Source: Eubacterium sp. (GTDB lineage: Bacteria; Bacillota; Clostridia; Lachnospirales; Lachnospiraceae). Taken from it: DNA of 40,618 bases. The position numbers were made by a program, and so were the translations under genes. Shown here piece by piece: positions 1 to 40,618 of this stretch. Position 1 is the stretch's first letter. Every line of letters begins with the position of its first letter. The DNA is taken from the NCBI GenBank assembly GCA_017539165.1, contig JAFYHN010000041.1, forward strand, positions 1 through 40,618, written 5' to 3'. A model generated the notes under the pieces. The model saw nothing but the letters and a program-made list of their open reading frames with translations. It was not told the origin of the DNA and did no database searches.

Positions 1-589
1 CTTCTGCTCTTGCATCATCTTCATCCATAGTCTTAACCTGAGAGAAATCTGTAACCTTGGCAACTTCTGCCATGATTCCTGTATCATGTGGTGGTGTAAC
101 CTGAGCACCATCCTCCCAGTAAACCTTATATCCATTATATTCACGAGGATTATGACTAGCTGTTACTACGATACCTGCGATACATCCAAACTCTCTAACT
201 GCATATGAAAGCTCAGGTGTTGGGCGAAGTGATTCAAAAAGATAAGTCTTAATTCCATTTGCGTTAAGGCATCTAGCTGCCTCGCGTGCAAATTCAGGTG
301 ACATGATACGTGAATCATGTGCTATAGCTACTCCCTTCTCCTGACCATTATGTGCAACGATATAATTTGCAAGTCCCTGTGTAGCCTGACGGACTGTATA
401 TATATTCATACGGTTAGTTCCTGCTCCACGAACTCCACGGAGTCCACCAGTACCGAATTCAAGACTTCTGTAAAATCTATCTTCTATCTCCTTGTCGTCT
501 CCCTTGATAGACGCAAGTTCTGCTCTTGTTTCCTCATCAAAATACGGATCTTCGCACCATTTCTTATAGTTAGTCATATAATCACTCAT
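1..589 (-). CDS. Phosphoglucomutase/phosphomannomutase, N-terminal part (runs off left edge)
   Basis: An open frame of about 196 codons starts at the ATG at 589 and leaves the window without a stop. It contains the alpha-D-phosphohexomutase active-site loop TASHNP inside GIVVTASHNPREYNGY; its serine carries the catalytic phosphate. An early EFGTGGLRG segment is typical of the bacterial phosphoglucomutase (PgcA-like) branch, which interconverts glucose-6-phosphate and glucose-1-phosphate. Glucose-1-phosphate is the substrate of the RfbF homologue elsewhere in this window, but a direct link is only inference. AGGAGG lies 11 nt before the ATG; a second in-frame ATG at 577 is farther from it. The gene is divergent from murG. 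Glucose versus mannose specificity cannot be told from this part. Confidence 0.9.
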   Translation of the reverse strand, partial: MSDYMTNYKKWCEDPYFDEETRAELASIKGDDKEIEDRFYRSLEFGTGGLRGVRGAGTNRMNIYTVRQATQGLANYIVAHNGQEKGVAIAHDSRIMSPEFAREAARCLNANGIKTYLFESLRPTPELSYAVREFGCIAGIVVTASHNPREYNGYKVYWEDGAQVTPPHDTGIMAEVAKVTDFSQVKTMDEDDARAE

Positions 590-651
590 TTAGCTTTAGT
601 CCTCCTATTAATAGATAATCAAGATATCCAAACTGAATCCCAATTTGGTAT

Positions 652-662
652 ATATTATACCA
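652..662 (-). promoter_or_regulatory. Extended -10 promoter for the phosphohexomutase gene
   Basis: On the minus strand TGG precedes a perfect TATAAT (plus positions 654-659), an extended -10 element about 65 nt upstream of the start codon. No good -35 is visible at 17-18 bp. It sits in the divergent region between this gene and murG. Confidence 0.5.
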
Positions 663-725
663 CTTTTTATACTTACATGGCTATATAAAAAAACATCATT
701 CCATATCAGAGAACTGTAACAAAAC

Positions 726-755
726 TTGTTATATACTCCCAAAATATGGTATAGT
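726..755 (+). promoter_or_regulatory. Predicted sigma-A promoter of murG
   Basis: TTGTTA (726-731) and TATAGT (750-755) are separated by 18 bp, with a TGG next to the -10 box. Transcription would start about 45 nt before the murG ATG. A 6-bp inverted repeat (GAGTGT at 777-782, ACACTC at 788-793) lies just before the Shine-Dalgarno sequence and could form a small leader hairpin. Confidence 0.55.
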
Positions 756-806
756 GTAGTGCGCAACGATTAAAATGAGTGTCTATTACACTCTTGGGAG
801 GAAAAA

Positions 807-1874
807 ATGAAGAAACTAGTAATGACCGGAGGTGGTACCGCCGGACATGTCACACCTAACATCGCACTTATCCCCAAACTTAAAGAAATGGGATATGATA
901 TAAGTTATATCGGAACTTATGATGGAATCGAGAAAAAGCTGATTGAAGAGATTGGAATTCCGTACTACGGAATCTCTTCAGGTAAGCTGAGACGTTACTT
1001 TGATCTCGAAAACTTCACTGATCCTTTTAAGGTTTTAAAGGGACTCTTCCAGGCAAAAAAACTTATGAGAAAGCTTAAGCCTGATGTAGTATTTTCAAAG
1101 GGTGGGTTCGTTACTGTACCTGTTGTACTTGCCGCTGCCGACCATAAGATTCCTGTGTTCATTCATGAGTCTGATATGACTCCGGGACTTGCAAACAAGA
1201 TAGCACTTCCTAGAGCAAGCCGCATCTGCTGTAACTTTCCTGAAACACAGGCTATGTTCAGCGACAGAGCTACAGTCACTGGTACTCCGATACGAGCAGA
1301 ACTCTTTAGCGGAAATGCCGATGCAGCATTTACTTATTGCAAGTTTGCAGAGAAGAAACCTACCATCCTGGTAATAGGTGGAAGTACCGGTGCCAAAAAG
1401 ATAAATGAAACAGTATGGGATATACTTGATGACCTCCTTAAGTCATATAACATAATCCATATCTGCGGAAAAGGAAATACAAAACCTGAGCTTGATGGTA
1501 AGTCCGGATACGCTCAGTTTGAATATGTAAAAAAAGAACTGGCTGATATGTTTGCACTCGCAGACCTTGCCATATCTCGTGCAGGTGCAAATGCCATCTG
1601 CGAGCTTCTGGCTCTCAAAAAGCCAAACATTCTGATTCCTCTTTCCAAGGCAGCAAGCCGTGGAGACCAGATACTTAATGCGAAGTCATTTAAGAAGAGT
1701 GGATACAGTGTTGTTATCGAAGAGGAAGAACTGACAGGAGAAAAACTCCTCAAATCAGTCGATTCGGTAATAGCTGATAAAGAAAAGTACATCAATACGA
1801 TGAACGGATCTGACGGAAGCGACTCCATCAAGATGATAACTGATATGATTGATGAGCTGGCAAATAAGAAATAA
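807..1874 (+). CDS. murG: MurG: UDP-GlcNAc transferase making lipid II
   Basis: The 355-residue product has the size and motifs of MurG, the peripheral membrane GT28 enzyme that adds GlcNAc to undecaprenyl-pyrophosphoryl-MurNAc-pentapeptide on the inner face of the membrane. Visible features are the N-terminal glycine-rich loop [11 protein letters not shown] (canonical GGTGGH), the [12 protein letters not shown] segment of the N-terminal domain, [10 protein letters not shown] at the start of the C-terminal domain, and the donor-binding stretch [17 protein letters not shown]. The start is set by GGGAGG 6 nt before the ATG. This is one of few plus-strand genes here and appears monocistronic, bounded by its own promoter and a bidirectional terminator. 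It lies apart from any dcw cluster. The non-standard glycine loop is common in clostridial MurG proteins. Confidence 0.93.
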
Positions 1875-1909
1875 AATCGTAATATATAAAACGTAACAAA
1901 ATAAAACAA

Positions 1910-1943
1910 GCCCCGAAGTTATATTACTTCGGGGCATTTCTTT
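1910..1943. terminator. Bidirectional intrinsic terminator between murG and the convergent gene
   Basis: A perfect 10-bp stem, GCCCCGAAGT (1910-1919) with ACTTCGGGGC (1926-1935), has a 6-nt loop. It is followed by a T-rich run on the plus strand and, on the minus strand, by a T-rich run below 1910. It can end both murG and the minus-strand gene ending at 1974. Confidence 0.9.
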
Positions 1944-1973
1944 TACCTTTATGACATCTCCTAATCGCAGAAC

Positions 1974-2531
1974 TTATTTAGCAGCTGATGCAAGTGCGTT
2001 AAGTCCCTTCTGGAAATATGTATTATCTTTATTACCAGGCTTGTAACTGTCCTCATCTACAATGAGTTCTGATGCAGTACACTTCTCACCCTTAACAGCC
2101 TCCTTAGAATCAACAGTTATTGTGCTTCCATCTTTCTTAACATGGAAAACAAGGCGAATGTGAGCATTTGTTCTTGTGATCATACTGTCATCGTTATCAT
2201 CCGACTCAAACGTCATTGTATACTTATAACCATCACAGTATACATCATAAGTTCCATTTCCAGCATCATCCACAGATATCTTCTTGTATGTCCATGCTGC
2301 ATCCTGTGTAGCCTTTGTCATGGCTGCATCGTATGTTATACCTTTGTTCTTAGGAATTGTAGTAGCCTTAATAGTACCAATAAGTGCATTGTAGTTAGTA
2401 CCGTCCATGCTCTCCTGAAGCTTTGCTGTAAGTGGGTTCTTATACTGTCCTGGAAGGATGTAGTATATTCCCACAGCAAGTCCGCAGATAATCACAATAC
2501 CCAGAATAATTCTTCCAATCTTGTTTATCAT
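1974..2531 (-). CDS. Hypothetical membrane-anchored extracytoplasmic protein
   Basis: I do not recognise a family for this 185-residue protein. It begins with a short basic stretch and one hydrophobic segment (about residues 7-27), with no obvious signal-peptidase or lipobox site, so an N-terminally anchored protein facing outward is the simplest reading. The rest is soluble and rich in D, K and T, with segments such as DAGNGTYDVYCDGYKYTM that suggest beta strands. AAGGAGAG precedes the ATG at good spacing. It starts 20 bp after the HD-domain gene and is probably cotranscribed with it; the shared terminator at 1910-1935 ends the unit. A single cysteine pair (in DVYCDGY and GEKCTAS) might form a disulfide outside the cell, which is inference. 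Confidence 0.75.
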   Translation of the reverse strand: MINKIGRIILGIVIICGLAVGIYYILPGQYKNPLTAKLQESMDGTNYNALIGTIKATTIPKNKGITYDAAMTKATQDAAWTYKKISVDDAGNGTYDVYCDGYKYTMTFESDDNDDSMITRTNAHIRLVFHVKKDGSTITVDSKEAVKGEKCTASELIVDEDSYKPGNKDNTYFQKGLNALASAAK

Positions 2532-2551
2532 TGTCTCTCTCCTTGAATTTT

Positions 2552-3142
2552 TTAAAACAGCTCCCTCTCAAGCTGATATATATAATTCTCAATGAACTGC
2601 AGACGTTTGCCGAACTCAGTTCTTCCTGTTTCTGTTTTACACAGGCTCATCTTCGGCTTATATGTTCTGTAGAATTCCTTAATCTTGTAATAAGCACGTT
2701 TGTAGCTGGAATCACTGTCAGCTGCAACTGCCATAGAGCTACCAAGAATAGCAACCGCTCCCACTTCATCAAGTAGATCGGCATCCATAACAATACGGCA
2801 TTCCAAGGACAGATCTTTCTCGGTGTCCTTATCATCATGCATCATGATGATCTCTCCAACCTGAACGATCATCTCCGGTGAAACACCTATACTATCGAGA
2901 TATTCAACCGCTACCTCAGCACTGGTTTCTGCACACGGGCCATCTTCCGACCATCCAATATCATGAAGCAGTGCTGCAAGGACTATCACATCCAAATCCC
3001 CACCAAGCTTCGCCTGAAGACGGATAGCCCATCTGTAAACTCGCATGGTGTGTTCGTATCTACTCTTAAATGGATAAGAATCCGGTTTGTCATTTTCAGA
3101 AGTTTCTTTTTTCACGAATTCAATTACTTCTGAGTAATCCAT
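2552..3142 (-). CDS. HD-domain phosphohydrolase family protein
   Basis: The 196-residue protein shows the HD-superfamily metal-binding pattern: a first histidine in RYEHTMRVYRWA, the HD pair in LAALLHDIGWSED, a later histidine/aspartate in EIIMMHDDKDTEKD, and the final aspartate in RIVMDADLLDEVG. Such domains hydrolyse phosphate esters, often of nucleotides, with divalent metals. The substrate here cannot be predicted; it lacks the extra RelA/SpoT, cNMP or GYP signatures. There is no signal peptide, so it is probably cytoplasmic. It starts at an ATG at 3142, about 120 bp downstream of the SRP RNA gene, and is followed after 20 bp by the anchored protein gene. A possible extended -10 (TGG-TATAGT) lies on the minus strand near 3215. 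Confidence 0.85.
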   Translation of the reverse strand: MDYSEVIEFVKKETSENDKPDSYPFKSRYEHTMRVYRWAIRLQAKLGGDLDVIVLAALLHDIGWSEDGPCAETSAEVAVEYLDSIGVSPEMIVQVGEIIMMHDDKDTEKDLSLECRIVMDADLLDEVGAVAILGSSMAVAADSDSSYKRAYYKIKEFYRTYKPKMSLCKTETGRTEFGKRLQFIENYIYQLERELF

Positions 3143-3262
3143 CCTTTTCTAACCCCTACATTCATATTAATCGCAGTCTGATAACCAACAATCAAACCAA
3201 ACTAAAAACCTATTGTTAACTATACCACTATCCGACGAATAATGCTACATTTTATTTTAAAA

Positions 3263-3527
3263 TCCGCGCGACTGGCTTTGCAAAGTCTGACGAACGTTAC
3301 CAGGGCAGTTAACTCAATCCAGGCTACCTCACGGCGCACAGAGAGGTTCTACTTAGTGCTGCTTTGTTCCCAACCTGACACGGTTCATAGATTCCTGTCG
3401 CGTAAGACCTAAACTTTCAACATCACTTACCAAGGGCGGCTTCGCCAAAGGCAATTCGAGGCCAATCATCACCCCTGCTATAGCGGATTGCAGGTACAGG
3501 GCACCGCTATCTCCCCGGCTGCGCGGA
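3263..3527 (-). ncRNA. ffs: Signal recognition particle RNA, large (Bacillus-type) form
   Basis: The minus strand carries the conserved SRP RNA core GTCAGG-TTGGGAACAA-AGCAGC (S-domain GGAA tetraloop and symmetric/asymmetric loops) around 3360-3381. It also has the Alu-domain sequences of the long Firmicutes type: GCCGGGGAGATAGCGGTGCC and CTGTACCTGCAATCCGCTAT near the 5' end, and CCTGGATTGAGTTAACTGCC near the 3' end. The ends pair as TCCGCGC (3521-3527) with GCGCGGA (3263-3269), giving about 265 nt, close to the B. subtilis scRNA. The RNA scaffolds Ffh and, through the Alu domain, probably arrests elongation during membrane targeting. The exact ends are predicted from pairing. It has its own promoter just upstream. 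Confidence 0.95.
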
Positions 3528-3552
3528 AATTTTAAACTTTTTTAACTACACA

Positions 3553-3581
3553 AGTATACATAAGTTGTCAAAAACAGTCAA
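3553..3581 (-). promoter_or_regulatory. Strong predicted promoter of the SRP RNA gene
   Basis: On the minus strand TTGACT (plus 3576-3581) and TATACT (plus 3553-3558) are separated by exactly 17 bp. The -10 box lies 25 nt before the paired 5' end of the RNA, so either a short leader is removed or the 5' end is slightly longer than drawn. A second overlapping TTGACA lies inside the spacer. Confidence 0.8.
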
Positions 3582-3637
3582 GAAGAAAACAGAAAAAAGA
3601 AAAAAAAGAAAAACTTAAAGAAAACAGCGGGCAGAAG

Positions 3638-3671
3638 AAAAACCGGAGAGGATCGGTCTCTTCCGGTTTTT
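3638..3671. terminator. Intrinsic terminator downstream of the transglutaminase gene
   Basis: AAAAACCGGA (3638-3647) and TCCGGTTTTT (3662-3671) form a 10-bp stem with GAGAGG/CTCT-like pairing inside, followed by T runs on both strands. It lies 80 bp after the stop of the minus-strand gene at 3751 and before the SRP RNA promoter, insulating the two units. Confidence 0.85.
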
Positions 3672-3750
3672 CGTGATATTTTCACCCTATGAACCAATTC
3701 AGACATAGCTCTCTGAATCGTCATAACAACGGTGGATTGTTACCAAATAT

Positions 3751-5499
3751 TTATTTGTATTTAGCCTTCTTGCTTATACCTCCCCGCTTAAGAAGCTTCG
3801 CATACTTGGTCTTCACACTCTTTGGAGTTACCACCACCATAGAAAAGCTTGTCTTCTTAAACGAATTACTTCCAACTTTTTTCAACGAAGACCCTTTGAA
3901 TGTTATCTTCTTAAGTTTTTTACATCCGCTAAAGCAGTTAGCCCCAATAGACTTAACATTCTTTCCAATCACAACGGATGTCAGTTTCTTTTGGTTTTTA
4001 AAGACATTTGGCCCTATAGCCGTTACTAGGTAGATATCTCCGTCTTTCCTGACTGATGCAGGTACACTCACTGATTTGAGATTCTTACCGGCAGCAACAA
4101 GGGTAACAGTCTTTATGCTGCCTGCCTTAGTAACCTTATACGTGTTTTTGCCTACTTTAAATTTTGTTCCTACTTTTACAACTTCTAAGGTATCATTCTT
4201 CGACTCCTTGATATTACATTCTATCTCGATAGTCTCTTGATATAATCCTATACCTACAACTCTTACATATCCTTTATTGGTACCTTGGTAGATCCCATAC
4301 TCTACCTTATAATCAATTCCCAACAAAAGCTTCTTACCACGATATACAACCTCAATCTCAGCAGATGGCTTTCCATTTTCGATGATTACATCTCCGACTG
4401 TAACCTTCGTGTTATTTTTCACCAGTGCAATCTTGGCTATATTTTTATAATAAGAATAATCTGCAAGTTTTGGAAGTGCTACACTTGGAAGCGTTTCACC
4501 ATCAGGAGTATCCAGATAAATATCTGTATGATGATAAAAATCTTTTTTCCCATTCAGGAAATATGTATCCTCTACTGGATTTGCACTATCCCAAGTTGCA
4601 TCCACATAATAATAAAGATTACCTATTCTTACAGCATTCCATGCATGGAGGTCATTATCCGATCCCTGTTCTATATTTGACTTCCCCATGACTATTCTAG
4701 AATCAAGGCCGGAATATGTAGCCATATAATAAAATAGTGTCGCATACCCTTGGCAAACTGACGTTTTATTGATCAGTGCAGCATACGCACTCTGCTTAAG
4801 AATATATTTATCATTATGCAGATTAGTGTAATCGTAGGAAACATGATTAGTTATATAATCATATATCTTTACTACTTTTTCATATTCGGTATCATTAGCT
4901 AGATTTAGACCTTTTATTACTTCTGCAGCTTTATTTTCAAATACCTTCTCCTGTGTCGCATCAGTAAAATATGTCATCCGTAACTCAAAACTAATCTTGG
5001 TTACCTCATATCCATTCTCTGAAGTAGGTATTGCTTCAGCTGAATTTTTTAAAGTAGTCTTATAAATGGAATTGCGTAAATAGTCTCCTTCATTTGGATT
5101 ACCTGTGTTTATATATAATCCACGCTCTATATTCGTCCATATCTTACTACTTTCAGATTCCACAAAATCATTTATAAGATTCTGGATTTCAGAAACATCA
5201 GAACATATAAAAACTTTAGCATCACTCAACACATAATCAAATGTGATAGTTTTATTTTTTGCCTTCAGCTGTTCCCTGACATAGGAAACGACATCATTCT
5301 CTGAGGTAAACTCAAGAGCTGAACCCTCCGTTCCCTCCTGCGCCCGGGAACTCAAAACTGAAGGCAATTTTTTGCAAACACGATCCTTGCGAAGCCCTTC
5401 GGCTTGCACGGCATACCCATTTCCAAGGAAAAACATCATAACAAGGAGCATCAAGCAGAACCTGATCTTTATACCTTTGTATGCTGTCCACTTATCCAT
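3751..5499 (-). CDS. Secreted transglutaminase-like protein with BspA-type leucine-rich repeats
   Basis: I place the start at the ATG at 5499 (582 residues). GGGAGG lies 5 nt before it and it opens directly into a signal peptide (basic start, hydrophobic KIRFCLMLLVMMFFLGNG, likely cut near AVQA). The longer frame starts with GTG at 5538 without a ribosome site. The middle has the transglutaminase/protease triad: Cys about 249 in SVCQGYA, His about 285 in LHAWNAV, Asp about 300 in YYVDATWD. The C-terminus (about 470-575) carries LRR_5/BspA-like repeats such as AIGPNVFKNQKKLTSVVIG and ends in a basic tail. Clostridial proteins of this kind act outside the cell, probably cleaving or crosslinking peptides. 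No LPxTG or other wall anchor is seen. A c-di-GMP-I riboswitch precedes it. Confidence 0.9.
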   Translation of the reverse strand: MDKWTAYKGIKIRFCLMLLVMMFFLGNGYAVQAEGLRKDRVCKKLPSVLSSRAQEGTEGSALEFTSENDVVSYVREQLKAKNKTITFDYVLSDAKVFICSDVSEIQNLINDFVESESSKIWTNIERGLYINTGNPNEGDYLRNSIYKTTLKNSAEAIPTSENGYEVTKISFELRMTYFTDATQEKVFENKAAEVIKGLNLANDTEYEKVVKIYDYITNHVSYDYTNLHNDKYILKQSAYAALINKTSVCQGYATLFYYMATYSGLDSRIVMGKSNIEQGSDNDLHAWNAVRIGNLYYYVDATWDSANPVEDTYFLNGKKDFYHHTDIYLDTPDGETLPSVALPKLADYSYYKNIAKIALVKNNTKVTVGDVIIENGKPSAEIEVVYRGKKLLLGIDYKVEYGIYQGTNKGYVRVVGIGLYQETIEIECNIKESKNDTLEVVKVGTKFKVGKNTYKVTKAGSIKTVTLVAAGKNLKSVSVPASVRKDGDIYLVTAIGPNVFKNQKKLTSVVIGKNVKSIGANCFSGCKKLKKITFKGSSLKKVGSNSFKKTSFSMVVVTPKSVKTKYAKLLKRGGISKKAKYK

Positions 5500-5584
5500 A
5501 GGCGCCTCCCAGATCAAATCCAAGATTCCTCGTGTCACATAAACTAGTGATACTATAGCCTTTATTCTTGAATGACAGTTTATA

Positions 5585-5621
5585 TAAAGAAAATAGCGTC
5601 CACTGTAAAGTTTTCGCTATC
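5585..5621 (-). terminator. Candidate riboswitch expression platform (terminator hairpin)
   Basis: On the minus strand GATAGCG (plus 5615-5621) pairs with CGCTATT (plus 5592-5598) across a 16-nt loop and is followed by TTTTCTTTA. It lies between the c-di-GMP aptamer and the transglutaminase start, about 90 nt before the ATG. The stem is short and the loop long, so termination control is inferred. The 5' arm could alternatively pair with the GCTATA in the aptamer P3 arm. Confidence 0.5.
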
Positions 5622-5648
5622 TCCAATTATTCTACCAAAAGGTAAAAT

Positions 5649-5745
5649 GCAACTGGCTGCCATTCGATAGATGTCCGTCTTCCAAGTCCTACTATCTCTT
5701 CAGGCCCTATAGCTTTGCGTCACATGATTTCCCATGCTTTGCCAA
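5649..5745 (-). promoter_or_regulatory. Cyclic di-GMP-I (GEMM-I) riboswitch aptamer
   Basis: The minus strand reads GGCAAAG, then a GCATG-GGAAAT-CATGT hairpin (P2, GNRA-type loop), then GACGCAAAGCTATAGGGCCT, a long P3 arm, and finally ATGGCAGCCAGTTGC. The order and spacing match the GEMM-I consensus, including the GGCAAA segment, the joining ACGCAAAGC and the receptor-side GGCAGCCAG. In the family, c-di-GMP binds at the three-helix junction. It lies in the leader of the secreted transglutaminase gene, in the correct orientation. The P3 arm is longer than in the Vibrio Vc2 type. The exact 5' limit and P1 pairing were not resolved. Confidence 0.88.
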
Positions 5746-5776
5746 ATATTAAAATGTAGTATTTCCAAGCAATTAC

Positions 5777-5806
5777 ATTATACCATTTATACGCTTTGAC
5801 GGTCAA
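5777..5806 (-). promoter_or_regulatory. Promoter of the riboswitch-transglutaminase transcript
   Basis: On the minus strand TTGACC (plus 5801-5806) is 18 bp from a perfect TATAAT (plus 5777-5782), which also has the TGG of an extended -10. The -35 box lies in an 11-bp palindrome TTGAC-C-GTCAA, a possible protein-binding site. The transcript would begin about 20 nt before the aptamer. The promoter lies about 70 bp after the tadA stop. Between tadA and the aptamer no gene is seen. Confidence 0.75.
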
Positions 5807-5878
5807 TCTCCGCACAAACCTTTTATGTAGATATTTCACAGTTTGATTTGTGCACTTTGTATATAGTAAATGTATTTT

Positions 5879-6358
5879 TCACTCAGATTGCTTCTTTTTC
5901 TTCTCTTTTTCTCTCATTTCTTTGAAAAAATTCGTCAACATCTCGGAGCATTCCTTCTCAAGAACCCCCTTTGTAATCTTGACTCTGTGGTTGAATCCTT
6001 CCATATCCAGAAGGTTGATAACAGAACCCGCACAACCTGCCTTAGGATTCATACATCCCATGATCACTTCAGGCATTCTAGCCTGTACTATAGCTCCGGA
6101 ACACATCTGGCAAGGTTCCAGAGTGACATACATCTTGCAATCCTCAAGGCGCCAGTCTCCCAACAGTTTTGAGGCTTTTTTTATCGCCATAAGTTCAGCA
6201 TGAGCAAGACTCTGCCTATCTTTATTTCTTCTATTATAGCCTCTTGCTATCACTTTGCCTTCTCTTACAATAACACATCCTATGGGAACGTCACCGTTCT
6301 TAAGAGCTTTCCTGGCCTGGGTGATTGCTTGACGCATAAATCTCTCATCTTCTGTCAT
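5879..6358 (-). CDS. tadA: TadA: tRNA-specific adenosine deaminase
   Basis: The 159-residue protein has the cytidine/deoxycytidylate deaminase zinc site: HAE at residues 53-55 (zinc histidine and catalytic glutamate) and PCQMC at 82-86 (two zinc cysteines). The EPCQMCSGAIVQARM context is that of TadA, which converts A34 to inosine in the tRNA-Arg(ACG) anticodon. I use the ATG at 6358, 9 nt after AGAGG; an upstream in-frame TTG at 6367 has no spacing from that site. The C-terminus is a lysine/glutamate-rich tail (EMREKEKKKKQ). It begins 12 bp after the rsmA stop and is the last gene of the long minus-strand run. No clear terminator follows. Confidence 0.93.
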   Translation of the reverse strand: MTEDERFMRQAITQARKALKNGDVPIGCVIVREGKVIARGYNRRNKDRQSLAHAELMAIKKASKLLGDWRLEDCKMYVTLEPCQMCSGAIVQARMPEVIMGCMNPKAGCAGSVINLLDMEGFNHRVKITKGVLEKECSEMLTNFFKEMREKEKKKKQSE

Positions 6359-6370
6359 AAATGCCAACCT

Positions 6371-7222
6371 CTATAATGCATCCGCCAGCTTTGCGAATTC
6401 CTCAAGGGACATAGCTTCCCCTCGGATTCTCTCATCTAGTCCGATGCTTCTGATAGCTGTTTCTACTTCTTCTCTCGAATAGCTTAGTCCCTCAAAATTC
6501 TTTACGGCATTCGCCAGAGTTTTTCTTCTCTGATTAAACGCAGCACGAATCAAAGAGAACATCAGTTTTTCGTCCCTGACTTGAACAGGTGGAGTCTCCA
6601 GTCTCTTTAATCTGATAACTGCAGAACCAACATTAGGGCGTGGCATAAAGCAGTTTGGCGGGACATTTGCCGCGATATACGGCTCCGCATAAAACTGAAC
6701 CGCAAGCGATAAAGCGCCATAATCTTTTGATCCAGGCGATGCCATCATCCTCTCCGCAACTTCCTTCTGGATCATGACTGTGATCGAATCTGCAGGAACT
6801 CTGGATTCCAGCAGGCTCATGATGATCGGTGTTGTAATATAGTAAGGAAGATTTGCAACTATTTTAAAATGCCTTCCCTCGAATATGCTTGCAATATCCT
6901 GCTTCAGAATGTCGCCATGTATCACACGAACATTATCGTATTCTGCAAGAGTTTTTTCGAGAATCGGTATAAGCTTGTCGTCTATCTCAACCGCAGTTAC
7001 AGCCTTGGCCGCCTCCGCCAGGTACTGAGTAAGCGTCCCAATTCCCGGACCTATCTCGAGTACTTCTGTCTCAGAATCTATCTCTGCTGCACTCACTATC
7101 TTATCCAGAACATGCGAATCAATAAGAAAGTTCTGTCCATAGCTCTTTCTGAATGTGAAGTTATTCTCCTGAATAACCCTGATAGTTTCCTTCGGGTTAC
7201 TCAGCATTTTCTCTTTATCCAT
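6371..7222 (-). CDS. rsmA: RsmA/KsgA: 16S rRNA dimethyladenosine transferase
   Basis: The 283-residue protein is full length for RsmA, which dimethylates two adjacent adenosines near the 3' end of 16S rRNA (A1518 and A1519 in E. coli) with SAM during 30S maturation. Seen are the N-terminal KSYGQNFLID signature, SAM motif I VLEIGPGIGTLTQYL, the acidic motif VTAVEIDDKLI and the catalytic NLPYYITTPI (NLPY, motif IV). RAAFNQRRKTLANAVK is typical of the C-terminal domain. The ATG at 7222 has an AGGA site. It follows the SDR gene by only 9 bp and precedes tadA by 12 bp, so these two housekeeping genes may be read from polysaccharide-operon transcripts. Confidence 0.96.
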   Translation of the reverse strand: MDKEKMLSNPKETIRVIQENNFTFRKSYGQNFLIDSHVLDKIVSAAEIDSETEVLEIGPGIGTLTQYLAEAAKAVTAVEIDDKLIPILEKTLAEYDNVRVIHGDILKQDIASIFEGRHFKIVANLPYYITTPIIMSLLESRVPADSITVMIQKEVAERMMASPGSKDYGALSLAVQFYAEPYIAANVPPNCFMPRPNVGSAVIRLKRLETPPVQVRDEKLMFSLIRAAFNQRRKTLANAVKNFEGLSYSREEVETAIRSIGLDERIRGEAMSLEEFAKLADAL

Positions 7223-7231
7223 ATAAAAATC

Positions 7232-8281
7232 CTATCTAATCTCTTTCATCATCGCAACAGTCTGTGCAGCACCTGATTCCATATCGAAATGCGCCTTCCA
7301 TCCGAGTGCTTCTATCTTCTCTGAATTAAGTGCTGAACAAGGCATCTGATTGTATGATTTTTTCTCCGCCTCTGTAGGAAGTTCAAATACAATCTTAACT
7401 CCTCCTGCTTTTGCAAATGCCTCTGCCATCTCTCTTATAGTAACTATCGCCTGTGAGGCAGATATATTGTATGCATTTTTATTCTCACCTTTGATAAGAA
7501 CTGCAAGAATTGCAGATGCACAGTCAAGAACATGTGTATATGATCTAAGCTGTTCTCCCCTGCTCTTCATAACTATATCCTCACCATTAACTGCCTTAAG
7601 AGAGAATAGAGCTGACGCACGGCTGTCAGTTGATTTTACAGTTGGTCCATAGATATGTCCCGGACGTACCATAACAGTCTCGATTCCATACTCTTCAGCA
7701 TATGCAACACACATTGTTTCTGCAGCTCTCTTTGAGCTTGGGTATGATGATCTCGGGCTGAGTATATCAACATATCCGAGTTGTTCTTCTCTATAAGGTT
7801 CCTGTTTCTCATTCACTCCATATATTTCACTTGAAGAAATATACAGAACCTTTTTTAGAACATCCTTATCTAGTGATGAAATCAGACTGCTGAGTCCCTG
7901 AATATTCGCAAGCATTGTTTCTACGGGCTCTCCGGAAATCTTTGCCGGATCTGCATTACTTGCCCCGTGGATAACATATTCAGCCTGGACTTTCTCTTTC
8001 TGTTCACTAAGAGTCGCATCATACTGAACAAAAATGAAATCATTTCCTTCTTCATACTCTTCAAATCTATTCTTGAGTGATTCTTTATTTCGTCCTGCAA
8101 AAAGAAGCTTCATTCCATAATTCTCTTCTCTGTTAAGAGTCACGAGGATATCACAGACAGCTGACCCGATAAGCCCGGTTGCTCCGGTAATAAGGATACT
8201 TGTACCTTTCAGTTTATCTTTATCAGGTATATTATTTATAACTTCTTTTATTGAATCAATATAGCTCTTCGGATTTCTCAA
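7232..8281 (-). CDS. NAD-dependent epimerase/dehydratase (extended SDR)
   Basis: This 349-residue protein is an extended short-chain dehydrogenase. It has the Rossmann motif ITGATGLIGSAV near residue 30, a serine-rich strand ending YISSSEIYG, the catalytic YPSSK (Y-x3-K) and the following VRPGHIYGP. Such enzymes act on nucleotide sugars (4-epimerases, 4,6-dehydratases, decarboxylases). The exact substrate is not evident. The start is TTG at 8281, strongly supported by AGGAGG 8 nt upstream that overlaps the end of gtrA, with no nearby ATG. It lies between gtrA and rsmA and belongs to the second polysaccharide unit; a precursor sugar for that polymer is the likely product. Confidence 0.85.
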   Translation of the reverse strand: MRNPKSYIDSIKEVINNIPDKDKLKGTSILITGATGLIGSAVCDILVTLNREENYGMKLLFAGRNKESLKNRFEEYEEGNDFIFVQYDATLSEQKEKVQAEYVIHGASNADPAKISGEPVETMLANIQGLSSLISSLDKDVLKKVLYISSSEIYGVNEKQEPYREEQLGYVDILSPRSSYPSSKRAAETMCVAYAEEYGIETVMVRPGHIYGPTVKSTDSRASALFSLKAVNGEDIVMKSRGEQLRSYTHVLDCASAILAVLIKGENKNAYNISASQAIVTIREMAEAFAKAGGVKIVFELPTEAEKKSYNQMPCSALNSEKIEALGWKAHFDMESGAAQTVAMMKEIR

Positions 8282-8284
8282 AGT

Positions 8285-8749
8285 TTATTCCTCCTGTAAC
8301 TGTTCTTCCTTTTTATCTTCCGCCCCTTCTTTCTTATTGAAAACAAGGAACTTACTGAATATATAGTTCGCCACCGTGACAACAACCTGAACAACAAGCT
8401 TCATTATCTTGTCATTAAATCCAAATACTGTTACAAATAAAAACATGATCCCCATATCCATGAGAAGTGTTCCGATTCTCGCTGCAAAGAAGGCTGCAGC
8501 TTCCTTAAGCATATTTTCATTTTTACTTTCAAATACAAACCTTCTGTTTGTAAAATAGGCAAATGTAACCGCTGCAATCCAGGATATGATATTTGCGACC
8601 TGAAGCTGAAAAGGATCATCCGGATTCAGGAAAGTAAATACACAGGCATAGTATACTCCCAGACTGACTACAGTTGTGAGACCACCTACGATCAGATAGC
8701 TGATGATCTCACGATATTTAATTATCATTTCTTTGATCCATTTAATCAT
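8285..8749 (-). CDS. GtrA-family membrane protein (candidate undecaprenyl-phosphate-sugar flippase)
   Basis: The 154-residue protein has four predicted membrane segments and the GtrA-type opening REIISYLIVGGLTTVVSLGVYY, plus the family's ANIISWIAAVTFAYFTNRRFVF segment between helices 2 and 3. GtrA/GtcA proteins work with a GT2 polyprenyl-phosphate sugar synthase and a GT-C transferase; they are thought to flip the lipid-linked sugar to the outer face. Both partner types occur in this window (the YfhO-CsbB fusion at 19848 and the GT2/GT-C pair at 31119-33736), so this may serve one or both. GAAGGA precedes the ATG. A charged KKEGAEDKKEEQLQEE tail ends the protein and carries the ribosome site for the next gene. 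Confidence 0.9.
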   Translation of the reverse strand: MIKWIKEMIIKYREIISYLIVGGLTTVVSLGVYYACVFTFLNPDDPFQLQVANIISWIAAVTFAYFTNRRFVFESKNENMLKEAAAFFAARIGTLLMDMGIMFLFVTVFGFNDKIMKLVVQVVVTVANYIFSKFLVFNKKEGAEDKKEEQLQEE

Positions 8750-8765
8750 GTCGTATATCCTTCAA

Positions 8766-10337
8766 CTATTTTTCTATATTTTCTTGTCCACTTCTTGCAC
8801 ATCCAACACATACAGCTAACATTACAAAAAATAGCGGTGTTGTGATCGGCTGAGTAATGTCTACCAGACTCTGAGAAAAATATCCCACAACGCTCATAAG
8901 ACAAGCCGCATAAAATTCTTCACCTTTAAATGACTTAAATATCGTAATAAATGAAGTGACTATCAATCCTACATATGCAATAAGTCCAAATGCTCCAGTT
9001 GTAAACAAATACTGGATTGGTTCGGAATGCGCATTATCAAATACTTTTCCTGTTAATGCAATCATTTCATCATAATAATTCTTGTTCATTATGATTCCTG
9101 TTGTTTCATTTCCATATCCGAATATCTTATGAAGAATGCTTGCTTCTTTATATTCCTTAAAACATTTTCCCCAGATATAGCCCCTATATGTGCCCCATCT
9201 GTAATCAAATACGAAAAGTGAGCTTTTTTGCTTTATTCCAACAATTATAAATACTATGGCACCTAATATAATACCTGCCAACGTAAATAATGCAACTTTT
9301 TTTGATGAAATATTCTTAGCGCTTATAACCCGTTTCAAAAACAGTGTCAAGGCGCATAAAGCGTAGGCAATAAGTCCTATTTTTATAGTAAATGATGGAT
9401 CACAAAGTTTTTCTTGTAAACCATTTTTATAATACACATAAGTATTAATTTTATTCAAAAGTGAGATTGTCATCAATCCTGTGACTATCAGACAGATTGA
9501 CAAAACATATTCAAACATTTTTCCATGGAATATTACTAGAAACAGCAAGACTAAAAACATCGAACCAAGTGCAAGAAAGATATTATCGCTGTTCACCGGT
9601 ATCAGGCCAAGACCACCTATAAATAACGCAACAGCCGATGATATCTTTACTTTCTTATCATTTGTAAATACGAATATCCCACAGAAAAAAGGAATTGCTA
9701 TACTTAGATATGAGCCGAATACATTTATATTTCCAATAGTAGACACAAACATGTATTGCTGTCTTTCAACTATTTCTTCTCTTAACTTAAATATGTCATA
9801 ACCAAAAGACTGAATCACTGCAATAGAGATAGTGATAATAAATGTTCCCAAAAACAACCAATATATCCAGGCGCTCCCAACAAATCTAAGACTCAACAAT
9901 ATGAACGCCAGCAACACAAATATCATAATTTCCAGACCAAAGTATCGTCCCTTTGCTCCAGTCCACGAAGCATTACTATCTATTGAAAAAACACATGCTA
10001 AAATATTTGCACATAAAAAAAACACTGCCCATATTTCAGGCCTGCCAAATAACCCCTTTATCTTATCAATTACCGAAGGTTCTTCAGTCCAGGTGTGTTT
10101 TTTTTCTTTCGAATATTTTTTATCTATATATCCAAAGACATAATACGGTACCGCAAAAAAAGAATATATAACCACTCCTACTATAAAAACAGTCATTCTG
10201 GTCTTGGTTATATCAAAATACCTGTCATTCAAAAAGAGAATAAAAACCGTCAGTATGTATATCAAAAAGCAAACATTTACCGGATCTATCCATTTGGACG
10301 ATGATGTATTTTTTTGTTTTTTTCTTTGTTGCTTCAT
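8766..10337 (-). CDS. O-antigen ligase/polymerase-like polytopic membrane protein
   Basis: I start it at the ATG at 10337 (523 residues), 9 nt after GAGAGGA, rather than the TTG one codon earlier. It has about a dozen hydrophobic segments and a large hydrophilic loop late in the protein (about 375-450) containing YRWGTYRGYIWGKCFKEYKEA and HSEPIQYLFTTGAFGL. That layout, with the H-x-EP-like motif, is typical of the Wzy_C/WaaL superfamily, which joins or polymerises lipid-linked glycans on the outer face. In a Gram-positive setting a ligase-type transfer to another acceptor is possible, but WaaL-like and Wzy-like roles cannot be separated by sequence alone. It lies 16 bp upstream of gtrA. Confidence 0.8.
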   Translation of the reverse strand: MKQQRKKQKNTSSSKWIDPVNVCFLIYILTVFILFLNDRYFDITKTRMTVFIVGVVIYSFFAVPYYVFGYIDKKYSKEKKHTWTEEPSVIDKIKGLFGRPEIWAVFFLCANILACVFSIDSNASWTGAKGRYFGLEIMIFVLLAFILLSLRFVGSAWIYWLFLGTFIITISIAVIQSFGYDIFKLREEIVERQQYMFVSTIGNINVFGSYLSIAIPFFCGIFVFTNDKKVKISSAVALFIGGLGLIPVNSDNIFLALGSMFLVLLFLVIFHGKMFEYVLSICLIVTGLMTISLLNKINTYVYYKNGLQEKLCDPSFTIKIGLIAYALCALTLFLKRVISAKNISSKKVALFTLAGIILGAIVFIIVGIKQKSSLFVFDYRWGTYRGYIWGKCFKEYKEASILHKIFGYGNETTGIIMNKNYYDEMIALTGKVFDNAHSEPIQYLFTTGAFGLIAYVGLIVTSFITIFKSFKGEEFYAACLMSVVGYFSQSLVDITQPITTPLFFVMLAVCVGCARSGQENIEK

Positions 10338-10368
10338 CAAATAATTCCTCTCGAGCTATCTTCATCTG

Positions 10369-11427
10369 TTATGGGACAATATTTTTAATAATTGGAATCC
10401 TTTTTAATATAAACAAAATTGTCAAACAAACAGGAATTATGATCAAAGGAGCACCTAATCGGAATAAGATAGACTGCTCCGGTATAGATAATAAATCTCT
10501 GTATATATAATCTCTGACAAATACCAATATATACCAATGAATTAAATATAGTCCAAAAGTATAACCACTCATCTTGTTAATAAGAATTCTAATCTTTTCA
10601 TTATTCATAATACGCGATACACGTTTCTTTATAAAAACAAATACCCCAACAGAATATATAATGCATGGAAGATTAGTGTATCCTTTATAATCTCTAAGAA
10701 CCTCTCCTGCTTCAGAAGAAATAACATATGTATAATATGCGTGGATAACAAATCCAACAACAGAAAGACAATATATCAATATTTCATTTTTCAAAGAGAT
10801 AGTATTTTTACTGATCAACCAGCCGACTATAACATAAAGCAAAACCCCAGCTGCAACTCCGATATTTATTGGGAAAACCATATCCAGTTGAAAGGCTTTT
10901 ATTGCAAACGGAATCAACGAATTAATAATAAAACCAGCCAACGCCAGATATGTAAATACTTCATTTTTAATATCATCTCTGACTGCAGAAAACAACGGAA
11001 TACAGAGATATACAGAAAACAAAGCAGGAAAAAACCAATATATAGATATTATTCGAGCATTTATAATATCATCTATTACATATATCGGATTATGAAATCT
11101 ATCAGATACGCCCATGGATATACAAGTACCTACAAATGCGACAATCCCCCAAAAAAGGAATGGTATTACTGTTTTCTTTATTCGCTTTTTGAAAAACTCT
11201 TTAGTAGAGTATTTGTTCCTATAGTCTAAAAGCGTTGCACCGGTAATCATAAAAAAACATGGCACAGCATAATAAAAGAAAGATTCAATTATATCAGCAG
11301 TGATCCACCATCTTCTATTACTATACTGCCAAAATATTCCATTTGTATGAAGGATCACAACAGAAACGGCTGATATTACATTTACTAAAGATATATAGTC
11401 TAACCTAATATTTTTACCATTTTTCAT
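10369..11427 (-). CDS. Acyltransferase 3 family membrane protein
   Basis: The 352-residue protein has about ten membrane helices and the Acyl_transf_3 opening, RLDYISLVNVISAVSVVILHTNG, in which the helix 1 histidine is the presumed catalytic residue. FFYYAVPCFFMITGATLLDY and, near the end, GYTFGLYLIHWYIL are also characteristic. Members O-acetylate or otherwise acylate exopolysaccharide sugars. The likely role is decoration of the polymer made by this cluster. No good Shine-Dalgarno precedes the ATG at 11427, which lies 12 bp after the preceding gene's stop, so translational coupling is possible. There is no SGNH domain fused to it. Confidence 0.88.
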   Translation of the reverse strand: MKNGKNIRLDYISLVNVISAVSVVILHTNGIFWQYSNRRWWITADIIESFFYYAVPCFFMITGATLLDYRNKYSTKEFFKKRIKKTVIPFLFWGIVAFVGTCISMGVSDRFHNPIYVIDDIINARIISIYWFFPALFSVYLCIPLFSAVRDDIKNEVFTYLALAGFIINSLIPFAIKAFQLDMVFPINIGVAAGVLLYVIVGWLISKNTISLKNEILIYCLSVVGFVIHAYYTYVISSEAGEVLRDYKGYTNLPCIIYSVGVFVFIKKRVSRIMNNEKIRILINKMSGYTFGLYLIHWYILVFVRDYIYRDLLSIPEQSILFRLGAPLIIIPVCLTILFILKRIPIIKNIVP

Positions 11428-11439
11428 AGTGGCAGATTA

Positions 11440-12216
11440 TTATTGCCTTTCCGCATTTAGTTCATCTAAACATTTTCCGATTGCTTTATCCATAAAATAT
11501 CCTTCAAGGAGCTTCTTACCGATTTTTTCTGTATTCTTCTTAAGTTCGTCATATTCCTCATCGGTCATGTTAGCGACTATGTTTTTTAAATCACTGATAG
11601 ATTCAATAGCTACTCCACAATGATATTTCTTTATAAAATCAGCAAGAGCTGCGTTCTTCCATATAGCAACCGGAATACCAGCCATAAGATATAAAGATGT
11701 TTTGTGAGGATTGTTAATTCTCAAATATTCGCCGAATCGCCCACTACATGTTTCAATCGACTGACCATCCCAGACCAGGCCAAAACTTCCATTCATCACA
11801 TATGGAACCTCATCAGGTAAAAATGAACCATGATAATGGATATTTTCTTTTGGTTCATCATTATAGTCTACACCATACAGATTAAACTCGATATCCTTAG
11901 GAAGATTATACGCAAAAGTAGTTTTATCTTTACGTAAGTTACCGGAAATGATTACCGGTTCCGTTCTTTTCAATACTCTCTTATTTAATCTTTCTTCATC
12001 TCTGTTATCTAACAGATAATCAAATATCTCCAGAACAACAAGTTGTTCCTTTTTATATCCCATCTTAAGAAGGATTTTTTTCATCTTTTCATTATGAACT
12101 ATTATCTTATCTGCGTAATGAATAGACTTCTCTTCAATTCCAATTCTGAGTCTCTCACCCAATGGAGTAGTTTTTGATGTAACTCTTTGCAGACTTTCCA
12201 GATCGTGAATTACCAT
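11440..12216 (-). pseudogene. Gtf3/WbbI-like glycosyltransferase, C-terminal part after a frameshift
   Basis: The frame encodes the C-terminal three quarters of a Gtf3/WbbI-type sugar transferase: VIHDLESLQR, HYADKIIVHNEKMKKIL, NLYGVDYN, FGLVWDGQS and the donor-site region EYLRINNPHKTSLYLMAGIPVAIW. The upstream fragment at 12155-12526 supplies the missing N-terminus in another frame; removing one A from an A7 run (plus-strand T7 at 12239-12245) joins them into one protein of about 340 residues. The ATG at 12216 is an internal methionine of the joined protein without its own ribosome site. Either the gene is broken, the base is a sequencing error, or slippage restores the frame. The donor could be galactofuranose or another sugar; this is not certain. 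Confidence 0.75.
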
Positions 12217-12526
12217 AATGATCTTTCTCTTTTCTCGCTTTTTTTATGGCTTGATATAAGAATATAGAATGTTCAAAGAACATATATTGCATGATAACTA
12301 CGTCTCCAGATTTTAGTTCTGAAAACATTTTATTCCATTTATTCTTAGCATCTATATGACCTTTGATCTTCTTTAAGATTGATTGACCTTTTCTATCTGT
12401 TATTGTGATAGTAAGCTTTTTAGCACCCTTTTTCTCAAATATTCTCTCAGCATCTATTCTAGCTTTTGTTCCACCAAGTTTATTATCCTTATCGTTTTCT
12501 CTGATTTCTCTTACATAATATAACAT
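12155..12526 (-). pseudogene. Gtf3/WbbI-like glycosyltransferase, N-terminal part before the frameshift
   Basis: This 123-codon frame starts at an ATG with AAGGAG 12 nt upstream. It encodes the N-terminal Rossmann half of the transferase: YVREIRENDKDNKLGGTKA, KKLTITITDR and GDVVIMQYMFFEHSIFLYQAI. It is sensible up to AIKKARKEK and then turns into low-complexity out-of-frame residues (DHYGNSRSGKSAKSY) that overlap the next frame. The break lies at or just after an A7 run. It follows the GT2 gene by 16 bp. The real gene spans 11440-12526. Confidence 0.75.
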
Positions 12527-12542
12527 TACAATGCTAGTCTCC

Positions 12543-13511
12543 TTATAAATATTTTCTATACATACCCAATAACAAGATCAAACGTCTGCTGGTATTCTCA
12601 ATAGTTTTTCCCCAGACAATATGATGCTTGATTGTAAAAATCAGTGTATAAACACCACCTTTTTTAATCGCATACTCTATACTGTCCAAGAACTTTTTTT
12701 GCTTTTCGTTTAACCTAGTTTTTCTAATATAATCAATCGATATAAGCGTTCTGATGTATGTGATGGAATGCTTCTCTGAAAGATCTCTGAGATTACAGAT
12801 TCTCTTTATCACTCGCTTAAGCGTGGTATTATACTGCTGCTGGTCAGAAGTTACATTTCCACCATGCCTTCTGTAACACATTAAAGCCGTTCTATCAAAC
12901 TCATATTTCCCATAAACCGCGCACAATCTCAATATAAAACCATCATGAGCTAATATCTTGGTTTTTTCGTTAATATCTATTTCAGGGATCAGCATAAACA
13001 AAGATTTGTTAATAATCATGTTACAACCTAAAGTTTTAGTTGAGAAAAAGATACTATATCTGTTCTTACCGTCTGTCTTCCACAAAGCGTTCAGACTCGG
13101 AGCTACGACTTTATCATTTTCATCTATCAGCTTCATATCCGCATAAACAAGATACGGCTTCTTCTCATGAAGATTCGGGTTATTCAGAAAATGTTCTATC
13201 TTGTTTGGTAACCATATATCATCCTGGTCACAAAACATATATAAATCATATCCTTCAAGTTTCTGACTATAGTTAATTAATGTATAGAAATTCACATATG
13301 GTCCATGCTCAGAATTTGTATTTTCTTTCAGAATAATCCTATCATCTTTTTTCACATATGACTCAATGATTGACATTGTTTCATCTGTAGAACCATCATC
13401 CTGAATTATAAGATTCCAATTGGTATATGTTTGATTAATAATGCTGTCCAATTGTTTTCTTATATATTTTTCTCCATTATAAGTTGCCATCATTATTAAT
13501 ACTTTTTCCAA
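12543..13511 (-). CDS. Family 2 glycosyltransferase
   Basis: The 322-residue cytoplasmic protein has a GT-A fold of family 2: the opening VLIMMATYNGEKYIRKQLDS, nucleotide-binding QDDGSTDET, the metal motif in LYMFCDQDDIWLPNKI (DxDD) and the acceptor-side segment LAHDGFILRLCAVYG. It resembles GT2 enzymes that add rhamnose or similar sugars to O antigens and capsules, but the donor cannot be fixed. The start is TTG at 13511, with AGGTG about 8 nt before it; the next ATG codons fall inside the first beta strand. It lies between the Wzy-like polymerase and the broken Gtf3-like gene, in the AT-rich core of the second unit. Confidence 0.88.
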   Translation of the reverse strand: MEKVLIMMATYNGEKYIRKQLDSIINQTYTNWNLIIQDDGSTDETMSIIESYVKKDDRIILKENTNSEHGPYVNFYTLINYSQKLEGYDLYMFCDQDDIWLPNKIEHFLNNPNLHEKKPYLVYADMKLIDENDKVVAPSLNALWKTDGKNRYSIFFSTKTLGCNMIINKSLFMLIPEIDINEKTKILAHDGFILRLCAVYGKYEFDRTALMCYRRHGGNVTSDQQQYNTTLKRVIKRICNLRDLSEKHSITYIRTLISIDYIRKTRLNEKQKKFLDSIEYAIKKGGVYTLIFTIKHHIVWGKTIENTSRRLILLLGMYRKYL

Positions 13512-13548
13512 CTTATTTCACCTATCTTTCTTGATATTCGATGTAGCA

Positions 13549-14928
13549 CTATATTCTATATGACTTTTTTAAGCTATACTTTCTTATACAGTTAACATTG
13601 TCATAATTCTGAAATCTGAAATCCTGTAATAGATATGCTAAAACTAAAATAATGATATTCGTTCTCCAAAATCCTACATTTAAAACTAATTCAAAGAATC
13701 TATTTGAGAAAAATGAAAACAGAACGGCATACGATATCATAGCATATATAATCAGAGCAACATTTATCTTTGAATAATTTACTCTTTTAGAATATCTCAC
13801 AAAAACAAAAAGCAGTTGTGAACAAGCTGCTACTATAGTTGTATAAAAATACAAACTCTTATAACCACCATCATATAAAAACATATAAAATATGGTGTAT
13901 ACATTTCCTAATCCAAAACCATTGATTTCCTTAAAAGGAATATCAAGTTTTTCTCCCCAACCTACAAAACCATATCTTTTTGCAAGATATATTCGCAGAT
14001 TAGCTAGTGTCTGTGAATGTGCAATATCAGTTCCAAATTTGCCCTCTCTGACAAATGTATCTAGATTTTTTAATTCAGCTGACAGATATACGCAAATATA
14101 ATCTAAAAGTCCTCTTTGCTTTCCTCTTCCCATCAATTCTGCCGAAAAATAAAAAACAATAATTGCCACAACTCCAACAATTATCAAGCCAATGATTATT
14201 TTGGGATTAATCTTTCTTTTCCAATTATATTTGTCTTTATAAATAAAATATAAAAAGAAAACCATAGCAAAAGCTATTTCTATAATTCCGTCTCTTCCTC
14301 CAGTAAGTGCCGTGTTAACTATACCAATGATAATATTTATTATTATCATTAATCTAAAAGATTTATATTTATAAATAAGCTGATGGGCAAGAAGATACAA
14401 CTCTATATAACAAACCGCATCAGAAAAAAGCCTTAGCACAGATATATATGATGGTATATCCAGTGTTATTTCAGTAAACTTGTTTGTAGTATCCCAATAA
14501 TGTACAGCTTCTGAGATTGAATTCGTTTCAGATATTTTAAGAAGATATATTGAAAATGCACCTGCAACAAAAAGTCCTATCGCCCCCATCAATATATGCT
14601 TCCATGGTTCAATATATATATCAGTGACGCTTTTTTCTTCTTCTCCACTATACTTTGTAATAAAATAATCTTGTTTAAGATATTTATAAGTATAGTTAAT
14701 GAAAATACATACAATAGCAAAAACCGCAAACCCAGTTATCAATATAAATACCGTATCAAAGTGCATATATAATTCAATAATATCAACATACTTTATCGCA
14801 TATATTACAGACGCTAAAAAGCCACCGAAAAAAAAGAATGACGGTGAAAATAAACATTTATTGTCACTATAATATGAAAAAAGTAGTGTTAATAATAAGA
14901 ATACAATTATAATAGATAGTTTTAACAT
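13549..14928 (-). CDS. Wzy-like oligosaccharide repeat-unit polymerase
   Basis: The 459-residue protein is very hydrophobic, with about 10-12 membrane segments and a long outward loop (about 285-330, KFGTDIAHSQTLANLRIYLAKRYG and GWGEKLDIPFKEING). GGRDGIIE in a central cytoplasmic or membrane-edge segment resembles the G-R-D/S-type motif of the O-antigen polymerase family (oligosaccharide repeat unit polymerase). Wzy proteins join undecaprenyl-linked repeat units outside the cell. The gene is visibly more AT-rich than its neighbours, as is usual for wzy. AGGA precedes the ATG. With the Wzz-like protein upstream it points to a Wzy-dependent pathway; no Wzx flippase is seen. Confidence 0.8.
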   Translation of the reverse strand: MLKLSIIIVFLLLTLLFSYYSDNKCLFSPSFFFFGGFLASVIYAIKYVDIIELYMHFDTVFILITGFAVFAIVCIFINYTYKYLKQDYFITKYSGEEEKSVTDIYIEPWKHILMGAIGLFVAGAFSIYLLKISETNSISEAVHYWDTTNKFTEITLDIPSYISVLRLFSDAVCYIELYLLAHQLIYKYKSFRLMIIINIIIGIVNTALTGGRDGIIEIAFAMVFFLYFIYKDKYNWKRKINPKIIIGLIIVGVVAIIVFYFSAELMGRGKQRGLLDYICVYLSAELKNLDTFVREGKFGTDIAHSQTLANLRIYLAKRYGFVGWGEKLDIPFKEINGFGLGNVYTIFYMFLYDGGYKSLYFYTTIVAACSQLLFVFVRYSKRVNYSKINVALIIYAMISYAVLFSFFSNRFFELVLNVGFWRTNIIILVLAYLLQDFRFQNYDNVNCIRKYSLKKSYRI

Positions 14929-14945
14929 AAAAAATCCTAAAAATC

Positions 14946-15875
14946 TTATTCTTTACTTTGACAATATTCCTCCAGAGCATTCATATCAAGCTCCAACATC
15001 ACATGGCGTTCCTGTTTTTCTACCGGTGGTATAGTCATATAATCCTTATATAAGATCGATAAATAAGTATCATAGTCGGCTGATATGTTAACCTCGCGCC
15101 CTTCGAATTCTTTCTTGATACTCTTCGAAAATGGCTCTCTCTTATATAACTCACCAAAGAATTGTTTTGTTCCTGCAGGGATGGATACATATTCTGTTTC
15201 ATTATTTTTACATATTCCTGCCCATGATTCAGCCAGCTTAGTCCAAAACATAATTGGAACGATCATAAAAATACGACCTAAAAAGGCTCTTTTTCTCAAA
15301 TATTTATATATCTCATCAGTTTTACTGGATATCCTGATCAGATCCTCTTTATTTCTCTGGAATCTGATACATGACAGTATGTATCTGAATCCCATATAAC
15401 CAATACCCTGAATCTTTCTAAGTATCGGATTGTCAAAAACATTTTCTACGATAAAAACATCAATACAAAGTCCGCATTCTTCCTTTTCAGAATCCATGAT
15501 ATCTCTGGCTCTGATATCTTTAGTCATAATACGGATAAACGGAAAATCATAATCTTTGGATACTCCCGGAATATGGATCCAATACTTTGAACCAAAATGA
15601 TGAGAAAAATATTTTATAAACTTTTTCACATCTTTTCTGTAAATATTTATATCAATATCATCATCCCACGGAATAAACCCCTGATGACGAACAGCTCCTA
15701 AACATGATCCTCCACTCATCTGATATGGAATATCGTATCGGTCACAAACCTTTATGATATCATCCAAGAGGTACAGAAGCCTCTTCTGGACCTTTTTTAC
15801 ATCCTCATCAGTTAACTGAACAACCATGTCTTTATTATATATATTCTTTTTTAAAATACTTCCAACTGCAGTCAT
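14946..15875 (-). CDS. LicD-family phosphotransferase
   Basis: I start the protein at the ATG at 15875 (309 residues), 7 nt after GAGAGG; the longer frame would need an ATT start. It carries the LicD signature in full: KRLLYLLDDIIKVCDRYDIPY, then SGGSCLGAVRHQGFIPWDDDIDI, with the DDDID metal cluster of a nucleotidyltransferase-like fold. LicD proteins transfer phosphocholine, ribitol phosphate or other phospho-alditols from CDP precursors to cell-surface glycans. The TarI/IspD-like cytidylyltransferase immediately upstream (15907-16617) probably supplies the CDP donor. Ribitol-5-phosphate or a related polyol is favoured over choline because no choline kinase or LicB is visible; this is inference. 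Confidence 0.92.
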   Translation of the reverse strand: MTAVGSILKKNIYNKDMVVQLTDEDVKKVQKRLLYLLDDIIKVCDRYDIPYQMSGGSCLGAVRHQGFIPWDDDIDINIYRKDVKKFIKYFSHHFGSKYWIHIPGVSKDYDFPFIRIMTKDIRARDIMDSEKEECGLCIDVFIVENVFDNPILRKIQGIGYMGFRYILSCIRFQRNKEDLIRISSKTDEIYKYLRKRAFLGRIFMIVPIMFWTKLAESWAGICKNNETEYVSIPAGTKQFFGELYKREPFSKSIKKEFEGREVNISADYDTYLSILYKDYMTIPPVEKQERHVMLELDMNALEEYCQSKE

Positions 15876-15906
15876 CACATTTCCTCTCAACAATCAAGTA
15901 GAATAA

Positions 15907-16617
15907 TCACTTCAACCAATCTGATCTCTTAGCCAAAAGAAGTGCCTTAAATATATCAATATCTTCTACTGTTGTTAGTTTTATATTCTTTTCAGATCCT
16001 AAAGAAAAATGAACCTGTTCTCCCATCTCAATCATAAGTGTACATGAAGCAACCGAATTGGTTATTCCCGCATCCAGAGCACGTCTATGAAGGTCACATA
16101 TCTTATCCAGTCTGAAACCTTGCGGAGTCTGAGTTCTCTTTAGTCTGTCTCTTGGATAACTTCCAACCGACACTTTTCCGTCATCAGTCTGAAGCATAGC
16201 CTCTGCACATGGAATAACCGTGATAGCATTTCCGAACTTAACTGTCTTAACAAGACAGTCAGATATGATCTCAGCCGATACCATAGGGCGGATCGCATCA
16301 TGTATAAGAACGATATCATCCTTATCATAATGCTTTTCAAGCTCATAAACACCATTTCTTATAGATGCCTGACCATTGTCGCCACCATGAATAACATGTT
16401 TGAGCTTTGTTATATTGAACTGCTTAGCGTATGCCCAAAGAACATTTTCCCATCCTTCAATACATACGACAGCAATCGCATCTATCTCTGGATGATTCTG
16501 AAAAGCTTCCATAGTATATACTATTACCGGTTTTTCATTTACAGTTATAAACTGCTTTGGAATATCCTGTCCCATTCTCTGTCCGGATCCACCGGCTATT
16601 ATCAATGCAATATTCAT
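15907..16617 (-). CDS. IspD/TarI-like cytidylyltransferase (copy 1)
   Basis: The 236-residue protein has the IspD/TarI fold: ALIIAGGSGQRMGQDIPKQF (CTP-binding loop), PVIVYTMEAFQNHPEID, the GGDNGQASIRNG segment, VLIHDAIRPMV and the C-terminal SEKNIKLTTVEDIDIFKAL. Family members make CDP-ribitol (TarI) or 4-diphosphocytidyl-methylerythritol (IspD). The position directly before licD and in the same transcription direction favours a CDP-alditol for polymer decoration over isoprenoid synthesis. A second, divergent copy lies at 19066-19809. Neither TarJ-type reductase nor IspF is in the window. The ATG at 16617 has only a weak GGAAAG site. Confidence 0.85.
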   Translation of the reverse strand: MNIALIIAGGSGQRMGQDIPKQFITVNEKPVIVYTMEAFQNHPEIDAIAVVCIEGWENVLWAYAKQFNITKLKHVIHGGDNGQASIRNGVYELEKHYDKDDIVLIHDAIRPMVSAEIISDCLVKTVKFGNAITVIPCAEAMLQTDDGKVSVGSYPRDRLKRTQTPQGFRLDKICDLHRRALDAGITNSVASCTLMIEMGEQVHFSLGSEKNIKLTTVEDIDIFKALLLAKRSDWLK

Positions 16618-16677
16618 CTTTCCATATAATCCTTTTTATAATATGATATATATTTAAGAGATTTATTGTCTATCAGG

Positions 16678-17946
16678 TTATAAATACCTTGCCTGATTCA
16701 ATACCGCTCCCAAGATTGGAGTACCAGTTTTATCCAACTCACTTTTTGCATATATCAGATCTTTCATTCGTGTTTTTCCAAATGTTGCCAAAAGCATAAC
16801 CTTATCAGCATTCACTGCCGCAAGTGTAGCATCAGCATAATCTCTGATATTTCTTACAGATACGATAACTATATCCTTACTTTGCTTTTCTTTTTCAATA
16901 TTTTTTAGTATTGATTCTGCCCCTGCATCTTCACCAGATATTACACCAACTGTTTTACCAGTTGAGTTAAGGACTTCCTCAACCCCTGAAATAAACGCAG
17001 CATCTTCCGACTTTGAATCTGTCGGTACAACCACAAGAACCTTACTGTTATCTGAAATAGCTATATTATATGCAATTCTTCTGTAAGACTCTTTCTTCTT
17101 TAACTCTTTTCTTGATACCATTCCAAAAAGATTTATATCCGCAAACGCAAGATCAATTGCATTACGAACAGCATCTTTAAATATATATATAAGAAGCATT
17201 GTCAAAGCCATCAAAATCACTCCGCCAGCACATCCAACTATTGCATATTTTAATAACTTCTTCTTGTCGACTACTCCTGAAGTAATCTTATTCTCAATCC
17301 CAAGTTGAGGAATACTTGCATTATCAATTATCTCTACATTGCTTATTGTCTTAAATGATTTTGCTGATTCAAAAAACTCTTTCACAACAGCATCTGCAAT
17401 AAGATGAGCTCTATCTGGGTCAACGTCTGTTACAACAATCTGGAATATATTAACTCCTAGGAAGTTCCTATTGATCATCCACTTTAGATCATCTGTGGTA
17501 AGATTCTTCATATCATCATATTCATTCAGTTTTAGGTCATTCATCACTTTAGTAAGTGCGGTATCACTGACTAAAAGAAGCATTGCATCCTGCTGTACTT
17601 TAGTAGTCATCTGAGTAAAGTCAAGGTTACTATTATTCTCAATACTACTGTAATCAAAATCCACAAAGAGTCTTGCACTTGAATTGAATGTGTTATCAGG
17701 CTGATCTGCATCTGTGAATTTGCCTTTACTGCTTATTCCATAAAATGCATCATGATTCTGCGAAATTATAGCAGAAAGGTTTATTCTCTCTTCCGCAACA
17801 GAATTCATTTCCTTTTTCTGTTTGTTATAACTAAACCCTGCCATACCGAGCGCAAAGGCTAATACCACTAATACAAATACTATCGCATTCTCCCAAACAA
17901 ATAAGAAATATTGTCTAAGATCTATAACTCTTTCCTTGACTTCCAA
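16678..17946 (-). CDS. Wzz-like chain-length regulator with a degenerate BY-kinase-like tail
   Basis: The 422-residue protein has an N-terminal Wzz segment (DLRQYFLFVWENAIVFVLVVLAFALGMAGF, first membrane helix), an outward domain, a second helix at about 232-253 (AIVGCAGGVILMALTMLLIYIF) and a cytoplasmic tail. The tail (about 295-422) resembles the P-loop fold of tyrosine-kinase partners (CpsD/CapB): KVLVVVPTDSKSEDAAF replaces the Walker A strand, and it ends TPILGAVLNQARYL, like the family's final strand. A usable GKS/T is missing, so it may be a non-catalytic regulator. The start is TTG at 17946 with AGGAAGG about 10 nt before. It is the first gene after a strong promoter. Confidence 0.82.
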   Translation of the reverse strand: MEVKERVIDLRQYFLFVWENAIVFVLVVLAFALGMAGFSYNKQKKEMNSVAEERINLSAIISQNHDAFYGISSKGKFTDADQPDNTFNSSARLFVDFDYSSIENNSNLDFTQMTTKVQQDAMLLLVSDTALTKVMNDLKLNEYDDMKNLTTDDLKWMINRNFLGVNIFQIVVTDVDPDRAHLIADAVVKEFFESAKSFKTISNVEIIDNASIPQLGIENKITSGVVDKKKLLKYAIVGCAGGVILMALTMLLIYIFKDAVRNAIDLAFADINLFGMVSRKELKKKESYRRIAYNIAISDNSKVLVVVPTDSKSEDAAFISGVEEVLNSTGKTVGVISGEDAGAESILKNIEKEKQSKDIVIVSVRNIRDYADATLAAVNADKVMLLATFGKTRMKDLIYAKSELDKTGTPILGAVLNQARYL

Positions 17947-18004
17947 CGTACTAAAACCTTCCTTTCTACTCTGCTAGTGAACACATTCTTTCGCAATCTT
18001 CATA

Positions 18005-18033
18005 ATTTTATATTAACAACCCTTCTTTGTCAA
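18005..18033 (-). promoter_or_regulatory. Strong internal promoter starting the Wzy-type unit
   Basis: On the minus strand a perfect TTGACA (plus 18028-18033) is 17 bp from TAAAAT (plus 18005-18010); an overlapping TATAAA is also possible. The site lies between the DUF4422 stop and the Wzz-like start, giving a leader of about 55 nt. It divides the polysaccharide locus into two transcription units, though read-through from above is possible because no clear terminator precedes it. Confidence 0.75.
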
Positions 18034-18048
18034 ACTACGTCCAGGAGC

Positions 18049-18999
18049 CTAGAAACTCTTCTCCGGCTTCTTCCCTGTGAACTTAGCCCTAAGGAATGTC
18101 ACGCCCTTATTAAGTAGGTTTATCTTCTCCATATACATAAATGGAATCTCTTTTATCTCGCTTGGTTTGATATGGCCAGTCTCAAGCTGATGCTCAAGCC
18201 ATACATTGAATATTCTCTCACTGACTCTTCCCGGAAAACGATTCTCGAATCCTGTTAGTTCACGTCCAAGCTCAGATGCCTCATTTTCCATTCTGCTGGA
18301 CAGTTCAAAGAGAATATCGAAAAGCCATTCGCAATACTCGTCCATCAGTTTCTTATCGAGGATCATCATATTAAACATATATCCCCAGGTACGATTGATT
18401 GCTTTATCATAAGCAGCCTTATATTCCGGATACTTCTCTAGCATTATCTCCTTAGCAGTATCAAGTTCTTTGATGTAATGATTATGCTCATAATGCTGAT
18501 GAAGTGTTTCTATATAGTAGTGTCTCTTCTTCGGAACTATAACTTTATACTTATCAAGAAGTGGACGAAGCTGCTTGTATGTCAGGATATTGTTGAAACG
18601 TGAAGCAATCCACTTGTCAGTTTTTTCATCAAGTCCCTTTACGGCATTATACACACCTGTTCTCGCCTCCGGCATAACTGCCGTCCCCTGAAAATATCTT
18701 CTATAATGAACAAGACCTATATAATCTGCATTCAGATTCTTCCATGCCCAGTAAAGACCCGTAAGTTCACAGAATTGAGGATTTCTTTCAGAGATATTAT
18801 CTCCGGTATTATCCTTCTGATAACCCAGATCAAGAGGAGTTCCGTCCTCATTAACCTTGCCTTCTGCACCTACATGAAGCGGAATATACATCTTATCTGT
18901 TGGCATAGGAAATGCCTTATGAGTTGCAACCACAACCCAGACCTTTGACTTTCGTCCATAATCCGAGTTTAAAAATCTGTTATCGTTTGAATTAGCCAT
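18049..18999 (-). CDS. DUF4422-type capsular polysaccharide glycosyltransferase-like protein
   Basis: The protein begins WVVVATHKAFPMPTDKMYIPLHVGAEGK and contains NPQFCELTGLYWAWKNLNADYIGLVHYRRYF, the signature of the DUF4422 family found in capsule and exopolysaccharide clusters. The family is presumed to consist of glycosyltransferases. Later segments VIVPKKRHYYIETLHQHYEHNHY and WGYMFNMMILDKKLMDEYCEWLFDIL also match that family. There is no membrane segment. Three starts are possible: ATG at 18999, GTG at 19014 and TTG at 19029. I prefer 18999 (316 residues) because the family homology begins shortly after it; none has an ideal ribosome site. The gene lies between the second TarI-like enzyme and the Wzz promoter. 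Confidence 0.85.
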   Translation of the reverse strand: MANSNDNRFLNSDYGRKSKVWVVVATHKAFPMPTDKMYIPLHVGAEGKVNEDGTPLDLGYQKDNTGDNISERNPQFCELTGLYWAWKNLNADYIGLVHYRRYFQGTAVMPEARTGVYNAVKGLDEKTDKWIASRFNNILTYKQLRPLLDKYKVIVPKKRHYYIETLHQHYEHNHYIKELDTAKEIMLEKYPEYKAAYDKAINRTWGYMFNMMILDKKLMDEYCEWLFDILFELSSRMENEASELGRELTGFENRFPGRVSERIFNVWLEHQLETGHIKPSEIKEIPFMYMEKINLLNKGVTFLRAKFTGKKPEKSF

Positions 19000-19065
19000 A
19001 ATAATCTTATTCACTCCATAATATTTCAATCATACACTGCCGGTAACGTATCATTTAACGTACCA

Positions 19066-19809
19066 TTAATCTTCGCCATAGATCTGAGCATTCTCCTTCG
19101 CATCAAGAAGAGCTCTCATGCTGTAGAAGTCATCAGGTGTCGTAACCTTGATATTCTCCATCGGTCCATCGACAAGATGCATTTTAAGTCCTCTTGTCTG
19201 CATCAGGCTGCAGGAATCTATATAGTTGATATTGCCCTTTGCAACCTCTTCTTCTTCAGCTTCTAAAATCTCATCAAGCCAGAAACACTGCGGTGCTCTG
19301 GCAAGTCTTGTATTAGAGCGGTTAGGAATATGATCAATCTCGTTTGTGTCACTATCCTTAACCATAAGTACCGTCTCTTTTACCACAACACTTGTTATGG
19401 CTGATCCATACTTCTCAACGGAATCAACACAGTCTGAGATAAGTTTATCATTTATAAGCGGACGAACGCCATCATGGATAAGAACAACATGACGAGAACT
19501 TGAGTCCTGTTCTTTAGCCCATCTGTCTGCTGCTCGCAGTCCATTCACGATAGACATCTGTCCTGTCTCACCACCCGGCACTATATCCTTTACTTTAGTG
19601 ATATTGTATTTCACAATCAGTTCTTTCAGATAATCAATCCATTCAGGGACACATGATATACATATCGCATCAATCCTGCCTGACTGCTGAAAATGCTCTA
19701 GTGTATGAATAATTATTGGTTTGCTGTGAACAGACAGAAACTGTTTAGGAAGCCCCTTGGACTTCATGCGCTGTCCTATTCCTCCTGCAAAGATCACCGC
19801 TATATTCAT
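19066..19809 (-). CDS. IspD/TarI-like cytidylyltransferase (copy 2)
   Basis: The 247-residue protein is a paralogue of the one at 15907-16617. It shares AVIFAGGIGQRMKSKGLPKQF, PIIIHTLEHFQQSGRID, VPGGETGQMSIVNG, VLIHDGVRPLI and NIKVTTPDDFYSMRALL. The G-I-G-x-R-M loop and IHDGVRPLI are closer to TarI (ribitol-5-phosphate cytidylyltransferase) than to many IspD proteins, by eye. GGAG precedes the ATG at 19809. It lies between the YfhO fusion and the DUF4422 gene, in the ABC-type unit. Two copies in two units suggest two different CDP-linked phospho-alditols, or one housekeeping and one specialised enzyme. Confidence 0.85.
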   Translation of the reverse strand: MNIAVIFAGGIGQRMKSKGLPKQFLSVHSKPIIIHTLEHFQQSGRIDAICISCVPEWIDYLKELIVKYNITKVKDIVPGGETGQMSIVNGLRAADRWAKEQDSSSRHVVLIHDGVRPLINDKLISDCVDSVEKYGSAITSVVVKETVLMVKDSDTNEIDHIPNRSNTRLARAPQCFWLDEILEAEEEEVAKGNINYIDSCSLMQTRGLKMHLVDGPMENIKVTTPDDFYSMRALLDAKENAQIYGED

Positions 19810-19847
19810 CTGACATCTCCAATTATTCTGTAATCTTTTAATCAGTA

Positions 19848-22800
19848 TTACTTTAAGCCATCATCGGCCTTTATATCATCTCTGTATCTATCATAATCAA
19901 GACGTCTCACATGATACTCTATCTCTTCCAGAAGCTTTCTGTTTCTTGAGATAACATCAGCAAGAAGTCCGATAACATATATCATAACGCCCATCATGAT
20001 AAATGTACTACCCAGCACTAATGACTGGACGTGTCCGGAACCATGTCCCTGAAAGAAAAACACCAGGAATCTTATATCAATAACCAGACCCGCTATAAAT
20101 GGAATCGTTCCGAGTATTGAGAATGTCTTAAGTGGAAGATACATGAGATAAGCTCTAAGTATAGTCACCATAGACTTCTTTACATATCCGAACATACTGC
20201 TGAAGAGTCTTGATGGACGAAGTTCACCGTTTGTTCTGATCGGAACTGATGTCTGAGCTATCTTCTGTCTTCCTGCCTGAACTATTGTCTCCAGCGTATA
20301 TGTATATTCATTAGTTACATTCATACGGAGTGCTGCTTCTCTGCTATATGCACGGAAGCCACTCGGTGCATCAGGTATATCTGAGTTTGAGGCCTTACGA
20401 ACAACCCAGCTTCCAAAGTGCTGAAGTTTCTTCTTGAGTGGCGAGAAATGCTCAGTCTGATCTATAGGTCTCTCACCGATTACTATATCTGTCTTTCCTT
20501 CAATAATAGGACGAACGATAGTTTCAATATCTTCACCATTGTACTGGTTGTCTGCATCAGTATTAACTATGATGTCAGCACCATTTCTAAGACAAGCATC
20601 AAGACCAGCCATAAAACCATGAGCCAACCCTTTATTTCTTCGGAAGTTTACAACATAGTTAACTCCCCACTTCTTTGCAACCTCAACGGTATTATCCTTA
20701 CTTCCATCATTGATTATGAGATATTCGATTTCATCGATTCCATCAATATGTTTTGGAAGATCGTTAAGTGCTATCTCCAGGGTCTCTGCCTCATTAAAAC
20801 ATGGAATCTGAATTATTAGCTTCATAGATTTTTCTCTCCTGCTTATATTATTTGAACCATTTGCGGAAACTGCTTTCTGTTCAGTCTTGTCTTCCTCGAT
20901 GACATCTTCTTCGGTCTCATCCCTCTCACTATCCGCATAGCTTGATTTTTTACTTTCTTTTATACTGGACAAAATACTCAGAATAAATAATATAAATACA
21001 CTCACCGCAGTCACATATAAAAATGTCACCTGATGATATGCATTGTATTTAAATCTTACTGTGTGCTCTCCCTTACTCAGCTTAACTCCGTTAAATAGAT
21101 AGTTAACTTTCAGGAGATCTGTTTTCGCACCATCAACAAACACTTCCCAGTTCTCGTTCGAATACTCATTAAATACGAGTATTCTGTCACATGTCGAATT
21201 AACCGAAAGTGTTACATCATCCATCTCATCTCTTACAACAGATACTGTATCTTCATTCTTCAAAGGATTCTTATATCTGATATCCTTTAAAGCTTCGTCA
21301 TTAGAGAAAACAGCACCTTCAACATACGACTGACAGAGTTTTTTCATCACCTGCTTACTTGTCTCGATCCATTCGAACGAGGAAGCCAGATAAAATCTTG
21401 GTGCGAACTTATCAGTCTGGTAAAGAGTCATTCCATCTTCCGACTGAAGTACCATTTTGTAATCGGTACCCGCTACATTCTCCAGCTCTGAAGAACCTGA
21501 TATAAAGTCAACCCCGGCATACTGAAGGAGATTATAATTATCAACCTTAGATCCTCTCGTATCCGTCGCCGAAGCATAAACAGTATCATCTACGCGTCTC
21601 ATATAGTTTCCGATGTCATTGTTTGTATTTATCAGTCCATGAGCTTCTATACTCTTCAGTCCGTAATAAACATTTGCATTCGGAAACATTGACCATCCCG
21701 AATATGTATAAATACGTCCCTGTGAGTTTTTTTGCATATAAGCAATACTTTCTGTTGCCTCTGGAATTACCGAAGCCCCTTTAGGGATATACGTATTTCT
21801 TTTTTCGGAAAAATCCGTCATATTAAATATAACCGTTGCCAACAAAAGCAAATATGCAGTTTTTCTGATAAACTTAGCCTCGAAAAGGATCATAAGTTCC
21901 GTAGCTACAAATGTTATAACAGTAACAGCTATAACAACCTTAAAATCTCTTTCCCACGGAACTCTGGACTTTGCAAGATACATGCAGACTCCGACCAGAA
22001 TGTATACCGGCCATCGCATCCAGAACTTATTATAGCTTTCCCTATTCTCAACGATATCATTTATCTGAAGACTTGCAAGTATAACCGCAACAAACGGGAT
22101 CAGATTTATCATCCTTATCTTAAGCGACGTGCTTACAGCCGGAATATGCGTATATATCACATCCAACCAGTGAGTATAAGCAAATATAGAACATAATGCA
22201 AGTGCGATAAGCCAGTAAATCTGTTTCTTCTTTGTAAATCTATATATAACAAATGGAAGAATCACCAGAGCAACTATTCCAAAATAAGAACAGGACTCAT
22301 TTATATGTCGCGTCATTCCATCTCTGAAAAACGGAAGCAGATACGTCTTAATATATTTATGTTCAAGTGTGACTGTTGATAGTCCGCCCCTTTTTTCCAG
22401 GTATCCATTCTTAACCGCCATCCTGTATACATAGTAAACATATGCAGCACTTGCTATGATACCAAGGACAAATGCCAGGATAAATCTAATTCCTACCATG
22501 ATTACGTCCTTAAAATTCTTATACATTAAGATAGCCATTATAACTATATATGGTACAAAAAGATAGAAGCCATATACCGCAAATGCAGGCATTCCCGCAA
22601 CGCACATCATATATACTATCAGCGACATCTTAAATATATCCGACGGCCGCTTCTCTTCCAGAAGCCTTACTCCCACTGCAAAAAGAAATGGAAGCCACAT
22701 CATTACATCTGTATGTGCCCAATAGTTCCACATTGCCATAGCAGATGACAAAGCATACGAAACACCACCTGCGATTACAGCAACATCACGAAGCTTCAGT

Positions 22801-23195
22801 CTCTTCAAAAATGTACACATCCCGAAATACGCAACGCTGTACTTGATCAGTGAATTCAGGAATATAGCAATATTTAATGGCAGGAGATATACATAATTTA
22901 CAGGATTAAGAAAGTAATTATAGCTTTCCGGGTAACCAAATGCATTGTAATTATTCCAGAAAGATCTGTCTCCCTGATAAAACTTTCTGAAAATCTCCGG
23001 AAGGTGTGAGTCTATCGGATCCGTTAAGCTTGGTCCGCTTACATCAATCCCCCAGACATTCCAGGGTTTAACTGTGTACATAAAATTTGTTGGCGAAAGT
23101 ATATATTCACCCTTCCATATCGGAAGATAAAGAATCCCGATCGTAATTAGCCAGAATAAAATAATCCTTTTGTTTTTCTTCAGTATCTCTCTCAT
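19848..23195 (-). CDS. YfhO-like membrane glycosyltransferase fused to a CsbB-like GT2
   Basis: The 1115-residue protein joins two usually separate enzymes. Residues 1-about 745 form a YfhO-family GT-C transferase: many membrane helices, an early acidic loop VSGPSLTDPIDSHLPE, and a large outward domain followed by a last helix near 720-745. A charged linker (ERDETEEDVIEEDKTEQ) leads to a GT2 domain from residue 791: LIIQIPCFNEAETLE, INDGSKDNT, DxD in VNTDADNQYNGED, then two or three C-terminal helices as in CsbB/DPM synthases. CsbB-type enzymes make undecaprenyl-phosphate sugar inside; YfhO transfers it outside. An internal ATG at 20825 has its own AGGAGAG site 9 nt upstream, so the GT2 part may also be made alone. 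AAGGAAAG precedes the main ATG. Confidence 0.9.
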   Translation of the reverse strand: MREILKKNKRIILFWLITIGILYLPIWKGEYILSPTNFMYTVKPWNVWGIDVSGPSLTDPIDSHLPEIFRKFYQGDRSFWNNYNAFGYPESYNYFLNPVNYVYLLPLNIAIFLNSLIKYSVAYFGMCTFLKRLKLRDVAVIAGGVSYALSSAMAMWNYWAHTDVMMWLPFLFAVGVRLLEEKRPSDIFKMSLIVYMMCVAGMPAFAVYGFYLFVPYIVIMAILMYKNFKDVIMVGIRFILAFVLGIIASAAYVYYVYRMAVKNGYLEKRGGLSTVTLEHKYIKTYLLPFFRDGMTRHINESCSYFGIVALVILPFVIYRFTKKKQIYWLIALALCSIFAYTHWLDVIYTHIPAVSTSLKIRMINLIPFVAVILASLQINDIVENRESYNKFWMRWPVYILVGVCMYLAKSRVPWERDFKVVIAVTVITFVATELMILFEAKFIRKTAYLLLLATVIFNMTDFSEKRNTYIPKGASVIPEATESIAYMQKNSQGRIYTYSGWSMFPNANVYYGLKSIEAHGLINTNNDIGNYMRRVDDTVYASATDTRGSKVDNYNLLQYAGVDFISGSSELENVAGTDYKMVLQSEDGMTLYQTDKFAPRFYLASSFEWIETSKQVMKKLCQSYVEGAVFSNDEALKDIRYKNPLKNEDTVSVVRDEMDDVTLSVNSTCDRILVFNEYSNENWEVFVDGAKTDLLKVNYLFNGVKLSKGEHTVRFKYNAYHQVTFLYVTAVSVFILFILSILSSIKESKKSSYADSERDETEEDVIEEDKTEQKAVSANGSNNISRREKSMKLIIQIPCFNEAETLEIALNDLPKHIDGIDEIEYLIINDGSKDNTVEVAKKWGVNYVVNFRRNKGLAHGFMAGLDACLRNGADIIVNTDADNQYNGEDIETIVRPIIEGKTDIVIGERPIDQTEHFSPLKKKLQHFGSWVVRKASNSDIPDAPSGFRAYSREAALRMNVTNEYTYTLETIVQAGRQKIAQTSVPIRTNGELRPSRLFSSMFGYVKKSMVTILRAYLMYLPLKTFSILGTIPFIAGLVIDIRFLVFFFQGHGSGHVQSLVLGSTFIMMGVMIYVIGLLADVISRNRKLLEEIEYHVRRLDYDRYRDDIKADDGLK

Positions 23196-23230
23196 AATAT
23201 ATCTTTCCTTGCCATGAACGCCTGTCGTTG

Positions 23231-26200
23231 TTACTTGTCTATCGTCACCTCAGTATCAAGTATCATATCCTTATACAGAATACAGATCTCATACTCGCCG
23301 TCTTCGATAAGGTCTCTCGGTATACGTGTTCTGAAACCAGCGAATTCAACGTCAGTTTCATCTTTAAATGTCTCAGCCACGTCCTTTCTGTGGACCTTGC
23401 TTGTCGAAACCTTGTAAGCACGTCCCTCCTTCTTAAGAAGAAGGTCAACATACATATTCATGTTATCCTGAGATCTATGCTCGATAGCCCAGCCCTCGAT
23501 GTATATACACCAGCTCGCTATTCTTATATCTATTCCTCCCATGAGTTTTTCATCTTCATGGTACTGAGAAATGTCAGCAATCTCTTCTAAGTCGTATGTC
23601 TTCTGCTTATCATAGTTATATCTGAAATCACAATCTATCTGTGACAGATTCTCATTATAATATGGATCATACCCTCTGAACTGCGGATGCCTGTCATAAA
23701 GCTTGTTCTGCTCGTCCATCAGACGTCTGAACTTCGCCTTATCCATGTTATCATCACCTCGGCTAAGTGACTCGTGATGATAAAGCACAGCATCATTTCT
23801 GATCACATTGAAGTATCCCTTCTCTATCAACTTGAAGCAAAGGTCTATATCGTTATAGGCTACTGCAAGATCCTCCTCGAATCCACCTATCTCATTGAAC
23901 TTAGAAGTCTTTAGAAGAAGGCATGCAGCCGTAACTGCCAGGCAGTCGAAATCCAGTTTATTTCTGTTAAAGTAATAGCTATCTTCATCATCCATTTTGG
24001 CAAATTCATGCACAGGACCCGACTCAATATTTATTACTCCTGCATGCTGAATCAGTGTTGTATCTGGATACAGAAGTTTTGCTCCAACCGCTCCAACATG
24101 CGGAAGTTCCGCCTGTCCAAGCATCCTCTCCAGCCACTCATCTGATATTATCTCTATATCATCATTCAGGAACAGTAGATAATCTCCGTTTGCATTTGCC
24201 GCGCCAAGATTACACATGTATGAAAAGTTGAAATCCTTCTTCTCATAGATATACTTGAAGCCGTACTCTTTTGACAGCTTCTCGTATTCAGCTCTGTTCT
24301 CATCATTACTTCCGTTATCTACTACAACGAATTCGACTTTTTTGTAATCAGTCTTTTCAACAAATGAACTTATACACTGTCTGAGTATTCCCGGATTATC
24401 CTTCGACGGAATGATAACACTTACAAGTGAATCTCCTGAAGGAATATACTTTACTCTGTACTGATATATATCACTTATCCACTCAAGTTTTCCGTGAAGT
24501 CCGCGACGTGCAAGAGCTTCCTCTTTGCACTTTCTTGTAGCATCTTTAACATATTCCTTAGCTTCCGGATTTGATGCTGTAGACTCCTGTCTCTGTCTCC
24601 AGTGATACAGTACCTTTGGAACATGACCAACCTTACTGCTTTTCTCAGTAAATCTGAGTGTCAGATCATAATCCTGGCAGCCATCGAATTCTTTCCTGCA
24701 TCCACCTATCTCACGGATGATATCTGTTTTATATACGCCAAGATGAGAAGTATACATATAAGACATCAGCGTATCAGGCGACCAGTCAGGCTTGAAGAAT
24801 GGTGACTGTCTGTTCTTTCCATCATCATCAATCTTATCTTCATCACTGTAGACAAAATCGATTTCTCTATCTTCATTAAGTTTCTTAACCACTTCATAAA
24901 GCGTAAAAGGAGCCAGAGTATCATCGCAATCCATAAATGCAACATACTCGCCTCTAACCATTTCAAGTCCCGTATTCGTACATTCTGAGATTCTTCCATT
25001 TTCTTTTCTGTACTTCACACGGATTTTTAAACTTTTCCATCTGTATTTATTTAGAGTTTTTCTTACATTTTCATACGTAGAATTATCATCTACCAGTATC
25101 AGTTCCCAGTTCTTGTAATACTGATTTCTAACAGATTCAATACATGGAATCAGGTGTCTGTCTTCCACGTTGTAAACTGGAACCACCACAGAAATCATAG
25201 GATTATAGTCAAACTTAGCGCTATGATCATACTCTGCTTCCAAAGACTCGATCCATGGCTCATATACACCGTCTGTCTCTTCAAGAAGTTCCTGATATCT
25301 TGTCTTTTCGATACCCTTTTCTATCAGCTCAGCATGTTTTTGTTCTTCACGCATCTGCTTCTTGTGTTCATAACGTCCCTTTATCTTCTTCGGTCCTATC
25401 TTACACAGAAGGTAGATTCCATAAAACGGATTCAGGATACTACGCTTGATTTTAGACATCTTTGTAGAAAGATTTATGATCTGAGAATCTCTCTCAATTA
25501 TTCCCTCATTAAGATGAAGTATATTCACATTCAATTCTTCGACATGATTCTCAAGATCATCCAAGTTTGTTCTGAGCGAAGATATATACTCATCATTCTG
25601 TTTAACTATCGTTTGGAAATTCGAAATGTGCGTATTCAGAACTGATATATTTTCATTCAGATTCTCGATATGAGCATCTTTTTCATGAATAAGCTGCGTC
25701 GTATCTTCTATATATTTATCAACGACTATCTCTGATCTCTTATACTTCTCAGGATAGTTGTAGCGTACATTTTCACCGAATACGTATTCCTGGAACCCGT
25801 ATTCCATTCCATCATAAAGCTTTATATCTTCCTCAGAGAAACCGAAGAGTTTCAGAAACTCATCCCTCTCTATACGGGCGCTGTACTGATGAACCTCGTC
25901 TTCGTAATAGTACTTAAGAGTCCTATACTTAAGAAAATCCATCGGAATAGGGAATTCAAAAACCCACTCATAATCAATACAATATATCTTGTCTTCCACA
26001 GATATGAAGTTATCATATATGGAATCAAAATTAGATATTCTGACTGCATCTTTTCCAACAAGAGCTTCTGTTCCTTCTTTGCCGAATACATTTGCAAAAT
26101 CATCTGTCATCTCGAACTTTGAAATGTATTCTTCTTTATAACTGTAAATGACATCAATCGCATTCTTCAATTTATCTACAATGCTGTCCATTTCTTCTGA

Positions 26201-26473
26201 AGCAGCATCGATCGGCTCAAGCACTGGAGTTCCCTTGACGAACTTGAATATGATGTCTTCGCCTGATTCTTCATACGGAATAGGCATGATATTCTTATAT
26301 AGTCCCTCGACAGTTTTAAAGTTTGCCTTGATAGCATCCATCTGATACTTCGCTTTAGGAACTATCGGATGCTTTACTACAAACTTTCTGTCTCCATCCT
26401 GTCTGATGAACGTAGCCAGCTGATACTGAGGTTTTCTTATTGAGTTGTACTTTGCATATAGTAATTCACTCAT
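23231..26473 (-). CDS. Large kinase-like / coiled-coil / double GT2 glycosyltransferase
   Basis: The 1080-residue protein has five parts. Residues 1-about 250 look like an APH/LPS-kinase-type fold: FVVK (Lys34), a catalytic-loop-like SNFDSIYDNF (Asp150/Asp154, Asn155) and CIDYEWV (Asp167). Residues about 262-342 are a coiled coil with N/I/L heptads. Residues about 426-660 are a first GT-A domain (ISVVVPVYNVEDRHL, DCDD at 515-518, QDYDLTLR at about 600-607). Residues about 682-930 form a second GT-A domain (SVIIPSKDNPG, NDD at 770-772, and YNDIDLCFKL with YHHESLSRG, like rhamnosyltransferases of the WsaF/RgpF type). Residues about 980-1080 are a beta-rich domain with YIEGWAIEH. Its ATG shares one base with the methyltransferase stop (TAATG). 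Kinase activity is unproven. Confidence 0.88.
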   Translation of the reverse strand: MSELLYAKYNSIRKPQYQLATFIRQDGDRKFVVKHPIVPKAKYQMDAIKANFKTVEGLYKNIMPIPYEESGEDIIFKFVKGTPVLEPIDAASEEMDSIVDKLKNAIDVIYSYKEEYISKFEMTDDFANVFGKEGTEALVGKDAVRISNFDSIYDNFISVEDKIYCIDYEWVFEFPIPMDFLKYRTLKYYYEDEVHQYSARIERDEFLKLFGFSEEDIKLYDGMEYGFQEYVFGENVRYNYPEKYKRSEIVVDKYIEDTTQLIHEKDAHIENLNENISVLNTHISNFQTIVKQNDEYISSLRTNLDDLENHVEELNVNILHLNEGIIERDSQIINLSTKMSKIKRSILNPFYGIYLLCKIGPKKIKGRYEHKKQMREEQKHAELIEKGIEKTRYQELLEETDGVYEPWIESLEAEYDHSAKFDYNPMISVVVPVYNVEDRHLIPCIESVRNQYYKNWELILVDDNSTYENVRKTLNKYRWKSLKIRVKYRKENGRISECTNTGLEMVRGEYVAFMDCDDTLAPFTLYEVVKKLNEDREIDFVYSDEDKIDDDGKNRQSPFFKPDWSPDTLMSYMYTSHLGVYKTDIIREIGGCRKEFDGCQDYDLTLRFTEKSSKVGHVPKVLYHWRQRQESTASNPEAKEYVKDATRKCKEEALARRGLHGKLEWISDIYQYRVKYIPSGDSLVSVIIPSKDNPGILRQCISSFVEKTDYKKVEFVVVDNGSNDENRAEYEKLSKEYGFKYIYEKKDFNFSYMCNLGAANANGDYLLFLNDDIEIISDEWLERMLGQAELPHVGAVGAKLLYPDTTLIQHAGVINIESGPVHEFAKMDDEDSYYFNRNKLDFDCLAVTAACLLLKTSKFNEIGGFEEDLAVAYNDIDLCFKLIEKGYFNVIRNDAVLYHHESLSRGDDNMDKAKFRRLMDEQNKLYDRHPQFRGYDPYYNENLSQIDCDFRYNYDKQKTYDLEEIADISQYHEDEKLMGGIDIRIASWCIYIEGWAIEHRSQDNMNMYVDLLLKKEGRAYKVSTSKVHRKDVAETFKDETDVEFAGFRTRIPRDLIEDGEYEICILYKDMILDTEVTIDK

Positions 26474-27234
26474 TATTCGCTTTTACTCCCGATCATCAGA
26501 AATGAATTCGCAAACTGCTCATACATTCCGTCTTCTATCAGAGAATCGATAGTTCTGTTTTCATTGAACACAACGTATTTTCCTTCTACATAGTTTGGAT
26601 ATACGTCTCTTATATCGCCTGCCTTTGGAAGTCTCTGTTCAGAGTAGATTTCCATAGGAAGGATGTAATTCGGCACTGGATAATAAACTCTGAAGTCTTT
26701 ATCTGCACCGGAATATTTTATTGCACTAACAAGACTGCTTCTCGAGTACTTTTCCTGATCTATATCCTGTGACCATCTGGATGTTCCGTATTTATTATCA
26801 CACGCAACTATTATCGTTCCGCCAGGTTTCAGGAAACCGATAGCTTTCTTTATCAGATCAAACGATGGACTTCCGATGACTGTCACATAATCAAATCCTC
26901 CCGGATATTTCTCAGACAGTTCGCATAGACCGGATGTTAGGATCGTAAGGTTCGGATTCTTTCCAAATCTTTCCTTCAATACTTCAGCCTTCTGCTCATC
27001 CTCTTCGTATGAAACCACCTTAGAAACCCGCTCAAGAAAAAGTCCCGTAAGGGCACCGCATTCAGCTCCTATTTCAAGTAGAGTAGCGTCCTTATGGAAT
27101 TCATACCAGTCCAGAAGATTTCTTCGAATGTTGGAGAGGTTGTATATATACTCCCACTCACTATTTTCGGTGAGAAATTCTTCGAAATCGTTTTCAGTTT
27201 TTACGAGGTTGAGAAGGTTGTCGTAATGGTCCAT
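26473..27234 (-). CDS. SAM-dependent methyltransferase coupled to the large glycosyltransferase
   Basis: I start this protein at the ATG at 27234 (253 residues), preceded by AAAGGAA at normal spacing. The longer frame to 27285 would translate part of an intergenic repeat. The class I Rossmann fold is seen in LLEIGAECGALTGLFLE (motif I), VVSYEEDEQKAEVL (acidic motif II), FDYVTVIGSP and FLKPGGTIIVACDNKYG. DNKYG resembles the ENRFG-type motif of methyltransferases found next to polysaccharide glycosyltransferases. YPVPNYILPMEIYSEQRLP is a second conserved-looking stretch. It is translationally coupled to the kinase-like glycosyltransferase. A glycan sugar or terminal phosphate is a plausible target, which is inference. 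Confidence 0.87.
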   Translation of the reverse strand: MDHYDNLLNLVKTENDFEEFLTENSEWEYIYNLSNIRRNLLDWYEFHKDATLLEIGAECGALTGLFLERVSKVVSYEEDEQKAEVLKERFGKNPNLTILTSGLCELSEKYPGGFDYVTVIGSPSFDLIKKAIGFLKPGGTIIVACDNKYGTSRWSQDIDQEKYSRSSLVSAIKYSGADKDFRVYYPVPNYILPMEIYSEQRLPKAGDIRDVYPNYVEGKYVVFNENRTIDSLIEDGMYEQFANSFLMIGSKSE

Positions 27235-27260
27235 TATAGATTCCTTTTTTGATTGTGTAT

Positions 27261-27369
27261 GTTCACAAGGTACCTGCACATTCATTCGGTGAGTACGCTT
27301 TCGCCCTTTGCCTGTGCTAAGCTAGCTTGTTCCAGTATAGCTGTTCACAAGGTACCTGCACATTCATTC
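27261..27369. repeat. Pair of 27-bp direct repeats
   Basis: The plus strand reads GTTCACAAGGTACCTGCACA followed by TTCATTC at 27261-27287, and exactly the same 27 bp at 27343-27369. The flanks then diverge slightly (GGTGAGTACG versus TGCGAGTACG). The spacing is 82 bp. The first 12 bp recur inverted at the end of wzt. Confidence 0.9.
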
Positions 27370-27528
27370 TGCGAGTACGCCCCTTCGGGGCTCTACTGCT
27401 TGCTTCGCAAGCACTCGCATCATGTAGGTGCAGGCGAGCTCGTTCCACTCGCCCCGTGCCCGGTCAAGCTCTCACCTCACTATGCAAGCATGTTCGGTGA
27501 GGTCTTAACCGCTCACTACCTTGTGAAC
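27343..27528. repeat. Nested palindromic element with 12-bp terminal inverted repeats
   Basis: GTTCACAAGGTA (27343-27354) and TACCTTGTGAAC (27517-27528) are perfect inverted repeats, the right one inside the last codons of wzt. Within lie CCTGCAC/GTGCAGG, then a junction closed by GCGAGT (27371-27376) and ACTCGC (27413-27418). The junction holds two perfect hairpins, GCCCC-TTC-GGGGC and GCTTGC-TTC-GCAAGC. GGCGAG/CTCGCC and CCTCAC/GTGAGG hairpins follow. It is much more GC-rich than its surroundings and has no open frame. It resembles REP/MITE-type elements. No copy elsewhere in the window was seen. Confidence 0.8.
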
Positions 27529-28944
27529 GGTTACCTTTGAATTCATGTCATAAAACCCTACAGTATTCTTGTTTGATACTACTGTTATATTTACTACGTC
27601 GTATAGTCTGTCATGGGCTACGAGTTCTCCATCGACGAAGCTTGTACAGCTCATGGATAGCAGGTATTCTCCACCCTGGAGGTTCATCTCCTGTTCGAAC
27701 TCTGCCACGTATTCTTCGCCTGCATGAGCTTTTCCTATGCTGGCTTTTTCATACATGGTATTGGTACCAGTTATGTCCTGTCCTTTAAGGGTTTTAAAGG
27801 TGTATGTAAATATCGGATCATCGATATCTTCGTTAAACTTAACTTTTGACATCAGTTTAAATCTATCACCCTTGATAAGTGTCGATGTCAGATTACCGAA
27901 CTCATCTACTATCGCAAAGTCAACAAGCTTAGCCTTCATATCTCCATACTCATCGAGGTTAGGATTTATGTCAAAATGAGACTTCCATGTTTCATCCTTT
28001 GGAAAGTTATTTATCAGTTCCGTTGTATCTATGCTTGCAGAAGTCTTTTCCTTACTTCTATCTTTTTCAACTGTTGTTTTATTAAGTTCAGATTTTTTAT
28101 CTGAAAATTTCTTATTCTGTTTTTTCTTACCTTTTCCAGACGCTGCGAGCTGTTCTTTCTCTCGCTCTTTCTCTTCAATCTCTTCGATGGTCATTCCGGT
28201 CATAAGCTTCTTGTACTTGTTGATAATATCAATCGGAGTACCTTCACCAACCTTCGTACCATGGTCAAGTAGAATAGCTTTATCACAGTATTTCTCTATA
28301 CTTGATAGGTCATGGCTAACGAAAAGAATTGTCTTTCCATTCGCCTTGAAATCTTCGAATTTCTTAAAACATTTAGCCTGGAAGAAAACGTCTCCTACAG
28401 AGAGTGCCTCATCGACTATGAGTATCTCAGGATCAATATTGATTGCCACTGCAAATGCCAATCTGACAAACATACCTGAAGAATAAGTCTTAACAGGCTG
28501 ATGCACAAAATCTCCGATATCGGCAAATGCCAAAATATCATCCATTTTTTCATCTATCTCTTCCCTGCTGAATCCTATCATAGAACCATTAAGGTATACA
28601 TTTTCAATACCGGTATACTCCGGATTAAAACCAGCTCCCAGCTCAAGAAGTGCTGAGATTCTTCCGTTGATATTTACTTCTCCGGCACTAGGATTCAGAA
28701 CTCCTGTGATGATCTTAAGGATTGTCGACTTACCGGCACCATTCGTTCCAATGATTCCGACACATTCCCCCTTCTTCACATCAAATGAAACATTTCGAAG
28801 CGCAAAATGCTCTTTATGTTTTTTCTGTTTCTTACCACCCAGAGCTTCCCAAAAACGGTCCTTTGGATTGTCATACAGTTTATAAAGTTTTGAGACGTCA
28901 TTTATCTTAATTGCTATTTCGTCTGTCATTTTTTTCTCTTTCAT
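27505..28944 (-). CDS. Wzt-type ABC exporter ATPase with C-terminal glycan-binding domain
   Basis: The 479-residue protein has an N-terminal ABC ATPase: Walker A GTNGAGKST near residues 66-74, signature VKTYSSGMFVRLAFA, and Walker B ILIVDEALSVGDVFF with the H-loop VSHDLSSIEK. A lysine-rich linker (about 255-310) leads to a C-terminal beta domain (about 335-479; VDFAIVDEFGNLTSTLIKGD and FTYTFKTLKGQDITGTNT), the Wzt_C fold. In E. coli O9a-type systems this domain binds the modified non-reducing end of the exported glycan. With the permease at 28988 it should export an undecaprenyl-linked polymer. The second ATG (28929) is a possible alternative start. The last residues, VTVHKVVSG, overlap the palindromic repeat. 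Confidence 0.93.
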   Translation of the reverse strand: MKEKKMTDEIAIKINDVSKLYKLYDNPKDRFWEALGGKKQKKHKEHFALRNVSFDVKKGECVGIIGTNGAGKSTILKIITGVLNPSAGEVNINGRISALLELGAGFNPEYTGIENVYLNGSMIGFSREEIDEKMDDILAFADIGDFVHQPVKTYSSGMFVRLAFAVAINIDPEILIVDEALSVGDVFFQAKCFKKFEDFKANGKTILFVSHDLSSIEKYCDKAILLDHGTKVGEGTPIDIINKYKKLMTGMTIEEIEEKEREKEQLAASGKGKKKQNKKFSDKKSELNKTTVEKDRSKEKTSASIDTTELINNFPKDETWKSHFDINPNLDEYGDMKAKLVDFAIVDEFGNLTSTLIKGDRFKLMSKVKFNEDIDDPIFTYTFKTLKGQDITGTNTMYEKASIGKAHAGEEYVAEFEQEMNLQGGEYLLSMSCTSFVDGELVAHDRLYDVVNITVVSNKNTVGFYDMNSKVTVHKVVSG

Positions 28945-28987
28945 TTAAAAACCGACATTTTTGATTTCATTTATATGCCAGCCATAT

Positions 28988-30448
28988 TTATAATACATCT
29001 GCAAAATGTATCTTTAATCTTCTGAATATCTTAACGCCCAATCCAAAGATTAAAATAGTTATCATCCAGAAGTATATAGTCCAGAGCAGTGTTTCTCCCT
29101 GCCAAAATCCCCTTCTTAAAAGGAGACTGTCACGGAAACCACTCACTATATAATACATCGGATTCAGCTTGAATAACTTCATTGCCAATGGATTCAGTAC
29201 TTCTTCTGCCCGCCACATAATAGGTGTAAGCCAGACACCAATCTGAATCACGAATATATTAATGAATTGTCCCAGATCCTTAAAGAATACAACCAATGCT
29301 GATGTAAGGTAGGTTAAACCTAGCACAAAGACCATATCACAAAAAATGTAATAGATGATCTGAAGCGAATACATACTTGGAGTATAACCCATACATGTAC
29401 TCAAAATTATGGCAAATACCGTAAAGAAGAAATGTACAAAAAGCGCTGATGTAACCTTCACAAACGGAAGGATATCTATATTGAATACCACCTTCTTAAC
29501 GAGGTAGTTATACTCTACAAGAGCATTAGTTCCACCACTGAGCGCATCAGAGAAGAAGAACCATGAAATGATTCCAACAACCAGATATGGTACAAAAAGT
29601 ACTTTTCCAGATTCTGGTGGCTGTTTAAATCCCACCGTAAAAACAAACCAATATACGAGAATCGTCACGATTGGCTGAATAAATGCCCAGGCAATTCCAA
29701 GATATGAACCTGCAAACTTCTGCTTGAAATCATTTTTAGCAAGATTCAGCGCAAGCTTTCTGTTCTGATAGATCTCCACAGGAATATCGATCAGTGAATT
29801 AAAATGAAGCACGATATAAAATGCTATCAGATCAAGTAATACACATAGAATTATTCTGAATATCAGAGTGTTAGTCTTATTAGCAGTGTAGTAACCATTT
29901 ATAAGCTCATCCTTATGAAACTGAACAAGTATATTTGGATCAGCGTCTTTTACCTCTACAACAAGATAATCTCCATTTTCATCTCCCGGAATAATATCTC
30001 TTGAAGCGATCGATACACAATTCTCTTCTTTCTGAAGCTGCTGAAGATCAATACTATACTTAAGATTATTCATCTCAAAGTACATATCATAGACAACTGT
30101 TCTTCCTGTTTTCTCTCCAAAGTCGAATCTGAGATTCTCATAATCTGCCGGAAAACTGAAGACAAGTTTTTTTCGAACCCCTACTTCATTGGCTTCATCT
30201 TTTGATCCCTTGCTGCTCCATCCATTGTATTTGACATCGCTATGAGTTCCCTCTCCAAAGTTTTCACCTGGATGTGAGTAGTAAATCTGATAAGTGTCAT
30301 TTTTATCACTTGCAAGTTCTACAACGAAGGAGATTCCTTTTACATCGATATCCGACCAATCGATCTTCCAGAATATTATTACGTTTATTAATGCCACGAA
30401 CAGAATAAAGACTATCCGCAGTGCTTTTCTTTTATCCATTTTATTCAT
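28988..30448 (-). CDS. Wzm-type ABC exporter permease with an N-terminal extracytoplasmic domain
   Basis: The 486-residue protein is almost twice the usual Wzm length (about 260). Residues about 220-486 are the ABC-2 permease: NRKLALNLAKNDFKQKFAGSYLGIAWAFIQP (amphipathic interface helix and first membrane helix), then SWFFFSDALSGGTNALVEYNYLVKKVVFN and a six-helix core ending KIHFADVL. Residues 1-about 215 add one helix (about 10-27), an outward domain of about 150 residues (YQIYYSHPGENFGEGTHS, VVYDMYFEMNNLKYSIDL), and a second helix (RIILCVLLDLIAFYIVLHF). The partner ATPase follows after 43 bp. The extra domain may touch the emerging chain or another wall protein; this is inference. No strong ribosome site precedes the ATG. 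Confidence 0.9.
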   Translation of the reverse strand: MNKMDKRKALRIVFILFVALINVIIFWKIDWSDIDVKGISFVVELASDKNDTYQIYYSHPGENFGEGTHSDVKYNGWSSKGSKDEANEVGVRKKLVFSFPADYENLRFDFGEKTGRTVVYDMYFEMNNLKYSIDLQQLQKEENCVSIASRDIIPGDENGDYLVVEVKDADPNILVQFHKDELINGYYTANKTNTLIFRIILCVLLDLIAFYIVLHFNSLIDIPVEIYQNRKLALNLAKNDFKQKFAGSYLGIAWAFIQPIVTILVYWFVFTVGFKQPPESGKVLFVPYLVVGIISWFFFSDALSGGTNALVEYNYLVKKVVFNIDILPFVKVTSALFVHFFFTVFAIILSTCMGYTPSMYSLQIIYYIFCDMVFVLGLTYLTSALVVFFKDLGQFINIFVIQIGVWLTPIMWRAEEVLNPLAMKLFKLNPMYYIVSGFRDSLLLRRGFWQGETLLWTIYFWMITILIFGLGVKIFRRLKIHFADVL

Positions 30449-30480
30449 CCATTATCGTATTATCGTGTTGCGAATACGGA

Positions 30481-31071
30481 TTAGTTTAATCCTCTCTCCT
30501 CTTTGTATGCTGCGATTCCGCCCCATACTTTATCTTTATCAGAAAGTGTAAGATCTGCTTCTGTCATTCCTTCAGGCATAGGCCATTCAACTCCGATTTC
30601 AGGATCTGACCAAAGAAGTCCCCCCTCATCGTTTGGATGATAAAAGTCTGTACATTTATAGCAGAACTCGGCATAATCAGAAAGTACGATAAATCCGTGT
30701 GCAAAGTTCTTAGGTATCATAAACTGTTTCTTGTTCTCTGCCGAAAGTCTTACTCCATACCACTTTCCAAATGTCTTGCTGTCAGGTCTGAGGTCAACTG
30801 CTACGTCAAATACCTCTCCATTTACTACACGAACAAGCTTATCCTGAGGGAATTCCTTCTGGAAATGAAGTCCTCTGAGAACACCCTTCTTTGAAGCACT
30901 CTGATTATCCTGAACGAATACATAATCCATTCCAGCTTCCTTCATATCATTCTCATTATATGTCTCCATAAAATATCCACGGTCATCACCAAACACTGTA
31001 GGTGTAATAACCTTAAGTCCTTCTATCTCAACTCCATCTACCATACATGATTCAACATTGATCTTTCCCAT
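30481..31071 (-). CDS. rfbC: RfbC-like dTDP-4-dehydrorhamnose 3,5-epimerase family protein
   Basis: The 196-residue cupin protein has the RfbC pattern: GVLRGLHFQKE (active-site histidine), VVNGEVFDVAVDLRPDSKTFGKW, FMIPKNFAHGFIVLSDYAEFCYKCTDFYHP, and LLWSDPEIGVEWP near the end. It epimerises C3 and C5 of a 4-keto-6-deoxy nucleotide sugar. rfbA, rfbB and rfbD are not in the window, while CDP-sugar genes are close by. It could therefore serve dTDP-L-rhamnose with partners elsewhere, or act as the CDP-sugar 5-epimerase of an ascarylose-like route. AAGGAGA precedes the ATG at good spacing. Confidence 0.88.
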   Translation of the reverse strand: MGKINVESCMVDGVEIEGLKVITPTVFGDDRGYFMETYNENDMKEAGMDYVFVQDNQSASKKGVLRGLHFQKEFPQDKLVRVVNGEVFDVAVDLRPDSKTFGKWYGVRLSAENKKQFMIPKNFAHGFIVLSDYAEFCYKCTDFYHPNDEGGLLWSDPEIGVEWPMPEGMTEADLTLSDKDKVWGGIAAYKEERGLN

Positions 31072-31118
31072 TATATGTCTCCTTATTCAAATTCCTTATC
31101 TATTATTTATTTAACCTA

Positions 31119-32780
31119 TTAGTGAGGTTTTTCGTCTTCTTCTACTTCATAAGGTGTAACACTCAGTCCACCATCATTCTTTGCTGTTGCAGGATCAACT
31201 CCTATCTTACGACAAGCCTCATCATAGTAATCTTTTCTTACCCATATCTGACCAGCAGTCGGCAGATACTTATAATTCTCGATTATATATGTGTAAGCTT
31301 CCGGAGCATACTCACTCATTTTGTTATCCCAAGATTCGTATCCCAGCTGGAAAATAACAACTCTAGGAGCTTCCTTCTGAATCAGTTCGAAATCATCGTC
31401 TCCCATACCTTCCCACATCCATGGGCAATTGACTGAAGCTCCTACTGTAACTCGCTTCGAAGCCCAAGGGAGAGCATTACACATATTTGTCTGCCATATA
31501 GCCTCATCTTCATCAGTGAGCTTCTGGATAATATCCGTATCACTTTGATAATGGTTGTATTCTGTATTGACCAAGAACGTAAAAATGTTATTCAGGTTGT
31601 ATATGTAATTCACAAATACAATCAAAACTGTTGTAGCCAGGAAAGCTTTTCTCAAAATGTGTGCTTTCTCGAAACTTTCTTTTCCACCATACGCATATTC
31701 AATCCAGGTATAAGTCGCAAAAAGTGCGATGAGCGCCTCGAACACTTTTCCATGATAATTAAAATATCCTCTTAGTCCACAGCTAAGTGTAAACATGAAA
31801 AATGTAACACCAGCTATAACACCATGCTTCTTCGCCATCTTATATGGGAAGTACGCACATCCACTAAACAGGATTATCCATCTCATAAGAGACGTAGCGC
31901 CTATCTTTGTAAGTCTGATGCTCAATATCTCACTCGCAAATGAAGTCAGCGGCATGAGGAATGTTCCCGCTGTACCTCCGCCGATTCCTCCATTATACTT
32001 TGGATAATACAATCTATTGATAAGATAGGCTTCAAGATAAAACTTACTGAATGAACCTGTGGCCAGTGCATAAATCAAATATATTATCCATGGAGCAGCC
32101 CCTATTGCAAACAGTCTGCCATATCTCTTGATCATCATCTGCCACCATTCTTTTGCAGGCTGTTTACTTTCTACCCTCCACTTAATCTCAGTGAGAAGGA
32201 CTCCTAATCCCATAAAGAACAGTGCGAATATAGAGATAAAGCTCGAACCAAATGTGAACAATACTCCCGCACACATCAGTAAACAACCCTTAAGATCTAT
32301 ATCCCTCTTATTTAAGAATCTCAAAAACTCAAACGCAAAAATCTCTACACCTATTATTGTCAGGTTTTCTGAAAGAATCTGTGTTGAAAAATCCTGCATC
32401 TGCATGAGTGTAAGATATACCAGTGGATGAAGTACAAGTATCCACTTATTAACATATTTTCTGTGTCGGAACACAAATCCCGTCCAGAACCCCGAAAAAA
32501 GAATATAATAATATATTCTCTGCAGATAAGCTTCATGAGCCCCCAAAACATAGAATATTGCACTGAAAAAATAAGTAAAAGGCATATGCTGAGATGGAAT
32601 ATCTTTGTATAGGACCTTTCCTTTTACCATCTCAAATGCAACATTATATATATCCAGTTCATCTGGATCAAACCATACATCATATACGTACTTCATCTGA
32701 AGTATCATATAGAAAAGAAAAATAAGCACCCCATATATGATTAGTTTGTTATTAGGCCTTTTTAGCTTTATCTTATCCAT
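31119..32780 (-). CDS. Membrane GT-C glycosyltransferase (GT39/PMT-like)
   Basis: The 553-residue protein has about ten membrane segments. Its first outward loop, VWFDPDELDIYNVAFEMVKGKVLYKDIPSQHMP, contains the D-x-D/E pattern used by lipid-phosphate-sugar-dependent GT-C enzymes, and the YKD-P-Q/H-P segment is common in this class. The C-terminus (about 420-553) is a soluble outward domain with WQTNMCNALPWASKRV and QIWVRKDYYDEACRK. It would take a sugar from undecaprenyl phosphate outside the membrane. Its ATG overlaps the stop of the GtrB-like GT2 by one base (TAATG), which fits a synthase/transferase pair. The acceptor is unknown. Confidence 0.8.
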   Translation of the reverse strand: MDKIKLKRPNNKLIIYGVLIFLFYMILQMKYVYDVWFDPDELDIYNVAFEMVKGKVLYKDIPSQHMPFTYFFSAIFYVLGAHEAYLQRIYYYILFSGFWTGFVFRHRKYVNKWILVLHPLVYLTLMQMQDFSTQILSENLTIIGVEIFAFEFLRFLNKRDIDLKGCLLMCAGVLFTFGSSFISIFALFFMGLGVLLTEIKWRVESKQPAKEWWQMMIKRYGRLFAIGAAPWIIYLIYALATGSFSKFYLEAYLINRLYYPKYNGGIGGGTAGTFLMPLTSFASEILSIRLTKIGATSLMRWIILFSGCAYFPYKMAKKHGVIAGVTFFMFTLSCGLRGYFNYHGKVFEALIALFATYTWIEYAYGGKESFEKAHILRKAFLATTVLIVFVNYIYNLNNIFTFLVNTEYNHYQSDTDIIQKLTDEDEAIWQTNMCNALPWASKRVTVGASVNCPWMWEGMGDDDFELIQKEAPRVVIFQLGYESWDNKMSEYAPEAYTYIIENYKYLPTAGQIWVRKDYYDEACRKIGVDPATAKNDGGLSVTPYEVEEDEKPH

Positions 32781-33736
32781 TACTCTTCCGTCTTTTCCTC
32801 AAAATTTATTCTTTCTTCCTCTACAACAAGCGGTCTGTTCATAATACGCTTGTTCATACTCATCATATACTCACCCATGAAACCTATGGAGAATATCTGT
32901 ACAGCGCCGATAAATGAAATGAGTATGATAAGTGGTGCCATACCAGCTTCAAATCCATCCCAGTTGAGAAGCTTCATGACCAGATATACCAAACCAACCA
33001 GCATACTTCCCATAGCAATAAATGCACCAATAAATGTACACAGTCTCAGTCCTATCTTGGTATATGATGTTATAGACAGCATCGCTGCATCATATAACGT
33101 GTAGAAATTGTTATGAGTCTTTCCGGCACGTCTCTGCGGCTGCTCATACTCAATCTCTTTTCTCTTGAATCCAAGTTCTGCCACAATTCCTCGAAGGAAA
33201 GGTGTCGGATCATTCAGATTTCTGAGAACTTCAATAAACTCTCTGTCATAGAGTCCGGAACCGGTAAAGTGCTGAATCTGCTCTACATCTGAGAACTTCT
33301 TTACAAACTTGTAGTACATAGATCTTGCCCAATACATCAGTTTGTTCTCTTTGCTGGAAGTCTTGATTCCGATTACAATCTTATAACCGTCTTCCCATTC
33401 CTTCAGATACTGCGGAATAAGTTCAAGCGGATCCTGAAAATCACAAACCATAGATATTACACAATCACCCGTAACCTGAAGTATTCCATGATAAGGCGAA
33501 TTAAACTGCCCAAAATTCTTGGCGTTAAAGATTGCTTTAACATTTTTATTTCTCTTACAAATCTCTCTCAGAAGAGGTCTGGTATTATCCGATGAATCAT
33601 TATCTATAAACAATAGTTCATAATCATACTGCGGAAGACTTTTCTCAAAAAGCTCCTGAATAGCATTACTCATCGGAACAACATTTTCTTCTTCGTTGTA
33701 GCATGGAATAAGCACGCTGACTTTCTTTTTTGACAT
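32780..33736 (-). CDS. GtrB-like polyprenyl-phosphate glycosyltransferase (GT2)
   Basis: The 318-residue protein has a GT-A domain (KVSVLIPCYNEEENVVP, FIDNDSSDNT, the catalytic-site segment VISMVCDFQDP, and the QHFTGSGLYDREF acceptor region) followed by two membrane helices (about 232-255 and 270-295) and a short tail, the layout of GtrB, DPM1 and ArnC. Such enzymes move a sugar from a nucleotide donor to undecaprenyl phosphate on the inner face. It is coupled by stop/start overlap to the GT-C protein downstream. A ribosome site of GAGG about 10 nt upstream supports the ATG at 33736. The donor sugar is unknown. Confidence 0.9.
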   Translation of the reverse strand: MSKKKVSVLIPCYNEEENVVPMSNAIQELFEKSLPQYDYELLFIDNDSSDNTRPLLREICKRNKNVKAIFNAKNFGQFNSPYHGILQVTGDCVISMVCDFQDPLELIPQYLKEWEDGYKIVIGIKTSSKENKLMYWARSMYYKFVKKFSDVEQIQHFTGSGLYDREFIEVLRNLNDPTPFLRGIVAELGFKRKEIEYEQPQRRAGKTHNNFYTLYDAAMLSITSYTKIGLRLCTFIGAFIAMGSMLVGLVYLVMKLLNWDGFEAGMAPLIILISFIGAVQIFSIGFMGEYMMSMNKRIMNRPLVVEEERINFEEKTEE

Positions 33737-33782
33737 ACTCCTCTTACCTCATTTACCGGTATTTTCCTTTTTAAATCATCTG

Positions 33783-34730
33783 TTAGGGATTGGCCTTAGC
33801 CCACTCAACAGTCTTTCTTATTCCCTCTTCAAATGTAGTAGACGGCTTGTATCCTGTATCGTTTACAAGCTCACTTATATCAGCAACCAGATGCATTACC
33901 TGATTGTCATTGTATTCACGTTCGCCTATTCCAACTTCCAGTGAAGGATCGATTGCATCACGAATTGCATATATATACTCCTTCATAAGTCTTGGCTCTC
34001 CTGAACCGATCGTATAAGCCTTGCGGTCCACTCCCGACTCAGCTATGGCGATAAATGCCTTCGCACAATCTTCTGCATAAATATAGTCCCAAACCTGCTC
34101 AGCAGGAGTAAACTGCATTCTCTCACCTTTGAGCATGGAACGAACTGCAGCCATGACCATAGTATAATCGTTGTCTCCAGGACCGTAGCAGCTGAGAATT
34201 CTTCCCCAGTTATGCTTCATTCCAAGATTTCTGCATTCAAGCTGTGTAAGCTTACATGCAGCAAGCTTAGCTATTCCGTATCCTGTGACAGGATCCTTCG
34301 GAAGACTATCTGTTAACTTGCTTTCTGTAAAACCAAACTCTGCCTGTGATCCGGCACCGACAAATGTCTTACATCCTGCTTCGTATGCAAGATGAACTGC
34401 ATCGATTGCTGCTCGTATGTTCTCCTCCTGCTTAGGAGCATCATTTCTTCCTGTTCCAAAAGTATATCCCCATCCAAAATGGAAGAGAGTATCATGTTCC
34501 CAACCAAGTTTATCTCTGAGGCTTGGAAGCTCCCAAAGACTGCATTCTACTATATTTAATTTTCCATAATTCTTATTATCAGAAGAGCTCACCTTGAATG
34601 CTTCGAGATTTCTCATTTTCTCTGACATAGGGCGCACTATGGCCGTAACATTTACCCCTTTTTCAAGAAGGAGTTTTACAACCTGTGATCCTATCATTCC
34701 GGTTGCTCCGGTTACTATCGCACTTTTCAT
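33783..34730 (-). CDS. NAD(P)-dependent SDR, candidate CDP-4-keto-3,6-dideoxyhexose reductase or epimerase
   Basis: The 315-residue extended SDR begins SAIVTGATGMIGSQVVKLL, has the FVGAGSQAEFG strand and the catalytic YGIAK (Y-x3-K), then NWGRILSCYGPGDNDYTMV. It begins within the rfbH stop (TAATG overlap), directly after the three genes that lead to a CDP-4-keto-3,6-dideoxy sugar. In known pathways this position is filled by the 4-ketoreductase that gives CDP-abequose, paratose or ascarylose, and tyvelose needs one more epimerase. The stereochemistry of the product cannot be read from the sequence. A different SDR lies at 7232-8281. Confidence 0.8.
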   Translation of the reverse strand: MKSAIVTGATGMIGSQVVKLLLEKGVNVTAIVRPMSEKMRNLEAFKVSSSDNKNYGKLNIVECSLWELPSLRDKLGWEHDTLFHFGWGYTFGTGRNDAPKQEENIRAAIDAVHLAYEAGCKTFVGAGSQAEFGFTESKLTDSLPKDPVTGYGIAKLAACKLTQLECRNLGMKHNWGRILSCYGPGDNDYTMVMAAVRSMLKGERMQFTPAEQVWDYIYAEDCAKAFIAIAESGVDRKAYTIGSGEPRLMKEYIYAIRDAIDPSLEVGIGEREYNDNQVMHLVADISELVNDTGYKPSTTFEEGIRKTVEWAKANP

Positions 34731-36079
34731 TAACGGTTAACCGCCTCTCTGATAACCTTAACCATGTAGTTCAGCTTATCTTCTGTCATGCCTGGATATA
34801 CACCGATCCAGAAGCTGTTCTGCATGATGAAATTCGTTACGTCAAGGTCTCCAACTACTCTATAAGCATCAGTTCCCCTTATTGAATCAAAGCAAGGATG
34901 AAGTGTCAGATTACCACTGAAGAGAAGTCTTGTCTGTACATTCTTGCTCTCGATATACTTTGTTACTTCATTACGATCAAGACCTGCCTCAGGCTTTACG
35001 CTGATGAGGAATCCAAACCATGATGGCTCTGAATTCTCAGTTGCCTCAGGAAGGATCAGCTTATCTGAAAGGTCAGCAAGATTCTCACGAAGATACTTCC
35101 AGTTAGCCTTTCTTCTCTCAATAAATGTAGGGAACTTCTTAAGCTGTTCAACTCCTACTGCAGCCTGCATATCAGTTACCTTGAGGTTATATCCAAGGTG
35201 GCTGTATACATATTTATGGTCATATCCTGCAGGAAGCTCACCATACTGTCCGTCAAATCTATGTCCACAGAAGTTATCTCTTCCTGATGGGCATACACAG
35301 TCTCGTCCCCAGTCACGGAAGCTCTTTATTATTTTGTTAAGAAGTGGATTGTCAGTATAAACACATCCTCCTTCTCCCATTGTCATGTGATGTGGTGGAT
35401 AGAAACTACTTGTTCCGATATCTCCCCATGTTCCAGAAAACTTAGTAACACCATCGATAGTGTACTTAGTTCCAAGTGCATCACAGTTATCCTCTATGAG
35501 CCAAAGGTTATTCTTATCACAGAATTTCTTTACTGCCTTTAAGTCAAATGGATTACCCAGTGTATGAGCTATCATAACAGCCTTAGTTTTATCGGAAAGG
35601 GCTGCATCAAGCTTTGATGGATCTATATTGTATTCAGGAAGCTTAACATCTACAAATACAGGAACTGCACCATACTGAAGAATAGGCGCAACTGTTGTAG
35701 GGAATCCTGCAGCAACTGTAATTACCTCATCTCCGCGCTTAACCTGTCTGTCCCCAAGAAGTGGAGATGTAAGAGTCATAAATGCAATCAGGTTTGCAGA
35801 TGAACCACTGTTTACAAGATTAGCAAATCTCACACCGATCCACTCAGCAAAGTTCTTCTCGAACTCATCTGAGAATCTTCCTGTTGTTAACCAGAAATCA
35901 AGAGTAGCATCTGTAAGAGAAAGCATTTCCTTCTCATCATATACTCTAGAAGCATAAGATATACGATCTCCCTCTTCGAACTTCTTCTCCTGCTCAGGCT
36001 TCTTGAACTGATTATAGTACTCAGCAACAAGACCTTTTATTTCATCACGAGCTTCCTGCTCATTATTCCATTTAGACAT
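34730..36079 (-). CDS. rfbH: RfbH/DdhC: CDP-4-keto-6-deoxy-D-glucose 3-dehydrase (E1)
   Basis: The 449-residue protein is an aspartate-aminotransferase-fold enzyme adapted to remove the C3 hydroxyl. The usual PLP lysine is replaced by histidine in SSFYPPHHMTMGEGG, as in E1. The [2Fe-2S] ligand set of E1 is kept: Cys in IEDNCDALG, then CVC and C seven residues later in RDCVCPSGRDNFCGHRF. The first interval is 61 residues here, against 57 as I recall for the Yersinia enzyme, because of a small loop insertion. GYDHKYVYSHLGYNLKVTDMQAA is also diagnostic. The enzyme needs an NADH-dependent reductase (DdhD/E3), which is not in this window. AAAGGAG precedes the ATG. Confidence 0.95.
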   Translation of the reverse strand: MSKWNNEQEARDEIKGLVAEYYNQFKKPEQEKKFEEGDRISYASRVYDEKEMLSLTDATLDFWLTTGRFSDEFEKNFAEWIGVRFANLVNSGSSANLIAFMTLTSPLLGDRQVKRGDEVITVAAGFPTTVAPILQYGAVPVFVDVKLPEYNIDPSKLDAALSDKTKAVMIAHTLGNPFDLKAVKKFCDKNNLWLIEDNCDALGTKYTIDGVTKFSGTWGDIGTSSFYPPHHMTMGEGGCVYTDNPLLNKIIKSFRDWGRDCVCPSGRDNFCGHRFDGQYGELPAGYDHKYVYSHLGYNLKVTDMQAAVGVEQLKKFPTFIERRKANWKYLRENLADLSDKLILPEATENSEPSWFGFLISVKPEAGLDRNEVTKYIESKNVQTRLLFSGNLTLHPCFDSIRGTDAYRVVGDLDVTNFIMQNSFWIGVYPGMTEDKLNYMVKVIREAVNR

Positions 36080-36120
36080 ATATATACTCCTTTATATTTT
36101 TCATATTCTCTCTACTATGA

Positions 36121-37218
36121 TTACTTGAAGAATTCTGCTATCTCTGCATCCATCTCTTCAGCAACTTTATCAGGCTCTGCAAGTCTTCTCTTAGAAAACT
36201 GCACAACCATCTCTACGGCTTTATCTATATTCCATACTGGATTCCAGCCAAATACATTCTTAACCAACGAACAGTCAAGCTTAAGGAAGTTGGCCTCATG
36301 AGGGCCTCCGTCATGCTTGTTGATCCATGTGATCTTTTTACTTGCATCAGTAGGATTATCGGAATCCGTGCCATAGTTATTCCATGAGTCACAGAACTTA
36401 TCTACTATATCACCTGTAGTTACACAGTCATAATCATCAGGTCCAACATTATAGAAACCTGCCTTTGTTTTATCTTCATACTGCCCCTTAGCAATTGTAA
36501 GATATATATTAAGAGGTTCAAGAACGTGCTGATATGGTCTTGTTGAATATGGGTTTCTTACAATGATCACTTCGTTCTTTTCAGCTGCTCTTACGCAATC
36601 AGGAATGATTCTGTCAGGAGCATAGTCACCACCACCGATTACATTTCCTGCACGCGCAGTTGATACAGCAACATCCATATCGCAATAAAATGAGTTGATA
36701 TAGCTATGAGTTACAAGTTCTGAACATGACTTTGAGTTAGAGTAAGGATCATAGCCATCCAGAGGCTCATTCTCACGATAACCCCAGCACCACTCATTAT
36801 TCTTATAAACCTTATCTGTTGTGACATTCAGGAACGATTTAACAGATGGAGTCTGTCTGACTGCTTCACAGATATTTACCGTACCCATAACATTTGTCTC
36901 GTACGTTCCCACAGGATCCTTATAAGACTCACGAACAATAGGCTGAGCTGCAAGATGAAGCACTATCTCAGGCTGCACCTCTTTAAATACACGCATCAGC
37001 TTCTCACGATCCCTGATATCTCCAACTATATGATTAATCCTGTCCGCAATCCCAGCCTCATTAAAAAGACTTGGTGTTGTAGGCGGTTCAAGCGAATATC
37101 CGGTCACCTCAGCACCAGCACCTATAAGAATCTGGCAGAGCCAGCTTCCCTTAAAGCCCGTGTGTCCCGTAACCAGAACACGCTTGCCACTAAAAAAGGA
37201 TAGGTCTTTTTTATTCAT
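36121..37218 (-). CDS. rfbG: RfbG: CDP-glucose 4,6-dehydratase
   Basis: The 365-residue SDR opens with KRVLVTGHTGFKGSWLCQIL, the typical TGHTGFKGSW of CDP-glucose 4,6-dehydratases, followed by GYSLEPPTTPSLF, HLAAQPIVRESYKDP, NVTTDKVYKN and YDPYSNSKSCSE (catalytic Y-x3-K). It oxidises C4 and removes the C6 hydroxyl of CDP-glucose using bound NAD. It follows rfbF and precedes rfbH in the order of the reactions. A purine-rich GAAGGAAGAATAGAGG lies before the ATG at 37218. The upstream gap to rfbF (about 150 bp) holds a long inverted repeat. Confidence 0.95.
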   Translation of the reverse strand: MNKKDLSFFSGKRVLVTGHTGFKGSWLCQILIGAGAEVTGYSLEPPTTPSLFNEAGIADRINHIVGDIRDREKLMRVFKEVQPEIVLHLAAQPIVRESYKDPVGTYETNVMGTVNICEAVRQTPSVKSFLNVTTDKVYKNNEWCWGYRENEPLDGYDPYSNSKSCSELVTHSYINSFYCDMDVAVSTARAGNVIGGGDYAPDRIIPDCVRAAEKNEVIIVRNPYSTRPYQHVLEPLNIYLTIAKGQYEDKTKAGFYNVGPDDYDCVTTGDIVDKFCDSWNNYGTDSDNPTDASKKITWINKHDGGPHEANFLKLDCSLVKNVFGWNPVWNIDKAVEMVVQFSKRRLAEPDKVAEEMDAEIAEFFK

Positions 37219-37260
37219 CCTCTATTCTTCCTTCTTTCTATCATATTTCTGCGCCATCCA

Positions 37261-37373
37261 AGTAAGCACATGATTTTATCGTACTTCAAGTAGCATGATT
37301 TCGAGCAAACACCTCGATTCGCGTATAAAATGGACTACTAGCGTCCTAGTACGGATATATATGTGCTTACTTA
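37261..37373. repeat. Inverted repeat element between rfbF and rfbG
   Basis: AAGTAAGCACAT (37261-37272) and ATGTGCTTACTT (37362-37373) are perfect 12-bp inverted repeats enclosing about 89 bp. The right arm covers the rfbF stop codon. Inside are a weaker ATTTTAT/ATAAAAT pair just within the arms and an ACTAG-CGTC-CTAGT hairpin. No reading frame is present. It may be an mRNA structure between the two cistrons or a small MITE-like insertion. Confidence 0.6.
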
Positions 37374-38146
37374 CTCCAATGCATCCACTTAGCCTGTCCA
37401 GCTTCAATAAGTTCATTCAACTTATCCATCTCTCTCTTTGTATCCATGCACTGCCAATATCCATCGAATTCGTAAGCCATAAGCTGTCCGTCAGCTGCAA
37501 GCTTCTTCATAGGCTCCTGCTCGAATACTGTTGTATCATCTTTAAGATAGTCAAATACACCCGGTTCAAGAACCATGTATCCACCATTTATACGAGCTCC
37601 GTCGCTGTCATCTTTCTCTCTGAAACTTGTAATAACTCCGTCATCCTTGATGTCAAGGATACCGAATCTCTGACCAAGCTGAACTGCTGTTATAGTAGCA
37701 AGCTTTCCATGACTCTTGTGGAACTCAAGAAGATCCTTGATATTTATATCGCAGACTCCATCTCCGTATGTAAGCATAAATGTCTCGTCTCCAACATAAT
37801 CCTTGATTCTCTTGATACGTCCACCTGTCATTGTATTAAGGCCTGTATCTACTATAGTAACTTTCCATGGTTCTGCTACATTACTATGTACTGTCATCTT
37901 ATTATCATCAGAAAAGTCAAATGTAATATCTGAATTATGCAGATAGTAGTTTGCAAACCACTCCTTGATGACATGCTGCTTATATCCTGCACATATTACA
38001 AACTCATTGAATCCATAATATGAATATTCCTTCATTATGTGCCAGAGTATCGGCTTTCCACCGATTTCGATCATTGGCTTTGGTTTAAGATGACTCTCTT
38101 CACTTATTCTTGTGCCGTATCCACCGGCGAGCATTACAACCTTCAT
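37367..38146 (-). CDS. rfbF: RfbF: glucose-1-phosphate cytidylyltransferase
   Basis: The 259-residue protein starts KVVMLAGGYGTRISEESHLKPKPMIEIGGKPI, the nucleotidyltransferase loop specific to RfbF, followed by WHIMKEYSYYGFNEFVICAGYKQ and GRIKRIKDYVGDETFMLTYGDGVCDINI (D-G-D metal region). It makes CDP-glucose from CTP and glucose-1-phosphate, the first committed step of the CDP-3,6-dideoxyhexose route completed by rfbG and rfbH. GGGAGG lies 5 nt before the ATG. It begins 21 bp after dapL, so it is probably cotranscribed with dapF and dapL. Confidence 0.96.
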   Translation of the reverse strand: MKVVMLAGGYGTRISEESHLKPKPMIEIGGKPILWHIMKEYSYYGFNEFVICAGYKQHVIKEWFANYYLHNSDITFDFSDDNKMTVHSNVAEPWKVTIVDTGLNTMTGGRIKRIKDYVGDETFMLTYGDGVCDINIKDLLEFHKSHGKLATITAVQLGQRFGILDIKDDGVITSFREKDDSDGARINGGYMVLEPGVFDYLKDDTTVFEQEPMKKLAADGQLMAYEFDGYWQCMDTKREMDKLNELIEAGQAKWMHWSK

Positions 38147-38167
38147 AGTTTCCTCCCTTTGAGCTTC

Positions 38168-39385
38168 TTAAAGCTTCTTAATTCTATCTATTGCTTCAAC
38201 TGTATTCTCATAACTACCGAATGCTGTGAGTCGGAAATGTCCTTCTCCGCTAGGTCCAAATCCCGAACCAGGTGTTCCTACGACATTTGCTTCCTTCAGA
38301 AGATAATCGAAGAAGTCCCAACTGCTCATGTTATCAGGTGTCTTAAGCCAGATATATGGAGCATTTACACCACCTGATACTGTATATCCTGCTGACTTAA
38401 GTCCCTCAAGGATATACTTTGCATTCTTCATATAGTAAGCAATCTGCTCACTAGTCTGCTTCTGACCTTCTTCTGAGAAGACAGCCTCACCAGCTTTCTG
38501 GATAATGTAAGGAGCTCCGTTGAACTTAGTTCCGTGACGTCTTGCCCACAGAGCATTGAGTGTATTTCCATCCTTATCTTTTATATCCTTAGGAATTACA
38601 GTGTAGCCAAGTCTGGTTCCTGTAAATCCGGCATTCTTTGAGAATGATCTTATCTCAATAGCACATGTTCTTGCATTTTCACACTCATAGATAGAATGTG
38701 GAACATCTGCCTCTGAGATATATGCTTCATAAGCAGCATCGTAGATGATAACTGCGCCGATCTTGTTAGCATAGTCAACCCAATCCTGAAGCTGAGCCTT
38801 AGTAATAGTAGCTCCTGTAGGATTGTTAGGGAAGCAGAGATAGATCACATCCGGATTCTCTGAAGGAATCTCAGGTGCATATCCATTTGCCGCTGTACAT
38901 GGCATATATATAACATCGCTCCAAAGACCTGTAGCCGCATCATAAACTCCAGTTCTTCCAGCCATTACATTTGTATCTACATAAACAGGATAAACCGGAT
39001 CACAAACTGCAACCTTTACATCCTTAGAGAAGATTTCCTGAATATTTCCAGAATCTGACTTTGCTCCGTCGCTAATAAACACTTCATCAGCATATACTTC
39101 TGCTCCAAGAGGCTTAAATGCCTTCTCAACGATAGTGTCTCTAAGGAATGCATATCCGAGATCTGGTGCATATCCTTTAAATGAATCCGCACTTGCCATC
39201 TCATCAACAGCCTTGTGAAGTGCCTCGATCACTGCTGAACAAAGTGGCTGAGTAACATCACCGATTCCAAGTCTTATGATCTTCTTATCAGGGTTTTCTT
39301 CCGCAAATGCATTTACCTTCTTAGCGATATTTGAAAAAAGGTAACTTCCCGGAAGTTTCAAATAGTCTTCGTTTACTTTAAACAT
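38168..39385 (-). CDS. dapL: DapL: LL-diaminopimelate aminotransferase
   Basis: I use the ATG at 39385 (405 residues), about 10 nt after AAGGAG; it begins MFKVNEDYLKLPGSYLF, the standard DapL N-terminus. The longer frame to 39430 overlaps the dapF stop and reads unrelated residues. The class I/II aminotransferase features are IRLGIGDVTQPL, CFPNNPTGATI, IYDAAYEAYI and the PLP lysine in RSFSKNAGFTGTRLGYT. DapL converts tetrahydrodipicolinate directly to LL-diaminopimelate, skipping acyl-blocked intermediates. dapF lies 34 bp upstream, so the two last meso-DAP steps are together, for lysine and peptidoglycan. Confidence 0.96.
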   Translation of the reverse strand: MFKVNEDYLKLPGSYLFSNIAKKVNAFAEENPDKKIIRLGIGDVTQPLCSAVIEALHKAVDEMASADSFKGYAPDLGYAFLRDTIVEKAFKPLGAEVYADEVFISDGAKSDSGNIQEIFSKDVKVAVCDPVYPVYVDTNVMAGRTGVYDAATGLWSDVIYMPCTAANGYAPEIPSENPDVIYLCFPNNPTGATITKAQLQDWVDYANKIGAVIIYDAAYEAYISEADVPHSIYECENARTCAIEIRSFSKNAGFTGTRLGYTVIPKDIKDKDGNTLNALWARRHGTKFNGAPYIIQKAGEAVFSEEGQKQTSEQIAYYMKNAKYILEGLKSAGYTVSGGVNAPYIWLKTPDNMSSWDFFDYLLKEANVVGTPGSGFGPSGEGHFRLTAFGSYENTVEAIDRIKKL

Positions 39386-39419
39386 TTCTGTAGTACTCCT
39401 TGTTAAGCATCTATATTTT

Positions 39420-40364
39420 TTATATCTCACCTTCGAATACAGTAGTCGCCGGTCCGGTCATGAAAACCGTATTCTCTTCGCGATCCCACTTAATCTTGAG
39501 GTCGCCTCCGAGAAGTGATACCGTAACCTCATCTTCGGTTTTATTATTTAATATGCATGCCACCACCGTAGCACAAGCTCCGGTTCCGCAAGCCATAGTT
39601 TCACCTGAACCACGTTCCCAGACTCTCATCTTAACGTGTGTGCGATCAATCACCTGAACGAACTCAGTGTTCACTCTCTCAGGGAATAATCTGTTATTTT
39701 CAAAAAGAGGGCCTTCCTTTTCGACCGGGAAGGTGTCTGTATTATCAACAAATACCACAAAGTGTGGATTTCCCATAGATACTGCTGTTCCATAATAAAA
39801 TGCATCATTAATAACTAATGGCATTCTGATAGCAACCTTCTCATCAGGAATGATTCCCATATCCTTTATAGGATTGATATCTATAATAGATGAAAGCTTT
39901 CTCGCAGCAAATCCCTCAGAAAGCTTTAAAGGAACCTCTTCAGGTTCGAATATAGGAGCTCCCATATTTACTGTTACAGCTGAAACAACGTATCCGTTAT
40001 TGCTTATACTCTGATATCCATCAACTTCACCCACTGGTTTAATAGAAAGATTCAGAGTTTTTACTCCGGACAGAGTCTCTATTGTTATTATCTTCTTATC
40101 AGTAAGACCATGATCGTATACATACTTTCCAACACATCTGATTCCATTTCCACACATCATTCCACGGGAACCGTCGGCATTGTACATATCCATCATAAAA
40201 TCCGCCTTTTCGCTGGATTTGATTAGAATAAGCCCATCTGAGCCTACTCCAAAATGTCTGTCACTTATAGTAACAGCCAGTGATGACGGATCCTCTATCT
40301 GGTTCTTTATACAATTTACATATACATAATCATTTCCTATACCATGCATCTTGGTAATATTCAT
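39420..40364 (-). CDS. dapF: DapF: diaminopimelate epimerase
   Basis: I use the ATG at 40364 (314 residues), with GAGGAA about 9 nt upstream; it begins MNITKMHGIGNDYVYV, the standard DapF start, whereas the frame extended to 40406 lacks homology. The two catalytic cysteines are in GMMCGNGIRC and MACGTGAC, one in each pseudo-symmetric half. HFGVGSDGLILI and GNPHFVVFVD are further family motifs. The enzyme converts LL- to meso-diaminopimelate without cofactor. It is the first gene after a promoter at 40422-40449 and leads the operon that continues into dapL and the rfb genes. At 314 residues it is slightly longer than the usual 275 or so. Confidence 0.96.
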   Translation of the reverse strand: MNITKMHGIGNDYVYVNCIKNQIEDPSSLAVTISDRHFGVGSDGLILIKSSEKADFMMDMYNADGSRGMMCGNGIRCVGKYVYDHGLTDKKIITIETLSGVKTLNLSIKPVGEVDGYQSISNNGYVVSAVTVNMGAPIFEPEEVPLKLSEGFAARKLSSIIDINPIKDMGIIPDEKVAIRMPLVINDAFYYGTAVSMGNPHFVVFVDNTDTFPVEKEGPLFENNRLFPERVNTEFVQVIDRTHVKMRVWERGSGETMACGTGACATVVACILNNKTEDEVTVSLLGGDLKIKWDREENTVFMTGPATTVFEGEI

Positions 40365-40421
40365 CGTAGTATTCCTCGTTGTAACTGTTTTTTTACGTGT
40401 GTACATAGATATACAGAGTGT

Positions 40422-40449
40422 ATATTACCACAAATCATTGAATTGTAAA
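40422..40449 (-). promoter_or_regulatory. Predicted promoter of dapF
   Basis: On the minus strand TTTACA (plus 40444-40449) is 16 bp from TAATAT (plus 40422-40427), which has a TGG extension. The leader before the dapF ATG is about 50 nt. The intron 3' end lies about 30 bp upstream of the -35 box. Confidence 0.6.
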
Positions 40450-40478
40450 AGCTATTTATCGAAAAATACATACTATTC

Positions 40479-40618
40479 AATCGAGTAGGAGGAATTTCTC
40501 TTAATTGAGAAATTCCGACCTCTCACACCACCGTGCGTACCGTTCGGTACACGGCGGTTCAATCAACTTAACAAGTAACACACCTTTCGGTGTAGTAATC
40601 TAACATAGAGATTAGTCC
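40479..40618 (-). mobile_element. 3' end of a group II intron (class C type), continuing past the right edge
   Basis: On the minus strand 40560-40527 form a 34-nt domain V: GAACCGCCGTGTACC, loop GAAC, GGTACGCACGGTGGT. It has a two-base CG bulge and a G-U wobble in a CGC triad, which points to class IIC. Domain VI follows (40524-40483): GAGAGG pairs with CCT-A-CTC leaving one bulged adenosine (opposite plus 40486), above it a 10-bp AT-rich hairpin. The bulged A is 8 nt from the predicted 3' end at about 40479, the normal branch-point distance. Domain IV with any reverse transcriptase would lie to the right of the window. A solitary intron remnant is also possible. Confidence 0.88.

Follow-up and report, generated by a model that had tools for sequence, protein, structure and literature searches.

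The window is a 40,618-nucleotide stretch of contig JAFYHN010000041.1 from Eubacterium sp. (Lachnospiraceae). Its open reading frame list and Pfam matches place a methyltransferase (MT) gene and a gene for a 1080-residue protein next to those of an ABC transporter on the minus strand, in the order Wzm, Wzt, MT and 1080-residue protein (Table 1). The last consists of a kinase domain (K), a coiled coil (CC) and two glycosyltransferase (GT) domains and is referred to here as K-CC-GT-GT. The MT gene and the K-CC-GT-GT gene overlap in the sequence TAATG with one base in common, which confirms the coupling noted in an earlier reading made from the sequence only.

Table 1. Features of the MT and K-CC-GT-GT genes and their transporter neighbours (window coordinates; residue numbers are those of the encoded protein).
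Feature	Coordinates	Strand	Basis
RmlC, dTDP-4-dehydrorhamnose 3,5-epimerase (sugar donor)	30481..31071	-	TIGR01221 above cut-off
Wzm: ABC permease, ~225-residue N-terminal extension	28988..30448	-	Pfam PF01061
Wzt: ABC ATPase and C-terminal domain	27505..28944	-	Pfam PF00005; PF14524 E = 5e-40
Class I SAM methyltransferase (MT), divergent	26473..27285	-	Pfam RrnaAD 5e-8; family HMM
K-CC-GT-GT protein, 1080 residues	23231..26473	-	
APH-fold kinase domain (K), residues 1-246	25736..26473	-	
Kinase residues	K34 26372-26374; D150 26024-26026; N155 26009-26011; D167 25973-25975	-	
Coiled coil, ~residues 249-348, candidate ruler	25430..25729	-	AF2 helix 249-344; home-made heptad score
First GT2 domain, residues 421-639, DxDD = D515-C-D517-D518	24557..25213	-	Pfam PF00535
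Second GT2 domain, residues 683-904, NxD = N770-D-D772	23762..24427	-	Pfam PF10111
C-terminal module, residues 992-1066, without Pfam name	23276..23500	-	own HMM

The Wzm extension ahead of the permease core has a hydrophobic start followed by a long polar stretch and is possibly an outside-facing transporter domain; more than 150 residues precede the core in 11 of the 122 Wzm ORFs of the collected K loci. Adjacent to the K-CC-GT-GT gene (19848-23195) is a gene for a YfhO-like membrane protein fused to a GT2 domain, and farther along are two IspD-like cytidylyltransferase genes (15907-16617 and 19066-19809, both below NCBIfam cut-offs) with a DUF4422 gene and a weakly Wzz-like protein between them and LicD beyond (14946-15893). 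A CDP-glucose 4,6-dehydratase and RfbH (34730-37218) both score above their NCBIfam cut-offs, and are taken by us to suggest a CDP-3,6-dideoxyhexose of the abequose or paratose type in a Gram-positive glycan locus.

Residues 1-246 of the 1080-residue protein are modelled as a kinase fold (AF2 model, VIA-align structure comparison), so that the kinase-like domain proposed in the sequence-only reading is predicted to have a kinase fold rather than an unrelated one. The features of the APH fold (Lys, D-x4-N and metal Asp) are present in the predicted model and in an alignment of 62 sequences, and the residues originally picked out (Lys, catalytic Asp, metal Asn and Asp) are kept in 60-62 of these 62. 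Among the 62 K homologues 29 are fused to an MT, and ten relatives (8 and 2 in two locus sets) have MT, K and GT in one chain. Searches with the kinase region give no Pfam match and, for the domain alone, no match in a PDB sequence search; a PDB search with the K profile lists ten kinase sequences, nine of them JAK1, at non-significant E values of 0.14-0.2, and only one of 60 K homologues reaches Pfam APH (E 0.0023). When MT and kinase were compared together by structure the match list was filled by the methyltransferase and the kinase half was barely sampled. This absence of significant similarity to known kinases would suit a non-catalytic relative that only binds or positions the chain; we regard this as very unlikely, because the catalytic and metal residues are nearly invariant and the homologue in Klebsiella pneumoniae O7 is an active kinase (PMC11231755).

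A coiled coil had been suggested at residues 262-342, and the prediction is supported both by a long AF2 helix at 249-344 and by a home-made heptad score that marks 249-348. In WbdD, used as positive control, the same score marks pieces of 487-599, with similar values (WbdD 9.75, window protein 9.65). It also marks residues 88-122 of the window protein, inside the modelled kinase, and residues 24-51 within the methyltransferase of WbdD, and finds a segment somewhere in 46 of 200 random ORFs from K loci; the score is therefore suggestive only, and for the window coil the AF2 helix, itself a prediction, carries more weight. By the heptad score a coil follows K in 89 of 133 K proteins (repeats removed) and is absent in 44, whereas among the 52 K proteins with a GT domain behind K it is found in 44. 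The spacer between K and GT ranges from 109 to 378 residues in these 52 proteins and is 165 in 13 of them.

The two GT domains read from the sequence are both recognised as GT2 domains (Table 1). Among 59 relatives with at least 450 residues behind K (some repeats included), a regular expression finds DxDD in 19 and NxD in 51, indicating that the GT pair varies. The C-terminal module is matched in 34 ORFs of the first 61 loci, and recurs, at times twice, close to the N-terminus of other proteins with two GTs in K loci.

The published account of K. pneumoniae O7 (Kelly et al. 2024, PMC11231755) describes ORF6 as a single chain with an MT, an unannotated AmiN-like kinase, an Ig-like module, a coiled coil and two GT2 domains, containing DxDD in GT1 and NxD in GT2. 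ORF6 adds methylphosphate to terminal rhamnose, its kinase is active, and the SAM-contact residues of its MT are given as Y28, Y66, G91, G93, E112 and Y158. The comparison with ORF6 presented here runs not via its own sequence but via a protein encoded on a plasmid of Pseudomonas asturiensis (L195, 1457 aa). We infer it to be an O7-type ortholog because its numbering agrees with the published one for all six MT residues and it has an Asp at 443, close to position 441 given for O7. Family HMMs match this protein with E values of 2e-50 for MT and 4e-8 for K (whole sequence; 3e-5 for the best single stretch). A Citrobacter braakii plasmid protein is matched by the MT HMM (3e-48) and not significantly by the K HMM (E 0.23), although its MT is clearly related. 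In direct alignment with the P. asturiensis protein, the coil-GT-GT part of the window protein matches at 33% over 755 positions (E = 1e-106) and the window MT matches at E = 4e-17, while BLAST links the two kinases only at E = 0.1. By these sequence comparisons the MT and GT domains, and by profile the kinase, are homologous to the O7-type terminator.

At O7 positions 28, 66, 91, 93, 112 and 158 the window MT has E, Y, G, E, E and a gap. It thus keeps the equivalents of Y66, G91 and E112 and lacks Y28, G93 (E75 in the window MT) and Y158; with three of the six published SAM-contact positions lost, methylation is doubtful. The middle Gly is also missing from the MT of WbdD (which reads GCAQG) and from other methyltransferases, such that the window MT may or may not be active. 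Divergence of this kind is not confined to the window: of the 128 different MTs in which positions 66, 91 and 95 are aligned, 28 are missing Gly at 93 or an aromatic residue at 158; both are missing in 21. Divergent MTs retain Y48, R54, W60, G73, G77, P203, P205 and N260 in 80-100% (30 divergent versus 108 intact rows, including repeats and L146:14249, an MT without kinase neighbour), and so do not look merely degenerate. In a quickly built kinase tree (138 rows, 132 different; 61 of 129 inner branches weakly supported) the divergent or intact state of the MT, defined slightly more widely with 34 of 137 divergent, changes at least 11 times, compared with 25-34 times in 50 shuffles. The fused or split state changes at least 20 times (shuffles: 36-46).

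These patterns allow a further, tentative reading that we consider rather unlikely, in which SAM-contact and lid residues were lost in this lineage, and several times independently, beside a near-invariant kinase, the cap is a phosphate that is bare or cyclic, and what was once a methyltransferase serves as a scaffold for the kinase. If so, capping by phosphate together with a coil ruler would be a common mode of setting the length of surface glycans in Gram-positive gut bacteria, and could explain why some glycans end in phosphate, as a C. difficile S-layer glycan does with cyclophosphoryl-rhamnose.

The K domain is present in 74 of 150 sampled Lachnospiraceae genomes. Among the 149 genomes of the family other than the source, K is found in 73 and the Wzt C-terminal domain (Wzt_C) in 93, with Wzt_C in 70 of the 73 genomes with K and 23 of the 76 without (Fisher p = 2e-18, kinship ignored). 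At the level of distinct loci (132 loci with 133 K proteins, leaving out 6 repeated loci of an 80-locus set), MT lies within the fetched stretch in 131 and Wzt_C in 118; some of the 14 loci without Wzt_C lack it because the contig ends. Wzt_C, MT and K are mostly adjacent. The co-occurrence of these genes anticipated in the sequence-only reading is therefore seen, rather than a wide occurrence of MT and K apart from Wzt_C.

This linkage bears on what the kinase phosphorylates. Its target could, for instance, be a sugar within the chain, a lipid-linked primer, or choline or another small alcohol, in which case it would decorate the glycan and not terminate it. Such a role seems improbable given that MT and Wzt_C so regularly accompany K, that the homologous O7 enzyme acts on terminal rhamnose (PMC11231755), and that a coil placed between the kinase and the polymerase is in keeping with a ruler. 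The MT-K module alone does not imply termination, since the source genome has a second one (L197:6844-10593, contig C14) without Wzt_C in its 19-kb stretch and beside LicD and an HMGL-like gene. There it forms part of a 1249-residue protein organised as HAD - unknown - MT - K - cytidylyltransferase, the middle part of which has clear relatives (E < 1e-30) in 3 of the 149 other family genomes. In a phage collection three unannotated records were found, which come from human faecal samples and are possibly bacterial DNA. A literature search (titles and the starts of abstracts, with few subscription papers covered) returned no MT-kinase-coil system described for Lachnospiraceae or other Gram-positives, and in the same literature the spread in Lachnospiraceae, the repeated fusion and splitting of MT, and divergent MTs beside a conserved kinase were not found.

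How a terminator set on a coiled-coil ruler controls chain length is established for Gram-negative O antigens. The MT and K-CC-GT-GT genes probably encode an O7-type terminator-polymerase of a surface glycan exported by an ABC transporter, with the kinase phosphorylating the chain end. In the proposed mechanism the two GT2 domains would extend a lipid-linked chain at the membrane, while the coiled coil would set a constant distance for the kinase and the MT docked to it. A chain end that reaches the kinase would be phosphorylated on its non-reducing sugar by the APH-fold domain, and MT may methylate the terminal phosphate. Capping would halt growth, and the Wzt C-terminal domain would recognise the capped end for export by Wzm/Wzt. 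The scheme predicts a chemical mark on the surface glycan, whose non-reducing end would carry phosphate or methylphosphate. Its observed basis is the domain layout, the modelled fold, the kept catalytic residues, the homology to the O7 type and the linkage of the genes; the enzymatic steps, the ruler action, the reading of the cap by Wzt and the sugar are proposals. If this reading is true, about half of the sampled Lachnospiraceae genomes encode the same ruler logic with a kinase, and the range of spacers together with the many fused and split versions makes the ruler idea testable across species.

The sequence-only reading had described these genes as rearranged parts of a WbdD-like terminator. 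The resemblance to WbdD (E. coli O9a, K. pneumoniae O3) lies in the order of MT, kinase and coil, the same transporter type with a Wzt C-terminal domain as partner, the closeness of the heptad scores, and a predicted phosphate-type cap; in contrast, the polymerase WbdA is separate in WbdD systems and is fused to the kinase-coil in the window protein. Membership of the WbdD family with rearranged parts is nevertheless highly improbable, as the kinase has no sequence link to WbdD and O7-type homology is found instead. Compared with WbdD of E. coli HS, hhalign gives the K profile a probability of 0.3 on a scale of 0-100, the K HMM has no match and the MT HMM reaches only E 0.21, and BLAST of the K protein against WbdD gives matches only at E > 4. 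WbdD, for which a Src-like kinase structure was the point of comparison, is absent among the 50 structure matches listed, which does not exclude likeness. The O7 authors judge their kinase and that of WbdD to be quite different, both in sequence and in structure (PMC11231755). For O-linked glycans in Gram-positives, assembly systems of a comparable kind are mentioned by the WbdD authors.

Aminoglycoside phosphotransferases, AmiN and LicA are alike in kinase fold, but significant sequence similarity is absent and the operon context differs. Two systems can be likened by description. WsaE of the Geobacillus stearothermophilus S-layer glycan is reported as one protein with a 2-O-methyltransferase terminator and two GT domains (PMC2943079); it is similarly Gram-positive, with terminator and two GTs in a single protein and a Wzm/Wzt ABC exporter, but its terminator is a methyltransferase, and the account of it names no kinase and assigns no factor that measures length, whereas the window chain contains a kinase but lacks MT. 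In C. difficile, the SLCT-11 S-layer glycan carries 2,3-cyclophosphoryl-rhamnose at its non-reducing end (PMC6254364); it resembles the window system as a glycan of a clostridium that has a predicted ABC exporter and ends in phosphate, and the account of it assigns no capping enzyme.

The closest likeness is to O7 ORF6. The paper on it names orthologs from cyanobacteria and from alpha- and gammaproteobacteria, as well as homologous genes from Gluconacetobacter and Methanoculleus, and uses neither the term Gram-positive nor the term Firmicutes in its main text (PMC11231755). Through the Pseudomonas protein, the shared features are a homologous MT, a Pfam-less APH-like kinase with catalytic Asp ahead of a coil, the coil before a GT2 with DxDD and then a GT2 with NxD, adjoining Wzm/Wzt and an rml gene nearby. 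Unlike ORF6, the window protein has no room for an Ig-like module after the kinase (K ends at 246 and the coil starts at 249), the window MT has diverged at three SAM-contact positions, and the host is Gram-positive. The suggestion that polymerisation, length measurement and capping sit in one polypeptide thus holds for kinase, coil and GTs and not for MT, which in the window is a separate overlapping gene instead of the N-terminal part of the same chain; the system is for this reason filed as a split O7 variant and not as a strict member. Capping, ruler and polymerase in one chain are already known from Klebsiella O7, and the MT/K-CC-GT-GT system is well supported as a real one and a variant of a kind already characterised.
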